Made by a program: the position numbers and the translations under genes
Origin: Aquabacterium sp.
GTDB lineage: Bacteria; Pseudomonadota; Gammaproteobacteria; Burkholderiales; Burkholderiaceae_C
Reading direction: 5' to 3'
DNA: 64,000 nt
Assembly: GCA_023150345.1 (NCBI GenBank)
Contig: JAKLLB010000002.1
Span: 84,585 to 148,584, forward strand
Notes under the pieces: generated by a model
What the model was told of the DNA's origin: nothing
The model's database searches: none
What the model saw: the letters and a program-made list of their open reading frames with translations, nothing else
Shown: positions 1 through 64,000 of the stretch, in pieces
Numbering within the stretch: position 1 is the stretch's first letter
How the letters are laid out: each line of letters opens with the position of its first letter

Positions 1-535
1 CGAGCGCCGGATGGACAGGCCCCGGCGCGCCGGGCTCGGCGAAAACCGGCCCGACAGCGACGTCGCGTGGACCGCGCGGCTGTGAACCGCTGGTCGCTGA
101 CGGGACTGCCCCTGCCGCGGCAACGGCTGGTCGCGAGCCGGACGTGGCCGGCGCAACCGTCGCTCGACCCAGTGCCGATGCCACCACGGTGCGGAACTGG
201 CGCAGGTCCACCGGCTTGGTCAGGTAATCGAAGGCGCCCGCCTTCAGTGCCTCGACTGCGTTCTCGGCAGAGCCGTAGGCCGTGATGACGATGGCCTTCT
301 CCGCGCGGGCGGCCTCCTCGAGCCGGTGAAGCAGGTCCAGGCCGCTTCCGTCGGGCAGGCGCATGTCGGTGATGACGGCGCTGTAGGTTCGCTCGGTCAG
401 GCGCGCCCAGGCATCCTCGACGCAACCGGCGGTCTCGACCTCGTAGCCCTCCCGCAGCAACGTGAGTTCATACAGGGTGCGCAAGTCGGGCTCGTCGTCG
501 ACGACGAGCAGGCGAGGGACGGGGCTGGCATTCAT
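1..535 (-). CDS. pilR: Type IV pilus sigma-54 response regulator PilR (N-terminal part; continues outside the window)
   Basis: NtrC-class response regulator of the PilS-PilR pair, expected to activate sigma-54 transcription of pilin genes. The visible 178 residues hold a complete receiver domain: acidic pair D13-D14, phosphoacceptor D57 in the stretch VITDMRLPDGSG, a conserved T/A in the IVITAYGS strand, and K107 in YLTKPVD. After about residue 122 there is an Ala/Pro/Gly-rich linker. The AAA+ and helix-turn-helix domains would lie beyond position 1. The start ATG is the codon ending at 535, 15 bp after the pilS stop, so the two are almost certainly one operon. The PilR name, rather than another NtrC-like regulator, rests on the pilS neighbour. 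Confidence 0.85.
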   Translation of the reverse strand, partial: MNASPVPRLLVVDDEPDLRTLYELTLLREGYEVETAGCVEDAWARLTERTYSAVITDMRLPDGSGLDLLHRLEEAARAEKAIVITAYGSAENAVEALKAGAFDYLTKPVDLRQFRTVVASALGRATVAPATSGSRPAVAAAGAVPSATSGSQPRGPRDVAVGPVFAEPGAPGPVHPAL

Positions 536-550
536 GATCGCGCGGCAGGT

Positions 551-2440
551 TCAGGCGGTTGGGGCGCTGCGCAGCAGCACGCGGAACACGTTGCGGTGCC
601 GCCCGCCCGCGGGTCCAGGGCGGTAGTCGATGCTGGCGCGGTACCGTTCGCACAGCTCGCGGCAAATATACAGGCCCAGGCCCGTGCCACGACTGCGTGT
701 GGAGAAGAACGGCTCGAAGAGGTGGCGCTCGACATCCGGCGCGATGGGCGGCCCGTCGCTGGCGACCGTCAGCAGTGCACCTCCGGGGGCTTGTGCCGGC
801 GGATGTCGCAGGCAGACGACCACCGCACCCGGAGTCTCCGTGCCATGACGACAGGCGTTGTCCAGCAGGTTGGTCAGCACCCTGCGCAAGTGTTCGGGAT
901 CGAACAACACAGACATCGGGACCCGAGGCAGATCGAGCTCGACGCGAGCATCGGTCGCACCCGACGGCAACCCGCTGGTCGCCAGCCACTCCCGGCAGAT
1001 GGCCGCCACCTCCGACGTCGCATCGATCGCCTGCGGCCCACTGGTCCTGCCCGGCGCCACGGCCATCACATCGTCGACGATGCGCTTGAGTCGTTCGACG
1101 TTGTCCTCGACGATGCGAGCCAGGCGCTGCTGGGCGCCGGGAAGATCGTCTTCCAGCATCAGTGCGTTGGCTTGCGCGATCGCCGCCAGCGGATTGCGGA
1201 TCTCGTGGGCGATGCCGGCGGACATCCGCCCCATGGCCGCCAGCTTCTCCTGTTGCACGCGCGCCTGCACGCTGCGCATGTCCTCGAGAAAGAGCACACA
1301 GACCTCCTGCGGTGCCGTGGCCTCCTCGCCGATGCCACTGCGCTTGGTGAAACGGGCGCGGACCTGAACCGTGTGCGTGCCACCATCGACATGCGGCAGC
1401 ATCAGTTCGCGGTGCTCACGCGGCCATCGGCTCGCGCCAAAGGCCTTCTCGACGGCCTGCAGGAGGGTTTCCCAACCGGGCTCGCCGTGCAACGCGAAAG
1501 GGGCGGGTCGATCCGCCGCGCGGGCGCCGAGCATCGCGCGCGCCGCCGGGTTGGCCGCCCGCACCCGGCAGCGGCGATCGACAACCAGCACACCATCGGT
1601 CATCTCCTCGATCACCAGGCGATTCAGCCGCGCCTGCTGGCGGGCCAACTCGAGGCTGCCGCGCGCCGTGCGTTCCTCGCGCGCAAGGCGTTGGGCCAAT
1701 TCGCCCGACAGCAGGGTGATTGCGAACGCGCCGAGACCGCCGAGTCCGGCCTGCGTGAGCAGCGCCGCAGAGAACGCTCCGGAGACCGATGCCCGCCACA
1801 CACCTGCCAGCAGCACCAGTGAAACCAGCGCTGCGGTAGCCAGTGCCCCGACCCGCTTGGTCATCACGCCGGCCATCAACACGGGCAAGGCCAGCAATGC
1901 CGCGTAGTTCAGGTGCGCTCCCGGCTCCAGCAAGTGGAGCAAGGAGAACACGAACAGGTCGACGCCTATCGTCAACGCCCACTGACGCCGGACCAGCCGC
2001 GACGCCGGCATGCCCGGAACGGGCGACGGTGGCAACAGCCACATCGACACCGCCTGAACCGCGTATGCAATGCACACGAGCAGCGCCTCGACGGCCAAGC
2101 GTGTGCCCAACAGCGACATGATCCACGGCGTCAGCACGAGCGCCACGCCCAGTGCCGCGCGAGCGGCCACGTACGCCGCAAACACGCGCCGAAGTGCCGA
2201 ACCCTCGCCGACAACGATGCGACGGGCTTCGCGCGCGAGAAAGCGGCTCTCGGAGCTGCCGCCTTCGCGGTCCAGCCGGGACTCGTCTGAGTAGCCCGGC
2301 TGCAGCGTGCTCTGGCTGCCGTCGGCCAGGGCACCGAACCAGGAGTCCTCTGGCACTGCGCCCAATGCCTGGCGACGGTCGCTGTGTCGTCGCTCGGCTC
2401 GGCGGCGCTCGATGTGCGGCTCGGTCGCGGGCTCGGTCAT
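551..2440 (-). CDS. pilS: Type IV pilus sensor histidine kinase PilS
   Basis: Membrane histidine kinase, 629 residues, that phosphorylates PilR. Residues 1-80 are hydrophilic and Arg-rich. About 86-250 form several hydrophobic helices with very short loops, as in PilS. About 275-395 form a PAS-like domain. The H-box AHEIRNPLAAI places the phosphorylated His at about 412. The HATPase domain follows, with an N-box (LLDNACRHG) and a G-box (STRSRGTGLGLYICRELC) near the C terminus. The gene lies immediately upstream of pilR. The lack of a periplasmic sensor domain agrees with PilS, which senses pilin within the membrane (family knowledge). The long Arg-rich N-terminal extension could mean the true start lies slightly further in. 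Confidence 0.9.
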   Translation of the reverse strand: MTEPATEPHIERRRAERRHSDRRQALGAVPEDSWFGALADGSQSTLQPGYSDESRLDREGGSSESRFLAREARRIVVGEGSALRRVFAAYVAARAALGVALVLTPWIMSLLGTRLAVEALLVCIAYAVQAVSMWLLPPSPVPGMPASRLVRRQWALTIGVDLFVFSLLHLLEPGAHLNYAALLALPVLMAGVMTKRVGALATAALVSLVLLAGVWRASVSGAFSAALLTQAGLGGLGAFAITLLSGELAQRLAREERTARGSLELARQQARLNRLVIEEMTDGVLVVDRRCRVRAANPAARAMLGARAADRPAPFALHGEPGWETLLQAVEKAFGASRWPREHRELMLPHVDGGTHTVQVRARFTKRSGIGEEATAPQEVCVLFLEDMRSVQARVQQEKLAAMGRMSAGIAHEIRNPLAAIAQANALMLEDDLPGAQQRLARIVEDNVERLKRIVDDVMAVAPGRTSGPQAIDATSEVAAICREWLATSGLPSGATDARVELDLPRVPMSVLFDPEHLRRVLTNLLDNACRHGTETPGAVVVCLRHPPAQAPGGALLTVASDGPPIAPDVERHLFEPFFSTRSRGTGLGLYICRELCERYRASIDYRPGPAGGRHRNVFRVLLRSAPTA

Positions 2441-2452
2441 CGGTGCCGGCTG

Positions 2453-2686
2453 TCAGGCGGTGGGACCGGGGCCGAGCCGCCGATGCTCTTCGCAACAGTA
2501 CACGCGTGTACCTTCCAGCACCGCATCGGCAGCCGGCAGATGCAGCCCACAGCGGGCGCACTGGGCCATGGGCTGCGCCGGTGGATCAGGACGTCGGGCA
2601 GCAGCACCATGATCCGGTCGACCCTGGCGCTTGAGCAACAACCACAAGCCGCCGACGACCACCAACAGAACAATGAGGTACTTCAT
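2453..2686 (-). CDS. PP0621-type small membrane-anchored protein
   Basis: 77 residues starting MKYLIVLLVVVGGLWLLL, a single N-terminal membrane helix. A cytoplasmic tail follows with CARCGLHLP and a later CCEEHRR, that is, paired cysteines with a His that look like a small zinc ribbon. This pattern fits the PP0621 family of proteobacterial proteins of unknown function. The start ATG at 2686 was chosen because the upstream extension of this frame is low-complexity and overlaps the neighbouring CDS. It sits 4 bp after the YpjD-like gene and 12 bp before pilS, so it is probably co-transcribed with both. No function is assigned. Confidence 0.75.
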   Translation of the reverse strand: MKYLIVLLVVVGGLWLLLKRQGRPDHGAAARRPDPPAQPMAQCARCGLHLPAADAVLEGTRVYCCEEHRRLGPGPTA

Positions 2687-2690
2687 GACG

Positions 2691-3515
2691 TCACGCTGCG
2701 GCGCGCCCCAGAACCACCTCGAACACAAAGCGCGACCCGACGTAGGCCAACAATAGCAGCGCCGTACCCACGTACAACCAGCGCGTGGCCTGTCGCCCCC
2801 GCCATCCGCGCAATTGCCGGCCGACCAGCAGCGCCGCGAACACACCCCAGCCCAGCAGAGAAAACACGGACTTGTGGTCCCAGCGCCACTGACGCGCCGT
2901 CACGAATCCCAGCAAGAGCGCCAGCGTGAGCACGCCGAACCCGACCTCGACGAACCGAAACGTCAGTCTCTCGAGCCGCAGCAGGGGCAGGCCCAGCGGC
3001 CCATCGGCTGGCGCCACCACCTGACGTCGCATCTGCCGCTCGGCGTTATCCAGCATGCTGGCATGCAGAACGGCCGCGCCGAACAAGGCATAGGAGCCCA
3101 CGCCCAGCACCCAGTGCAGCGGCGCCCATGGCGAGGACAGCAACCGCATCTCGCCAGGAAAGGCCCATGCCAACAGCACCGCAGCGGCTCCGCTGACGGC
3201 GAGCGCTCGCCTCACGGCCGGCAGCGGCAGCAGGCGGCTCTCGAACGCATGGACTGCGATGACCAGCCACACCGTCAGTGACAGTACCGGGCCGAAGCCC
3301 AGGCGGGCGCCCTGGGCATGGCCCCGACCCCATCCGGTGATGTCCATGGCAAGCAGCACCGCGTGCAGCAACCAGCCCGTCACCAAGGCCGGCGTGATCC
3401 AACTCGGGCGTCCCTGCGCCGGCGATGCCGACAGCCCATAGGCCAGCGCGGCCGCCAGGGCAAGCGCCAACGGCGTTCCGTCCAGAGGTGCCGCCGAGCC
3501 CGAAGCTAGAATCAT
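2691..3515 (-). CDS. CcsA/YpjD-type cytochrome c assembly family inner-membrane protein
   Basis: 274-residue polytopic membrane protein with about eight hydrophobic helices. It has the family signature region around WAPLHWVLGVGSYALFGAAV (about residue 135) and a downstream conserved WDHKSVFSLLGWG. The proteins are related to CcsA/ResC haem handling proteins, but the short YpjD-like members found next to ffh in proteobacteria have no proven haem-delivery role. The gene is divergent from ffh with 66 bp between the starts. A -10-like TAAACT (minus strand, 3522-3527) lies only 6 bases before the ATG and there is no Shine-Dalgarno sequence, so the mRNA may be leaderless. Confidence 0.8.
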   Translation of the reverse strand: MILASGSAAPLDGTPLALALAAALAYGLSASPAQGRPSWITPALVTGWLLHAVLLAMDITGWGRGHAQGARLGFGPVLSLTVWLVIAVHAFESRLLPLPAVRRALAVSGAAAVLLAWAFPGEMRLLSSPWAPLHWVLGVGSYALFGAAVLHASMLDNAERQMRRQVVAPADGPLGLPLLRLERLTFRFVEVGFGVLTLALLLGFVTARQWRWDHKSVFSLLGWGVFAALLVGRQLRGWRGRQATRWLYVGTALLLLAYVGSRFVFEVVLGRAAA

Positions 3516-3581
3516 CCGGACAGTTTACTTTCGCGGCCCGCCGTTTTCTTCTCACGGCTGCAAGCCGCCGTTGCCGCGCCG

Positions 3582-4937
3582 ATGGCTTCCACTCTCTCCG
3601 ACCGGCTGTCGCGCCTCGTCAAGACGATGCGCGGCCAGGCCCGCATCACCGAAGGCAACGTGCAGGACATGCTGCGCGAGGTGCGCATGGCACTGCTCGA
3701 GGCCGACGTCGCACTGCCGGTGGTGCGCGACTTCGTCGCCCGGGTGAAGGAAAAGGCACTGGGCCAGGACGTCGTGGGCTCGCTCAACCCGGGCCAGGCT
3801 CTGGTTGGCGTCGTGCACAAGGAACTCGCCGCGACGATGGGCGAGGGCGTGGCCGATCTGAACCTCTCCACGCAGCCACCGGCCGTGATCCTGATGGCCG
3901 GCCTGCAGGGCGCCGGCAAGACCACCACCACGGCCAAGCTTGCCCGCCACCTGATCGAGCGCAGGCGCAAGAAGGTGCTCACGGTCTCGGCCGACGTGTA
4001 CCGGCCGGCGGCCATCGAGCAGCTCAAGACCGTGACCCGGCAAGCCGGAGCCGAGTGGTTCCCTTCAAGTGCCGGGCAGAAGCCGGCCGATATCGTGCGC
4101 TCCGCGCTCGATCACGCCCGCCGCCACTACTTCGATGTCCTGCTCGTCGACACGGCCGGGCGACTGGCCATCGACGAAGCCCTGATGGCCGAGATTCGGG
4201 AACTGCACGCGCTGCTGCAGCCCATCGAGACGCTGTTCGTCGTCGATGCGATGCAAGGTCAGGATGCGGTGAATACCGCGCGCGCCTTCAAGGAGGCATT
4301 GCCGCTGACGGGCATCGTGCTGACCAAGCTCGATGGCGATTCGCGCGGCGGCGCGGCGCTGTCGGTTCGTCAGGTCACCGGCGCGCCGATCAAGTTCGCG
4401 GGCGTTTCCGAGAAGATCGACGGGCTCGAAGTCTTCGATGCCGAGCGCCATGCCGGGCGCGTGCTGGGCATGGGCGACATCGTCGCACTGGTCGAAGAGG
4501 TGCAAAAGGGCGTCGACCTGCAGGCGGCGCAGAAGCTGGCCGAGAAGGTCAAGTCCGGTGATGGCTTCGACCTCAACGACTTCCTGATGCAGATCTCGCA
4601 AATGAAGAAGATGGGGGGGCTGTCAGGCTTGATGGACAAGCTTCCCGCCGCTCTGACCGCCAAGGCCGGCAGTGCCGATCTCGACCGCGCCGAGCGAGAC
4701 GTGCGCCGCATGGAAGGCATCATCCACTCGATGACGGCTCACGAGCGACGCAAGCCCGAGATCATCAAGGCCAGCCGCAAGCGGCGCATCGCAGCCGGCG
4801 CGGGTGTTCATGTCCAGGAAGTCAACCGCATGCTCAACCAGTTCGAGCAGATGCGCGAAATGATGAAGAAGATGAAGGGCGGCGGCCTGATGAAGATGAT
4901 GAAGCGCATGGGCGGCATGAAGGGCATGATGCGCTGA
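3582..4937 (+). CDS. ffh: Signal recognition particle protein Ffh
   Basis: 451-residue SRP54 GTPase that binds signal sequences and 4.5S RNA and docks with FtsY. Seen in sequence: an N-domain four-helix bundle (1-90); G1 GLQGAGKTTTTAKLA (about 108-122); DTAGR (about 191); TKLDGDSRGGAAL (about 247-259). The C-terminal M domain is very Met-rich and ends in repeated MMKKMKGGG and KRMGGMKGMM motifs. Length is normal for the family. The start ATG at 3582 gives the standard MxxxLSDRLS opening. It is transcribed away from the YpjD-like gene. ftsY lies only about 0.9 kb downstream in the opposite orientation. Confidence 0.97.
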   Translation: MASTLSDRLSRLVKTMRGQARITEGNVQDMLREVRMALLEADVALPVVRDFVARVKEKALGQDVVGSLNPGQALVGVVHKELAATMGEGVADLNLSTQPPAVILMAGLQGAGKTTTTAKLARHLIERRRKKVLTVSADVYRPAAIEQLKTVTRQAGAEWFPSSAGQKPADIVRSALDHARRHYFDVLLVDTAGRLAIDEALMAEIRELHALLQPIETLFVVDAMQGQDAVNTARAFKEALPLTGIVLTKLDGDSRGGAALSVRQVTGAPIKFAGVSEKIDGLEVFDAERHAGRVLGMGDIVALVEEVQKGVDLQAAQKLAEKVKSGDGFDLNDFLMQISQMKKMGGLSGLMDKLPAALTAKAGSADLDRAERDVRRMEGIIHSMTAHERRKPEIIKASRKRRIAAGAGVHVQEVNRMLNQFEQMREMMKKMKGGGLMKMMKRMGGMKGMMR

Positions 4938-5012
4938 TGGCCTGCGGCCGGGATCGATCCGGCTTGCGCATCGGCCCGTGACGGCTCGCACAAGTGGGCC
5001 CGCAATCGCCAT

Positions 5013-5038
5013 TTGTGTTCACAAGTTGACACACTTGT
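5013..5038. promoter_or_regulatory. Two overlapping palindromes with an embedded TTGACA
   Basis: Positions 5013-5024 read TTGTG-tt-CACAA. Positions 5021-5038 read ACAAGT-tgacac-ACTTGT, so the two palindromes share four bases. A perfect -35 hexamer TTGACA (5026-5031) lies inside the second one. A related CACAAGTG occurs at about 4990. This would suit a repressor site over the promoter of the DUF2726 gene starting at 5108. No convincing -10 at 17 bp is visible (TGACCC), so the promoter assignment is tentative. Confidence 0.4.
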
Positions 5039-5107
5039 CGCAGGTACCTGACCCGCGGCAACCACTCGCGGCCTACAGTGGACTGCCAGTCCTGCCGAAC
5101 ACCGCAT

Positions 5108-5788
5108 ATGCTGCCCGTCGACCCCTCCGCCGCTCTCGCACTGGCCACGGCACTGGTGCTGCTGCTGTCGCTGTTCGCCGCCCGGCGTCGGCGCCCGCCG
5201 CCCGCATCTGCCCGACGCGACGCACCCGACACACTGCAGACGTTCGCACCCCAGCCGGCCCGGGTGCTCACCGTGGCCGAGCGCCAGGCGCACACCCTGC
5301 TGCGCCAGGCCATGCCCGGCTATCTGGTGCTGGCTCAGGTCCCGCTGAGCCGATTCCTCAGCGTACCTGCCCGGCAGGGCGAGTGGCTGCAGCGCATCAG
5401 CGGCCTGAGTGCCGATCTGCTGCTGTGCGACAGCGCCTCGCGCGTGCTGGCCGTCATCGACGTACGGCCGCTGCGCCTGAGCGACAACAGCCGGCGCCGC
5501 CACGAGCGCATGACCACGTTGCTGCGCAAGGCTGGCATCAAGGTGCTCTCGTGGCAAGAAGACGCGCTGCCCGACGTCACCACTGCACGCGGGCAGTTGC
5601 TGCCCCTGCTCACCGCCGGCAAGGCCCCGCGCGAGGCAGCGGCGCCGCCCACATCGCGCCCGATGCCACTGATCCCGATCGCCGAGATCCTGGCCGATGA
5701 TGGCTCCGACCGTGAAGACGCCATGGAGCCGGTGCCCTCGGCGCTGTTCGACGACCTGGAGCCGGTACCGGTACAGCCCCGGCGCTGA
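5108..5788 (+). CDS. Membrane-anchored DUF2726 domain protein
   Basis: 226 residues from the ATG at 5108 (MLPVDPSAAL). The N terminus is one hydrophobic helix (about 8-25) followed by an Arg-rich stop-transfer segment. About residues 55-175 match the DUF2726 pattern: an R-E-A-like start (LTVAERQAH), a central FLSVP, then DLLLCDSASRVLAVIDV and a HERMTTLLRKAGIKVLSW ending. DUF2726 has a restriction-endonuclease-like core (family knowledge), with D and E/K residues after the conserved strands, but no nuclease activity can be asserted here. The tail is acidic. It stands alone between ffh and ftsY. An in-frame ATG 30 bases upstream is less likely because it has no hydrophobic start. Confidence 0.65.
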   Translation: MLPVDPSAALALATALVLLLSLFAARRRRPPPASARRDAPDTLQTFAPQPARVLTVAERQAHTLLRQAMPGYLVLAQVPLSRFLSVPARQGEWLQRISGLSADLLLCDSASRVLAVIDVRPLRLSDNSRRRHERMTTLLRKAGIKVLSWQEDALPDVTTARGQLLPLLTAGKAPREAAAPPTSRPMPLIPIAEILADDGSDREDAMEPVPSALFDDLEPVPVQPRR

Positions 5789-5860
5789 ACGGGAGTCCCG
5801 CCCCGTACCGTGTACCTGGTACACGGGCTGCACGGGCCCGGACGCGGCCCGCTGCGGCGC

Positions 5861-7066
5861 TCAGCCCAACAGCGCGCGTGCGAACTCCCGCGCATCGAAG
5901 GTCTGCAGGTCCTCGAGCTTCTCGCCCACGCCGATGAAATAGACCGGCACAGGGCGCTCGCGGGCGATGGCCGCCAGCACGCCGCCCTTGGCCGTGCCAT
6001 CGAGCTTGGTGACGATGAGCCCCGTCAGCTGCAAGGCGTCGTCAAACGACTTCACCTGCGCCAGCGCGTTCTGGCCGGTGTTCCCGTCGACCACCAGCAA
6101 CACCTCGTGAGGGGCTGTCGGGTCGGCCTTGGCAATCACGCGGCGGATCTTCTTCAACTCCTCCATCAGGTGGAGCTGGGTCGGCAGGCGCCCGGCGGTG
6201 TCGGCTATCACGACATCGCGACCGCGTGCCTTGCCCGCCGTCACGGCGTCGAAACTGACGGCGGCGGGGTCGGCACCCTCCTGACTCACGATCTCGACCT
6301 GGTTGCGGTCGGCCCAGACCGCCAGCTGCTCGCGCGCGGCGGCGCGGAATGTGTCAGCCGCCGCCAGCAGCACCGTGCGCCTGGCATCGGCAAGGTGACG
6401 CGTGAGCTTGCCGATGCTGGTGGTCTTGCCAGCACCATTCACGCCGACGACCATCATCACCGTGGGCTCGTGCATCCCCACCACCAGCGGCTTCTGCAGC
6501 GGCGCCAGCAGGTCCGTCACGGCGTCGATCAACAGCGCTTTCACCTGCGCCGGATCGGTGGCCTTGGCGTCCTTCACGCGGCGCTTGAGGTCCTGCAAGA
6601 GATGCTCGGTGGCCTTGACACCGGTATCGGCCATCAACAGTGCAGCCTCGAGTTCCTCGTACAACGCGTCGTCGATGCGCGTGCCCGTGAACACCTGCGC
6701 GATGCTGCCGCCGGTCTTGCGCAACCCCTGGCGCAGACGGTCGAACCAGCCGGTTCGTGCCGCCTGCGGCTCGTCTGCCGTTGCCGGTTCGGGCGCGGGT
6801 GCCGCGGGCACCGTTGCATGGGCATCGGCAGTGGCGGCGTCGTGCGCCTCGGCAGTCGGCATGTCCACCTCTGGCGTCGGAACCAAAGCGGCGACGTAGC
6901 CCTGGGCCGAGGCCCACCCGGGCGTCTCGCTGGGTGCCGGGGTCCCGGGCGCGACCGTTGCGGGTTCGGGCGCAGGGGACGCGCCGGCATGTGCGACCGC
7001 TGGGACTGCGCCAGGCACTGCTGCAGGCGCGGGAGGTGGCGACTTTTTCCGGAAGAAGCTGAACAT
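5861..7066 (-). CDS. ftsY: Signal recognition particle receptor FtsY
   Basis: 401-residue SRP receptor GTPase that brings Ffh-bound ribosomes to the membrane. The N-terminal A region (about 1-110) opens with MFSFFRKK, a membrane-binding amphipathic start, and is Ala/Pro/Glu-rich. The N domain follows, then the G domain with GVNGAGKTTSIGKLT (about 208-222), DTAGRLPT (about 292) and TKLDGTAKGG (about 355). The C terminus ends in IGVGEKLEDLQTFDAREFARALLG, as in the family. It is convergent with the DUF2726 gene and divergent from tRNA-Met. In many relatives ftsY is near rsmD/coaD, which are absent here. Confidence 0.97.
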   Translation of the reverse strand: MFSFFRKKSPPPAPAAVPGAVPAVAHAGASPAPEPATVAPGTPAPSETPGWASAQGYVAALVPTPEVDMPTAEAHDAATADAHATVPAAPAPEPATADEPQAARTGWFDRLRQGLRKTGGSIAQVFTGTRIDDALYEELEAALLMADTGVKATEHLLQDLKRRVKDAKATDPAQVKALLIDAVTDLLAPLQKPLVVGMHEPTVMMVVGVNGAGKTTSIGKLTRHLADARRTVLLAAADTFRAAAREQLAVWADRNQVEIVSQEGADPAAVSFDAVTAGKARGRDVVIADTAGRLPTQLHLMEELKKIRRVIAKADPTAPHEVLLVVDGNTGQNALAQVKSFDDALQLTGLIVTKLDGTAKGGVLAAIARERPVPVYFIGVGEKLEDLQTFDAREFARALLG

Positions 7067-7081
7067 GGATGCGTTGTCGGT

Positions 7082-7104
7082 GGACCGGCCGTATGTGCCG
7101 GTCC
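7082..7104. repeat. 8-bp inverted repeat between ftsY and tRNA-Met
   Basis: GGACCGGC (7082-7089), a 7-base spacer, then GCCGGTCC (7097-7104), a perfect 8-bp palindrome. It lies in the 5' leader of ftsY on one strand and over the expected -35 region of the tRNA promoter on the other. No T tract follows in either direction, so it is not a standard terminator. Confidence 0.5.
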
Positions 7105-7116
7105 GTCAGGGGCCGC

Positions 7117-7122
7117 TATAAT
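7117..7122 (+). promoter_or_regulatory. Consensus -10 box (TATAAT) of tRNA-Met
   Basis: A perfect TATAAT ends 11 bases before the first tRNA base, placing the start point at about 7129, a very short leader as is usual for tRNA genes. No good TTGACA is found 17 bp upstream, where the palindrome at 7082-7104 lies instead. Confidence 0.6.
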
Positions 7123-7133
7123 GGCGGGCTCAT

Positions 7134-7210
<77 letters not shown>

Positions 7211-7214
7211 ACAC

Positions 7215-7247
7215 CGGCCCGAGCACCCGCTTCGGGCCGCTTTTTTT
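7215..7247 (+). terminator. Rho-independent terminator after tRNA-Met
   Basis: CGGCCCGA (7215-7222) pairs with TCGGGCCG (7232-7239), then C and seven T residues (7241-7247). This is the clearest intrinsic terminator in the window and ends the single-gene tRNA transcript just before the next CDS. Confidence 0.88.
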
Positions 7248-7273
7248 CCTGTCGCAGCCCCTGGATCCACACC

Positions 7274-7669
7274 ATGAATCGCTGTGCCCGCACGCTTGTC
7301 GCCGCCGCCTTTCTGATGGCACTGCCTGCCGTACAGGCGCAGATGACCGCCCCGCGCCTGTTCCCGGCCAACGCCCTGCGAGGCAACTTCACGGTGGTGC
7401 AAGCGCCGGTCGATGTTCGGCTGAACGACAAGCCCGCCCGGTTGTCGCCAGGCGCGCGCATCCGCGGCGAGAACAACCTGGTGCTGCCGTCGGTGGCGCT
7501 CATCGGGCAGACCTTCCTCGTGCACTACACGCTCAACCAGCAGGGCGACCTGCACGACGTGTGGATCCTGACCGAGCCCGAACGCGCGCGCCAGCCCTGG
7601 CCCGCCACGCCGCAGCAGGCGGCCAGCTGGCAGTTCGACATGGCGTCGCAGACCTGGTCGCGCCCTTGA
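7274..7669 (+). CDS. Small secreted protein of unknown function
   Basis: 131 residues with a clear Sec signal peptide (MNRCARTLVAAAFLMALPAVQAQ, cleavage near residue 22). The mature part of about 109 residues contains FPANALRGNF, a DVRLN segment, RIRGENNLVLP and WQFDMASQTW, with several aromatic residues and no Cys. It looks like a compact beta-rich periplasmic protein. It is followed 66 bp later by miaB, possibly in the same transcript. I do not recognise a named family; the conserved-looking motifs suggest a Burkholderiales protein rather than a spurious ORF. Confidence 0.7.
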   Translation: MNRCARTLVAAAFLMALPAVQAQMTAPRLFPANALRGNFTVVQAPVDVRLNDKPARLSPGARIRGENNLVLPSVALIGQTFLVHYTLNQQGDLHDVWILTEPERARQPWPATPQQAASWQFDMASQTWSRP

Positions 7670-7718
7670 CGCACCTTTGACGCCGGCGCCCGGCGCGCGC
7701 AGCGTTCGCCCCCATCGA

Positions 7719-7733
7719 GCCGGCCAGGCCGGC
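7719..7733. repeat. Palindrome GCCGGCC-A-GGCCGGC just before miaB
   Basis: A 15-base perfect palindrome ends 2 bases before the ATG at 7736. In RNA it could form a six-pair GC stem with a three-base loop and cover the position where a ribosome binding site for that ATG would sit. This favours the GTG at 7754 as the real miaB start, or a translational control element. Confidence 0.45.
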
Positions 7734-7735
7734 AC

Positions 7736-9100
7736 ATGCACCGAGATGCCCCCGTGAGCAAGAAGATCTACATCCGCAGTTTCGGCTGCCAGATGAACGA
7801 GTACGACGCAGCCAAGATGGCCGACGTCATGCGCGCCGCGGAAGGCTACGAACCCACCAACGATCCCGAGCAGGCCGACCTGATCCTGTTCAACACCTGC
7901 TCGGTGCGTGAGAAGGCGCAGGAGAAGGTGTTCTCCGACCTTGGGCGCGTGAAGCACCTCAAGGCCCGAGGTGCCCTCATCGGCGTGGGCGGCTGCGTGG
8001 CCAGCCAGGAAGGCGAGGCCATCCTGGAACGCGCACCCTATGTCGATCTGGTCTTCGGTCCTCAGACCTTGCACCGCCTGCCCCAGCTCATCGAAGACCG
8101 CCAGCGCGCTGGTCGGCCCCAAGTCGACGTGAGCTTTCCGGAAATCGAGAAGTTCGATCACCTGCCGCCAGCGCGCGTCGAAGGCGCGACCGCGTTCGTT
8201 TCGGTGATGGAGGGTTGCTCCAAGTACTGCTCGTATTGCGTCGTGCCCTATACCCGCGGGGACGAAGTGAGCCGTCCGCTCGATGACGTTCTGGCCGAGG
8301 TGGCCGGCCTGGCTGCCCAGGGCGTGCGCGAGGTCACGTTGTTGGGCCAGAACGTCAATGCCTACCGCGGCGCGATGGGCGCCACCGGCGAGATCGCCGA
8401 CTTCGCGCTGCTGCTCGAATATGTTCACGAGATCCCCGGCATCGAGCGCCTGCGCTACACCACCAGCCATCCCAACGAGTTCACGGCGCGGCTGGTCGAT
8501 GCCTATGCGCGCTGCCCCAAGCTGGTGAGCCACCTGCATCTGCCCGTGCAGCATGGCAGCGATCGCATCCTCATGGCCATGAAGCGCGGCTACAGCGTGG
8601 TTCAGTACAAGAGCATCGTGCGCAAGCTGCGCGCGATGCGTCCCGAACTGAGCTTGTCGAGCGACTTCATCGTCGGCTTCCCAGGTGAGACCGAGGATGA
8701 CCACGAACGCACGTTGCAACTGATCCGCGACATCGGCTTCGATGCGAGCTTCAGCTTCGTTTTCAGCCCCCGTCCCGGGACTCCGGCAGCCAACCTGGCC
8801 GACGACACGCCCCAGGACATCAAGCTCGCGCGGCTGCAGCAGTTGCAGGCGCTGCTGGAGGAGAACGTGCAGTGCATCAGCGCCCAGCGTGTCGGCACGG
8901 TGCAGCGCATCCTGGTCGAGGGTCCGAGCCGCAAGAATCCAGCCGAACTGATGGGTCGCACGGCCTGCAACCGGATCGTCAACTTCGACGGCGGCACCCA
9001 CAGCCAGCGGCTGATCGGGCAACTGGTCGACGTCCACGTCACCGCTGCATTGCCGCACTCCCTGCGTGGCCGACTTGCCATCGGGAACGCACAGGCCTGA
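7736..9100 (+). CDS. miaB: tRNA-2-methylthio-N6-dimethylallyladenosine synthase MiaB
   Basis: Radical SAM methylthiotransferase acting on i6A37 of tRNAs that read UNN codons. The N-terminal MTTase domain has the three auxiliary-cluster cysteines (C in [11 protein letters not shown] in [11 protein letters not shown] in GVGGCVA). The radical SAM motif is [15 protein letters not shown] (CxxxCxxC, about 159-166). A C-terminal TRAM-like region follows LVEGPSRK. 454 residues from ATG 7736. GTG at 7754 would give [13 protein letters not shown], which is closer to typical MiaB N termini. It is convergent with the 94-residue membrane gene. Confidence 0.95.
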
Positions 9101-9106
9101 GGCCAA

Positions 9107-9129
9107 CAGGCCAGAAGCAGCCTGGCCTG
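9107..9129. terminator. Hairpin between convergent miaB and a membrane protein gene
   Basis: CAGGCCAG (9107-9114), loop AAGCAGC, CTGGCCTG (9122-9129): a perfect 8-bp stem 6 bases past the miaB stop and 7 bases from the end of the converging gene. No T tract follows, so it is at best an atypical or bidirectional terminator. Confidence 0.45.
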
Positions 9130-9136
9130 GCGGCAC

Positions 9137-9421
9137 TCAGGTGCGGCCCGCCCGCCTCAACCCGACCCACCACAGCGCTGCAGCGCATCCCAGCACCATC
9201 GCAGCGTAGGTGGACATGCGGCCGTCCTGTCCTGTGACCCACAACCCGGCCAGTGTCACGGCCGCCGACACGGCCACGGCCCAAATCGCCAACCGACTCC
9301 AGGGCACTGCGCGCAATTCAGCATGCCACAGCCACTTGACGCCGGTCGCCGACAACACGCCCAGCCCCAGGGCCGGGGCGAACAGGTTCAGCAGGTGCCA
9401 GAGCACGTCGACGGCGGACAC
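9137..9421 (-). CDS. Small integral membrane protein, unknown function
   Basis: 94 residues with three probable membrane helices: LFAPALGLGVLSATGVKWLW, LAIWAVAVSAAVTLAGLWV and YAAMVLGCAAALWWVGL. It opens MSAVDVLWHLLNLFAPAL and ends in a short basic tail RRAGRT. No known domain is recognised. It is divergent from hemA (156 bp apart) and convergent with miaB. Small proteins of this form occur beside hemA in other betaproteobacteria (recollection, not checked). Confidence 0.6.
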   Translation of the reverse strand: MSAVDVLWHLLNLFAPALGLGVLSATGVKWLWHAELRAVPWSRLAIWAVAVSAAVTLAGLWVTGQDGRMSTYAAMVLGCAAALWWVGLRRAGRT

Positions 9422-9563
9422 GGTGAATGGCAGGTGGTCGTTTGGTCTCGTGTTGCCCGGCGTGCGGAGCCGGGCTCGCCTCGACCGGCCTCAGAAATTG
9501 ACGCGAGTCAAGATTCAAGAATGGCAGTCCTTCGGCACCCACGGGTTCGAGGGGGCCGAATTC

Positions 9564-9569
9564 TATAAT
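9564..9569 (+). promoter_or_regulatory. Consensus -10 box (TATAAT) abutting hemA
   Basis: TATAAT ends 8 bases before the hemA ATG. The expected start point (about 9576) leaves a leader of only one or two bases, and no Shine-Dalgarno sequence is present. hemA is therefore probably expressed from a leaderless mRNA. A good -35 is not visible at 17 bp (ACGGGT); TTGACG at 9498 is too far away. Confidence 0.6.
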
Positions 9570-9577
9570 TCGCTGTC

Positions 9578-10876
9578 ATGAGCGTGTTCGCCCTAGGCCT
9601 GAACCACACGACCGCGCCGGTAGATCTGCGGGGTCGTTTCGCGTTCGCGCCGGAGCAGCTCTCGCCCGCCCTGCGCGGGTTTCGCGAGCGCCTGCGGCGC
9701 GCACTGCCCGAAGCCGCGCTGCTGTCGACCTGCAACCGAACCGAGCTGTACGTGGCGGCCGAGCCTGCCGCGGTTCGCGAACTCGTGCATCCGTCGATCG
9801 ACTGGCTGGCGGCACAGGGCGGCGTGAGCAGCGAGCAGTTGCGCGCCCACACCTATGTGCTCGAGCACCGCGATGCCGCGCGCCATGCGTTTCGGGTGGC
9901 CGCGGGGCTCGACTCCATGGTGTTGGGTGAGCCACAGATCCTGGGGCAGCTCAAGCAGGCGGTGCGCGAGGCCGATGCGGCAGGCACGCTGGGCACGACG
10001 CTGCATCAGTTGTTCCAGCGGTCCTTTTCGGTGGCCAAGGATGTACGCACCTCCACCGAGATCGGCGCACACTCCATCAGCATGGCCGCTGCTGCGGTGC
10101 GCCTGGCCGGTCAGCTTTTCGAAGACCTGCAGCAGATCCAGGTGTTGTTCGTCGGCGCCGGCGAGATGATCGAGCTGGTGGCGACGCACTTCGCCGCACG
10201 CCAGCCCAGGTCGATGGCCATCGCCAACCGCACCCTCGAGCGGGGCGAGCGACTGGCCGGCCGCTTCGGCGCGCAAGCGATGCGTCTGGCCGATCTGCCG
10301 GCGCGCCTGCACGAGTTCGATGCGATCGTCTCCTGCACGGCGAGCACCCTGCCCATCATCGGCCTGGGCGCCGTCAAGAGCGCGCTGAAGGCGCGCAGAC
10401 GCCGCCCGATGTTCATGGTCGACCTGGCGGTGCCGCGTGACATCGAGCCAGAGGTGGCAACCCTGGACGACATCTACCTCTACACCGTCGATGACCTGTC
10501 GGCACTGGTGCAGACCGCCGGCGAAAAGCGCCAGGCCGCCGTGGCGCAGGCAGAGGCCATCATCGACGCCGGTGTGCAGAGCTTCAGCCACTGGCTGGAC
10601 CAGCGCGCCACCGTGCCACTGATCCAGGCGCTGCATGCACAGGCCGACCAGTGGCGCGCCACCGAGTTGGCGCGTGCACGCAAGCAGTTGGCCAAGGGGG
10701 CCGACCTCGAGGCGGTGCTCGAATCGCTGTCGCGCGGGCTCACGCAGAAGATGCTGCACGGTGCGCTGGCGGAGCTGCATGCCACCGAAGGCCTGCAACG
10801 TCACCAGCTGGCGGACACCGTGTCACGGCTGTTCCTTCGTCAGGCTTCCCGCAACCCTGCCGACGAGCGTTCGTAG
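9578..10876 (+). CDS. hemA: Glutamyl-tRNA reductase HemA
   Basis: First committed step of C5-pathway tetrapyrrole synthesis: it reduces glutamyl-tRNA to glutamate-1-semialdehyde with NADPH. 432 residues. The opening [20 protein letters not shown] is typical. The catalytic Cys is C52 in [12 protein letters not shown]. The [15 protein letters not shown] motif is at about 108. The nucleotide-binding glycine loop is [12 protein letters not shown] (about 191). The C-terminal dimerisation helix region ends in [14 protein letters not shown]. It leads the hemA-prfA-prmC cluster, 107 bp before prfA, as in many proteobacteria. Confidence 0.97.
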
Positions 10877-10983
10877 CGACGCTGGGCGTTGCCGCGCTGC
10901 CTCAACGGCACCGCACTCAACCGCGCGTCGCCGCGTGTACCGCTGCCGGCGCCCCCTCATGCGGACCGACACCCTAGCCACCC

Positions 10984-12066
10984 ATGAAAGACGCACTGAG
11001 ACATCAACTGCAACGCCTGGCGATGCGGCTGGACGAGCTCGACGCGCTGCTGGCCGACCCATCGCTGGCCACCGACATGAACCGCTACCGACAGGTGGCG
11101 CGCGAGCAGGCGGACGTGGCGGCCGTGGTGCAGACGTTCCGCCTCTACCAGCAGCGCGAGTCGGACCTGGCAGCGGCACAGGCGATGCTGGACGAGCCCG
11201 AGTTCGCGGACATGGCACGTGAGGAGATCGCCGCCGCCGCTGCCGAACTGGAGCGGCTGCACCTGCGCCTGCAGACCGATCTGCTGCCGCGCGACCCCGA
11301 CGACGGGCGGCCCGCCTTCCTGGAGATCCGCGCCGGCACCGGCGGCGAGGAGTCCGCCCTGTTTGCTGCCGACCTGGCCCGGATGTACCTGCGCTACTGC
11401 GAGCGGCGCGGCTGGCGCACCGAAGTCATGAGTGAGTCCGCCTCCGATCTCGGCGGGTACAAGGAATTGGTGCTGCGGGTGGAAGGCGACGGCGCCTATG
11501 GCCAGCTCAAGTTCGAGTCCGGCGGCCATCGGGTGCAGCGTGTGCCGCAGACCGAGGCGCAGGGGCGCATCCACACCAGCGCCTGCACGGTGGCCGTCAT
11601 GCCCGAACCCGACGAGCAGGCCGAGATCACGCTCGACCCGACCGAGCTGCGCATCGACACGTTCCGCGCATCCGGCGCCGGCGGGCAGCATGTGAACAAG
11701 ACCGACTCGGCGATCCGCATCACCCACCTGCCGACCGGCATCGTGGCCGAATGCCAGGACGACCGCTCGCAGCACCGCAACAAGGCCAAAGCCATGGCGG
11801 TACTGCTTGCGCGGCTGCGCGATCGCGAGCGCAGTGAGCGCGAGGCCCGCGAGGCCGCCACGCGCCGAAGCCTGGTGGGCAGCGGTGATCGGTCGGATCG
11901 CATCCGCACCTACAACTTCCCGCAGGGGCGCCTCACCGACCATCGCATCAACCTGACGCTCTACAAGCTCGGGCAGATCATGGATGGCGACCTGGGCGAC
12001 GTGATTGCAGCGCTGCAGGCGGCCCAGGCCCAGGACCAACTCGCAGCGCTGGAGGGTGCGGCGTGA
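10984..12066 (+). CDS. prfA: Peptide chain release factor 1
   Basis: 360-residue class I release factor reading UAG and UAA. The tripeptide anticodon region is in the middle part. The catalytic GGQ loop is seen as [22 protein letters not shown] (GGQ at about 235-237). Other family segments are [12 protein letters not shown] (about 115-126), the [11 protein letters not shown] motif, and the C-terminal [25 protein letters not shown]. It overlaps prmC by 4 bases (GTGA), which couples it to the methylase that modifies its GGQ glutamine. Confidence 0.97.
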
Positions 12067-12950
12067 CCCCGCCGGCGGCCGACGCGGGCGCGACCACGGC
12101 GACTGCGCCCTTCAGCGACGCACGCAACGTGGGGCAGTGGCTCGCGCATGCCCGCGATCGAGGCCTGGACCGGGTGGACGCGCACGCCTTGCTGGGTCAT
12201 CACCTGCAGCGCGACCGAGGCTGGCTCATCGCCCACGACGGCGACCCCGTGCCGTCGGACATCGCGCAGCGTTTCGCGGTCGACTGCGAGAGGCGGGCAC
12301 GCGGCGAGCCGCTGGCCTATGTCATCGGCTGGCGCGAATTCCACGGACTGCGGCTTCGGGTCGGCCCGGCGGTGCTGGTGCCACGACCCGACACCGAAAC
12401 ACTGGTGGACTGGGCGCTCGAGCTCATGCCGGCTGCCAGCGCACCGGCCGTGGTGGATCTGGGCACTGGCAGCGGCGCCATCGCACTGGCCCTGGCCCAT
12501 CGGCGCCACGACGCCCAGATCGTGGCCACCGACGTCAGCCGCGATGCCCTCGCGTGCGCCGCTTCCAACGCCGAGCGACTGGGCCTGAAGCTGGCGTTCG
12601 CGCATGGCGCCTGGTGGGAGGCGGTCGGGGCGCAGCGCTTTCACTTGGCGGTGTCCAACCCGCCGTACATTGCCGCCGCGGACCCGCACCTGGCCGACCT
12701 GCGCCACGAACCGCTGCAGGCGCTCAGCCCCGGCGGCGATGGACTGGATGCCGTGCGGCAGATCGTTGCCATGGCACCACGTCATCTGCATCAGCATGGC
12801 TGGCTGCTGCTCGAGCACGGTTGGGACCAGGCTGTGGCCGTGCAGGCTCTGCTGCGCGCAGCCGGCTTCGAGGCGATTGCCACGCGCACGGACTTGGCAG
12901 GCCTGCCGCGATGCACGGCCGGATGCTGGCGCACTGCAGGGCGGCGCTGA
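12063..12950 (+). CDS. prmC: Release factor glutamine methyltransferase PrmC
   Basis: SAM-dependent N5-methyltransferase that modifies the Gln of the GGQ motif in RF1 and RF2. 295 residues starting at a GTG that overlaps the prfA stop. The N-terminal helical substrate domain (1-110) carries [28 protein letters not shown]. The SAM motif I is [16 protein letters not shown] (about 133-148). The catalytic NPPY is in [14 protein letters not shown] (about 198). The tail is short, ending [10 protein letters not shown]. Coupling to prfA is the classic arrangement. Confidence 0.96.
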
Positions 12951-13052
12951 CAAATCCGTCGAATACGGGTGTGTTTGTCACGGTTGATGGCCCGCACAGG
13001 AGACCCTGGCTGGCGTACGATGAGCTTGCCTTCGCCAGCGGAGGAAACCACC

Positions 13053-13568
13053 ATGCGCAGCTTCGTGTTCCTGGCCTTGTCCGTACTGTCGATGCCGGTC
13101 CTGGCAGCCGGCGAGGGGCTGGTCGCCCGACCCGATGCACTCGGCGCCCGTTGGGGCGCGCGCATCGAACTCGACCTCGCACCCGTACTGACGCCGTGGG
13201 CACTCACGGCTCCCGCCCTTGGCCAGGCCAGGCGCACCACGTTCCTGATGGGGGACTACCATCTGGACGCGCTGCGCTTCGGCAACACCGGGGTTCGGTT
13301 GACGAGCGGCCTGCTGTTGAATCAACGGCTGGTGCCGTCCGCGCAATCCGAATCACGCAGCACCTGGCCATATCTCGGCATCGGCTATGCCGGTGCGGGA
13401 GCGCGCGGCGACTGGGGCTTCAGTGCCGACGTCGGCCTGGCGGCTCAGAACCCCGGTGCCGCCTCACGCCTGGGCCGCGTCTTCGGCGGCACGCTCGATC
13501 TCAACGATGCGCTGCGCGAGATGCAACTGCAGCCGGTGATCCGGCTGGGCGTCAACTACACGTTCTAG
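13053..13568 (+). CDS. Putative outer-membrane beta-barrel protein
   Basis: 171 residues from the ATG at 13053, preceded by GGAGG at 13041. Signal peptide MRSFVFLALSVLSMPVLAAG. The mature part has alternating aromatic/hydrophobic strands (WGARIELDLAPVL, STWPYLGIGYAGAGARGDWGFSADVGLAAQN). It ends IRLGVNYTF; the terminal Phe in an amphipathic strand is the typical BAM recognition signature. About eight strands would fit. No specific family is recognised. The gene sits between prmC and grxD, which are often adjacent in betaproteobacteria. A longer in-frame start at 12969 is less likely because it precedes the signal peptide. Confidence 0.65.
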   Translation: MRSFVFLALSVLSMPVLAAGEGLVARPDALGARWGARIELDLAPVLTPWALTAPALGQARRTTFLMGDYHLDALRFGNTGVRLTSGLLLNQRLVPSAQSESRSTWPYLGIGYAGAGARGDWGFSADVGLAAQNPGAASRLGRVFGGTLDLNDALREMQLQPVIRLGVNYTF

Positions 13569-13718
13569 GAGCCTGTCGGGCTTTGGGACGGGCGCGCGCT
13601 CGGGTGCGCCTGTGTGCCGCCCGAGTGGCGGCGCGGTCTTGTGCCACCGGGAACGGCGCGCCAGCTGCGGATGGCGAATAATCGCGTTCTTCCCACACCG
13701 CTACCAGCATTGCATTCC

Positions 13719-14033
13719 ATGAGCGACGTTCAACAACGCATCGACAGCATCGTCAAGGGCAACCGGGTCGTGCTGTTCATGAAGGGCACCAGCCAATTCC
13801 CGATGTGCGGCTTCTCCGGCCGCGCGGTGCAGGTGCTCAAGGCCTGCGGGCTCGAGGACTTCACCACGGTGAACGTGCTCGAAGACGAGGCCATCCGACA
13901 GGGCATCAAGGACTACGCCAACTGGCCCACGATCCCGCAGCTGTACATCAAGGGCGAATTCGTCGGCGGCTCGGACATCATGATGGAGATGTTCCAGTCC
14001 GGCGAACTGCAGCAGATGCTGACGGCCCAGTGA
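13719..14033 (+). CDS. grxD: Monothiol glutaredoxin Grx4
   Basis: 104-residue CGFS-type glutaredoxin that carries [2Fe-2S] clusters with glutathione. Start ATG at 13719 gives MSDVQQRIDSIVKGN. Motifs: VVLFMKGTSQFPMCGFSGRAV with the active-site Cys of CGFS at about 30, NWPTIPQLYIKGEFVGGSDI (TVP-like loop and GG kink) and a final helix ELQQMLTAQ. A -10-like GAATAAT lies about 40 bases upstream. It belongs to the conserved hemA-prfA-prmC-grxD group, here separated by the beta-barrel gene. Confidence 0.96.
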   Translation: MSDVQQRIDSIVKGNRVVLFMKGTSQFPMCGFSGRAVQVLKACGLEDFTTVNVLEDEAIRQGIKDYANWPTIPQLYIKGEFVGGSDIMMEMFQSGELQQMLTAQ

Positions 14034-14062
14034 ACCCCGACGGGTCGGCACCCGCCTGCTTG

Positions 14063-14092
14063 CTGGCGCCGGCCCGCGGCCATGGGCGCCAG
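14063..14092. terminator. Inverted repeat between convergent grxD and lytic transglycosylase
   Basis: CTGGCGCC (14063-14070) and GGCGCCAG (14085-14092) form a perfect 8-bp stem with a 14-base loop in the 82-bp gap between two convergent genes. No T run follows on either strand. It may act as a bidirectional stop, but this is weak. Confidence 0.35.
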
Positions 14093-14115
14093 GTGCGTCG
14101 GACCTGTTCACCGAC

Positions 14116-14730
14116 TCATGCCAACCACTGTTCTCGCGCAGCCTGCACGGCGTTCGGATACTCCGCCTTGCCACGGCTGCCGTTGTATCGGCCCAGGGCC
14201 AGAAACAGGTCTCCGCGCTCGACGTCGAGGTAGTGGCGCAAGATCACACAGCCGAAGCGCAGGTTGGTCTGGGTGTGGAACAGGCGCGCCACGTCACCAT
14301 CGCCGATCAGCCGTGCCCAGAAGGGCATGACCTGCATGTAGCCGCGGGCACCGGCCACGCTGATCGCGTACTTGCGAAAGCCGCTCTCGACCTGGATCAG
14401 ACCCAGCACGAGCGCCGGCTCGAGCCCGGCACGCTGCGCTTCGTACCACAGTGTTTCCAGGAACTCGACGCGTGTGTGCAGTTCGCTCTTGCGCCGCTTG
14501 AGGCGGTCGCTGGTGCGCGCGAGCCATCGCAGGTAGCCCATGCGGGCCTCGGTGCTGGTGAAGGCGGGTCGCGGCGGCGCGGCGCTGGAGATGGCCGCCG
14601 AGAGTGCGGTGCGCACGGCATCGGCCAGCGGCTCCTCGGCCTGGGCGCCGGCAATGGCCGGTGGTTGTCGCCCGGTCAGGACAACGGCTGCGACCGCCGC
14701 CAATAAGGTGCGGCGGCGCGGATGGGTCAT
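14116..14730 (-). CDS. Lytic murein transglycosylase, SLT domain (GH23 type)
   Basis: 204 residues. The N terminus [20 protein letters not shown] resembles a Sec or possibly Tat signal peptide. The SLT domain covers about 90-200: catalytic Glu at about 115 in [16 protein letters not shown], then [31 protein letters not shown] and [19 protein letters not shown]. This fits family 1 lytic transglycosylases, which cleave the MurNAc-GlcNAc bond with 1,6-anhydro product formation. Its start overlaps the proS stop by 4 bases (ATGA), so it is translated with proS. Confidence 0.9.
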
Positions 14731-16481
14731 GCCCGCGCTGCTGCCAGCCGCTCCTTCACGCGGTCGGCCGCCTCGGACGCCGCGAGGGTGCCGGCCTGCG
14801 CGTCGCGGCGCCCCTGCAGTTCGACGGTGCCCGCTTTCAGGCCGCGATCGGAGATGACCACGCGCAGCGGCACGCCGATGAGCTCCCAGTCGGCAAACAT
14901 CGCGCCGGGTCGCTCGCCGCGATCGTCGAGTACCACGTCGATACCGCCGGCCAGCAGCTGCGCGTGCAGCTCATCGGCTGCCGCGCGCACCTCGGCACTG
15001 CGGTCATAGCCGATCGGGCAGACCACCACCTCGAATGGAGCGATCGCCGCCGGCCAGATGATGCCGCGCTCGTCGTGGTTCTGTTCGATCGCCGCACCCA
15101 GGATGCGCGTCACCCCGATGCCATAGCAGCCCATCTCCATGAGCTGGGGCTTGCCGGACTCGTCGAGGTAGCTCGCGTTCATCGCCGACGAGTACTTGGT
15201 ACCCAGGTAGAACACATGCCCGACCTCGATGCCGCGCTGGATGGCCAGCGTGCCCTTGCCATCGGGCGACGGTTCGCCAGCCAGGACGTTGCGGATGTCG
15301 GCCACCAGTTCGGGCTCGGGGAGGTCACGGCCCCAGTTGACACCGGCCAGGTGGAAATCGGCCTCGTTGGCGCCACAGACGAAGTCGCTCATCGCCGCAA
15401 CCGTGCGATCGGCCACGACTTTCACCGACCCCGCCATGTCGATGGGCCCGAGGTACCCGGGCTTGCACCCGAAGTGCGACTCGATCTCCGCCACCGTGGC
15501 AAAGCGCCAGCCGCCGGTCAGGCCCGGCACCTTGCCGGCCTTGATTTCGTTGAGCTCGTGGTCGCCACGCACCAGCAGCAGCCACACCTGCGTGCGCGCG
15601 ATGTCACCGGTCGCAGGGTCCTTCTCGTCAGAGGCCAGCACCAGCGACTTCACCGTACGCTGCAAGGGTATGCCCAGCAGATCAGCCACGTCGGCGCACG
15701 TGCTGCGATCGGGCGTGGCCACCTTGCTCATGGTTTCGCGCGCCTCGGGCCGGGCACCAGGTGGCAGAGTTTCGGCCAGCTCGATGTTGGCCGCGTAGTC
15801 GCTCTGCGGGCAGTAGACGATGGCGTCTTCGCCGGTTTCCGCGATCACCTGGAACTCGTGCGACAAGTCGCCGCCTATGGCGCCGGTATCGGCCGCCACC
15901 GCCCGATACTGCAGGCCGAAGCGGTCGAAGATGCGCTTGTAGGCCGCGAACATCGCTTCGTAGCTGCGCGCTGCGCCTTCGCGGTCGCGATCGAAGGAGT
16001 AGGCATCCTTCATCGTGAACTCGCGCCCGCGCATCACGCCGAAGCGCGGGCGACGCTCGTCGCGGAACTTCGTCTGGATGTGGTAGAAGTTTCGCGGCAA
16101 CTGCTTGTAGCTGCGCAACTCCTGCCGCGCGATGTCGGTGATGACCTCTTCGCTCGTGGGTTGAATGATGAAGTCGCGGTCGTGGCGGTCCTTCACCCGC
16201 AGCAGTTCGGGCCCCATCTGTTGGAAGCGCCCGGTCTCCTGCCACAGCTCGGCCGGCTGCACCACCGGCATCAGCAGTTCCACCGCGCCGGCGCGGTTCA
16301 TCTCTTCGCGGATGATGGCCTCGACTTTGCGGATCACCCGCAGGCCCATCGGCATGTAGTTGTAGATGCCCGCACCGAGGCGCTTGATCATGCCCGAGCG
16401 CATCATCAGCTGGTGGCTGACGACTTCCGCGTCGGCGGGGGCTTCCTTCAGGGTAGAGATGAAGAACTGCGAGGCTTTCAT
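14727..16481 (-). CDS. proS: Prolyl-tRNA synthetase, bacterial type
   Basis: 584 residues from the ATG at 16481 ([20 protein letters not shown]). Class II motifs: motif 1 region around the [17 protein letters not shown] helix; motif 2 [17 protein letters not shown] (about 140); motif 3 [17 protein letters not shown] (about 445). The large inserted YbaK-like editing domain lies between motifs 2 and 3 (about 225-400), with [19 protein letters not shown]. The anticodon-binding domain is C-terminal. This is the prokaryote-like ProS with Ala-tRNA editing. A longer frame to 16553 exists but adds a non-homologous basic segment. Confidence 0.97.
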
Positions 16482-16645
16482 GGCGGATGCGCGTGTGTGC
16501 CCGGCCTTCGCGCCGGGCGCGCAGGCTCCGCGCGTGCGCGCAGCGACCTTCATGACCCTCGCGGGGCCGGGTGCGGGTTAGCGAGGGACGCCACCGCCAG
16601 CCGGCCGGTGCAATAATTCTTTCAATTCAGAATCTGGGGTTGATT

Positions 16646-17260
16646 ATGCTCGACCGGGAAGGCTTCAGGCCCAACGTCGGCATCATCCTGCTCAACGCGC
16701 GCAACCAGGTGTTCTGGGGCAAGCGCATCCGCACGCACTCCTGGCAGTTCCCGCAGGGGGGCATCAAGTACGGTGAGTCACCCGAGCAGGCCATGTTCCG
16801 CGAGCTGCACGAGGAAGTCGGGCTGCGGCCCGAACACGTGCGCATCGTGGCGCGCACCCGTGACTGGCTGCGCTACATGGTGCCCGAGCACTTCATCCGC
16901 AAGGATGCCCGTGGGCACTACAAGGGCCAGAAGCAGATCTGGTTCCTCTTGCGCCTGATGGGGCGGGACACCGACCTCGACCTGCGGGCCACCGATCACC
17001 CCGAGTTCGATGCCTGGCGCTGGAATGACTACTGGGTGCCCCTCGAGCTGGTGATCGACTTCAAGCGCGAGGTCTACCAGATGGCGCTGAGTGAACTGGC
17101 GCGCTTCCTGCCCAAGCCCAACCATGCCAACCGGTACCTGCGCTCGGGACTGAGACAGCGTGGGCCCGCCGGCGCGCCCATGCCAAGCGACGAGATGGCA
17201 GGCGCGGAAGACGAAGCCATCGCATCAACGCCGCCCCCGGGACCGCTGGCGGCCGGCTGA
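16646..17260 (+). CDS. rppH: RNA pyrophosphohydrolase RppH (Nudix)
   Basis: 204 residues from the ATG at 16646 ([17 protein letters not shown]). The complete Nudix box is at 38-60: [20 protein letters not shown], then VGL. RppH-specific features include [16 protein letters not shown] and [10 protein letters not shown]. The enzyme removes pyrophosphate from the 5' end of mRNA and so starts decay. The C-terminal about 45 residues are Pro/Ala-rich and longer than in E. coli, a common betaproteobacterial extension. A -10-like AATAAT at about 16612 fits a 20-base leader. Divergent from proS. Confidence 0.94.
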
Positions 17261-17278
17261 CGAGCGTTTGCAGCCGAG

Positions 17279-18715
17279 TCAGGCAGCGTCCTGCCAGGGC
17301 AGCATCATCGTCAGCCACAGGAGCTTCTCGAACTCCGGCTCGAACAGGTCGATCACCGCCTGCGGTGACGGGCACAGGGCTTCGTCGGTGATCAGGCCGA
17401 ACTGCACACCGCCAGCGTAGCTCAGGATGCTCACGCCCATGCCGATGTTGCCCGACGCCGGGACCCAGAACATCGTCTGCCGCAGCGTGGAACCCAGAAA
17501 CGTCAACGGCTGCTTAGGGCCCGGCACGTTGGTCATGACCGCGGTCGCCTTCTTGGCGAACAGGTTGAGCACCATGTCCTGCACGGGCTTGACGAACAAG
17601 CCGGTGATCGACAGCACCGCGAATGCCAACAGCGGCTGGTAACTGCTCTTGAGTTCGGCCATTCGTGCGCGCACGGCAAATGCGCGTTCGACCGGGTTGT
17701 CGATGCCTATGGGCAACACCAGCGGCGCCAGGCCGAAGCGGTTGCCCAGCTTCCAGGCCTGTTCGATCGGTCGCAGGTTCACCGGCACCATGGCCCGGAT
17801 CTCCTTGCCGGCGGGATCGTCGCCGCGCGCGCGCAGGTACTGGCCGATGGCACCGGCCACGCACGACAGCAGCACGTCGTTGATGGAGCACCCGAGCGCC
17901 TTGCCGATGACCTTCACGCGGTCGAGCGCGAGTGGCTCACTCCAGGCCACCCGCTTGCGGCCCGCGGGCTGGCCCTTGAGCTCGGTGGTGGAGTCGTCGT
18001 CCATGAGCGCGATGGCCGCCACGTCGTTGAGCACCTGCAGCCCCGAGCGGGCCATGTCCAGCGAACTGAGCAACGGCTGCTGCGGATGGGCCAGCATGTC
18101 GATCGACTTGGCCACCCCGCCGCCGTACATGTCGATCGCCTTGACGGTGATGTCGGTCAACGGCTTGAGCACCGCATCGGCCAACCAGTCGCCCTCGTGC
18201 GGATCCTCCTCTGCCACCTTGCGGCGCTTGGGAGGATCGCTGCCGCCGTCGGTGATCGACATCGTGACCTGGATCAGCGCAATGCCGTCGGCAATGCAAT
18301 GGTGCACCCGCGCAATCAGCGCGCTGCCCCCTTCGTAATCCTCGATGAGCGTGAACTGCCACAGCGGGTGATCGGGGTCGAGCGGCGTCGTGGCCAGTTC
18401 GCCGCACAGGGCCTGAAGCGCCTGCCGCTGGCTCTGGCCGCGCTTGCGCGGCAGGGTCGCGGCGTTCACGTGGCGGGCGATGTCGAAGTCGTCGTCCTCG
18501 ACCCAGCTGGCGCCGACCGCGTCGGTGACGACCTTCTGCCGGAAGCGATCGTACTTGAGCAACTTGTCGGCGATGCGCTCACGCACGGCCTCGAGCGTGA
18601 CAGCGGGCGTGAGCAACCACACGCCGACGATCATCATCAGGTTGACGTCGTTGTCCATGCGCAGCCAGCTGGTGTCGACCCGCGACATGCGGTGGCTATC
18701 GGCGACGTCAGGCAT
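17279..18715 (-). CDS. Wax ester synthase / diacylglycerol acyltransferase (WS/DGAT)
   Basis: 478 residues from the ATG at 18715, which has AAGGA at a good distance. Family features: MSRVDTSWLRMDN near the start, PLDPDHPLWQF (about 111), the active site HHxxxDG in VARVHHCIADGIALIQV (His 138-139, Asp 143), NDVLLSCVAGAIGQYLR (about 275), and a late VPGPKQPLTFLG. These enzymes esterify acyl-CoA to fatty alcohols or diacylglycerol at the cytoplasmic membrane. It is divergent from an acyl-CoA-binding protein gene with 96 bp between them. Substrate preference cannot be read from sequence. Confidence 0.92.
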   Translation of the reverse strand: MPDVADSHRMSRVDTSWLRMDNDVNLMMIVGVWLLTPAVTLEAVRERIADKLLKYDRFRQKVVTDAVGASWVEDDDFDIARHVNAATLPRKRGQSQRQALQALCGELATTPLDPDHPLWQFTLIEDYEGGSALIARVHHCIADGIALIQVTMSITDGGSDPPKRRKVAEEDPHEGDWLADAVLKPLTDITVKAIDMYGGGVAKSIDMLAHPQQPLLSSLDMARSGLQVLNDVAAIALMDDDSTTELKGQPAGRKRVAWSEPLALDRVKVIGKALGCSINDVLLSCVAGAIGQYLRARGDDPAGKEIRAMVPVNLRPIEQAWKLGNRFGLAPLVLPIGIDNPVERAFAVRARMAELKSSYQPLLAFAVLSITGLFVKPVQDMVLNLFAKKATAVMTNVPGPKQPLTFLGSTLRQTMFWVPASGNIGMGVSILSYAGGVQFGLITDEALCPSPQAVIDLFEPEFEKLLWLTMMLPWQDAA

Positions 18716-18811
18716 GGGGAATTCCTTGGTGGGTTGCTCTAGGGCGGCGGTCACGATGCTGGTTAACATCGGCGCCGTCAAGACCGATTTTCACGCACAG
18801 GAGAGTGACCC

Positions 18812-19066
18812 ATGGCCGACCTCAAGGCGAAGTTCGAGCAGGCAGTGGCCGACAGCAAGAAGCTATCGGAGAAACCCGACAACGCCACGCTGCTGAAGAT
18901 CTACTCGCTGTACAAGCAGGCCACCGCCGGCGACGTGGAGGGCAAGCGCCCAGGGTTCACCGACATCGTCGGCCGTGCCAAATGGGATGCCTGGAACGAG
19001 CTCAAGGGCAAGTCCGCCAACGAGGCCATGCTGACCTACATCGATCTCATCGAGTCCCTCAAATAG
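18812..19066 (+). CDS. Acyl-CoA-binding protein (ACBP)
   Basis: 84 residues covering one whole ACBP domain. Signature parts are KIYSLYKQATAGDVEG (about 30-45), the PGFTDIVGRAKWDAWNELKG core (about 48-67) with the conserved Lys-Trp, and a final helix AMLTYIDLIESL. These small four-helix proteins carry long-chain acyl-CoA in the cytosol. Preceded by GGAGAG at about 18799. Divergent from the WS/DGAT gene, which makes a donor-carrier plus acyltransferase pair likely. Confidence 0.95.
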   Translation: MADLKAKFEQAVADSKKLSEKPDNATLLKIYSLYKQATAGDVEGKRPGFTDIVGRAKWDAWNELKGKSANEAMLTYIDLIESLK

Positions 19067-19120
19067 CCGAGCCAGCCGGGCGTTGCTCCGACGTCCGGGC
19101 AATCACCGGCGCGGCGCGCG

Positions 19121-19462
19121 CTACTTCTTGCGGCTGGCAGCCTTGCGGGCCACCTTCGCCGGGGCGTCGCCACCCTGCCCCAGTAGCGTATCGAGGTTCT
19201 TTTCGATCTCCGACTCGATCGTGCGCGCAAATGCACCCAGCAGGAAGCCGAGCTTCGCCTGCAGATCGAAATGGTCGGCCGCCACCACCAGGGTTCCGTT
19301 CACGCCCGAACGCGTGAACTCGACGGTGTCGCTGTACTCGCCCTCGATCACCGTGCACTCCATGTCGAATTCCTTTTCGACCTGCTCGGCCCACTTCCAG
19401 GCCACCTTGCGCGCCCGGGGCAGCCCCAGCTGGTGGTCGCGGTGTATGTGGATGTCGGGCAT
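19121..19462 (-). CDS. Polyhydroxyalkanoic acid system family protein
   Basis: 113 residues starting MPDIHIHRDHQLGLPRARKVAWKW. The His-rich opening, a central FTRSGVNGTLVVAADHFDLQAKLGFLLGAF and a Lys/Ala-rich basic tail (VARKAASRKK) match the PHA_gran_rgn family associated with polyhydroxyalkanoate loci. The exact role in granule formation is not established. Its start overlaps the stop of the aminopeptidase gene by one base (TGATG). No phaC or phaP is nearby. It is convergent with the ACBP gene. Confidence 0.8.
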   Translation of the reverse strand: MPDIHIHRDHQLGLPRARKVAWKWAEQVEKEFDMECTVIEGEYSDTVEFTRSGVNGTLVVAADHFDLQAKLGFLLGAFARTIESEIEKNLDTLLGQGGDAPAKVARKAASRKK

Positions 19463-20556
19463 CAGCGTCTCTCCTGCATCAGGTTTGCGAGTGTGTCGCG
19501 GCGCTCGCTGGCGGGCAAGGCCGCCAGCCGACGGGCCTGCTCGTGCAATCGCACGAAGTCGTGCCCTTCGCGCTCGTACAGCCGCTCGAAGGCCGGCACC
19601 AGGTCGTCGTATGCGGCCTGTACGCCCAGGGTGGCGTTGTTCGCCCGCATGGCCCATGCGTCGTAGCCCGCGTAGCCACCCCAGCGCTCGCGCTTGAGCC
19701 GCTCCAGCTCGGCGCGCATGTCGCCATAGATCTCGGCCTTGCGCCGGCGCTTGGCGTCGTCGTCGGCGTCGCTGCGGTACAGCGCAACGAGCGCGGCGCG
19801 GGTGCGCGACGTCAGCCCGCGGAAGTCGCGTCGGCGCGACTCGAGTGCCAGGTCGGCAGCGCTGTCCAGCCCCCGCTGTTCGCGCCAACGCGCCACGCCC
19901 AGGCGCTCGACTGCCGTCGCGTACGACTCGTTGAACGCGGTGTCGCCCGATGCATAGGCCATCTGATGCGCCAGCTCGTGGAACAGCAGACGCGCCAACT
20001 CGTTCTCGGGCCAGCGGATGAAGCTGCTGAGCAACGGGTCGCCGCCCAGCCACTCCGTCCAGCCCAGGGTGCTGTAGGCCGGCACACCGTAGACATCGAC
20101 CTCGAGCCCTCTTGCCCGCAACTCGCCGGCCAGCACCTCGGCGTCGCCACGGTCGAAGTAGCCGCGGTAGCCAGCGCAGCCCAGCACCGGATAGCACCAG
20201 GTGTGCAGCGTCAGCGAAAGCTCGGGCGCGGCCACCACGTTCCACACCGCAACCGGCCGGTCCAGCTGCACATAGCTGCGATAGCTGCGGTTGTCGGGCA
20301 GCGCCAGAACATCGGTGGCGAACGCTCGCATGCGCTGCGCCAGCCGCAGGCGCTCGCGCAGGTCGGCGGGCGTGTCGGGATGGCCCAGCCAGTCGTCCAC
20401 CGGACGGGCGCGACGCACCAGGTCCAGGTGACCATCGATGGCCTGAGCGTAGTAGCCCACCGAGCTGCAGCCCGACAGAGCCACCACCGCCACCACCGCA
20501 CCCAGGCGCCACCGCCACGGCCGTCGACGCCGGGTGCCCGGGGCACCTGCTGTCAT
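19462..20556 (-). CDS. Putative zinc aminopeptidase lipoprotein (DUF2265-type)
   Basis: 364 residues from the ATG at 20556. The signal peptide ends in a lipobox, VALSGC (Cys about 31), so it is probably lipid-anchored and exported. A zinc metallopeptidase motif HELAHQ lies at about 190 in LARLLFHELAHQMAYASGDTAFNESYATAVE; the downstream Glu in FNESYA would be the third ligand. This matches the predicted aminopeptidase family PF10023. Its start overlaps the molybdopterin oxidoreductase stop by 4 bases, and its stop overlaps the next gene, so all three are coupled. Activity is unproven in the family as far as I know. Confidence 0.82.
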   Translation of the reverse strand: MTAGAPGTRRRRPWRWRLGAVVAVVALSGCSSVGYYAQAIDGHLDLVRRARPVDDWLGHPDTPADLRERLRLAQRMRAFATDVLALPDNRSYRSYVQLDRPVAVWNVVAAPELSLTLHTWCYPVLGCAGYRGYFDRGDAEVLAGELRARGLEVDVYGVPAYSTLGWTEWLGGDPLLSSFIRWPENELARLLFHELAHQMAYASGDTAFNESYATAVERLGVARWREQRGLDSAADLALESRRRDFRGLTSRTRAALVALYRSDADDDAKRRRKAEIYGDMRAELERLKRERWGGYAGYDAWAMRANNATLGVQAAYDDLVPAFERLYEREGHDFVRLHEQARRLAALPASERRDTLANLMQERR

Positions 20557-22616
20557 GCGCGCACCACCTCGACCAGGCAGTCGTAGAAGGTCGGGCCAGC
20601 GCCTATGTCGGTCAGCCGCTGGCTGGTGAGCACGTTGACGTTTGATCCGCCCTCGCACCAGGCGCGCCACCACACGCCCAGCGCATTGACCACGCCGGGG
20701 CGAGCGCGCAAGCCCACGACGGCGCGGCATCGATAAATACCGCGGTCGTTGATGATGCGCACACGATCGCCATCCGCAATGCCGCGCTGTGATGCATCGT
20801 CGGGGTGGATCTCGACGATGGGTTCGCGCTCGGCGGCGCGAAGGCTGTCGACGTTGACGAAGCTCGAATTCAGGAAGTTGCGCGGCGGTGGCGAGATCAT
20901 GGCCAGCGGGTAGCGCCTGGCCAGCTCCGGGGCCGACTGCACCGACTCATGCGGCGGCACGTGGTCGGGTACGCCCCAGCCCTGCGGCGCGACCTGGGCC
21001 CGGCCATCGGGTGTGGCGTAGCCACCCTCGGCGAAAGGCCGGTCGGGCACGGGCAGGCGCAGCCAGCCGTGGGCACGCAGTCGTTCGATGTCGATGCCTG
21101 GCAGCGCCTGTGCAGCCAGTGCTTCATCGCTGTCGCGCAGGCACGGTTCGTCGAAACCCATGCGGCGCGCCAGCTCGCGGAAGATCTCGGTATTGGGCTT
21201 CGCCTGACCGAGCGGCGCGATGGCCGGCTGGTTCATCAGCACGTAGGTGTGCCCGTACGAGGTGTGCACATCCAGGTGCTCGAGCTGCGTGGTCGCGGGC
21301 AGCACGATGTCTGCGTACAACGCGGTGTCGGTCAGGAAATGCTCGAGGACCAAAGTGAACAGGTCTTCGCGACCGAAGCCCTGCTGCACCCGGTTCGAGT
21401 CGGGAGCCACGGCCACCGGGTTGCTGTTGTAGACCACCAGCGCCTCGATGCGCGGCCCGAAGCCGGCCGACGCGGGGCGCAGCAGGTCATCGCCGATGGT
21501 GACCATGTTGATCGCGCGCGGCTGGCGGCCGCACAGCAGATCGGGACGCTCCAGCGCGAAGTTGCGCACGCCTTTGGCCCAGCCCGAGCTCGACAGCAGC
21601 AGGCCGCCACCACGATGACGCCACGCGCCGGTGATGCACGGCAGCAGCGCCGCCAGCCGCACCGCACTGCCACCGCCGTGCACCCGCTGCACGCCGTAGT
21701 TCAGCCGGATGGCCGCCCCGGGCGTGCGGGCGTACTCGAGCGCCAGCGCGCGGATGGTCTCGGCAGGCACGCCGCACACCGCAGCAGCGCGCTCGACCGG
21801 CCAGGCCAGAGCACGTTCACGCAGTCCCTCGAAGCCCGCCACGTGGCGAGCGATGTAGTCCGCGTCCAGGGCGTCATCCGCGATGATGGCGTTCATCATG
21901 CCCAGCGCCAGCGCGCCGTCGGTGCCCGGCAGCAGAGCGATGTGCTGGTGGCACTTGTCTGCCGTCTCGGTGCGTCGTGGGTCGATGCACACCAGCCGGG
22001 CGCCGTCGCGCTTGGCCTGCTGGGCGAAGGACCAGAAGTGCAGGTTCGCGGTGATCGAGTTGCTGCCCCAGATCAGGATCAGCCGGCTGTGCGCAAAATC
22101 CTCGACGTGCATGCCCAGCTTGCCACCGTAAGTGACTGCAAGCGCCTCGCCACCGGCCGTGGAGCAAATCGTGCGTTCCAGTCGCGTAGCCCCCAACCGA
22201 TTGAAGAACCGCCCGGCCATGCCCTCGCCCTGGATCAGACCCATGGTGCCGGCATAGCTGTACGGGACGATGGCCTGGGGATCGCGCGCGGCGATATCGC
22301 GCAGCCGGGTCGTCACCTCGGCCAGCGCCATGTCCCAGCTCACCGGCTCGAAGGAGCCGCTGCCCTTGGGACCGGACCGGCGCAACGGCTGCAGCACGCG
22401 CTCGGGATGGTAGGTGCGCTCGGCGTAGCGCGACACCTTGGTGCACAGCGCACCGTGGGTCGGCGGGTGGTCGGGGTCGCCCTGAACCCGCACGACGCGG
22501 CCACCTTCGACGGTGACGCGCAGGGCGCAGGTGTCGGGGCAGTCGTGCGGGCAGGCGCCCTGCACGACGCGGGTATCGGTCGCCGTCGCGGCGGGGGAGT
22601 CGGTGGCGGTGTTCAC
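20553..22616 (-). CDS. Molybdopterin-containing oxidoreductase (DMSO reductase superfamily)
   Basis: 687 residues from a GTG at 22616; further upstream the frame is a Pro/Arg-rich non-homologous stretch. The N-terminal [4Fe-4S] site is CPHDCPDTCAL with a fourth Cys in THGALCTKVSR. Molybdopterin-binding segments include ICSTAGGEALAVTYGGKLGM (about 135), LILIWGSNSITANLHFW and VCIDPRRTETADKCHQHIALLPGTDGALALGMM. A C-terminal domain has RIINDRGIYRCRAVV and VNVLTSQRLTDIGAGPTFYDCLVEV. No Tat signal, so cytoplasmic. The substrate is unknown. It is first of three overlapping genes. Confidence 0.88.
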   Translation of the reverse strand: MNTATDSPAATATDTRVVQGACPHDCPDTCALRVTVEGGRVVRVQGDPDHPPTHGALCTKVSRYAERTYHPERVLQPLRRSGPKGSGSFEPVSWDMALAEVTTRLRDIAARDPQAIVPYSYAGTMGLIQGEGMAGRFFNRLGATRLERTICSTAGGEALAVTYGGKLGMHVEDFAHSRLILIWGSNSITANLHFWSFAQQAKRDGARLVCIDPRRTETADKCHQHIALLPGTDGALALGMMNAIIADDALDADYIARHVAGFEGLRERALAWPVERAAAVCGVPAETIRALALEYARTPGAAIRLNYGVQRVHGGGSAVRLAALLPCITGAWRHRGGGLLLSSSGWAKGVRNFALERPDLLCGRQPRAINMVTIGDDLLRPASAGFGPRIEALVVYNSNPVAVAPDSNRVQQGFGREDLFTLVLEHFLTDTALYADIVLPATTQLEHLDVHTSYGHTYVLMNQPAIAPLGQAKPNTEIFRELARRMGFDEPCLRDSDEALAAQALPGIDIERLRAHGWLRLPVPDRPFAEGGYATPDGRAQVAPQGWGVPDHVPPHESVQSAPELARRYPLAMISPPPRNFLNSSFVNVDSLRAAEREPIVEIHPDDASQRGIADGDRVRIINDRGIYRCRAVVGLRARPGVVNALGVWWRAWCEGGSNVNVLTSQRLTDIGAGPTFYDCLVEVVRA

Positions 22617-22831
22617 GGTCGGACCTTCCGCGACCCATGCCGGCGCCGGGCGCCGGACGCCTTTGGGCCGCCTCGCGGGACTATGGCACAGCCGACCCCC
22701 GCACGTGCATCCAAGGACGATGCCCGGCGATGTGCCAAGCCCAGCGGGCCCACGGGGTTGTGGCCACCCGCAGCCTGCGGACTTGGGGCCCGGGGCGTAC
22801 ACTGCCAGCCCCGACGAAGGAGCCCTCGGCG

Positions 22832-24025
22832 ATGCGCCTGATCGATTCCATCGTGGCCGATGCTTCGGCCATCACGGCCCTGCGGCGCGACATCCACGCC
22901 CACCCGGAACTGTGCTTCCAGGAGCAGCGCACCAGCGACCTGATTGCTCGCACCCTCACCGAGTGGGGCATTCCGGTGCATCGGGGGCTGGGCACCACCG
23001 GCGTGGTGGGCATCGTGAAGAACGGCAGCTCGGGGCGCGCGGTGGGCCTGCGCGCCGACATCGATGCGCTGCCGATGACCGAGCGCAACACCTTTGCCCA
23101 CGCCAGCCGCCACCTCGGCCGGATGCACGCCTGCGGCCACGACGGCCACACCGCCATGCTGCTGGCTGCCGCGCGCCACCTGGCGGACCACCGGCACTTC
23201 GACGGCACCGTGTACCTCATCTTCCAGCCCGCCGAGGAAGGCGGCGGCGGCGCCCGCGAGATGATCAAGGATGGGCTCTTCCGGCTGTTCCCCATGGAAG
23301 CCGTGTTCGGCGCACACAACTGGCCCGGCCTCGACGTGGGTCAGTTCGCGCTGCGCAGCGGCCCCTGCTATGCGTCGAGCAACGAGTTCCGCATCACGCT
23401 GAAGGGCAAGGGCGCGCACGGCGCCATGCCGCATCTGGGCATCGACCCAGTACCGGCGGCCTGCCAGATGGTGCAGGCATTCCAGACCATCCTCACACGC
23501 AACATGCGGCCGTTGGACACCGGCGTGATCTCGGTGACGATGATCCACACTGGCGAGGCGACCAACGTGATCCCGGACCAGTGCGTGATGGAGGGCACGG
23601 TGCGCACCTTCACCACCGAAGTGCTCGACCTGATCGAGCGCCGCATGCGCGAGGTGGCGCACGCCACCGCGTCGGCGTTCGAGTGCTCGTGCGAGTTCGA
23701 GTTCGTGCGCAACTACCCGCCCACCGTCAACCGGGCCGCCGAAACCGACTTTGCACGTCGCGTGCTCGGCGAACTCGTCGGCGCAGACAACGTGGTCGAA
23801 TTCGAGCCCACCATGGGCGCCGAGGACTTCAGCTACTACCTGCTCGAGAAGCCCGGCTGTTACTTCATGATCGGCAATGGCGACGGCGCGCACCGCGAGG
23901 GCGGGCACGGGCTGGGGCCCTGCATGCTGCACAACGCCAGCTACGACTTCAACGATGACTTGATTCCACTCGGGGCGACCGCCTGGGTTCGGTTGGCCGA
24001 GGCGTGGCTGGGACGGGACGCATGA
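22832..24025 (+). CDS. M20 family amidohydrolase (hippurate hydrolase-like)
   Basis: 397 residues from the ATG at 22832, with GAAGGAG upstream. M20D features: RRDIHAHPELCFQEQRTSDLI (about 18-38), LRADIDALPMTE, the metal and cysteine motif MHACGHDGHTAMLLAAA (about 101), and the catalytic Glu pair in IFQPAEEGGGGAREMI (about 136). There is a dimerisation domain with GKGAHGAMPHLGIDPV and a last His in PTMGAEDFSYYL. The family removes acyl groups from amino acids (hippurate, N-acetyl amino acids); the substrate is not predictable. It overlaps the DUF2817 gene by 4 bases. Confidence 0.92.
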   Translation: MRLIDSIVADASAITALRRDIHAHPELCFQEQRTSDLIARTLTEWGIPVHRGLGTTGVVGIVKNGSSGRAVGLRADIDALPMTERNTFAHASRHLGRMHACGHDGHTAMLLAAARHLADHRHFDGTVYLIFQPAEEGGGGAREMIKDGLFRLFPMEAVFGAHNWPGLDVGQFALRSGPCYASSNEFRITLKGKGAHGAMPHLGIDPVPAACQMVQAFQTILTRNMRPLDTGVISVTMIHTGEATNVIPDQCVMEGTVRTFTTEVLDLIERRMREVAHATASAFECSCEFEFVRNYPPTVNRAAETDFARRVLGELVGADNVVEFEPTMGAEDFSYYLLEKPGCYFMIGNGDGAHREGGHGLGPCMLHNASYDFNDDLIPLGATAWVRLAEAWLGRDA

Positions 24026-25116
24026 ACGATGCCCACCCCATCGATGCGTGCTTCGCGCAAAGCTATGCGCAGGCACGACGGCTGTTCATGGATGCGGCCG
24101 ACGCCGCGGGGCTCGACGTGCACAGCCATGTGCATCCGCTGCTCGGCCGCGACGGCGAGACGTTGGCCATGGACGTGGCGCGATCGGGCCCGGCCGATGC
24201 TTCTGCCCTGCTGATTCTGAGCAGCGCCTGCCACGGCGTGGAGGGCTTCTGCGGCTCGGGAGTCCAGGTCGCCCTGCTGCGCGATCCCGGTTTCCAGGCT
24301 GCCGCCCAGCGCGCGCAGGTGGCGGTGCTGTGGATCCATGCCCTCAACCCCCATGGGTTCTCGTGGTGGCGTCGCGTCACCCAGGAAAACGTGGATCTCA
24401 ACCGCAACTTCGTCGACTTCCACCAGCCGCTGCCGGAGAACTCGGCATATGACGAGATCGCCCATCTGCTGGTGCCGACGCAATGGCCTGCGCCTGCGCA
24501 GGTAACGGCCGCCATCGAACGCTACATCGAAGAGCGGGGCATGACGGCCTGGCAAGCAGCGGTGTCGGCGGGGCAGTACCGGCACCCGCAAGGGCTCTTC
24601 TTCGGCGGACATGACCCCACCTGGAGCCACCAGACGTTGCGCCATGTGCTGCAGGAACACGGGCAGCGCTGCCAGCGCCTGGGCTGGATCGACCTGCACA
24701 CGGGCCTGGGGCCCAGCGGCCACGGTGAACGCATCTTTGCCTGCCGCGACGAAGCAGCCGCGCTCGAACGCGCCCGCCGCTGGTGGGGGCCGCAGGTCAC
24801 GTCCATCTACGACGGCAGTTCCACGTCAGCCCTGCTGCAGGGCCTGATGTGGCTGGCCGCCTACCAGGAGTGCCCCCAGGCCGAGTACACGGGCATCGCA
24901 CTCGAGTACGGTACTGTGCCCGTGGCCGAGGTGCTGGACGCGCTGCGTGCCGACCAATGGCTGGAGAACCACCCGGAGGTCGGCCTCGGCATGGCCGACG
25001 CCATCAAGCGCCGGGTGCGCGACGCGTTCTACACCGATACGCTGCTGTGGAAACAGCAGGTGGTCGAGCAGGCTCGCGAGGCGGCGGGCCAGGCCGTGAC
25101 GGGGCTGGGCGGCTGA
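24022..25116 (+). CDS. DUF2817 family protein (M14-like carboxypeptidase fold)
   Basis: 364 residues from ATG 24022, overlapping the upstream stop as ATGA. Motifs: SSACHGVEGFCGSGVQ (about 71), NPHGFSWWRRVTQENVDLNRNFVDF (about 113-137), IDLHTGLGPSGHGERIFAC (about 225) and TGIALEYGTVPVAEVL (about 292). The H-x2-E, the N-R-N-F and the later D-x-H-T-G-L correspond to metal and substrate positions of zinc carboxypeptidases in family M14, to which DUF2817 belongs (family knowledge). Coupling with an M20 amidohydrolase suggests the two act on one amide or peptide substrate. Confidence 0.85.
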   Translation: MNDAHPIDACFAQSYAQARRLFMDAADAAGLDVHSHVHPLLGRDGETLAMDVARSGPADASALLILSSACHGVEGFCGSGVQVALLRDPGFQAAAQRAQVAVLWIHALNPHGFSWWRRVTQENVDLNRNFVDFHQPLPENSAYDEIAHLLVPTQWPAPAQVTAAIERYIEERGMTAWQAAVSAGQYRHPQGLFFGGHDPTWSHQTLRHVLQEHGQRCQRLGWIDLHTGLGPSGHGERIFACRDEAAALERARRWWGPQVTSIYDGSSTSALLQGLMWLAAYQECPQAEYTGIALEYGTVPVAEVLDALRADQWLENHPEVGLGMADAIKRRVRDAFYTDTLLWKQQVVEQAREAAGQAVTGLGG

Positions 25117-25121
25117 TTGCG

Positions 25122-25143
25122 GCGCGCCGGCCAACCGGCGCGC
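25122..25143. terminator. Strong GC hairpin after DUF2817 gene
   Basis: GCGCGCCGG (25122-25130), tetraloop CCAA, CCGGCGCGC (25135-25143): a perfect 9-bp stem starting 6 bases past the DUF2817 stop, between convergent genes. It lacks a T tract on both strands, so termination efficiency is uncertain. Confidence 0.5.
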
Positions 25144-25159
25144 AGCCGCTCGATCGCAG

Positions 25160-25528
25160 TCAGGCCGCGACGTTCAGCACACTGCCCACGGCCCCGCCGG
25201 CCGGCGCTGGTGCCGGAGCGGGCATCGGCACGGGGTCCGTGCCTTGGCCGCGGGCGGCCTTGACGGCCTCGACCACGATGGACTTGGCTGCATCCAGATC
25301 GCCCTTGGCGAGAGCCTTGCCGAGGTCCGAGAAGGCGCTGTCCTTGGGCCAGGTCGCGCCTTCCGGCGCGGTCTTGACGATGGACGCGTAGGCCTGCTGC
25401 GCGGCTTTGACATCGCCCGTGCGCACCGCATGGACCAGATCCTTGGCGTTCTGGACCTGCGGATTGGGTGTGCTGCTGGCCATCAGGCGATTGACGCCGG
25501 CCTGCGCGTTGATGTTCGATATCGCCAT
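25160..25528 (-). CDS. Hypothetical protein with Pro/Ala-rich tail
   Basis: 122 residues from the ATG at 25528 (MAISNINAQAGVNRLM), which is preceded by GGAGC. The N-terminal 20 residues are polar with no signal peptide. About 30-95 are helical with two similar segments (DLVHAVRTGDVKAAQQAYASIV and LGKALAKGDLDAAKSIVVEAV) that look like a degenerate helical repeat. The C terminus is a Pro/Ala stretch (PVPMPAPAPAPA). No family is recognised. Located between the DUF2817 gene (convergent) and lysR (same strand, 110 bp upstream). Confidence 0.6.
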   Translation of the reverse strand: MAISNINAQAGVNRLMASSTPNPQVQNAKDLVHAVRTGDVKAAQQAYASIVKTAPEGATWPKDSAFSDLGKALAKGDLDAAKSIVVEAVKAARGQGTDPVPMPAPAPAPAGGAVGSVLNVAA

Positions 25529-25638
25529 GTCAAGCTCCATACGAAATGCCGACCGGGACGCATCGGGTGGCGCCGCGACCGTCGGCGGGTTGCGACAGGC
25601 TGCACTGTGCATGCCCTGAGCCGTGGGGCATCGGTCGA

Positions 25639-26592
25639 TCAGACCGGTGTTGACCCGCGTATTTCGCCTGCTCGCGATCGCGGAGATGTCTGCAGCCGCT
25701 TGCGAACCGCCGCAGCGGCGTCCCGCAGTGCCCGAACCATGCCTTCGCGCAGGGGGTTGGGCGGGCGCAGGCCCGGCAGCACCAGGCCGACATGAAACGG
25801 CACCGAGACCGAAAGCGGGCGCAGCTGCAGCCCTGCCCCGGCCTGCTCCAGGGCCGTGAGCGGGTTGACGATGGCCACTCCCAGCCCCTGGCGCACGAGC
25901 GCACACACCGCCACCGCACTGCCGGCCTCGAGCGCCAACGACCGTTGCACCCGATGCCGTTCGAACAGGGCATCGATCTGGGCGCGGTAGGGGTCTTCCG
26001 GTGCTAGGCTGACGAAGGCGTGATCCGCGAAGTCGGCCGGTCGCAGAACCCGGCGCGCCAGCAACGGGTGCCCTGCCGGCAATACCGCCACCTCATCGGC
26101 CTGCAGCAAGGGCACTCGGGCGGTGCCCGGTGGGGCCTGAGTCTGCTCGATCAAACCGAGGTCGAACGCCTGCTCGGTCAGTCGAAGCTCGAGAGTCGGC
26201 GACTCCAACGGCGTCACCGCAACGCTGGCTTGCGGATGTGTCGCCATGAAGCGCCGAACGGCCTCGGGCAGCAAGGCGTCGGCCAGGGCCGGCAGGCACG
26301 CCAGCATCAACCGGCCCTGCGTGAACTGGCGCAAGGCCACCGCCGCCGCGGCCACGCGCTCCAGCCCAGCGAAGGAGCGCTCGACCTCCTCGCGCAGCGC
26401 CGCCGCCCGCACGGTCGGGCGCAGCCGGCCGCGCACGCGTTCGAACAGGGGGTACTCCAGCAGTTGCTCCAGTCGCGCCAGCTCGCGGCTCACCGTGGGC
26501 TGCGAAGTGTGGAGCACTTCGGCCGCCCGGGTGACGCTGGCGGTGAGCATGAGCGCTCGGAAGACTTCGATCTGGCGGTGCGTGAGCTTCAT
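25639..26592 (-). CDS. lysR: LysR-type regulator, probably LysR controlling lysA
   Basis: 317-residue LysR family activator. The N-terminal winged helix-turn-helix (1-60) reads MKLTHRQIEVFRALMLTASV and then AAEVLHTSQPTVSRELARLE. The effector domain (about 90-300) includes LRLTEQAFDLGLIEQ and LVRQGLGVAIVNPLTALE. It is divergent from lysA with 80 bp between starts, the same arrangement as E. coli lysR-lysA, where LysR activates lysA in response to diaminopimelate and lysine. No operator could be assigned with confidence in the 80-bp gap. The name rests on position and on the lysA type next door. Confidence 0.82.
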   Translation of the reverse strand: MKLTHRQIEVFRALMLTASVTRAAEVLHTSQPTVSRELARLEQLLEYPLFERVRGRLRPTVRAAALREEVERSFAGLERVAAAAVALRQFTQGRLMLACLPALADALLPEAVRRFMATHPQASVAVTPLESPTLELRLTEQAFDLGLIEQTQAPPGTARVPLLQADEVAVLPAGHPLLARRVLRPADFADHAFVSLAPEDPYRAQIDALFERHRVQRSLALEAGSAVAVCALVRQGLGVAIVNPLTALEQAGAGLQLRPLSVSVPFHVGLVLPGLRPPNPLREGMVRALRDAAAAVRKRLQTSPRSRAGEIRGSTPV

Positions 26593-26672
26593 GCCAATGC
26601 ATATCAGGATTGGATGGATGTCGAACGATACGCTATTGGACTGAATGAGTCTGTCGCTTCATCATTGCCGAT

Positions 26673-27923
26673 ATGAATCCGTTCGATCCCGCCCTTCTGC
26701 GTGCCTTGGCACGCACCCACGGCACGCCGCTGTGGGTCTACGACGCCGCAACCATCCGCTCGCGCATCGCGGAGCTGCGTGGCTTCGACACCATTCGCTA
26801 CGCGCAGAAGGCCAACTCCAACACGCACCTGCTGCAACTGATGCGTGCCGAAGGCGTGGTGGTCGATGCCGTCTCCCAAGGTGAAGTCGAGCGCGCCCTG
26901 GCCGCCGGCTACACCGCACGCGGACCGGGCGCACCCGGCATCGTCTTCACGGCCGACGTGATCGACCGCTCCACGCTGGCCAGGGTGGTGGCCGAGGGCA
27001 TCCCCGTCAACGCCGGTTCGATCGACATGCTGCGCCAGATCGGCGCTGCGGCACCCGGCCATCCGGTGTGGTTGCGCATCAACCCCGGCTTCGGCCACGG
27101 CCACAGCAACAAGACCAACACCGGCGGCGAACACAGCAAACACGGCATCTGGCATGCCGATCTGCCCGGCGCGCTGGCCGTTGTTCGACACCTGGGCCTG
27201 CGGCTCGTGGGGCTGCACATGCACATCGGGTCGGGCGTCGACTACGGCCACCTGCAGCAGGTCTGCGACGCAATGGTGGCGCTCGTCGATCGGTTGGAGG
27301 GCATGCCCATCGATGCCATCTCGGCTGGCGGCGGCCTGTCGATTCCGTACCGCGCCGAGGAGCCTCGCATCGACACCGCGCACTACCACGCGCTGTGGCA
27401 TGCCGCTCGGCTGCGCATCGCCGAGCGCCTGGGCCGGCCCGTTCATCTCGAGATCGAACCCGGGCGCTTCCTGGTGGCCGAATGCGGCGTGCTGCTGGCC
27501 GAGGTTCGTGCCACCAAGACCATGGGCGCGCGCCACTTCGCGTTGGTAGACGCCGGCTTCAACGAACTGGTGCGGCCGTCGATGTACGGCGCCCACCACG
27601 AGATCAGCGTGCTGGGCGTCGATGGCGCCGACGGCCCGCCGCGCCCGGTGCGGCCCACCGTGGTGGCCGGGCCGCTGTGCGAATCGGGCGACGTGTTCAC
27701 CCAGGGCGAGGGCGGTGTCGTGCTCGACCGCGACCTGCCGCAGCCTCGCGAAGGCGACCTGCTGGTATTCCACGATACCGGCGCCTACGGTGCCAGCATG
27801 TCGAGCAACTACAACTCGCGACCGCTGGCTGCCGAGATCCTGGTCGAGCACGGCGCACCGCGCTTGATCCGGCGACGCCAGACGATGGCCGAACTGCTGG
27901 CGCTGGAGCGCGACCTGGAATAG
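26673..27923 (+). CDS. lysA: Diaminopimelate decarboxylase LysA (enterobacterial type)
   Basis: PLP enzyme converting meso-diaminopimelate to lysine. 416 residues. The Schiff-base Lys is K46 in IRYAQKANSN. Other sites: NPGFGHGHSNKTNTGGEHSKHGIW (about 139), the HMHIGSGVDY loop (about 183), AGGGLSIPY, EIEPGRFLVAE (about 265), and the partner-site Cys in GPLCESGDVFT (about 335), followed by DTGAYGASMSSNYNSRP. These segments are remarkably like the E. coli form. It is divergent from lysR. This is the E. coli-like subfamily rather than the form usually found downstream of lptM in betaproteobacteria. Confidence 0.95.
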   Translation: MNPFDPALLRALARTHGTPLWVYDAATIRSRIAELRGFDTIRYAQKANSNTHLLQLMRAEGVVVDAVSQGEVERALAAGYTARGPGAPGIVFTADVIDRSTLARVVAEGIPVNAGSIDMLRQIGAAAPGHPVWLRINPGFGHGHSNKTNTGGEHSKHGIWHADLPGALAVVRHLGLRLVGLHMHIGSGVDYGHLQQVCDAMVALVDRLEGMPIDAISAGGGLSIPYRAEEPRIDTAHYHALWHAARLRIAERLGRPVHLEIEPGRFLVAECGVLLAEVRATKTMGARHFALVDAGFNELVRPSMYGAHHEISVLGVDGADGPPRPVRPTVVAGPLCESGDVFTQGEGGVVLDRDLPQPREGDLLVFHDTGAYGASMSSNYNSRPLAAEILVEHGAPRLIRRRQTMAELLALERDLE

Positions 27924-28035
27924 GCCAGCCGCTGTCGCGCGGCACGCACGGCATCGCAGTTCGGCACGAAAGCGCGACGCGACGTGTTGGCGATCACATC
28001 GCCCTCCCCGCACGGCCGCGACACTCGCCGGCCTC

Positions 28036-29904
28036 ATGTTCCACCTGTTCGAGCGCCTGGTCGACCCATACCCCGACGCCGTGCCGGCCACGCCGCCGCG
28101 CGGTTTCTTCACGTTCATGTGGGCCTGCACGGCGGGCATGCGGCGTTACATCGCGGCAATGACACTGTTCACCGCCGGCATCGGTGCGTTCGAGGCGGTA
28201 CTGTTCGCGATGCTGGGCAGCATCGTGGACTGGCTGAGCCACGTGCCGCGCGAGCGGCTGTGGACCGACGAGCGCGCACGGCTGCTGCTCCTGGCGGGCA
28301 TCCTCGCGGCCAGCCTCATCATGGTGGCCTTGCAGTCGACGCTCAAGCAGCAGACGCTGCAGGGCAACTTCCCCATGCGGCTGCGCTGGAACTTCCACCG
28401 CCTGCTGCTGCGCCAGAGCCTGTCGTTCTACCAGGACGAGTTCGCCGGGCGCATTGCCACCAAGGTGATGCAGACAGCGCTGGCAGTGCGCGATACCTGG
28501 ATGACGGTCTGCGACATCCTCGTGTTCATCGTCATCTACTTCGTCACGCTGCTGGCGGTGGTGGGCAGTTTCCACCTGGGCATGCTGCTGCCCATGCTGG
28601 GCTGGCTGGCGTTGTACCTGCTGACGCTGCGCCACTTCGTGCCTCGGCTTTCGCGCGTGTCCAAGGTGCAGGCGGACGCCCGGTCGCTCATGACCGGACG
28701 CATCACGGATGCCTATACGAACATCGCCACTGTCAAGCTGTTCGCGCACGACCGGCGCGAGGCGGCTCATGCGCGCTCGGCGATGCAGGAGTTCCTGCAG
28801 ACCGTGCATGCGCAGATGCGGCTGGTCACCGGTTTCGAGATCGTGATCCACGCGCTGAGCATGGTGTTGATCCTGGCCACCGCCGGCGCAGCGCTGGCGC
28901 TGTGGATGCGCGGCGAAGTGGGTGTGGGGGCGGTGGCCGCGGCCACCGCGATGGCGCTGCGTCTGAACGGCATCTCCCACTGGATCATGTGGGAGATGGC
29001 CACGTTGTTCGAGCACATCGGCACGGTGCAGGACGGCATCGGCACGCTCTCACGCGCGCCGACCATCACCGATGCGCCCGACGCCCGCGCACTGCGTGTC
29101 GAGCGCGGCGAGATCCGGTTCGAGGATGTGAGCTTCGGCTACGCGGGCGGCCCCCGCGTGATCGAACACTTCGACCTGACCATACGGCCCGGCGAAAAGA
29201 TCGGGCTGGTCGGCCGCTCGGGCGCGGGCAAGAGCACCATCGTCAACCTGCTGCTGCGCTTCCACGATCTCCCCGAGGGCAGCATCCGCATCGATGGCAC
29301 CGACATCGCCCATGTCACCCAGGACAGCCTGCGCGCGCAGGTCGGCATGGTCACGCAGGACACCTCGTTGCTGCACCGCTCGGTGCGCGACAACATCCTC
29401 TACGGTCGCCCCGATGCCGGCGACGATGCCATGATGGCGGCGGCCCGACGCGCCGAGGCGCATGAGTTCATCCTGGGCCTGACCGACCCGGCCGGGCGCC
29501 ACGGCTACGACGCCCACGTGGGCGAGCGTGGCGTCAAGCTCTCCGGCGGCCAACGCCAGCGCATCGCGATCGCCCGGGTGATGCTCAAGAACGCGCCGAT
29601 CCTGCTGCTCGACGAGGCCACCAGCGCGCTGGACAGCGAGGTCGAGGCGGCCATCCAGGCCAGTCTCTATCGGCTGATGGAGGGCAAGACGGTGGTGGCG
29701 ATTGCGCACCGGCTGTCCACCATCGCCGCCATGGATCGCCTGGTGGTCATGGACCGCGGTCGCATCGTCGAACAGGGTGACCACCGCACGCTGCTGGCCC
29801 GGGGCGGGCTTTACGCGCGCCTGTGGGCGCACCAAAGCGGTGGCTTTCTCGGGGAGGACGACGAGGAACCGGGACGCCGTCGGCAGACACTCAGCAGCCC
29901 GTGA
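28036..29904 (+). CDS. ABC exporter, fused permease-ATPase
   Basis: 622-residue half-transporter. About 30-320 is a six-helix ABC-type 1 membrane domain with the typical YQDEFAGRIATKVMQTA coupling-helix region. The ATPase domain has Walker A GRSGAGKSTIVNLLLRF (about 396), Q-loop VTQDTSLLHRSVRDNILY, signature LSGGQRQRIAIARVML (about 502), Walker B ILLLDEATSALDSE (about 524) and the H-loop AIAHRLSTIA. It probably works as a homodimer exporting lipids or drugs; the substrate is unknown. Its last 14 bases overlap the 3' end of the OmpA-like gene on the other strand. Confidence 0.9.
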   Translation: MFHLFERLVDPYPDAVPATPPRGFFTFMWACTAGMRRYIAAMTLFTAGIGAFEAVLFAMLGSIVDWLSHVPRERLWTDERARLLLLAGILAASLIMVALQSTLKQQTLQGNFPMRLRWNFHRLLLRQSLSFYQDEFAGRIATKVMQTALAVRDTWMTVCDILVFIVIYFVTLLAVVGSFHLGMLLPMLGWLALYLLTLRHFVPRLSRVSKVQADARSLMTGRITDAYTNIATVKLFAHDRREAAHARSAMQEFLQTVHAQMRLVTGFEIVIHALSMVLILATAGAALALWMRGEVGVGAVAAATAMALRLNGISHWIMWEMATLFEHIGTVQDGIGTLSRAPTITDAPDARALRVERGEIRFEDVSFGYAGGPRVIEHFDLTIRPGEKIGLVGRSGAGKSTIVNLLLRFHDLPEGSIRIDGTDIAHVTQDSLRAQVGMVTQDTSLLHRSVRDNILYGRPDAGDDAMMAAARRAEAHEFILGLTDPAGRHGYDAHVGERGVKLSGGQRQRIAIARVMLKNAPILLLDEATSALDSEVEAAIQASLYRLMEGKTVVAIAHRLSTIAAMDRLVVMDRGRIVEQGDHRTLLARGGLYARLWAHQSGGFLGEDDEEPGRRRQTLSSP

Positions 29905-31129
29905 TGCGGAACTCGACGCGCCGGTCGAGCGCGTCGCTCGCGTCGTCGGTGCCGGTACCCACCAGGTTTTCGCGGTAGCCCACGCCGCTGGGCTTCATGC
30001 GGCCGGCCAGCGCCGGTGCCTCCTGCTCCAGGCGGCGTTGGATGGCTGCGGCACGCTGCGCTGACAGACGATCGTTGTAGGTTTCGCTGCCGGTTCGGCT
30101 GGTGTGGCCGATGACGTCCATGCAGACCTGCCCCGCGGCGGCCTGCCGCGCGATCTGCCGCAGCCACACGTTGTAGGGCCCGCTGATCTTCGGGTCGGAC
30201 CAGAACTCGGTGCTGTTGGGATTGAACAGGAACTTCACACCCAGGGCCCGGTTGGCCAGGCCCAGCGCGACCATCTGGCCAAACGCCTGCTCGGCCTCGG
30301 CGGTGTGGCCGAGCTTCCAGTTCGTGAGGTAGACGCCGTTGAGCGCACGCATCTGCTCGCCGGCGGGATCGCGTGCGGCATCGCGGTACAGCCCCAGTGC
30401 CTCCTGGTAGCGTGCTGCATCGTAGGCGCCTGTCGCTTCCTGGATGGTGGCCACTGCCGCCACCCGCTGCAGGTAGGCCGCGTCGGCCGGCTGCCCGGGC
30501 GACGCCTGCGTCGTGCGCAAGTAGCCCTCGACGACTGGGTCCTTGACCAGCAGCACCGGCGTGTCGCGGTAATACGGCGTCGGCGTGGTGTCGAAGCCCG
30601 CGTCGCGAGCTCGCGACGAAGCCTGGGCCACGACCGCACCGCTCTTCAGATCGAGCAGGGCCAAATGCAGCTGGAACACCTGTCGGTCGGCTTCATGCCG
30701 GGTGATGCTGCCCACCAGGAGCAACTGCGCGCGGGCAACGCTGGTGCGCCTGAACGGCAGCACGTCGAACTGCGCATGGCGCGCGCGCAGGCGGTCGGTC
30801 ACCAGCTGGTCGAAACGGTGGGTCAACGTCGTCTGCTGCCCGGTGGCCGCGTCGAGCGACGGATCCAGCAGCAACGGGCGCTTGGTCAGCGACTCGATGC
30901 GCGCCAGAAAAGCGGGCAGCTTCTGCGTCTGCGCGGCCAGGCTGTCGGTGGCCACCGCCACGGCCTGCTCCAGCGGCAGGGCATCGAGCCGGGCGGTGGG
31001 TGCTGGTGGGTTGGTCTGGCAGGCAGACAGGCACATCATCCAGGCGATTGCCAGGGTGCGGCGCGTCGCCGGAGCCGTCCAGGCCCGGCGACCGGAGAAT
31101 GCCCGAAGGGCGTCGGTCCACGTCGTCAT
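29891..31129 (-). CDS. OmpA-like lipoprotein with FlgO-like N-terminal domain
   Basis: 412 residues from the ATG at 31129, overlapping the kinase stop by 4 bases. Signal peptide with lipobox CLSAC (Cys about 36). About 45-200 resembles a FlgO/CsgG-type periplasmic domain (RARHAQFDVLPF, LLLVGSITRHEA, LALLDLKSGAVVAQAS). Helical segments around 230-290 look TPR-like. The C terminus is an OmpA peptidoglycan-binding domain: DVIGHTSRTGSETYNDRLSAQRA and DRRVEFRITGC. The usual GHTD Asp is Ser here. Probably outer-membrane anchored and partnered with the upstream kinase. Function unknown. Confidence 0.75.
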   Translation of the reverse strand: MTTWTDALRAFSGRRAWTAPATRRTLAIAWMMCLSACQTNPPAPTARLDALPLEQAVAVATDSLAAQTQKLPAFLARIESLTKRPLLLDPSLDAATGQQTTLTHRFDQLVTDRLRARHAQFDVLPFRRTSVARAQLLLVGSITRHEADRQVFQLHLALLDLKSGAVVAQASSRARDAGFDTTPTPYYRDTPVLLVKDPVVEGYLRTTQASPGQPADAAYLQRVAAVATIQEATGAYDAARYQEALGLYRDAARDPAGEQMRALNGVYLTNWKLGHTAEAEQAFGQMVALGLANRALGVKFLFNPNSTEFWSDPKISGPYNVWLRQIARQAAAGQVCMDVIGHTSRTGSETYNDRLSAQRAAAIQRRLEQEAPALAGRMKPSGVGYRENLVGTGTDDASDALDRRVEFRITGC

Positions 31130-32922
31130 CGCCCGCACTCCCCCTTGAGTGTGCGTCGGTCGTCGGCCGTCAGCGGCTCACCGATCGACACGCGTTGGAT
31201 GATCTCCGCGCAGCGCGCGCTCGTGGGAATTCTAGGCGCCGCGGTGCTAGAAGCGGCGGCTCGATACGCGGGATCGACACGGGCGGCAGACGCACGCGCA
31301 CCCGCACCCGCACGTGCGGATGTCGGCACGGCTCGCGGCGCGCCAGCGCTGGCCGACGATGGCGTTCGCTGCGGCGGCGCCAGTGCATCGGGCGTTTCGG
31401 CCCAGGGCCTGGCGTTGGCGTCGGACTCGGTCATCGGTGTCGCGGGCGCCGTCTTGCGCCCGTCCGCGGGTGCCACGGCAAGTGACGGTGACGATGGCGC
31501 ACCGTCGCCGGCTGGGGTTGCCGGCGCGCCGGACGCTGCCGCGGCTTGAGGCATCGATGGCGTCGCTTGCACCGGTGCGGATGCTGCCTGCTCATCCCGC
31601 TCCATGGCCTGGGTCGAGGCCGCAGCCGCAATGGGTGCCGCCTCCCGGTGCACGGCCGGTGTCGACGCCGAGTAGTGCCAGATCGCCCACAAACCCGCCG
31701 CCAGCACCGCGCAGGCACCGGCCAGCGGTGTCCAGGTGGGTCGGCGGCGGCGCTTCCGCGCGACGGGGGGCATCGGACGCAGCGGCACTTCAGGCGTGAT
31801 TCCGGCGACTCGCCCGGCGGGTGTGTCCAGCGCTGCCACCACCGCTGCTGCCGCAGCCGCACCGGGCCCCTGCAGTGGACGCTGGCGCGGCCGGGTCCAG
31901 GGTTCGGCGTCCGGCGCCATGCGGGGCGGCAGCGTGATGTCGGCCACGGCACGCGTGGGCTCCAACCCCATCTCGCGGCGTACATCGGCCACCGAACGTG
32001 GTCGATCCTCCGGCCGAACGCACAGCATGTGGTCGATTGCGCGCAGCAGAGGCTCGCTGTAGCGCCCGGCCAGGCGTCGGGCCAGTGGTACATAGTCGTC
32101 GGCCAGGACGCGCGCCACGGACACCCGGGGCACCGCACCCGTCATCGCGTAGTGCAACACCGCGCCGAACGCATAGAGGTCCGTCCACGGACCCTGGCCC
32201 AGACCCACCCCCTCGCCGTACTGCTCGATGGGCGCGAATCCGGGTTTCAAGATGACGGTGATCGCCTTGTTCATGCCGCCGATCACTTGCCGAGCGGCGC
32301 CGAAGTCGAGCAGCAGCGGTTTGCCGTCATCCTGCAGCAGGATGTTGTCCGGGGCGATGTCGCGGTGGAAGCACGACGCATCGTGCAGGTACTCCAGCGC
32401 CGCCAGCAGCGGAACGATCAATGACCGCAGCCAGTCCTCGTCGGGCGCCCGGTTGCTGTCGGCCAGGGCCTGCTTGAGCGTCACCCCTTCGTAGAACGGC
32501 ATCGCCATGTAGGCGGTGCCGTTGGCCTGCCAGAAGCGGTGCACCTTCAACAGCGTGGGGTGGTCGAACATGGCCAGCAGCTTGGCCTCGTTGACGAAGC
32601 TGCGCAGCCCGGCGTCGAAGGCGGCACGGTGCTCGGGCGACTTGAGGTCGACCTGCATGCCATGCACGCGCCAGGCCAATGCAGCCGGCATGTACTCCTT
32701 GATCACGACCCGGCGCTGCAGCGCGTGGTCCCAGGCCAGGTAGACGATGCCGAAACCGCCCTCGCCCAGCAAGCCGCTGATCTCGAACTCCTGCAAGCGC
32801 AACCCGGCCGCGAGCCGGTTGCCCACCGTCGGGGCGGTGGCTCCCAGGTCGACATCGGGCATCACCGACGACGGCGCAAACGGGCGTCGTCCGCTGTCGT
32901 CGGTCTCGGGTGCAGGCGTCAT
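31126..32922 (-). CDS. Transmembrane Ser/Thr protein kinase
   Basis: 598 residues. Kinase domain about 46-320: glycine loop GEGGFG (53-58), Lys75 in VVIKEYMP, Glu112, catalytic loop HRDIAPDN (186-193) and DFG (206-208), then a T-rich loop and GFAPIEQYG. The catalytic loop has Ala in place of the Lys that nearly all Ser/Thr kinases have (HRDxKxxN). One membrane helix follows at about 399-416. Then about 150 residues of Ala/Pro/Ser-rich low complexity end in a Cys-containing segment, RCAEIIQRVSIGEPLTADDR. Similar kinase plus OmpA pairs occur near type VI secretion genes (recollection); none are seen here. It is 71 bp downstream of pgi. Confidence 0.88.
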   Translation of the reverse strand: MTPAPETDDSGRRPFAPSSVMPDVDLGATAPTVGNRLAAGLRLQEFEISGLLGEGGFGIVYLAWDHALQRRVVIKEYMPAALAWRVHGMQVDLKSPEHRAAFDAGLRSFVNEAKLLAMFDHPTLLKVHRFWQANGTAYMAMPFYEGVTLKQALADSNRAPDEDWLRSLIVPLLAALEYLHDASCFHRDIAPDNILLQDDGKPLLLDFGAARQVIGGMNKAITVILKPGFAPIEQYGEGVGLGQGPWTDLYAFGAVLHYAMTGAVPRVSVARVLADDYVPLARRLAGRYSEPLLRAIDHMLCVRPEDRPRSVADVRREMGLEPTRAVADITLPPRMAPDAEPWTRPRQRPLQGPGAAAAAAVVAALDTPAGRVAGITPEVPLRPMPPVARKRRRRPTWTPLAGACAVLAAGLWAIWHYSASTPAVHREAAPIAAAASTQAMERDEQAASAPVQATPSMPQAAAASGAPATPAGDGAPSSPSLAVAPADGRKTAPATPMTESDANARPWAETPDALAPPQRTPSSASAGAPRAVPTSARAGAGARASAARVDPAYRAAASSTAAPRIPTSARCAEIIQRVSIGEPLTADDRRTLKGECGR

Positions 32923-32993
32923 CGGGGTGGCTTGGAGCGCACGCCGAAGTGTGACCGGGACCGGGGCTGGTGCGCCAGTGCTTCAGTCAGGCG

Positions 32994-34595
32994 CTAACGA
33001 AGCCGCGCCAACAAGCCGGCCGTGGAGGCATCGAGACCCGCGCTGTCCCCGCTGCCCAGTCGCGGCAGCAGGTCGCCGCACAGCGCCTTGCCCAGCTCCA
33101 CTCCCCATTGGTCGAAGCTGTTGATGCCCCAGACCGCGCCGCTGGTGAACACCCGGTGTTCGTACAGCGCCACCAGCGCACCCAGCGCGCGGGGCGTGAG
33201 CTCCTGCAAGACGAATGTCGTGCTGGGGCGGTTGCCCGGGAAGCTGCGATGCCGCGCGACCGTGAGCGGGTCCAGCGTCGGTGCCGCCGTGGGTGCCCGC
33301 TCGCCGAGGGCCTGCTCGGTGGTCTTGCCCAGCATCAGCGCCTGGCTCTGGGCCAGGCAGTTGGCCAGCGCCTTGGCATGCAGGTCGGCGTAGCCATGGC
33401 TGGGCCGCCGCACCGCGATGAACTCCACCGGAATGACATCGGTGCCCTGGTGCAGCATCTGGAAGTACGCATGCTGCCCATTGGTGCCCGGCTCGCCCCA
33501 CACCACCGGGCTGGTGCCATAGGTCAGCGGTCGGCCATCGTGGTCGACGCATTTGCCGTTGGACTCCATCTCGAGCTGCTGCAAGTAGGCCGGCAGACGC
33601 CTCAGGCCCTGGTGGTAGGGCGCGACCGAGCGGCTGCTGCAACCAACGAAGTTGCGATACCACACGTCCAGCAGGCCGAGCTGCAGGGGCAGGTTGCGTA
33701 CAGCGGGGGCGTCGGCGAAGTGGCGATCCATCGCATGGGCACCGTCGAGCATGGCCCGAAAACCGGCGGAGCCGACGGCGATCGCGATCGGCAGTCCGAT
33801 CGCGCTCCACATCGAGTAGCGGCCGCCCACCCAGTCCCAGAAACCGAAGGTGGTGTGCACACCGAGCTGCGCCGCGGCCTGGAGGTTCGTGGTCACGCCG
33901 ACGAAGTGCCGTGCAACGTCCTGCGCTGTCATGCCCTGGTCGAGGAACCACTGCCGCGCCACGACGGCGTTGGCCATGGTCTCCTGGGTCGTGAAAGTCT
34001 TGCTGGCGATGATGAACAGCGTGTGGCGGGCCTGCAAGCGCGCCAGCACGGGTGCAATGTCGTGACCATCGACATTGCTCACGAAGTGCATGTGCAGCCC
34101 CGCATGCACATGCGCCTGCAACGCGGCCACGGCCATCTGCGGCCCCAGGTCGGAGCCACCGATGCCGATGTTCACCACATCGGTGATGCCGCTGGCTGTG
34201 GTGTCGCGCACCTGGTCGGCAAAGGCCAGCATGCGGTCGAGGATCTCGTGCACCTCCTGGCTGTGCGGCCCGGCACCCCGAGGAGCTCGCAACGCCGTGT
34301 GCAGGACGGCGCGTCCTTCGGTCGCATTGATCGGATCCCCTGCGAGCATGGCATCTCGCCGACGCGCCACGCCGCACTGGTGCGCAAGCTCCAGCAGCAA
34401 CTCGCGAGTGCGCGAGTCCCAGAGGTTCTTCGACAGGTCGGCGAACACCTCGGGCGCCTCCAGCGCGAAAGCTTCGAAGCGACCCGCATCGCTGGCAAAG
34501 GCTGTGCGCAGGTCGAACGCGCGCCCGGCGTTCGTGTGGTGCTCGCGCAGCGCCTGCCAGGCCGCGGTCGCATCGCAGCGGGCCGTGGCGATCAC
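32994..34595 (-). CDS. pgi: Glucose-6-phosphate isomerase
   Basis: 533-residue PGI interconverting glucose-6-P and fructose-6-P. Seen: [15 protein letters not shown] (about 142), [13 protein letters not shown] (about 207), [18 protein letters not shown] (about 260), [14 protein letters not shown] (about 335), the catalytic Glu/His region [24 protein letters not shown] (about 350), and a C-terminal Lys segment in [13 protein letters not shown] (about 495). Length is normal for the family. Its start overlaps the tal stop by 4 bases (ATGA), so tal and pgi are one transcript. Confidence 0.97.
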
Positions 34596-35545
34596 GATGC
34601 CCGCTCCTGGATCATCTGGTCGAGCCGCACGGCATCGGCCGCGAAAGCGCGGATGCCCTCGGCCAGCTTCTCGGTGGCCATGGCGTCTTCGTTGAGCGCC
34701 CAGCGGAATCCCGCCTCGTCGTAATGCACCTCGGGCAGCGCCGTTGCCCGGGCTTGCGCGGGGTCCAGCCGCCTGGGCACCGCTGCCAGCGACGACTGCA
34801 ATTGCGCCAGCAGTTCGGGGCTGATGGTCAGCAGGTCACACCCGGCCAACGCGATGATCTGGCCCACGTTGCGAAAGCTCGCACCCATCACCTCGGTGGC
34901 GATGCCGAAGTGCTTGTAGTGTCGCCAGATGCGCTCGACCGACTGCACACCGGGGTCGCTGGGGCCGGCCATCGCCGCATCGTCCCAGGTGCTGCCGGCC
35001 TGCTTGCGATACCAGTCGTAGATGCGGCCGACGAAGGGTGAGATCAGCTTCACACCCGCATCGCCACAGGCCACCGCCTGGGCAAAGGAAAACAGCAACG
35101 TGAGGTTGCAGTGGATGCCCTCGCGTTCGAGTTCACGCGCGGCCTCGATGCCTTCCCATGTGGCGGCGATCTTGATCAGCACCCGCTCCCGGTGCACCCC
35201 CGCGGCCTGGTACAGGCCGATGAGGCGCCGGGCGCGGGCCGCAGTGGCCATGATGTCGAACGACAGCCGCGCATCGACCTCGGTCGAAACCCGTCCGGGA
35301 ACCACCTTCAGGATCTCGAGCCCGAAGCGCACCAGCACCTCGTCGACGACCTCCGCAAGCGGCCGGCCACGATGCGCCGCCACCGTTTCGTTCAGCAGCG
35401 GCGCGTAATCGGGTTGCTGCACCGCCTTGAGAATGAGCGACGGGTTGGTGGTGGCGTCACGCGGTGCAAAGGCCGCGAGCTGGCGGAAGTTGCCGGTGTC
35501 GGCCACCACGGTCGTGTGGGCCTTGAGCTGGTCGAGCTGGTTCAT
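34592..35545 (-). CDS. tal: Transaldolase
   Basis: 317 residues, classical TalB type. The N terminus is [20 protein letters not shown], then [14 protein letters not shown] (about 30). The Schiff-base Lys is in [20 protein letters not shown] (about 125). [27 protein letters not shown] (about 150) and [26 protein letters not shown] (about 222) are typical. It transfers dihydroxyacetone units between sedoheptulose-7-P and glyceraldehyde-3-P. It leads the tal-pgi pair and is divergent from the beta-helix gene (98 bp). Confidence 0.97.
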
Positions 35546-35643
35546 GGTGCGAGCGGCATGACGTGAAGGACAGCGCCGATTAGAACCCGTCCACTCGCGG
35601 TCACGGTTCCCGCGCGGTTACCTCCGCGCGACAGAATCGGCCC

Positions 35644-36870
35644 GTGCCCGTACCACCCGACGCTCGCCCTGCCACTGCGCACGCGCGCCCGCCCACGCGG
35701 CGGCGCCTGCTGGGTACAGCCGGCAGCCTGTTGGCCGGCTGGGCCGGACCCATCCGGGCCGAGCCGAACCCCGAGGCCATCACTTGGCGCATCGGTCCCG
35801 GCCGCTTGCACACCACCTTGGCCGCGGCGCTGCGCCAGGCGCACGATGGCGACACCATCGAGATCGACGCCGGTGTGTACACGGGCGAAGTGGGCGTGGT
35901 GACGCAGCGCCGGTTGACGCTGCGCGGCGTGGGTGGATCAGCGGTGCTCGATGCGCAGGGTCGGCACGCTTTGGGCAAGGGCACGCTGGTGGTCACCGGT
36001 GGCGACATCATGGTCGAGAACCTGGAGTTCCGCGGCGCGCGGGTGCCCCATCACAACGGCGCCGGCATCCGGCTGGACGGTGGGCGCCTCAGCGTGCGCC
36101 GATGCCGATTCATCGACAACCAGATGGGCATCCTCACCGGCAATCGGCCCGACATCGAGCTGCACATCGAAGACAGCCTGTTTGCCCAGGCCCCACGCGA
36201 CACCGGCGCGCTGCACCACCTGCTGTACGTCGGCCGCATCGGCCGGTTCAGCGTCCGAGGCAGCCGCTTCGAGAACGGGTGGCATGGCCATCTCCTGAAG
36301 TCCCGCGCGCAGCACTCGGTCATCGAGTACAACCTGATCCACGATGGCCCCCTGGGGAGCGCCAGCTACGAGATCGACCTGCCCGAGGGCGGACTGGCCC
36401 GGATCATCGGCAACGTGATCGGCCAATCACGCCAGACCCAGAACGTGGCCCTGCTGTCCTTCGGCGCCGAAGGCGGGCACTGGCCCCGCCACGCGCTCCA
36501 CCTGGCACACAACACGTTCGTGAGCGACTACCCGGGCATCGCCCGCTTCGTCCAGATCTGGACCGAACGGCTCGGCAGCCTGGTCGATGTGCAGGTGATC
36601 AACAACCTGGCCGTCGGTCCGGGGTGGCTCGGCCCTGGACTGCCCGGCCGTCACGATGGCAACTGGCCCGCGCTCTCGGCATGGTTCACCGATGCGCGGG
36701 CCATGGATTGGCGCCTGCCACCTGGCAGCGTGCTGCGTGGCGCGGGCGTCGACCCGCGCCGGGAGCCCGGACCCGACCTGCGTCCGCGCGCCGAGTTCAC
36801 TTGGCCGACAGGCACGCGCGCGCTCGACGCGGACCCCGTCCGTTGGACACCCGGCGCATTCCAGCGTTGA
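35644..36870 (+). CDS. Tat-exported parallel beta-helix protein
   Basis: 408 residues from a GTG at 35644. The N terminus has RRRLLGTAGSLLAGWAGPIRA, a twin-Arg signal with cleavage near residue 38. The rest carries repeated short strands with the pattern of a right-handed beta helix: IMVENLEFRGARV, LSVRRCRFIDNQMGI, IELHIEDSLFAQA, FSVRGSRFENG, HSVIEYNLIHDGPLG, LARIIGNVIGQS, and later HALHLAHNTFV. This fold is common in pectate-lyase-like and carbohydrate-binding proteins; catalytic residues are not evident. Located between tal-pgi (divergent) and zwf (90 bp downstream). Confidence 0.7.
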   Translation: MPVPPDARPATAHARPPTRRRLLGTAGSLLAGWAGPIRAEPNPEAITWRIGPGRLHTTLAAALRQAHDGDTIEIDAGVYTGEVGVVTQRRLTLRGVGGSAVLDAQGRHALGKGTLVVTGGDIMVENLEFRGARVPHHNGAGIRLDGGRLSVRRCRFIDNQMGILTGNRPDIELHIEDSLFAQAPRDTGALHHLLYVGRIGRFSVRGSRFENGWHGHLLKSRAQHSVIEYNLIHDGPLGSASYEIDLPEGGLARIIGNVIGQSRQTQNVALLSFGAEGGHWPRHALHLAHNTFVSDYPGIARFVQIWTERLGSLVDVQVINNLAVGPGWLGPGLPGRHDGNWPALSAWFTDARAMDWRLPPGSVLRGAGVDPRREPGPDLRPRAEFTWPTGTRALDADPVRWTPGAFQR

Positions 36871-36902
36871 CCGCCGGAAGAAACTTGGGCATCATGTAGG
36901 AA

Positions 36903-36915
36903 GTAACTCAGTTAC
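36903..36915. promoter_or_regulatory. Candidate HexR operator upstream of zwf
   Basis: GTAACT-C-AGTTAC is a perfect 13-bp palindrome, 45 bases before the zwf start. It fits the general HexR operator form (TGTARTnnnAYTACA-like, GTA...TAC halves). The local hexR gene lies directly downstream of zwf, so autoregulation of the zwf-hexR operon by HexR with KDPG as effector is likely. Binding is inferred from the motif and neighbourhood. Confidence 0.65.
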
Positions 36916-36959
36916 ATCTCCAAGTCACATGGCCGCATCCTCGCGCGGCTCGAGGCCCT

Positions 36960-38405
36960 ATGTCGTTCGATCTCGTTTTCTTCGGTGGCACCGGCGATCT
37001 GGCCTGGCGCAAGCTGGTGCCCGCCCTCTTTCAGGCCTGGCGGCACGGCAAGCTTCCCGCGGGCGGCCGCATCCTGGCGGTGGCCCGCGACGAGCGCTCC
37101 GATGCCGACTACCGCGGTTTCATCCGCGAGCGCTTCGTCGAGGTCGACAGCGCCAAGCGGCCCACTGACGACGAGTTCTCGCGTTTCGCCGAACTGCTGC
37201 ACTACCGGCGCATGGATCTCTCACAGCCGGAACACTATGCCGGCTTGAAGCAGTGGCTCGATGCCCGCGGCGCCGATACGGTGGTGCTGTACCTGGCGAC
37301 AGCGCCCTACCTGTTCCCGGTGATCTGCGAGCAGTTGGGCGCGGCGGGGCTGAACGGGCCGAACGTGCGGGTGGTCCTCGAGAAGCCGCTGGGGCACGAC
37401 CTGGCCAGTGCCCGCGAGATCAACCGAGTGGTGCGCTCTGCCTTTGCGGAGTCGCAGGCCTATCGCATCGATCACTACCTGGGCAAGCCGTCGGTGCAGA
37501 ACCTGATGGCCCTGCGCTTCGGCAATGCCCTGTTCGAGCCGCTGTGGCGGCGCGAGAGCATCGCCAACATCCAGATCACGCTGGCCGAGGCGCTCGGGGT
37601 GGGCACGCGCGGCGACTTCTACGACCAGACCGGTGCGCTGCGCGACATGGTCCAGAACCATGCGCTGCAGCTGCTGACCATGATCGCCATGGAGCCACCG
37701 TCCACCAGCGATGCCGACGCCATCCGCGACGAGAAACTCAAGGTGCTCAAGTCGCTGCGGCCGTTCACGCCCGAGAGCGTCGTGCGCGATGTCGTTCGGG
37801 GTCAGTACCGCGCGGGCACCATCGACGGCCGGGCCGTGCCAGGCTATCTGGACGAGCCCAAGGTGCCCACCAGCAGCACCACCGAGACCTTCGTGGCGTT
37901 GCGCACCGAGGTGCAGAACTGGCGTTGGGCGGGCGTGCCGTTCTACTTGCGCACCGGCAAGCGCCTGGCATCGCGCCATGCCCAGATCGTGGTGAATTTC
38001 CGTCCGGTCCCTCACCCGATCTTTCCGGGCTCGTCGCGCGCCAACAAGCTGGTGATCAACCTCCAGCCCGAGGACGGGCTGGAGCTGCACCTTCTGGCCA
38101 CCAAAGGCAGCAGCCACGGCGAGCTGCTGGCGCCGGTGTCACTGGACCTCGACTTCGACAAGGCCTTTGCCAGCGAGCGCGTGGGGGCCTACGAGCGGCT
38201 GCTGCTCGACGCGATCGCCGGGCGCCTGAACCTGTTCGTGCGCAGCGATGAGCAGGAGCAGGCCTGGCGTTGGGTGGAGCCCATTGCGCATGCCTGGGCC
38301 TGCGATCCCAACGGGCCGCGACCATACGCCGCCGGCACCTGGGGGCCACCTGCCTCCAGCGCGATGATCGCGCGCGATGGCTCGACCTGGGACGAAGAAC
38401 AATGA
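36960..38405 (+). CDS. zwf: Glucose-6-phosphate 1-dehydrogenase
   Basis: 481 residues. The nucleotide-binding start is FDLVFFGGTGDLAWRKLVPALF; FFGGTGDL corresponds to the usual GxxGDLAxxK motif. The substrate site RIDHYLGK is at about 170, followed by VQNLMALRFGN and later KVPTSSTTETFVALRTEVQNWRWAGVPFYLRTGKRL (about 300). It makes 6-phosphogluconolactone with NADP reduction for the pentose phosphate and Entner-Doudoroff routes. Start ATG at 36960. The stop overlaps the hexR start by 4 bases. pgl, edd and eda are not in the window. Confidence 0.97.
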   Translation: MSFDLVFFGGTGDLAWRKLVPALFQAWRHGKLPAGGRILAVARDERSDADYRGFIRERFVEVDSAKRPTDDEFSRFAELLHYRRMDLSQPEHYAGLKQWLDARGADTVVLYLATAPYLFPVICEQLGAAGLNGPNVRVVLEKPLGHDLASAREINRVVRSAFAESQAYRIDHYLGKPSVQNLMALRFGNALFEPLWRRESIANIQITLAEALGVGTRGDFYDQTGALRDMVQNHALQLLTMIAMEPPSTSDADAIRDEKLKVLKSLRPFTPESVVRDVVRGQYRAGTIDGRAVPGYLDEPKVPTSSTTETFVALRTEVQNWRWAGVPFYLRTGKRLASRHAQIVVNFRPVPHPIFPGSSRANKLVINLQPEDGLELHLLATKGSSHGELLAPVSLDLDFDKAFASERVGAYERLLLDAIAGRLNLFVRSDEQEQAWRWVEPIAHAWACDPNGPRPYAAGTWGPPASSAMIARDGSTWDEEQ

Positions 38406-39280
38406 CCATGCTCGAACGCGTGAAGGCCTCGCTGCCGGCGCTGCCGCCGGCCGAGCAGCGCGTGGCCAAGCTGCTGCTGGCCGACCCGCGCAGCTTCGCC
38501 ACCTTGCCGGTGGGCGAACTGGCCGATCGCGCGCACGTGAGCAAGCCCACGGTCGTGCGTTTCTGCCGCAGCGTGGGCTACGGCGGCCTGGCCGATTTCA
38601 AGCTCAAGCTGGCGGGCACGGTCAACGAAGGCGTGCCTTTCGTGCACCGCGCCGTCGACGAGGACGACAAGCCCGGCGAGATCATCATCAAGGTCATCGA
38701 CAATGCGGTGGCGGCGCTGCTCAAGTACCGCAACGCGGCCGCCGACCACGCGTTCGCCCGCGCCATCGACGCACTGGTGGTCGCCTGCCGCGACCACAAG
38801 CGCATCGAGTTCTACGGGGTGGGCAATTCGGGCATCGTGGCCCAGGACGCCCAGCACAAGTTCTTCCGACTGGGCGTGAACACCGCCGCCTGCAGCGACG
38901 GCCATGTGCAGTTGATGAGCGCGACCATGCTCGGTGCGGGAGACTGCGCGGTGATCTTCAGCAACTCGGGCCGCAGCCGAGACCTGCTCGACGCCGCCGG
39001 TGTGGCCCGGCGCAAGGGCGCCACCGTCATCGTGGTCACCGCCAGTGCCTCACCGCTGGCGCAGTTTGCGCAAAGCCACGGCCAGATCCTGCTGGCGGCC
39101 GATCACCCAGAGGACTTCGACCGCTACAGCCCGATGGTGTCGCGACTGCTGCACCTGATCATCGTCGACATTCTCAACACCGGGGTCGCGCTGCGGCTGG
39201 GTGCCGGCCTGCGCCCCATGCTGCAAGAGATCAAGCGCAACCTGCGCGCCAAGCGCTACGCACAGCCCGAAGAGCCCTGA
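38402..39280 (+). CDS. hexR: RpiR-family regulator HexR
   Basis: 292 residues from the ATG at 38402, which overlaps the zwf stop (ATGA). The N-terminal helix-turn-helix (about 1-75) reads MTMLERVKASLPALPPAEQR and then VSKPTVVRFCRSVGYGGLADFKLKLA. The C-terminal SIS sugar-phosphate domain (about 125-270) has RIEFYGVGNSGIVAQDAQHKFFRLG, then FSNSGRSRDLLDAA (phosphate loop) and PMVSRLLHLIIVDIL. Layout and sequence match HexR, a KDPG-responsive repressor of zwf, edd-eda and related genes. Another in-frame ATG 6 bases later is possible. Confidence 0.9.
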   Translation: MTMLERVKASLPALPPAEQRVAKLLLADPRSFATLPVGELADRAHVSKPTVVRFCRSVGYGGLADFKLKLAGTVNEGVPFVHRAVDEDDKPGEIIIKVIDNAVAALLKYRNAAADHAFARAIDALVVACRDHKRIEFYGVGNSGIVAQDAQHKFFRLGVNTAACSDGHVQLMSATMLGAGDCAVIFSNSGRSRDLLDAAGVARRKGATVIVVTASASPLAQFAQSHGQILLAADHPEDFDRYSPMVSRLLHLIIVDILNTGVALRLGAGLRPMLQEIKRNLRAKRYAQPEEP

Positions 39281-39319
39281 ACCGGTTGGCGGCGGCCGCC
39301 CGCTGCTCAACGGCGGCGT

Positions 39320-39598
39320 TCAGTCCGTGGCGGTGTCGGACAGCAATCCGGCAACGCCGTAGAGCCGGGCCAGCGCGAGTGCCTTTTCGGGCAGTCCCTC
39401 GACCCGCAGCACGCGGCCCTGCTCGGCTGCCATACGTCGGCACTCCAGCAACACGGCGATCGCAGCGCTGTCGAGCGTCTGCAGGGCCGATGCGTCGAGC
39501 ACGGGCTCGGCGTCGGCAGCAATGGCCGGCAGCAGCGCCTGCAGGGCCCGGCTCGCCTGGGCCATCGTCAGTTCGGCGGGCAGCGCGATCACGGCCAT
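39320..39598 (-). CDS. mlaB: STAS-domain protein MlaB
   Basis: 92-residue single STAS domain, the cytoplasmic partner of the MlaFE ABC transporter. It opens MAVIALPAELTMAQASRALQ and has the typical loop DASALQTLDSAAIAVLLECRRMAAEQG with Ser at the conserved STAS position, followed by RVEGLPEKALALARLYGV. Last gene of the mla operon; its start overlaps the mlaC stop by one base. Identity rests on domain plus position. Confidence 0.88.
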   Translation of the reverse strand: MAVIALPAELTMAQASRALQALLPAIAADAEPVLDASALQTLDSAAIAVLLECRRMAAEQGRVLRVEGLPEKALALARLYGVAGLLSDTATD

Positions 39599-40239
39599 CA
39601 GTTCTTGGTCGCAGCCACAGCCGTGGACTTGTTCTTCTCGGTCAGGCGGTTGATCAGGGCATCCATCCCGCCAGTGCTGAGGTCCTTGGCGAACTGGCCC
39701 TTGTAGGCCTCGACGATCCAGAAGCCGCTGACATTGACATCAAAGATCTTCCAGCCATCACCGTTCTTCTCGAGTCGGTAGTCGAGCTGGATGGGTTCGC
39801 CGCGCCCGCGGACTTCGGTACGCACGACCAGGTCGTCCTCGGATGCGGCCCGCAGCGGCTTGACATGGACGCTCTGGTCCTTCACCTGCGTCAGCGCGCC
39901 CGAGTAGGTGTTCACGAGCAGGGTCTTGAACTCGTCGAGCATGCGCTTCTTCTGCTCGGGCGTGGCCGATCGCCATTGCGGACCGACCGACCTGGAGGTC
40001 ATGCGCTCGAAGTTCACATGCGGCATCACCTTGGCATCGACCAACGACCGAATGCGAGGAACATCACCGGCCTGGATGGCCTTGTCGGCCTTGACCGCGT
40101 CGATCACCTCCGTGGAAAGCTTCCGCACGAACTCGTCGGCGGCCTGGGCCTCGGCACGCGCGGCAGGTGCCCAGCCGACAACGCTCAGGGTTGCCGCGAT
40201 GCCGCCCAGCGCACTCAACACGTCTCGTCGAAACATCAT
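39598..40239 (-). CDS. mlaC: Periplasmic phospholipid-binding protein MlaC
   Basis: 213 residues with signal peptide MMFRRDVLSALGGIAATLSVVGWAPAARA. The MlaC (Ttg2) domain follows: FVRKLSTEVIDAVK, IRSLVDAKVMPHVNFERMTSRSVGPQWRSATPEQKKRMLDEFKTLLVNTYSGAL, DYRLEKNGDGWKIFDVNVSG and FWIVEAYKGQFAKDL. It shuttles phospholipid between MlaA at the outer membrane and MlaFEDB at the inner membrane. Two adjacent ATGs (40239 and 40236) follow AAAGGAC; the second has the better spacing. Confidence 0.93.
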   Translation of the reverse strand: MMFRRDVLSALGGIAATLSVVGWAPAARAEAQAADEFVRKLSTEVIDAVKADKAIQAGDVPRIRSLVDAKVMPHVNFERMTSRSVGPQWRSATPEQKKRMLDEFKTLLVNTYSGALTQVKDQSVHVKPLRAASEDDLVVRTEVRGRGEPIQLDYRLEKNGDGWKIFDVNVSGFWIVEAYKGQFAKDLSTGGMDALINRLTEKNKSTAVAATKN

Positions 40240-40302
40240 CGTCCTTTCATGCACGGGCCGTGTCGGCCCTCTTGCCCTCAACGCACACCTGCGCTCGGCG
40301 GT

Positions 40303-41067
40303 TCACTTCGGCAAAGCTGCCGCCGGCTCCTCGTCCTCCGGCGGACTGCCGTCATAGATCTGGCTGCGCCGACGCGCGAGGTACGCATCGCGCAGGAACA
40401 CGTACTTGTCCAGCGCGATGTCGTCGAGCACCCGCGAAGCATTGAGCAGCCGAACCCGCGTGTCGAGCAGTTGCAGCACGCGGGCACCGTTCTGGTCGCG
40501 CACCTCGCCAAACGCCAACTGAGGCGGTGAAGCCTTGGAGTCGACCACCATGGCAGCGGCATCACGCACCGTGGACGGTCCCAGCAGCGGCAGAACCAGG
40601 TACGGGCCGCTGGACATGCCCCACCGACCCAGCGTCTGGCCGAAGTCCTCGCTGCGGCGCTCCAGCCCCATCTCGTCGGCGATGTCGATGAAGCCGGCAA
40701 AGCCGAACAGCGTGTTGGTCGTCACCCGCATGCCCGTCTCGAGCGCGGCCTGCGGCTTGCCTTGCAACGTCAAGTTCACCACCGACCAGGCATCGCCGAG
40801 GTTGCCGAACATGTTGCCGATGCCGGCGCGCAGCCACTCGGGCACCATCGCACGGTAGCCCAGGGCCGCCGGCTTGACCACCGTCTGGTCAACCACTTCG
40901 TTGAACGCGAACATCGCGCGATTGAAGCGCTCCCAAGGATCGGCCCGTGTCGCGGTGGGGCCGGTGTCTTCCAGACGCTGCATCCGCCATGGTGCGTTGG
41001 CGCAACCACTCAGCGCCGTGATCCCCAGGACCAGCAGCGTCGTACGCGACAGCCTGGCCACACTCAT
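40303..41067 (-). CDS. mlaA: Outer-membrane lipoprotein MlaA (VacJ)
   Basis: 254 residues. Signal peptide with lipobox ALSGC (Cys about 22). MlaA features: DPWERFNRAMFAFNEVVDQTVVKPAALGYRAMVPEWLRAGIGNMFGNLGDAWSVVN (about 43-100), then FAGFIDIADEMGLERRSEDFGQTLGRWGMSSGPYLVLPLLGPSTVRDA (about 142-188). It removes mislocalised phospholipid from the outer leaflet together with porins. In E. coli mlaA is elsewhere; here it is inside the mla operon, between mlaD and mlaC. Overlaps mlaD by 4 bases. Confidence 0.95.
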   Translation of the reverse strand: MSVARLSRTTLLVLGITALSGCANAPWRMQRLEDTGPTATRADPWERFNRAMFAFNEVVDQTVVKPAALGYRAMVPEWLRAGIGNMFGNLGDAWSVVNLTLQGKPQAALETGMRVTTNTLFGFAGFIDIADEMGLERRSEDFGQTLGRWGMSSGPYLVLPLLGPSTVRDAAAMVVDSKASPPQLAFGEVRDQNGARVLQLLDTRVRLLNASRVLDDIALDKYVFLRDAYLARRRSQIYDGSPPEDEEPAAALPK

Positions 41068-41573
41068 TTCCGCGTCCCCGCATCGGCAGCCGGCTTGCCC
41101 GCGCCGTCGCCCGCCCCGGCCTCGGCTGCCTTGCTGAACAGAAACTGGCTGATGAGGTTCTCGAGCACCACCGCCGACTGCGTCTGGGTGATGGTGTCGC
41201 CTGCGCCCAGGTTCTTCTCTTCGCCTCCCGGCTCCAGCCCGATGTACTGGTCACCCAACAAACCGGCTGTGAGGATCTTGGCCGAGGTGTCCTTCGGGAA
41301 CTGGAAGCCCTGGTTCACCTCCAGGGTGACGACGCCCTGGAACGTCTTGGGGTCCAGCGCAATACGGGTAACGCGGCCGACCACCACGCCAGCCGACCGC
41401 ACCGGGGCACGCGGTTTCAGGCCTCCGATGTTGTCGAAACGCGCAGCCAGGGTGTAGGTGGCACCGTTGCCGAACGACGTGAGGTTGGCCGCCTTCAGTG
41501 ACACGAACACCAGCGCCAGCAAACCCAGCACCACGAACAGGCCGACCAGGATTTCAACGTTTCGCTTCGCCAT
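41064..41573 (-). CDS. mlaD: MCE-domain phospholipid transport protein MlaD
   Basis: 169 residues. One N-terminal helix (VEILVGLFVVLGLLALVFVSL) anchors it in the inner membrane. The MCE domain (about 40-115) includes YTLAARFDNIGGLKPRAPVRSAGVVVGRV and TAGLLGDQYIGLEPGGEEK. The hydrophobic hexamer-pore segment is LENLISQFLFSKAAE. The last 20 residues are Gly/Ala-rich. It forms the periplasmic ring of the Mla transporter. Overlaps mlaA, 27 bp after mlaE. Confidence 0.95.
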   Translation of the reverse strand: MAKRNVEILVGLFVVLGLLALVFVSLKAANLTSFGNGATYTLAARFDNIGGLKPRAPVRSAGVVVGRVTRIALDPKTFQGVVTLEVNQGFQFPKDTSAKILTAGLLGDQYIGLEPGGEEKNLGAGDTITQTQSAVVLENLISQFLFSKAAEAGAGDGAGKPAADAGTRK

Positions 41574-41600
41574 CAGTTTTTCCTTCGCGCTGCCCCGGGG

Positions 41601-42383
41601 TCAGCGACCCGACGAGAACATCAACGCCGTGAGGATGAAGTCCATGCCGAGCACACCCAGCGAGGAAATGACCACCGTGCGCGTGGTGGCATAGGCCACG
41701 CCCTCTGGTGTGGCCTCGGTCTCATAGCCCTGGTACAGCGCAACGGCCGTGCAAATGATGCCGAAGACAAAGCTCTTGACCACGCCATTGCCCACATCGC
41801 GCCAGACATCGACGCCGTTTTGCTGGATCGCCCAGAAGTTGCCCGCGTCGATGCCGATCAGGCCCACCGCCACCAACCACGCGCCCAGGATACCGATGGC
41901 CGAGAACAGGATCGCCAGCAAGGGCATCGACACCACGCCGGCCAGGAAGCGCGGTGCGAGCACGCGTTGGCGCGGATCGATCGCCATCAATTCGAGCGCC
42001 GCGATCTGCTCACCGGCTTTCATCAGGCCGATCTCGGCGGTGAGCGAGGTGCCCGCGCGGCCAGCGAACAGCAAGGCCGTAACCACAGGCCCGAGTTCGC
42101 GTACGAGCGAGAGATTGACCACGAGGCCCAGCGACTCGGCTGCACCGAAGGTGATCAAGGTGTTGTACAGCTGCAGCGCCAGCACGAAGCCCACGGCCAT
42201 GCCCGAGGCCAAGATGATGATGAGCGAGCGGTTGCCAATGGCGTGGATCTGGGTGACCACCAGTCCAAACCGGCGCAGGGCTGCCGGCAGCGCCAGCAGC
42301 AGGTCGAAGAAGAACAGCGCCGCACGGCCCCAGCCTCGCAGCACCGCCAGGGTGCGCTCGCCCAGCAGTGCCAGCAGGTTCAC
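41601..42383 (-). CDS. mlaE: Mla ABC transporter permease MlaE
   Basis: 260 residues with the MlaE family fold: an interfacial helix then five membrane helices. Typical stretches are SLIIILASGMAVGFVLALQLYNTL (about 53), LSLVRELGPVVTALLFAGRAGTSLTAEIGLMKAGEQIAALELMAIDPRQRVLAPRFLAG (about 92-150) and a C-terminal GVLGMDFILTALMF. It overlaps mlaF by 4 bases. Works as a dimer with MlaF. Confidence 0.96.
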   Translation of the reverse strand: MNLLALLGERTLAVLRGWGRAALFFFDLLLALPAALRRFGLVVTQIHAIGNRSLIIILASGMAVGFVLALQLYNTLITFGAAESLGLVVNLSLVRELGPVVTALLFAGRAGTSLTAEIGLMKAGEQIAALELMAIDPRQRVLAPRFLAGVVSMPLLAILFSAIGILGAWLVAVGLIGIDAGNFWAIQQNGVDVWRDVGNGVVKSFVFGIICTAVALYQGYETEATPEGVAYATTRTVVISSLGVLGMDFILTALMFSSGR

Positions 42384-43222
42384 CGCAGCCCCCCACTGGC
42401 AGCCGGAAAGCCGAAGTCGGTCGCCATGTCGGGAGCTGGGTAGTGGAACTTCACCGGGCCATCGGGCTCGCCGCGCACGAACTGGCGCACCTCGGCATCG
42501 GTGGAGGCCATCAATTCAGCGGGCGTGCCCTGGGCCACGATGCGTCCGCCGTTGGCCAGCAGCACGACGTGATCGCTGATGGCCATGCACTCGGGCACGT
42601 CGTGCGAGATCACGAGCGACGTGGCCCCGGTGACGTCGTTGAGCGTGCGGATCAGCTTGGCGGCCACGCCCATCGAGATCAGGTCGAGGCCGGCAAAGGG
42701 TTCGTCGTACATGATCAGTTCCGGATCGAGCGCGATGGCGCGCGCAAGGGCGATGCGTCGCGCCATGCCGCCCGAAACCTCGCTGATCTTCAAGGGCGCC
42801 GCGCCGCGCAGCCCAACGGCGTTGAGCTTCATGAGCACGATGTCGCGGATCAGCGCTTCGGACAGATCGGTCATCTCCCTCAGCGGGTAGGCCACGTTCT
42901 CGTAGACCGTGAGGTCCGTGAACAACGCCCCGAACTGGAACAGCATGCCCAGCCGCCGCCGCAGTCGGTACAGCTGTTCGCGGTCGTGGACGTCGATCAC
43001 TTCTCCGTCGAACACCACCATGCCTTGGTTGGCGCCGTGCACGCCGCCGATCAGGCGCAGCAGCGTGGTCTTGCCACAACCGGAGCCACCCAGCACCGCC
43101 GTCACCTTGCCGCGCGCGAAGCGCAGGCTCAGGTCCTGCAGGATGGTTCGCCGGTCGTCGTAGCCGAACGTGACGCGGTCGATCTCGATGAGGGTGTCGG
43201 AAGCGGACAAGCAGCAAGACAT
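42380..43222 (-). CDS. mlaF: Mla ABC transporter ATPase MlaF
   Basis: 280 residues from the ATG at 43222. Walker A GGSGCGKTTLLRLIGG (about 45), Q-loop region FQFGALFTDLTVYENVAYPL, signature VSGGMARRIALARAIA (about 147), Walker B ELIMYDEPFAGLDLIS (about 168) and H-loop VISHDVPECMAI. First gene of the six-gene mlaFEDACB operon. The 160-bp gap before it, after gltD, contains a -10-like GACAAT on the minus strand (43262-43267) with a weak -35. A longer frame to 43294 is possible but lacks homology. Confidence 0.95.
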   Translation of the reverse strand: MSCCLSASDTLIEIDRVTFGYDDRRTILQDLSLRFARGKVTAVLGGSGCGKTTLLRLIGGVHGANQGMVVFDGEVIDVHDREQLYRLRRRLGMLFQFGALFTDLTVYENVAYPLREMTDLSEALIRDIVLMKLNAVGLRGAAPLKISEVSGGMARRIALARAIALDPELIMYDEPFAGLDLISMGVAAKLIRTLNDVTGATSLVISHDVPECMAISDHVVLLANGGRIVAQGTPAELMASTDAEVRQFVRGEPDGPVKFHYPAPDMATDFGFPAASGGLR

Positions 43223-43382
43223 GCGGACGCCAGCCGCATATTGGGAGATCCGGGAAATTTCATTGTCGCATGGGGGATTCCACCGATGCCGCACCGACCG
43301 GTTTCGCCCATGTAAACGCAGGTGAACGGCGCAAGCGGCGCGCAGGTCGCCGCACCAAGCGATCGGGACCCCTCGGCCCGTA

Positions 43383-44846
43383 TCAGCGCGGCAGCGTGCT
43401 GGCGCCCATCAGGAACTGATCGATCGACCGCGCGGCCTGACGGCCTTCGCGGATGGCCCAGACGACCAGCGACTGGCCGCGTCGCATGTCGCCGGCGGCA
43501 AAAACCTTGTCGACGCTGGTGCGATAGCCGCCTTCGTCGGTCGATGCCCGCGCCTGGCCGCGGGCATCGCGCTCCACCCCAAAGGCTTCGAGCACCGTGG
43601 TCACCGGGCCTGTGAAGCCCATGGCCAGCAGCACCAGATCGGCCTTCCAGTCCTTCTCCGTGCCCGCGACCTCGGTCATCTTGCCGCCCTGCCATTGCAC
43701 CTGAACCGTCTTCAGACCGGTGACCTTGCCCTTGGCTCCCGTGAACGCCTTGGTCGCAATGGCGAACACCCGCTCACAGCCCTCCTCGTGGCTGGAGCTC
43801 GTGCGCAGCTTGAGTGGCCAGTACGGCCACGTCAATGGACGATCCTCCTGCGCAGGCGGCATGGGCATGACCTCGAACTGGGTGACACTGGCCGCGCCAT
43901 GGCGGTTGCTGGTGCCGACGCAGTCGCTGCCGGTATCGCCGCCACCGATGACGATGACATGCTTGCCCGCGGCGCTGAGCTGCCCCTTGAGCTTGTCACC
44001 GGCCACCACCTTGTTCTGCTGAGGCAGGAACTCCATGGCGAAGTGCACGCCGTCGAGGTCGCGCCCCGGAACCGGTAGGTCACGGCTGACCTCGGCCCCC
44101 CCGGCCAGCAGCACGGCGTCAAACGCAGTCCTGAGCTCATCGGCCGACACCGTCTGCTTGGCATCGTTGGTGATGCGGGAGCCCTCGGGCATGGCTCCGA
44201 TCAGCACGCCAGTGCGGAACGTCACGCCTTCGGCCTTCATCTGCTCGACGCGGCGATCGATGTGCGACTTGTCGAGCTTGAAATCGGGGATGCCGTAGCG
44301 CAACAGGCCACCCAGGCGGCTGTTCTTCTCGAACACCGTCACGTCGTGGCCGGCGCGCGCCAGTTGCTGCGCCGCGGCCAGGCCGGCGGGGCCGGAGCCG
44401 ACGACCGCCACCTTGCGGCCGGTGCGCTTGCGCGCCGGCTGGGGTAGCACCCAACCCTGGCTCCAGCCGCGATCGATGATGGCGTGCTCGATCGACTTGA
44501 TGCCCACTGCGTCATCGTTGATGTTGAGCGTGCACGCCGCCTCGCATGGCGCCGGGCAGATGCGGCCGGTGAACTCGGGGAAGTTGTTGGTGCTGTGCAG
44601 CACCCCCAGCGCCTGGCGCCAGTCACCTCGGTAGACCAAGTCGTTGAAGTCCGGGATGACGTTGTTGACCGGACAGCCGTTGTTGCAGAACGGCGTGCCG
44701 CAATCCATGCAACGTGCGCCCTGAATCTTCGCCTGGTCGGTGTCGAGTCCGATGACGAACTCGCGGTAGTTGCGCACGCGCTGGGTGACGGGCTCGTAGC
44801 CCTCCTCCAGGCGCGCAAACTCCATGAAGCCGGTGACCTTGCCCAT
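43383..44846 (-). CDS. gltD: Glutamate synthase (NADPH) small subunit GltD
   Basis: 487 residues. N-terminal iron-sulfur region: [21 protein letters not shown] (about 42-62) and [24 protein letters not shown] (about 97). FAD loop [26 protein letters not shown] (about 149). NADPH loop [20 protein letters not shown] (about 290). C-terminal [27 protein letters not shown]. It supplies electrons from NADPH to GltB. Placed 33 bp after gltB in the same orientation. Confidence 0.97.
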
Positions 44847-44879
44847 GTTCTGATTCCTCGTTCCTGATCGGTAAGCCGG

Positions 44880-49688
<4,809 letters not shown>

Positions 49689-49762
49689 GACTCGATCGGA
49701 CGAGGCGCGAGGTTACTGCAGTGCAGCAATCGACTCAAGCAGAATCTGCATTGATCTGACCC

Positions 49763-49791
49763 TATATATCGACGCGACTTCGGGCGATCAA
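49763..49791 (-). promoter_or_regulatory. Probable sigma-70 promoter of gltBD
   Basis: On the minus strand TTGATC (-35, 49786-49791) and TATATA (-10, 49763-49768) are 17 bp apart. The resulting start point at about 49756 leaves a leader of roughly 70 bases before the gltB start. The surrounding 49740-49827 is more AT-rich than the rest of the window. Confidence 0.6.
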
Positions 49792-49827
49792 ATTTAATGG
49801 GGCCATATCAAAACTGCGCTTCGGCGC

Positions 49828-50505
49828 TCATCCTGGTGACTTCCTGGGTCGGCCGCGGCGCCGCGGCGCGGCAGGCCGTCCGGTTTGCTCAGCCAGCCGA
49901 GCAACAAATTCGGGCGACCCCAACGCCCAATTCGATCGCGAGGCGCGGCTGATCTGGTTCATCCGGTGCTCGGGCAGCCCCGCCTCCAGCAACTGCGCGT
50001 ACCTCAGCTCGCGGTCGAACGGCGTGTTGCCCAAAGCCCAGTACTCCCGCGGCGGAGTCAGCCACGACACGCGTGCCTGGCCCAGGTGGTGCGGGGCGCT
50101 GCTGTGCGCCACATCGCCCGGCTCGCGGCTGCCGCAAAGGTCGACGAATACCAGCGTGTCCAACACATCGCCACCGGGCTCCAGAATCGCGGCGCCATAG
50201 CGCCCGTTCCACGGACTGCCGGCATGGCCAGCACGGCGGTTGCGCGTGGCCACCCATCGTCGCCCCAGGTCCTGCACCACGCGAGCCAGACCGGTGGCGA
50301 TGCTGGGTGTCACGAGCAGCAGGACGTGTGACGCGCAGAGCGCGTAGGCGTGCGTCGCCACATGATGCTGCGCGGCGGCCTGGCGCAGCGCGTCCAGCAG
50401 ATGTTGCCGATCGGCGTGGCCGTCGAACAGTTCAGTGTCCGGGCGTGCCTGCAACCACACGAGGTGTGCATGACCGGCAAGCGCGAGCCTGGGCAGTCTG
50501 GCCAT
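49828..50505 (-). CDS. Degenerate RAYT / IS200-like transposase protein, probably domesticated
   Basis: 225 residues with the overall layout of REP-associated tyrosine transposases: the opening MARLPRLALAGHAHLVW; THAYALCASHVLLLVTPS (51-68), where the family has an NHVHLL metal motif; LGRRWVATRNRRAGHAGSPWNGRYGAAI (80-107); and a basic tail RRRGRPRK. In this protein the second His of the HUH pair is Leu (62), and the tyrosines of the YxYIELNP-like motif are absent (118-123 read LVFVDL). It is therefore probably inactive as a transposase. No flanking REP repeats or terminal inverted repeats are seen. Located between dgt and gltB on the same strand. Confidence 0.75.
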   Translation of the reverse strand: MARLPRLALAGHAHLVWLQARPDTELFDGHADRQHLLDALRQAAAQHHVATHAYALCASHVLLLVTPSIATGLARVVQDLGRRWVATRNRRAGHAGSPWNGRYGAAILEPGGDVLDTLVFVDLCGSREPGDVAHSSAPHHLGQARVSWLTPPREYWALGNTPFDRELRYAQLLEAGLPEHRMNQISRASRSNWALGSPEFVARLAEQTGRPAAPRRRGRPRKSPG

Positions 50506-50552
50506 GAGGGGCTGTTCGCGCTGGTCCTGCCGCTGTGGAAGGGCTGTCGGCG

Positions 50553-51776
50553 TCAGGTCACGGCGGGGGTCGGTGCGCCAAACGGCTCGCGGCCTGTGAG
50601 CCGCCGATACTCACGCGTTGCATAGCGATCGGTCATGCCGGCGATGTAGTCGGCAATGGCCCGATGCCGGTTGTCTCGTGCGGCGTAGTCGGCGGGCATC
50701 TGCTTCGGATCACCCAAGTAGGCGGCAAACAGTTGTCGCACCACTTCACGCGCAGCGTCGGTGGTCTCGACCACCTGGGGGTGCCGGTAGAGCTCGCGCA
50801 TCAGGACGCGCTTGAGCGCGGCAACCTCGCCTGCCAGTTGGTCGCTGAAGCCCACAGCGGCCGGCAGTTGCCGTGCGGCATCGGCACTCGTCGGCGCCAG
50901 CTCCTCCAATCTCGTCGCAGTGCTGTCGATCACGTCGTGGACCTGCTCGGCGAGCATGCGCCGGAGCACCTCGAACAGCAGGCGCCGCGCAGCCAGTCCG
51001 GGGTGATCATGGAGCACCGCAGCGTGATGGCGCCGGACCACCGACACGTCGATCAGTGAGTCCATCGACAGCAGGCCCGAACGCACGCCGTCGTCGATGT
51101 CATGGGCGTTGTAGGCCATCTCGTCGGCCACGTTGGCGAGCTGGGCTTCGAGGCTCGGACGCGTACCGTCCAGGAACCGCGCCGCCGGACCGTCAGGTTC
51201 GCGCAGCGTCAGGCCATGGGCGTCGGCTCGGCTGCAGTGCTTCAGAATGCCCTCGCGGCTTTCGAAGGACAGGTTCAGACCATCGAACCCCGGGTAGCGC
51301 TGCTCGAGCTCGTCCACCACCCGCAAGCTCTGCAAGTTGTGCTCGAACCCGCCATGAGCCCGCATGCAGGCGTTCAGGGCGTCCTGACCAGCGTGTCCGA
51401 AGGGTGTATGGCCGAGGTCGTGGGCCAGCGCGATCGCCTCGACCAAGTCCTCGTGCAGGCCCAGGCCGCGCGCGATCGATCGGGCCAGTTGGGCCACCTC
51501 CAGCGTGTGCGTCAGCCTTGTGCGGAAGAGGTCACCCTCGTGGTTGACGAACACCTGCGTCTTGTAGACCAGCCGTCGAAATGCAGTGCTGTGAACGATG
51601 CGGTCACGGTCGCGTTGAAACTCGTCGCGACCGCGTGGTCGCGGCTCGGGGTGGCGGCGGCCGCGGCTGCGTTCGGGGTTGCTTGCATAGCTGGCCAACG
51701 CCCTGGAAGCAGGCCAGTTCCCGGTAGTGAATACCGAGGTGCCCTGGTCGGCGTTGCCTCCGGCGCGACAAACCAT
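50553..51776 (-). CDS. dgt: dGTPase-like HD hydrolase
   Basis: 407 residues from ATG 51776 (MVCRAGGNADQG); an earlier ATG at 51842 would overlap aroB by 46 bases and lacks homology. HD domain: FRTRLTHTLEVAQLARSIARGLGLHEDLVEAIALAHDLGHTPFGHAGQDALN (about 86-137), with the conserved H...HD...D. The usual RDRIVHSTAFRRLVYKTQVF precedes it. The family hydrolyses dNTPs to nucleoside and triphosphate. It follows aroB by 20 bp, as in other betaproteobacteria. Confidence 0.93.
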   Translation of the reverse strand: MVCRAGGNADQGTSVFTTGNWPASRALASYASNPERSRGRRHPEPRPRGRDEFQRDRDRIVHSTAFRRLVYKTQVFVNHEGDLFRTRLTHTLEVAQLARSIARGLGLHEDLVEAIALAHDLGHTPFGHAGQDALNACMRAHGGFEHNLQSLRVVDELEQRYPGFDGLNLSFESREGILKHCSRADAHGLTLREPDGPAARFLDGTRPSLEAQLANVADEMAYNAHDIDDGVRSGLLSMDSLIDVSVVRRHHAAVLHDHPGLAARRLLFEVLRRMLAEQVHDVIDSTATRLEELAPTSADAARQLPAAVGFSDQLAGEVAALKRVLMRELYRHPQVVETTDAAREVVRQLFAAYLGDPKQMPADYAARDNRHRAIADYIAGMTDRYATREYRRLTGREPFGAPTPAVT

Positions 51777-51796
51777 GATCGCCAGGCGTCCCCCTG

Positions 51797-52939
51797 CTAG
51801 CGCGTCGCCGCGGGCGCCGCATCGCCGGCTGGCTCGGTGCATCGGCTGATGACGTCGAGCACGACATCGTCGGCGACCGGCCGCACGTCGGCATGCCCAC
51901 GGTCGTCGACGAGCACGAAGCGAATCGAGCCAGCCTCGGCCTTCTTGTCATGCTGCATCAGCTCCATCCACTGCGAGGCAGGCATGTGGGGTGCAACAGT
52001 CGGTAGTCCTGCGGCCGACACCATGGCCCGCACGCGCCCCACAAATGCCGCATTGACGAGATCGAGTCGACGGGAGAGCTCTGTCGCCATCACCATTCCG
52101 CACCCCACTGCCTCGCCATGCAACCACGTGCCATAGCCCATTCCAGCTTCAATGGCATGTCCGAAGGTGTGCCCGAAGTTCAGGATGGCGCGCAGACCTC
52201 CTTCGCGTTCATCCGCTGCCACCACCGCAGCCTTGATTTCGCATGATCGTCGTACCGCGTAGCCCAGGGCGTCCATGTCCAGTGAGCGCAGGCGGGCGAC
52301 GCGCGGTTCCAGCCAGTCCATGAAGTCCAGATCGGCGATCGGACCGTACTTGATGACCTCGGCGAGACCGGCAGAGAGTTCTCGCGCCGGCAGCGTTCGC
52401 AACAGGTCGAGGTCGCAGATCACACGTATCGGCTGGTAGAAGGCGCCGATCATGTTCTTGCCCAGGGGGTGATTGATCGCGGTCTTGCCGCCAACCGATG
52501 AGTCGACCTGCGCCAGCAAGGTGGTGGGCACCTGCACGAACGGGATGCCGCGCATGTAGCACGCCGCGGCGAACCCGGTCATGTCGCCGACGACACCACC
52601 ACCCAGCGCGTAAAGCACGGTCTTGCGATCACTGACGGTTGCCAGCAATCGGTCGAAGATGAGGTTGAGTGTCTGCCAGTCTTTGTGGGCCTCGCCGTCT
52701 GGCAGCTCCAGGCAGTCCACCCTGCCATGCAAGCCAGCCAGTTGGTCCATCAGCGCGCGGGCATGCAAGGGTCCCACTGCGTCGTTGGTGACAACCAGCG
52801 CGCGCGCGGATCGCGGCAGCCCCGCCCAGGTGCGGGCGTCGCCGAGCAGGCCCTTGCCTATCAGTATGTCGTAGCCGCGATCGCCGAGTTCTATGGTGAT
52901 TCGCGACAAGTGGTCGGTCGAGGCGGGCTGCATGGACAT
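51797..52939 (-). CDS. aroB: 3-Dehydroquinate synthase AroB
   Basis: 380 residues. NAD-binding [21 protein letters not shown] (about 111-131), [34 protein letters not shown] (about 137-170), zinc ligands in GLAEVIKYG and in [33 protein letters not shown] (about 255-287). It converts DAHP to 3-dehydroquinate, second step of the shikimate pathway. Two Met codons at 1 and 3 could both start. It follows aroK by 90 bp. Confidence 0.97.
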
Positions 52940-53029
52940 GCCCGAAGTGTAGGCGGCTGGGCGCCGGATTCACCCCCACCCGCGGACACCGACTCCCTCC
53001 ACGGGAGGGCAATCGCGCAGCAGTCGTGC

Positions 53030-53632
53030 TCAGCTGTCCGATGAGCGAGGAGCGGGCTCGCGCCCCACGGTCGCAGGCACCAGCGCGGGGTCGATGAGCC
53101 CAGCCAGCTCGAGTTGCATGAGCACCATGTTGACCAGCGCGTGGACCGTCGGGCGTCCGATGTCGATCACATAGCGCGCGGTCATCCGGTACAGCGGATC
53201 GCGCTCGCGGAACAGCTCACGCAGCCGGCGCAGGGGGTCGTCGACCTGCAGCAAGGGCCGCTGGGTGTCGTGGCGCAAGCGCCTGAAGAGTTCCTCGGGA
53301 CTGGTGCGAAGGTAGATCACCCACGTGCGAGACGCCAGGGCGCGCCGGTTGTTGTCGCGCAGGACGGCGCCCCCGCCCGTGGCAAGGACGAGCCCGCGGC
53401 GTCGCGTCAACTGCTCGATCGCGTCTTCCTCGAGGTCGCGGAACACGGCCTCACCGCGCGATTCGAAAAAGGCGCGGATCGGCATGCCGATCGCGCGCTC
53501 GATCTCAGCGTCGCTGTCGGCGTATGCCCAGCCCAATTGGCGCGCGAGGTGCTTCCCTACGGTGGACTTGCCGCAGCCGGGCATGCCCACCAGGGAAATG
53601 CTGGCCGCCTTGCTCAGTTCGGGTTGGTGCAC
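53030..53632 (-). CDS. aroK: Shikimate kinase AroK
   Basis: About 200 residues. P-loop ISLVGMPGCGKSTVGKHLARQLG, shikimate-binding DSDAEIERAIGMPIRAFFESRGEAVFRDLE (Asp of DSD and Arg), LATGGGAVLRDNNR (GGG motif), and lid/adenine parts RHDTQRPLLQVDDPL and RDPLYRMTARYVIDI. Start chosen as the GTG at 53632 because the beta strand preceding the P-loop (SISLVG) is required and no ATG precedes it closely; the ATG at 53584 would cut the P-loop strand. The start lies inside the 3' end of the Ig-repeat gene (19-base overlap). C-terminal 30 residues extend past usual AroK. Confidence 0.93.
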   Translation of the reverse strand: MHQPELSKAASISLVGMPGCGKSTVGKHLARQLGWAYADSDAEIERAIGMPIRAFFESRGEAVFRDLEEDAIEQLTRRRGLVLATGGGAVLRDNNRRALASRTWVIYLRTSPEELFRRLRHDTQRPLLQVDDPLRRLRELFRERDPLYRMTARYVIDIGRPTVHALVNMVLMQLELAGLIDPALVPATVGREPAPRSSDS

Positions 53633-55656
53633 AGCACTGGAGCCGTGCGTGTGGTGTAACTGCCTTCGGGCGGCGAGACCTTGGGACTCTCCAGCACTCC
53701 GTATGGACTGGTGCGGAATGGTGGTGTCAAGTCCAGTCGGTTGACCGCGGTCGCGGGGACAGGGAGGACGCCGACGAAGTTGGCACGACCTTCGGTACCC
53801 GCCACGCCTGACGCTGAGACCACGAGGTTGAATACATCCCATGAACCGAGGTTCTGTGGGTACTCGATCCGCAGGACCACGCTGCCACTGGTGCTGGTCT
53901 TGGTGGACCCTTCGAACGACAGGGCCACATCGGCCTTCCGCGGCTCTAGCGCTGGGCGGCCGGTCGTCAAGTTGGCGCTGTCGTTGACGTCTTCCTTCCA
54001 GCCGTTGGTGTACTCCTCGGCCACGCCGTTTCGGTTCAGGTCCTCGTTGTCGCAGGTCGCGGTGACGATCTGCTCCCAGCGTTCGAGTCCGGGAACCCAC
54101 ACACCCTTCCAATACGACAGGAGGTCCAGAGACGCGCGAACCTCGACGTCGGCAACGGCATTGCCTGACGAGTCAACGACTTGAACCACATAACGGTTCA
54201 CGTACTTGACGCCCGTGGAATCATCGGCAATCAGGTTGTTGGTACCGATGCTCACCGAAAGCGCGTCGGCGGCAACCGTCAGTGTGGTGAACGTCGAGTT
54301 CGGGCAGGAACCCGCCGCAAAGTCACCGTAGTCCCAGCAGGCGCGTATCGTCACACCGTCGGTCGGGCTGAACCGTGAACCCGGGATGTAGGACGTCGTC
54401 GCCACGCCATTGGCATCGCTGTAGAGCATCGTGGTGCCGGCAGTGAAGGTGCCCCCGATCGACTGCGGGTCACCACCCAGGTCGAACCGCACCCGGATGT
54501 TCTTGACCGGCGCGTTCTGCTCGCTGAGGAAGAGCGCGCGGATGCTGGCCTGGTTGCTCGTCGAGCCACCCAGGTTGACTGGCACCACGCTGGGGTTGGC
54601 CGAGACCGATGCGGATTGGATCTTGATCGTGACCGGCGGGATCTCGCCCTGGCCGGCCAGCACCAGCACGTTGGACTGCGCCTGAACGCCAAGCGCTGCC
54701 GCCCGGATGATGATCTCGCCGGGATTGGCTGGCGCGGTATAGGTGTACTCGAAGTCGCCGTTGACGTCGGAGACACCCGTTGTCTGGGTCCCGTTCGCGC
54801 CGGTGATGACGATGGACTTGTTCGGCACAGGATTGCCGTTGACGTCGGCTAGCCTGTACTGGATCTTGCCGATCTGACCCGGGTTGAGCGCCGACGGCAG
54901 GAGCGTGGTCTTGATCTGGGACCCGATGATCTGGAACTGCTCCTTCTTGAACAGGGCGCCGCTGGTTGCGGTGACCGTGATCAACCGATTGGTCTTGTCG
55001 TCGCCGATGCCGACAGCCGCGGTGATCTTGCCGTCGGCATCCGTGACGGTGCCGTTCACCTTGGCCGTAGCGCCGTTGTCGACTGCGAAGATGACGGGTA
55101 TGTTGGGTACCGCATTTCGGTTCGCATCTACAGCAGTCAAGGTCGCAGTGATGGTCTGGGTACCCGAATTGGGCAGGCTGAGCGCAGACAGCGTCAGCAC
55201 CATGTCCGCAGCGGTGGGTACCGGGCTGCCTGCATCGACCACTGTGAGTTCGGCCGTCTTCTTGATCGACCCTGAGGACGCCGTCACGATAATCTTGCGC
55301 TGCGTCTTGTCAGACCCGATGCCGATGCTGCCAACGACCTTGCCGTCCGGCCCGGTCTTGCCGCCGATTTCACCGGCCACCACGACGGTCGCACCGGAGT
55401 CGACCGAAATCGTGACCTGTACGCCTTCAAGCGCATTGCGGTTGGCGTCGACGGCGGTCACGGTGGCTTCCACCGTATCGCTGCCGGAGTTCTTGATGGT
55501 GGTCGAGGACAGCACCAGTGTCAGATCGGAAGGCGTGGGTGCCGGCGTGGTCCCCATGATCGGGCTGCCAGCACTTCCACCACCACCCCCGCAGCCGGCG
55601 ACCACCGCGGTCAGCAGGCCGGCGATCCAGGTTCGCCAGGACATCATGCTCTTCAC
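53614..55656 (-). CDS. Ig-like repeat lipoprotein (Big_1/invasin type)
   Basis: 680 residues. Signal peptide with lipobox VVAGC (Cys22), then a Gly-rich linker. Domain 1 (about 44-140) and domain 2 (about 151-244) are clear tandem repeats: both contain TAVDANRNA, DSGAT/DNGAT, an xGxIGIGxDKT/VGIGDDKT loop and IxVTAxSG. A third bacterial Ig domain (248-335) and a fourth (341-465) follow, then a larger Cys-containing region (466-620) with CDNEDLNRNG, a Ca-loop-like Asn/Asp segment. Probably displayed at the cell surface. It sits between pilQ and aroK on the pil-aro strand; function unknown, possibly pilus-related. Confidence 0.8.
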   Translation of the reverse strand: MKSMMSWRTWIAGLLTAVVAGCGGGGGSAGSPIMGTTPAPTPSDLTLVLSSTTIKNSGSDTVEATVTAVDANRNALEGVQVTISVDSGATVVVAGEIGGKTGPDGKVVGSIGIGSDKTQRKIIVTASSGSIKKTAELTVVDAGSPVPTAADMVLTLSALSLPNSGTQTITATLTAVDANRNAVPNIPVIFAVDNGATAKVNGTVTDADGKITAAVGIGDDKTNRLITVTATSGALFKKEQFQIIGSQIKTTLLPSALNPGQIGKIQYRLADVNGNPVPNKSIVITGANGTQTTGVSDVNGDFEYTYTAPANPGEIIIRAAALGVQAQSNVLVLAGQGEIPPVTIKIQSASVSANPSVVPVNLGGSTSNQASIRALFLSEQNAPVKNIRVRFDLGGDPQSIGGTFTAGTTMLYSDANGVATTSYIPGSRFSPTDGVTIRACWDYGDFAAGSCPNSTFTTLTVAADALSVSIGTNNLIADDSTGVKYVNRYVVQVVDSSGNAVADVEVRASLDLLSYWKGVWVPGLERWEQIVTATCDNEDLNRNGVAEEYTNGWKEDVNDSANLTTGRPALEPRKADVALSFEGSTKTSTSGSVVLRIEYPQNLGSWDVFNLVVSASGVAGTEGRANFVGVLPVPATAVNRLDLTPPFRTSPYGVLESPKVSPPEGSYTTRTAPVLCTNPN

Positions 55657-55687
55657 TCCTTGAGATTCCAGGGTCAGCGTCGGCAGC

Positions 55688-57865
55688 CTAGCGGGCCGTC
55701 GGACGCTCGGTCACGATCTTCGGGGTGATGAAGATCAGCAGTTCCGTCTTGTTGGCCACGCGAGCGGTGTTGCGGAACAAGGCGCCGACGAACGGCACAT
55801 CACCCAGCAGTGGCACCTTGTTGACTTCATTGCGCTCGACCTGAGTGAAGATGCCACCGATGACCACCGTTCCGCCGTTCTCGACCAATACCTGCGTCCG
55901 CGCATGCTTGGTGTCGATCGCGAAGCCCATTGACGTCGACCGACCGACACTGTCCTTGTTGACGTCGAGGTCGAGGATGACGGCGCCCTCTGGCGTGATC
56001 TGGGGCGTCACTTCCAATCGGAGGTTGGCCTTGCGCCAGGCGATGGCCGTCGCGCCGCTGGATGTGGCCACCGGATAGGGCAGTTCCTCGCCCTGCTCGA
56101 TGACGGCCTTCACCTGGTCCGCCGTGATGACGCGTGGGCTGGAGACGATTTTTCCCTTGCCATCGGCCTCCAACGCCGACAGCTCCAGGTTCAGGAACCG
56201 ATTGGCCGTGGGGCTGAAAAGGGACAAGGCAAATGACGCGGCAGACTGCGTCGAGAAATTGCCCGAGTTGGCCGGCAGATTGATCATCTGCGTGTCGGTG
56301 TACTTGAAGTCGTCGGTCTTCAGCTGCAGGGTCTGCCCACCGGCAGCGTTGTAGTTGCCGCCGACCGTGATGTAGTTGTTGCCGCCCACGTTGTAGCCGG
56401 GCACGCCGCCCAACAAACCCCGGAAGTCGGACGCGCCGAGCTTGACGCCCAACGCACGCCCGAACTTGTCGTCGGCCTCGACCAGTCGCGCCTCGATCAA
56501 GACCTGGCGCACCGGTATGTCGATCTTCGCGATGAGCGCGGTGATCTCCTCGAGCTTGGACGGGATGTCGGTCACGAACAGCTGGTTGGTGCGCGACTCG
56601 AACATCACACTCCCGCGGGCGGTGAGCACGCGCGTTGCCGAGCTCGACGCAGAGCCGCCACTACTGGACGTTGTTGCGGTGCCTGCCAAGCCCTTGGCGA
56701 CTTCCTCGGCCTTCGTGTAGTTCAACTGGAACGCCTGCGTGCGCACCGGCTCGAGTTCGGCCACCTTCTTCTTCGCCTCGAGTTCCACCTGCTCCTTGGC
56801 GGCGAGTTCGTCCTTGGGCGCAATCCACAGCACATTGCCGCTCTTGCGCACGCCAAGGCCCTTGGCCTGCATGATGATGTCGAGTGCCTGATCCCAGGGC
56901 ACGTCCTTCAGCCGCAGCGTGACGTTGCCTGTCACTGTGTCGCTGGTGACGACGTTGAAGTTGGTGAAGTCGGCGATCACCTGCAAGAGCGCGCGCACCT
57001 CGATGTTCTGGAAGTTGAGCGAGAGCTTCTCGCCACTGAACCCAGGGCCTTGGGTCAACTTGTGCGGGTCGACCTTCATCGGCCGCACTTCCAACACGAA
57101 CTGGTTGTCGCTCTGGTAGGCGCTGTGCTCCCACGCACCACGCGGCTCCACGACCAGGCGCACCCGCTCACCGGCCTGGAAGGCCGACACGCTCTGCACC
57201 GGCGTGCCGAAGTCAGTGACATCCAGGCGCTTGCGCAGGTTTTCCGGCAGTGACGACCGCAAGAACTCGACCACGAGGTTCTGGCCTTGCTGGCGGATGT
57301 CCACACCGACCTGCGTGTTGGCCAGCGACACCAGCACACGGCCGGAGCCATCCGGACCACGACGGAAGTCGATGTCGCGAAGCGGCAACTGCTGCTGGTT
57401 CTGGCTGGCCGCGAAGTGCACAGGTTCGCCGGAGGTTGACGCCGTCATGGGCGCGGCGGTCGACTCGACCGTCAGGACCAGCGCGTTTCCCTGCAATTCG
57501 GCGCGGTAGCTCGACGGCTGTCGCAGGTTCAAGACCAACCGAGTGCGCTCGCCGGCCTGCGCCACGCTGGCCGAGCGGAGGTTGCCCTGGTTGATCTCGA
57601 TACTCGACTTGCCCAGCGCATTGCCGATGCCGGGCAGGTCGATGGCAATGCGGGGAGGGGTCTGCACCGCGAATCCGTTGGGGACGGCCGCGAGCGGCTC
57701 CTTCAACTCGATCCGCACGACCTCGGCGCCCGCCTGTTGCGTGGCCGTGATCGACTGAATCGCGTTCTGCGCCCACGCTGCCATCGGCGTGAACACTGCC
57801 AGCGCAAGGGCGGCAAGTCCGGCGCGCCACTTCACCATGTTGCGGTTCTCCTGCTTCTGATTCAT
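55688..57865 (-). CDS. pilQ: Type IV pilus secretin PilQ
   Basis: 725 residues from ATG 57865 (MNQKQENRNMVK), overlapping the pilP stop. Signal peptide ends AAWA. Two AMIN domains at the N terminus (RIELKEPLAAVPNGFAVQ and VDIRQQGQNLVVEFL regions). STN/secretin N domains with LSLNFQNIEVRALLQVIADFTNFNVVTSDTVTGNVTLRLKDVPWDQALD. The C-terminal secretin domain has VPLLGDVPFVGALFRNT and ELLIFITPKIV. It forms the outer-membrane channel of the pilus. Confidence 0.97.
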   Translation of the reverse strand: MNQKQENRNMVKWRAGLAALALAVFTPMAAWAQNAIQSITATQQAGAEVVRIELKEPLAAVPNGFAVQTPPRIAIDLPGIGNALGKSSIEINQGNLRSASVAQAGERTRLVLNLRQPSSYRAELQGNALVLTVESTAAPMTASTSGEPVHFAASQNQQQLPLRDIDFRRGPDGSGRVLVSLANTQVGVDIRQQGQNLVVEFLRSSLPENLRKRLDVTDFGTPVQSVSAFQAGERVRLVVEPRGAWEHSAYQSDNQFVLEVRPMKVDPHKLTQGPGFSGEKLSLNFQNIEVRALLQVIADFTNFNVVTSDTVTGNVTLRLKDVPWDQALDIIMQAKGLGVRKSGNVLWIAPKDELAAKEQVELEAKKKVAELEPVRTQAFQLNYTKAEEVAKGLAGTATTSSSGGSASSSATRVLTARGSVMFESRTNQLFVTDIPSKLEEITALIAKIDIPVRQVLIEARLVEADDKFGRALGVKLGASDFRGLLGGVPGYNVGGNNYITVGGNYNAAGGQTLQLKTDDFKYTDTQMINLPANSGNFSTQSAASFALSLFSPTANRFLNLELSALEADGKGKIVSSPRVITADQVKAVIEQGEELPYPVATSSGATAIAWRKANLRLEVTPQITPEGAVILDLDVNKDSVGRSTSMGFAIDTKHARTQVLVENGGTVVIGGIFTQVERNEVNKVPLLGDVPFVGALFRNTARVANKTELLIFITPKIVTERPTAR

Positions 57866-58392
57866 CGCGCCTTCTCCTGCAACTGGAGCGTGCTGGTGCG
57901 CTCGATCCATTCACCGGCCGCATCCTGGACGATCTCTCGCAAGAGGACCTCCGTTTCGTTGATGCGGGTGATCTTTCCGAAGTTCTGACCCAGGTAGTCG
58001 CCCTGCTTGACCTGGAAGAGCAGGTTGTCGACCTTCAGCAGCGCAAACTGCCTGCCGCCTCGCGTCAGGCTGCCGACCATGGACATGCTGTCCACCGGAT
58101 AGGCCTCGAGCGGTTCCTTGCGGCGGTTCAACTCGGCCGCCAGAAGCGAGTTCGGCTGCCGCGCCTCTTGCTTGATGGCGACGGCCAGCTTCTGGTTGCT
58201 GAATGGCTCCACCGCTTCGGCGCCCTTGTAGGGCGCGGGATCGAACTTCTTGGGCGGCACCAGCGGCTGCACGCTCGGCTTGACGGACTTGCGCTCCTGG
58301 TCCATCCAGACCGAGAGCTCTTCCTGATCAGCCGTGCAGCCGGCGAGAGCGACCGCGGCCAGCGTCAGGGCCCAGAGGGTGTGCGGCTTCAT
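57862..58392 (-). CDS. pilP: Type IV pilus lipoprotein PilP
   Basis: 176 residues. Signal peptide with lipobox ALAGC (Cys19). Unstructured linker, then the PilP homology domain: LEAYPVDSMSMVGSLTRGGRQFALLKVDNLLFQVKQGDYLGQNFGKITRINETEVLLREIV. It links PilNO to PilQ. Overlaps pilO and pilQ by 4 bases each. Confidence 0.97.
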   Translation of the reverse strand: MKPHTLWALTLAAVALAGCTADQEELSVWMDQERKSVKPSVQPLVPPKKFDPAPYKGAEAVEPFSNQKLAVAIKQEARQPNSLLAAELNRRKEPLEAYPVDSMSMVGSLTRGGRQFALLKVDNLLFQVKQGDYLGQNFGKITRINETEVLLREIVQDAAGEWIERTSTLQLQEKAR

Positions 58393-59093
58393 TTCTTGGC
58401 AGCCCCCTTCGCCTTCGCCGCGGCTTCGGCCTTGGCCTTGCGGATCTCGGCGATCTCGTTCACATCCAGATAGCGATAGGTCCGTGCCGTCGCCTCCATG
58501 GCGAGGTTGCCGGACGTGTCTTTCGTCGGCGTCGTGATGTTCAGGTTGTGCAGCGTGACGATGCGCGACAGGTTGGCGACGTCGGCGGTAAACGCACCGA
58601 TGTCGTGATACCGCCCGCTGACCTTGATGGCGATCGGCAACTCGGCATAGAAGTCCTTGAGGTCGATCTGCCCCGGCTTGAACAACTCGAACTGCAGACC
58701 GCGGCCGATTCCGGCCTGGTTGATGTCCGAGAGCAGTGCGTCCATCTCGGCCTTGCCCGGCAGCTGCTTTTCAAGCTGGGTGACGTACTCCTGGACCTGC
58801 TGCTTCTGTTTGCGCAGTTCAGTGAGGTTCACCGCCTGGGCCAGCTTGGCGCGGAAGTCGTCCTTGAGCTTGGGTTCCTTGTTGCGCTCGAGCTCGAGGG
58901 CCTCGGTGGCACCGCTGATGATCACGAACCACATCACGGCAACCACGGCGGCAGCCATGGCCGCCCAGGCCGCGATCTTGGGCAACAGCGGCCACTGGCC
59001 CGGCTCCCGGGTGTTCAGGCCCTTGAACTGCGAGCTGACCTTGCCAAAGGCACTGGCGATGTCGAGGTTGGCGGGTAGTGTGGTGTCTGCCAT
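58389..59093 (-). CDS. pilO: Type IV pilus inner-membrane protein PilO
   Basis: 234 residues. One N-terminal helix (LPKIAAWAAMAAAVVAVMWFVI, about 38-60), a coiled coil (VNLTELRKQKQQVQEYVTQLEKQLP) and a ferredoxin-like periplasmic domain with GIGRGLQFELFKPGQIDLKDFYAELPIAIKVSGRYHDIGAFTADVANLSRIVTLHNL. It dimerises with PilN. C-terminal Ala/Lys-rich tail. 13 bp after pilN. Confidence 0.97.
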   Translation of the reverse strand: MADTTLPANLDIASAFGKVSSQFKGLNTREPGQWPLLPKIAAWAAMAAAVVAVMWFVIISGATEALELERNKEPKLKDDFRAKLAQAVNLTELRKQKQQVQEYVTQLEKQLPGKAEMDALLSDINQAGIGRGLQFELFKPGQIDLKDFYAELPIAIKVSGRYHDIGAFTADVANLSRIVTLHNLNITTPTKDTSGNLAMEATARTYRYLDVNEIAEIRKAKAEAAAKAKGAAKK

Positions 59094-59106
59094 GTCGCTA
59101 CCTCCG

Positions 59107-59748
59107 TCAGGTCGCCTTGCGCGGCGCCGAGGCGGCGGGGCCGGATGCCGGGGCCGAGGCCGGTTTCCCCGCCTCCTGGGCAGCCGGCTGCTTCAACGAT
59201 ACGCGCACCGAGAAATCGAACAACCGACGTTGCTCGCGGCTGCCGGCCGCAACGGGCACGTTGACCGCCTTGATCTCCACGAGATCGGGCTGACGCAGCC
59301 ATTGCGACTGGTGCTGGGCGTTGCGCAGCAGTTCGGACACCCGCTCGTTGGTCTGGGCAACCCCGGAGATCGTCACCAGATCGCCGTTCTGCTTGATCGA
59401 CGTGAGGTAGATGCCCTCGGGCGTATATCGCACCAGTTCGTCAAGCAGATACACCGGCACGTTGCGGTTGGTCTGAAGGTCCTCGACCGCCTTCTGACGT
59501 GCCTTCAGGCTGTCGATCTCGGCACGCAAGGTGGCAATGTCCTTGATCTGTCCTTCCAGACGCTTGATCTCGGCCGTCAGGAAGCTGTTGCGCTCCTCCT
59601 GCGCCGCAGTCATTTGCAGCACGACGCCGTACCAGATGACGCCGATGCCCAGGCCCACAACGGCCGCCAGTCCGAGGCCGGAGTAGAACGCCCGCTTGCG
59701 CTGCCGGCGTTTCTCTTCCCGGTGCGGAAGAAGGTTGATCAGGATCAC
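59107..59748 (-). CDS. pilN: Type IV pilus inner-membrane protein PilN
   Basis: 213 residues from the GTG at 59748, which overlaps the pilM stop as GTGA. That gives the family opening V-ILINLLPHREEKRRQRK, whose INLLP motif binds PilM. One membrane helix (FYSGLGLAAVVGLGIGVIWYGVVL). Coiled coil EIKRLEGQIKDIATLRAEIDSLKARQKAVEDLQ. Periplasmic domain with YTPEGIYLTSIKQNGDLVTISGVAQTNERVSELLRNAQHSQWL-like parts. C-terminal Ala/Pro/Ser tail. Confidence 0.95.
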   Translation of the reverse strand: MILINLLPHREEKRRQRKRAFYSGLGLAAVVGLGIGVIWYGVVLQMTAAQEERNSFLTAEIKRLEGQIKDIATLRAEIDSLKARQKAVEDLQTNRNVPVYLLDELVRYTPEGIYLTSIKQNGDLVTISGVAQTNERVSELLRNAQHQSQWLRQPDLVEIKAVNVPVAAGSREQRRLFDFSVRVSLKQPAAQEAGKPASAPASGPAASAPRKAT

Positions 59749-60824
59749 TGCACGAACCTCCTCATCGCAAGCCCGCACGCCGTGAGGTAGGAAGGCGCGT
59801 CACGCCGCACCTTCGCCTCGCGCACGGCCGAGCCGAGCTTCATGTTGTCGAAGGGGTTCACCACCATCGATGCAAAGCCGGTGAGCTCGGTCACGCGTTC
59901 CTTGAGTCCGGGCAGCGTGGCCGTGCCGCCGGCAAGCATGACGTAATGGACCTTGTGATGCGGAGTGCTGGTGAAGAAGTACTGCAACGCCCGGCCGATT
60001 TCCTGCGACAGACTATCGACAAACGGCGCCAGGATGATGTTGTCGTAGTCATCGGGCAGGTCGCCGGCGACCTTCTTCTGCTCGGCTTCCTCGAACGAAA
60101 AGCCGTACTGCCGCGAAATCAGCTGCGTGAGCTGCGAGCCGCCGAAGGCCTGGTCGCGGTCATAGAGCATGTCATCGTCGCGCAGCACCTTCAGGCTGGT
60201 TGTGTCCGCGCCGATTTCGAACAGCGCCACCAGCGCGTCGCGGCCCTCGTTGGGCAGCGAGCCAACCACTCGCGACATCGCCAGCCGGGAGGCGTGCGAC
60301 TCGATGTCGAGCACCATGGGCTTGAGACCGGCGGCTTCAGCCAGACCTTGGCGGTCTTGCACCCGATCTTTGCGCGAGGCGGCGATGAGGACCTCGACAT
60401 CGCCGCTGGACGTGGTGCTGGGTCCGATCACGCAGAAATCGAGACTCACCTCGTCGAGGGAGAAGGGGATGTACTGATTGGCCTCGGACTCGACCTGCAA
60501 CTCGAGCTCTTCGTCTCGCAGCCCTGCCGGCAACATGATCTTCTTGGTGATCACCGCCGACTGCGGCATCGCCATGGCGACGTTCTTGGTCTTGGTGCCG
60601 CTCTTGTGCACCAGCTTGCGCACCGCCTCGGCAACTTCATCGAATTTCTCGATCTGGCCATCGGTGATCCAGCCCTTCTCGAAGGGTTCGGAGGCAAAGC
60701 GCTCGAGCACGTACTCGCCGTTTGAGCTCTGACCCAGCTCGACGAGCTTGGCGCTCGATGAACTGATGTCCAGCCCGATCATCGGCTGGTGCTTGCGGCC
60801 CAGCAGCAAGTCCAGAAAGCTCAC
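59745..60824 (-). CDS. pilM: Type IV pilus actin-like protein PilM
   Basis: 359 residues starting at a GTG (60824) with GGGGAGAT upstream. Actin-like ATPase fold: IGLDISSSSAKLVELGQ (about 17), VAMAMPQSAVITKKIMLPAGLRDEELELQVESEANQYIPF, GADTTSLKVLRDDDMLYDRDQAFGGSQLTQLI (about 200) and VMLAGGTATLPGLKERVTELTG (about 293). Cytoplasmic partner of PilN. First gene of pilMNOPQ; divergent from the PBP1A gene. Confidence 0.97.
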   Translation of the reverse strand: MSFLDLLLGRKHQPMIGLDISSSSAKLVELGQSSNGEYVLERFASEPFEKGWITDGQIEKFDEVAEAVRKLVHKSGTKTKNVAMAMPQSAVITKKIMLPAGLRDEELELQVESEANQYIPFSLDEVSLDFCVIGPSTTSSGDVEVLIAASRKDRVQDRQGLAEAAGLKPMVLDIESHASRLAMSRVVGSLPNEGRDALVALFEIGADTTSLKVLRDDDMLYDRDQAFGGSQLTQLISRQYGFSFEEAEQKKVAGDLPDDYDNIILAPFVDSLSQEIGRALQYFFTSTPHHKVHYVMLAGGTATLPGLKERVTELTGFASMVVNPFDNMKLGSAVREAKVRRDAPSYLTACGLAMRRFVQ

Positions 60825-60881
60825 GACAGATCTCCCCTCTCGGGCGAAACTGGGACAGTCAATTCTTAAGAAACTACTTCA

Positions 60882-60910
60882 ATGCTAGCAGTAAAGCCTT
60901 TGTGCACCAA
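60882..60910 (-). promoter_or_regulatory. Probable promoter of pilMNOPQ
   Basis: On the minus strand TTGGTG (60905-60910) and TAGCAT (60882-60887) with 17 bp between. The start point would be near 60875, giving about a 50-base leader before the pilM GTG. Matches are moderate (three and four of six). Confidence 0.4.
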
Positions 60911-61035
60911 AGGAATTTCCCGCGCCGAGTTTGTAACCTCGTTGCGATTCTCCGACGCCAGCCTGCGCATTTGAAACAAGGCGCTATCGCGGCGCCCCCC
61001 TGGAGAGCAGGGATCAGGCCGCAGGTGTGACGTTC

Positions 61036-61041
61036 TATACA
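61036..61041 (+). promoter_or_regulatory. -10-like TATACA directly upstream of PBP1A gene
   Basis: TATACA lies 12 bases before the ATG at 61054, and inside the longer version of this frame that begins at a GTG (61027). The start point near 61048 would leave a leader of only about 6 bases. This supports 61054 as the translation start. No clear -35 at 17 bp. Confidence 0.4.
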
Positions 61042-61053
61042 CTTGCAGGCACT

Positions 61054-63411
61054 ATGACGGAATCCGCGAGCGGCGCCGCGCCCTCCCCAAATTCCGGGCG
61101 CCGCCGCTGGTGGGCAACGCCCGCCCGAGTGGCGACCTGGTGCGCGGGCGCCACCCTGGCGGCACTCGTCGGCCTGTTGATGCTTCTGGCCGTTGCCTTG
61201 TCGGTGGCCTACCCGAACCTTCCCGAGATCAGCGGCCTGGCGGACTATCGGCCGCGGTTGCCGATGCGGGTGATCTCCGCAGATGGTGTGCTTCTGGGTG
61301 AGTTCGGCGAGGAGCGACGCATCTACACACCCATAGCCCAGATCCCGCGGGTGATGCAGGAGGCCGTGCTGGCCATCGAGGACGCCCGGTTCTATCGCCA
61401 CAGCGGGGTCGACTACCTCGGCATTGTCCGCGCCGGACTCGCGCAGTTCAACCGCGCGAAGAGCCAGGGCGCATCGACGATCACGATGCAAGTGGCGCGC
61501 AACTTCTATCTGTCCACCGAGAAGACGTTCACGCGCAAGATCTACGAGATCCTGCTGGCATTGAAGATCGAGAGCCAGTTGTCCAAGGACCAGATCCTGG
61601 AGCTGTACATGAACCAGATCTTCCTGGGCCAGCGGGCCTATGGCTTCGCCGCTGCAGCTGAAATCTACTTCGGCAAACCGATCAAGGAGCTCACGATCGC
61701 CGAAGCGGCCATGCTCGCAGGCCTGCCCCAGGCACCCTCGGCGTACAACCCGATTGCCAACCCCCAGCGCGCGACCCGTCGCCAACAGTACATCATCCAG
61801 CGGATGTACGAAAACGGCTTCATCACCGAGGAGCAGGCCGAAGCCGCGCATCGCCAGCCCCTGCGCTACCGCCCCCAGAGCGACAGCGGTACCCATGCGG
61901 AGTACGTCGCCGAGACCGTGCGTCAGCTCGTCCACAGCCAGTACGGCGACGAGACCACCACCCGGGGGCTCGACGTCCACGTCACAGTTGACTCCTCCGA
62001 CCAGTTCGTCGCCTACCGAGCTCTGCGCAGGGGCCTCCTCAACTACGAACGCCGTCAGGTCTATCGCGGCCCCGAAGACTACGTCGACTTGCCGGCCGAT
62101 CCAGCCGACCTCGACGTGCGTATTGCCGAGGCCCTGGCCGATCACCCGGACAACGACGAACTCAAGGCTGCCGTCGTTCTGGAGGCGTCTCCCCGCAAGG
62201 TGGTCGCGGCACTGCAATCAGGCGAGTCGATCACCGTCACCGGAGACGGGCTGAAGCCGGTGACGTCAGGCTTGTCCGAGAAGGCCGGCCCCAAGACGCA
62301 GATCCGCCGCGGCGCCATCGTTCGCGCCGTGAAGGGGCCCAAGGGCGATTGGATCCTCACGCAGCAACCGGAAGTCGAAGGCGCATTCGTCTCGATCGAC
62401 CCCCGCACCGGCGCCATACGCGCGCTCGTTGGCGGCTTCGACTTCGGCAAGAACAAGTTCAACCATGTGACACAGGCATGGAGGCAGCCGGGCTCGAGCT
62501 TCAAGCCCTTCATCTACTCCAGCGCACTTGAAAAGGGCTTCACCGCGCAGACCACGGTCAACGACGCGCCGTTGTTCTTTGATGCAGGCGCCACCGGCAG
62601 CCAACCTTGGGAGCCCAAGAACTATGACGGCAAGTTCGAAGGCCCGATGCTGCTGAAGCAGGCCCTGGCCAAGTCGAAGAACATGGTGTCGATACGGGTC
62701 CTGCAGGCCGTGGGCACACAGTACGCACAGGAGTGGGCCACGCGGTTCGGTTTCGATGCCGACAAGCACCCGCCCTACCTCACCATGGCCCTTGGCGCGG
62801 GTTCGGTCACACCGCTGCAAATGGCCAGCGCCTACTCCGTTTTCGCCAACGGCGGCCACCGCGTCAATCCGATGCTGATTACCCGCATCACCGACAACCA
62901 GGGCCGCCTGCTGCGCGACGTGCAGCCGCCGGAGGTCGACGAGTCCATGCGTGTGATCGATGCGCGCAACGCGTTCGTGATGACCCAGCTCCTCGGCGAA
63001 GTCACCCGTGCCGGCACCGCAGCGGCTGTCCACCAGACCTTCCGCCGCGCCGATCTCTACGGGAAGACGGGCACGACGAACGATTCGATGGACGCCTGGT
63101 TCGCGGGCTACCAGCCCCATCTGGCTGCGGTGGTGTGGATCGGCTACGACAATCCGCGCAAACTGGGCGACCGCGAGACGGGGGGTGGGCTGGCCTTGCC
63201 GGTCTGGATGGAATACATGGCGCATGCATTGAAGAAGCTGCCCCAGGTCGACCCCGTGGTGCCCGAGGGTGTGGTGCAGCGCGGCAGCGACTGGATCTAT
63301 GACGAGTACGGCCCCGGTGCCGGGGTGAGCAGTGTCGGCATGGACGACAAGCTGCCGCAAGCGCCCACGGACGAGGAGCGCAAGGGCATCCTGGACCTCT
63401 TCCGGCGTTGA
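61054..63411 (+). CDS. mrcA: Penicillin-binding protein 1A (bifunctional)
   Basis: 785 residues from ATG 61054. One N-terminal helix (VATWCAGATLAALVGLLMLLAVAL). Glycosyltransferase (GT51) domain: catalytic Glu in AIEDARFYRHSGVDYLGIVRA (about 109), then GASTITMQVARNFYLS and KILEIYMNQIFLG-like part. OB-like insert typical of PBP1A. Transpeptidase domain: SxxK in QPGSSFKPFIYSSAL (about 482), SxN around AKSKNMVSIRVL, KTG in YGKTGTTNDSMDAWFAGY (about 670). Divergent from pilMNOPQ, as in Pseudomonas ponA. Confidence 0.96.
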   Translation: MTESASGAAPSPNSGRRRWWATPARVATWCAGATLAALVGLLMLLAVALSVAYPNLPEISGLADYRPRLPMRVISADGVLLGEFGEERRIYTPIAQIPRVMQEAVLAIEDARFYRHSGVDYLGIVRAGLAQFNRAKSQGASTITMQVARNFYLSTEKTFTRKIYEILLALKIESQLSKDQILELYMNQIFLGQRAYGFAAAAEIYFGKPIKELTIAEAAMLAGLPQAPSAYNPIANPQRATRRQQYIIQRMYENGFITEEQAEAAHRQPLRYRPQSDSGTHAEYVAETVRQLVHSQYGDETTTRGLDVHVTVDSSDQFVAYRALRRGLLNYERRQVYRGPEDYVDLPADPADLDVRIAEALADHPDNDELKAAVVLEASPRKVVAALQSGESITVTGDGLKPVTSGLSEKAGPKTQIRRGAIVRAVKGPKGDWILTQQPEVEGAFVSIDPRTGAIRALVGGFDFGKNKFNHVTQAWRQPGSSFKPFIYSSALEKGFTAQTTVNDAPLFFDAGATGSQPWEPKNYDGKFEGPMLLKQALAKSKNMVSIRVLQAVGTQYAQEWATRFGFDADKHPPYLTMALGAGSVTPLQMASAYSVFANGGHRVNPMLITRITDNQGRLLRDVQPPEVDESMRVIDARNAFVMTQLLGEVTRAGTAAAVHQTFRRADLYGKTGTTNDSMDAWFAGYQPHLAAVVWIGYDNPRKLGDRETGGGLALPVWMEYMAHALKKLPQVDPVVPEGVVQRGSDWIYDEYGPGAGVSSVGMDDKLPQAPTDEERKGILDLFRR

Positions 63412-63499
63412 TCTTCAGCCGATGGCCGTCGTGGCGGGTTGAGCCCGGAGGGCCGGCAACCGCGATCGAACGCGCGGGGCGGCGGACCCGACCGCGGAC

Positions 63500-63853
63500 T
63501 CAGCCTGGCGCGAACACCAGTGCCCGAGCCGCCTGCTCGCTGGCGCATTTCGACAGCTGGTCGAAGAACTCGCGGTCATCGCGTGTATCGCGCCACAGGC
63601 CTTGGGCATACCGAAAGTGATGCCCACCGGAGCGGGACGCCAGCCAGATTTCGTGCAAGGGCGGCTGCGTGTTGATCACGATCTTGCTGCCGCCCGGAAA
63701 GCTCAGCTCGAGCAAGCCACCGGTGCGCGCAGCGTCGATATCGATCACGTCGTCCTGCAGCCATGCATCGACGATGGACTCGATGCGCGCCAGCACGGCG
63801 TGCGCCAGGTGATGGAACTCGGCATCGGTCAGGCTGGCGGGCTCGGGGCTCAT
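63500..63853 (-). CDS. cyaY: Iron-binding frataxin homologue CyaY
   Basis: 117 residues from the ATG at 63853 (MSPEPASLTDAEFHHLAHAVLARIE). The frataxin core has an acidic first helix and IVDAWLQDDVIDIDAARTGGLLELSFPGGSKIVINTQPPLHEIWLASRSGGHHFRYAQGLWRDTRDDREFFDQLSKCASEQ. It helps regulate iron-sulfur cluster assembly through IscS. An in-frame ATG at 63874 overlaps lptM and is less likely. Only 15 bp separate its start from that of the divergent lptM. Confidence 0.95.
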   Translation of the reverse strand: MSPEPASLTDAEFHHLAHAVLARIESIVDAWLQDDVIDIDAARTGGLLELSFPGGSKIVINTQPPLHEIWLASRSGGHHFRYAQGLWRDTRDDREFFDQLSKCASEQAARALVFAPG

Positions 63854-63868
63854 GGCGATAATGCCTTC
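63854..63868. promoter_or_regulatory. 15-bp divergent start gap with overlapping -10 boxes
   Basis: On the plus strand GATAAT (63857-63862) lies 6 bases before the lptM ATG. On the minus strand the same bases read CATTAT (63858-63863), 4 bases before the cyaY ATG. If both work, the two divergent genes share one promoter core and lptM is leaderless. Confidence 0.4.
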
Positions 63869-64000
63869 ATGCATCGGAACGCCAGTGTAGCCATCTGCGC
63901 CATCCTGATCGGCATCATGGTCGGCCTGCTCGCCGGGTGCGGCCAGAAAGGGCCGTTGCGCTTGCCGGCGCCAGCGCCCGCCGCTTCGAGCAGCACGGGC
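63869..64000 (+). CDS. lptM: LPS translocon maturation lipoprotein LptM (start only)
   Basis: 44 codons are visible before the window ends. MHRNASVAICAILIGIMVGL is the signal peptide; the lipobox is LLAGC with Cys24, followed at once by GQKGPLRLPAPAP. The C-GQKGPL-x-LP motif after the lipid-modified Cys is the hallmark of LptM (YifL), a small lipoprotein that helps LptD mature. In many betaproteobacteria lysA follows; that would lie beyond position 64000. Confidence 0.85.
   Translation, partial: MHRNASVAICAILIGIMVGLLAGCGQKGPLRLPAPAPAASSSTG

Follow-up and report, generated by a model that had tools for sequence, protein, structure and literature searches.

A catalytically altered TIRYT-like protein beside gltB as a candidate regulator of nitrogen assimilation in Burkholderiales

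What keeps a transposase-like gene with replaced catalytic residues in one place, directly ahead of the gene for the large subunit of glutamate synthase? The question is raised by a 225-codon open reading frame that sits between dgt and gltB in Aquabacterium sp., within a 64,000-nucleotide stretch of one contig that we refer to as the window (Table 1). An earlier note, drawn from the letters of that stretch alone, had read the product as a REP-associated tyrosine transposase (RAYT) that has lost its catalytic residues and might regulate the neighbouring operon. Here we bring together structure prediction, comparison with relatives across Burkholderiales and estimates of selection, and ask what the protein is, how firmly it is tied to gltB and what the DNA around it retains.

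Table 1. Features of the dgt–gltB interval and its flanks, in window coordinates
Feature	Position	Strand	Remarks
dgt (HD-domain dNTP triphosphohydrolase)	50553..51842	(-)	47 bp upstream of the TIRYT-like gene, same strand
TIRYT/RAYT-like protein gene, 225 aa	49828..50505	(-)	second His of HUH and Tyr replaced
Degenerate box A, TTTTGATATGGCCCCATTAAAT	49792..49813	(-)	core 49805-49799; consensus core TGTCCCC; aligned with relatives
Degenerate box B (putative old right terminal repeat), ATATAGGGTCAGATC...	49746..49768	(-)	core 49763-49753; aligned with relatives
Conserved sigma-70-like gltB promoter TTGAGT-N17-TAACCT, GCTGCACTGCA in spacer	49710..49738	(-)	-35 at 49738-49733, -10 at 49715-49710; comparison with relatives
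gltB (glutamate synthase large subunit)	44880..49673	(-)	likely ATG 49673-49671; ORF caller: GTG 49688

The protein and its fold

The AlphaFold2 model of the window protein, computed from an alignment of 69 members, has a mean pLDDT of 93.7 and clearly predicts a TnpA_REP/IS200 fold of the HUH/Y1 superfamily, which bears out the transposase ancestry that had been proposed. The top Foldseek matches are the REP transposase 4er8 and then the IS200-type transposases ISDra2 and IS608 (leading PDB entries 4er8, 2xma, 2xm3 and 2xo6); all 23 matches at E<=0.001 belong to the superfamily, judged by title, and 4er8 itself aligns at E 1.5e-5 with a TM of 0.67 by target and an rmsd of 7.6 over 175 columns. 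The HUH-type fold reaches to about residue 126 and further helices to residue 208, so that the 225-aa protein has the RAYT-like core and long C-terminal extension of a TIRYT (TIR-associated tyrosine transposase). Family models recognise it weakly or not at all: Pfam Y1_Tnp matches at E 0.0019 (18.7 bits, cut-off 23), and NCBIfam REP_Tyr_transpos (NF047646) gives 15 bits against a cut-off of 80. By E value alone, 63 of the 69 aligned members match NF047646 at E<=0.001. The GRP of the basic GRPRK tail (G218, R219, P220), to which the earlier note had drawn attention, is invariant across all 69, as are, among others, P67, Q78, W99, R102 and N160 to F163; four of the 69 match AT_hook weakly (best E 0.026).

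At the alignment columns of the two His of the HUH motif, the Tyr and the Asn, the window protein carries H, L, F and C. It therefore lacks the combination of HUH and catalytic Tyr that marks a RAYT, and the claimed loss of residues survives alignment for the second His and the Tyr, though not for the first His, which is kept. The REP association fares worse. We reject it because a TIRYT-type end stands beside the gene, the gap between its stop and gltB has no second copy in the genome and the window protein scores below the cut-off of the family model; its relatives are TIRYTs, and we call the protein TIRYT-like instead. Rather than dispersed REPs, we find the downstream gap once in the window's own genome and the box A pattern described below once as well, at that gap, and the same genome holds no second copy of the protein at E<=1.

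Two smaller points concern the surroundings. gltB probably begins at the ATG rather than at the GTG chosen by the ORF caller, since relatives begin there, after GAAGGAG. Further away, a 680-aa ORF at 53614-55656 (-) resembles by eye a lipoprotein with repeated Ig-like domains; it stands upstream of aroK/aroB-like genes.

Linkage, catalytic state and selection among relatives

A match to the window protein at E<=1e-5 is present in 142 of 150 family genomes (129 of the 133 good ones), at least one of which, in G102 (E 2.6e-8, 29% identity), resembles a paralogue; within the genus all 21 genomes match, including all 20 besides the window's own. gltB lies downstream on the same strand in 108 of the 110 fetched family loci, the other two ending at contig edges, and is no more than 400 bp away in 106; in L032 and L046 the distances are 0.9 and 1.1 kb. 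The fixed location beside gltB that the earlier note supposed is thus confirmed. Among named genomes (Acidovorax, Variovorax, Polaromonas, Rhodoferax, Ramlibacter, Curvibacter and others), a scan of genome contigs with the single window protein as query gave no match, and the alignment of relatives did; its best 80 loci yielded 78 that could be parsed, all with gltB downstream (one at 662 bp) and 68 with the exact box pair described below, and since these best 80 lie mostly near an intact query, they say little about inactivated copies.

Across the order, 94 of 200 sampled genomes match at E<=1e-15. Thirty loci returned by this search comprise 21 that adjoin gltB (four being second fetches of family genomes) and nine that do not, and a further 20 chosen loci comprise ten upstream of gltB, with gaps of 0.2-1.5 kb, and ten where no gltB was seen, one of them at a contig edge. 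Copies linked to gltB occur in the families coded f1, f3, f4, f8, f10, f18, f32 and f33. A recognisable HxH motif is present in 17 of 19 unlinked loci, and some genomes of the sample are multi-copy, with six copies in G235 and seven in G236; some unlinked TIRYT-like copies from other families of the order are flanked by a single terminal repeat on either side. Distances on the tree of the protein correlate with those on the gltB tree (Mantel r 0.43, 0 of 500 permutations; 0.61 among intact copies), which fits vertical descent. One gltB-adjacent copy, L181, lies on a contig labelled Oscillatoria princeps and is 95% identical to L180 of Acidovorax delafieldii; the contig is probably a mis-binned Acidovorax contig.

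With HUH scored as present only when both His are, the 110 family loci divide into 63 with HUH and Tyr, 8 with HUH only, 5 with Tyr only and 34 with neither. Pooling the family, genus and order sets gives 142 gltB-linked loci, of which 72 carry all three residues (intact) and 70 lack at least one (inactivated), with widely varying replacements at the catalytic positions; because about half of the linked relatives keep HUH and Tyr, loss of these residues is recurrent in the family. A gltB tree of 139 loci demands no fewer than 28 changes of state, or 33 if regain is excluded, the 28 falling partly on weak branches and only 8 independent pairs standing on well-supported ones; a quick tree of the protein itself, with the motif columns removed, requires a minimum of 18. 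The HUH pattern is absent from all ten further linked loci of f4, f10 and f18. The f4 loci L261-L264 have an inactivated gene 0.2 to 1.5 kb from gltB and, near the gltB promoter, box-like sequences in dyad or inverted arrangement, some of them degenerate.

Selection on the protein is nevertheless purifying, as the regulator proposal had anticipated. Between the window and its nearest relative L121 (81% identity), dN is 0.121 and dS 0.52, a dN/dS of 0.23; for the same pair dgt gives 0.11 and gltB 0.016, and the 70 closest pairs listed, mostly intact, give 0.05-0.17. The window's ratio exceeds both that of dgt and that range, so selection here seems somewhat relaxed, and is far from absent. Three same-genus pairs that lack at least the Tyr have ratios of 0.16-0.17 (L006/L129, which have none of the three residues; L123/L127 and L125/L132, which retain the two His and have Phe in place of Tyr). 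Pairs from families whose fetched copies all lack HUH give 0.055 for L255/L256, at a dS of 2.06 that is near saturation, and 0.124 for L263/L264, so that close inactivated pairs span 0.055-0.23 overall; distant ones (0.22-0.57, dS mostly 1.4-2.5) are saturated and uninformative. No internal stop occurs within the listed family matches. On the open frames and dN/dS together we reject a pseudogene.

Boxes A and B and the gltB promoter

Between the stop codon and the gltB start, nearly all family loci carry both a box A, TGTCCCC-AATTAA, and a box B of the form AATTGG-AATCTGACCCC-AATT, or variants of these. The core pair TGTCCC and TCTGACCCC, 48-50 bp apart, stands in 103 of the 142 linked loci, made up of 56 of the 72 intact and 47 of the 70 inactivated ones, the exact geometry being missing in 39; a lenient test that accepts any of four 6-base cores within 420 bp before gltB finds at least one in 140 loci and none in two. 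Where the pair is exact, the distance from B to the start of TTGNNN-N16-18-TANNNT is precisely 18 or 19 bp in 50 of the 56 intact loci and in 45 of the 47 inactivated ones. The C before TGACCC, a position not used for selection of the loci, carries 2.0 bits in inactivated and intact loci alike, and the two T after the C run 1.8-1.9 versus 1.7 bits, inactivated loci being as conserved as intact ones; the middle of the A-B stretch falls to about 0.1 bit per base. In L007, L008, L029, L062, L090 and L097 the gene often extends at its 3' end into box A, which itself encodes protein ends such as DSVPN and DSDPI.

The pair is also rare. A strict A-B pattern occurs in 90 of the 150 family genomes at one place each, apart from a second, chance-like place in two of them, and its reversed control gives 2 hits; in the fetched loci it lies within the gap in 72 of 110 and never elsewhere in the locus. 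Across the order sample it turns up in 17 of 200 genomes, namely the linked families, several chance-like hits and G189, a genome with palindromic copies of the same core at two places.

The window's own genome does not contain the strict pattern, and the letters of the window's boxes have drifted (TGGCCCC in A, GGGTCAGATC in B). The spacing is as in relatives, 48 bp from A to B and 19 from B to the -35, and for box B the match is better in the opposite arm (usual form TTGGAATCTGACCCCAA); the form of that arm in the window's subclade, GGGTCAGA or GGGCCAGA, is common to L002, L121 and L122. The boxes become visible only by comparison: they are not among the repeats listed when a repeat finder is applied to the window by itself. 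It had been stated that no terminal repeats surround the gene; the degenerate repeats of Table 1, in the geometry of the relatives, contradict this, and these downstream repeats are the best evidence for the reading we propose below.

The promoter has to be moved as well. In the four aligned sequences of the window's subclade the common element is TTGAGY-N17-TAAYCT, which in the window lies 89 bases from the stop of the TIRYT-like gene; a strict promoter consensus scan finds none in the window. The earlier placement of the promoter at about 49791, 37 bases from the stop, misses the conserved element, and we reject it because the TATATA that resembles a -10 there falls on an arm of box B and lacks conservation. 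The spacer of the conserved promoter, at 49732-49716 in the window and in many linked loci, contains a TTGCTGCRCTGCA-like element that may be a further protein site or a feature of the promoter.

Box B looks like the end of a TIRYT transposon. The box core fits GGGGWSAS, the repeat consensus given for TIRYTs in PMC3733652; an inverted copy of box B was read upstream of intact linked genes in L008, L060, L065, L076, L103 and L105, and in nine unlinked TIRYTs the same core was read on both sides, mostly with other stem sequences. A strict upstream end within 90 bp is found in 33 of the 63 family loci with HUH and Tyr, 4 of the 8 with HUH only, 1 of the 5 with Tyr only and 2 of the 34 with neither. 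Loss of catalysis and loss of this end are associated when the tree is ignored (Fisher 5e-5), and the association is not significant after tree correction (3.4 versus 0.7 of 8 pairs). The window gene has no box core within 200 bp upstream: instead of inverted GGGGWSAS-type repeats on both sides, as in a TIRYT, only the degenerate downstream pair is kept.

In intact loci the arms of box B covary (paired 0.712 versus 0.658, sd 0.014, 0 of 1000 shuffles) and in inactivated loci no such signal is seen (0.577 versus 0.559, sd 0.015, 137 of 1000), these being shuffles that do not preserve the relatedness of the loci. Sliding the stem partner by one or two bases abolishes the signal in intact loci. 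Pairing of A with B gives the same picture in slid controls; a hairpin of A with B was rejected as the main structure and we make no separate claim for it, because box B alone gives the same signal. Where catalytic residues are gone, stem covariation is gone and the upstream end usually is too; the cores, the promoter spacing, the open frame and purifying selection remain.

Eight of the 150 family genomes have no match for the gene. Two of them, G043 (80% complete) and G140, retain gltB, and neither the gene nor the boxes precede it. G086 (99% complete) matches neither the gene nor gltB, as do the incomplete genomes G040 and G093; the contig ends at gltB or close to it in G131, G090 and G100, and G131 shows the boxes.

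A proposed domesticated transposase and the alternatives

The persistence of the gene beside gltB, the repeated loss of its catalytic residues and the presence of its own apparent end at a fixed distance from the promoter suggest that a transposase has been turned into a regulator of nitrogen assimilation. Specifically, we propose that a domesticated TIRYT binds its old right end, box B, and regulates gltBD, a reading to which sequence comparison leads us to give a probability of about 0.68. We infer this binding, the regulation and the sign of its effect from the fold, the location, the catalytic loss, the boxes with their rigid spacing, the rarity of the pair, purifying selection and two joint absences of gene and boxes. 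The earlier suggestion of a catalytically altered former transposase as candidate regulator has thereby gained support from location, residue loss, boxes and promoter spacing. We lean, with less assurance, towards a stronger form, in which the protein would be a catalysis-free, dedicated gltB transcription factor across several Burkholderiales families, through at least 28 changes of catalytic state, with the former right end of the transposon as its operator and the paired site once per genome.

In the scenario that we favour, an IS200-like tyrosine transposase of the TIRYT kind would have settled between dgt and gltB in an ancestor of several Burkholderiales families, its right terminal repeat would have come to stand just upstream of the gltB -35, and the host would have come to depend on protein bound at boxes A and B. 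If the -35 hexamer begins at -35, the core of B would lie at about -54 to -47 and A about 49 bp further up. The simplest action would be that of an activator contacting RNA polymerase or of a co-operatively bound modulator, and repression is possible; because B lies directly upstream of the -35, activation seems favoured over blocking. The HUH/Tyr chemistry would have become dispensable and been lost many times, with retention of the C-terminal domain, of the core that recognises DNA and of the GRP tail, which resembles an AT-hook, and this loss would remove single-strand cleavage and relax the stem while recognition of the core stays under selection.

Some of the same data could be accommodated without domestication. 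Half or so of the linked copies keep HUH and Tyr, about half of those also the upstream end, there are unlinked, multi-copy relatives in other families of the order, and the window's dN/dS is above that of intact pairs, as would suit a trapped selfish element that persists because its loss often harms the gltB promoter, its inactivated copies being slowly decaying passengers and the boxes relics or merely an AT-rich promoter element. We regard this as unlikely, given the lack of stops within the listed family matches, the low dN/dS of close inactivated pairs, the invariant residues common to intact and inactivated members and the conservation of box cores around a random stretch; moreover, none of the ten further linked copies of f4, f10 and f18 has HUH, yet box-like sequences stay in the gap. 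In the linked copies with HUH and Tyr, about half of the total, catalysis may still matter, and one could imagine that it is the conserved function, with intact protein nicking or rearranging single-stranded DNA at ends near gltB and inactivated lineages having lost that function. Stem covariation and the upstream end are indeed kept mainly where HUH and Tyr are, but box cores, promoter spacing and purifying selection persist without the catalytic residues, and nearly every genome with the paired site has it just once, without a sign of dissemination, which makes this account quite improbable.

Another host factor could also bind the boxes. They stand where an activator site would be, and regulation of gltBD by NtrC is reported for some betaproteobacteria in PMC5343134, so that the boxes might belong to an unrelated host regulator of gltBD with the transposase gene merely as a neighbour. 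Against this, unlinked TIRYTs have a similar sequence at both ends and intact copies have one at their upstream end, this sequence fits the TIRYT consensus GGGGWSAS as printed in PMC3733652, and gene and boxes are jointly absent in G043 and G140; we consider it very improbable.

The domestication reading departs from what is described for known systems. Di Nocera et al. 2013 (PMC3733652), who named TIRYTs and TIRtrons, describe HUH and Tyr as conserved in all members that they aligned; the genes studied here share with TIRYTs, as that text presents them, a Y1/RAYT-like core and terminal repeats with a GGGGWSAS core near or overlapping the gene ends, one such repeat standing on each side in several of our unlinked relatives. 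They differ in that one or more of the three residues is missing from 70 of the 142 linked copies and in that box A accompanies the right end at fixed spacing, both fixed relative to a host promoter. In the account of Quentin et al. 2018 (PMC6006769), subclass 2.1 of TnpA_Y1 probably corresponds to TIRYTs and is said to correspond to RAYT group 1 of Bertels 2017, a C-terminal HTH-like domain was found, and the tree kept only proteins with HUH and Y motifs. By that description subclass 2.1 resembles our proteins in its long C-terminal extension and lack of REPs, 2.1.1 being mostly from Proteobacteria; the word 'glutamate' does not occur in the paper's main text. In the TnpA_REP of E. coli, S. 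maltophilia and Marinomonas, exchange of Tyr for Phe abolished cleavage, according to PMC8266576. The E. coli protein (a RAYT, PDB 4er8) shares the fold; here no dispersed REP-like repeat was found, a C-terminal domain and a GRP tail are added and catalytic residues have been lost. A link of RAYTs or TIRYTs to gltB was not found by title or abstract in the literature covered, from which subscription journals were mostly absent.

Transcription factors derived from transposons exist, nuclease-dead TnpB repressors being one example. The protein proposed here would be similar in that a nuclease or transposase has been turned into a DNA-binding regulator, and would differ in being an HUH/Y1 protein with its own transposon end as putative operator and no RNA guide. 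If the reading is true, it would provide a clear example from bacteria of a transposase whose path to a transcription factor can be traced step by step among its extant relatives, in a series that runs from copies with both ends and all residues, through those with one motif lost, to inactivated ones with only the promoter-side end kept. It would also add a previously unrecognised candidate regulator of central nitrogen assimilation in a large group of bacteria, where the gene would be taken for a mobile element.
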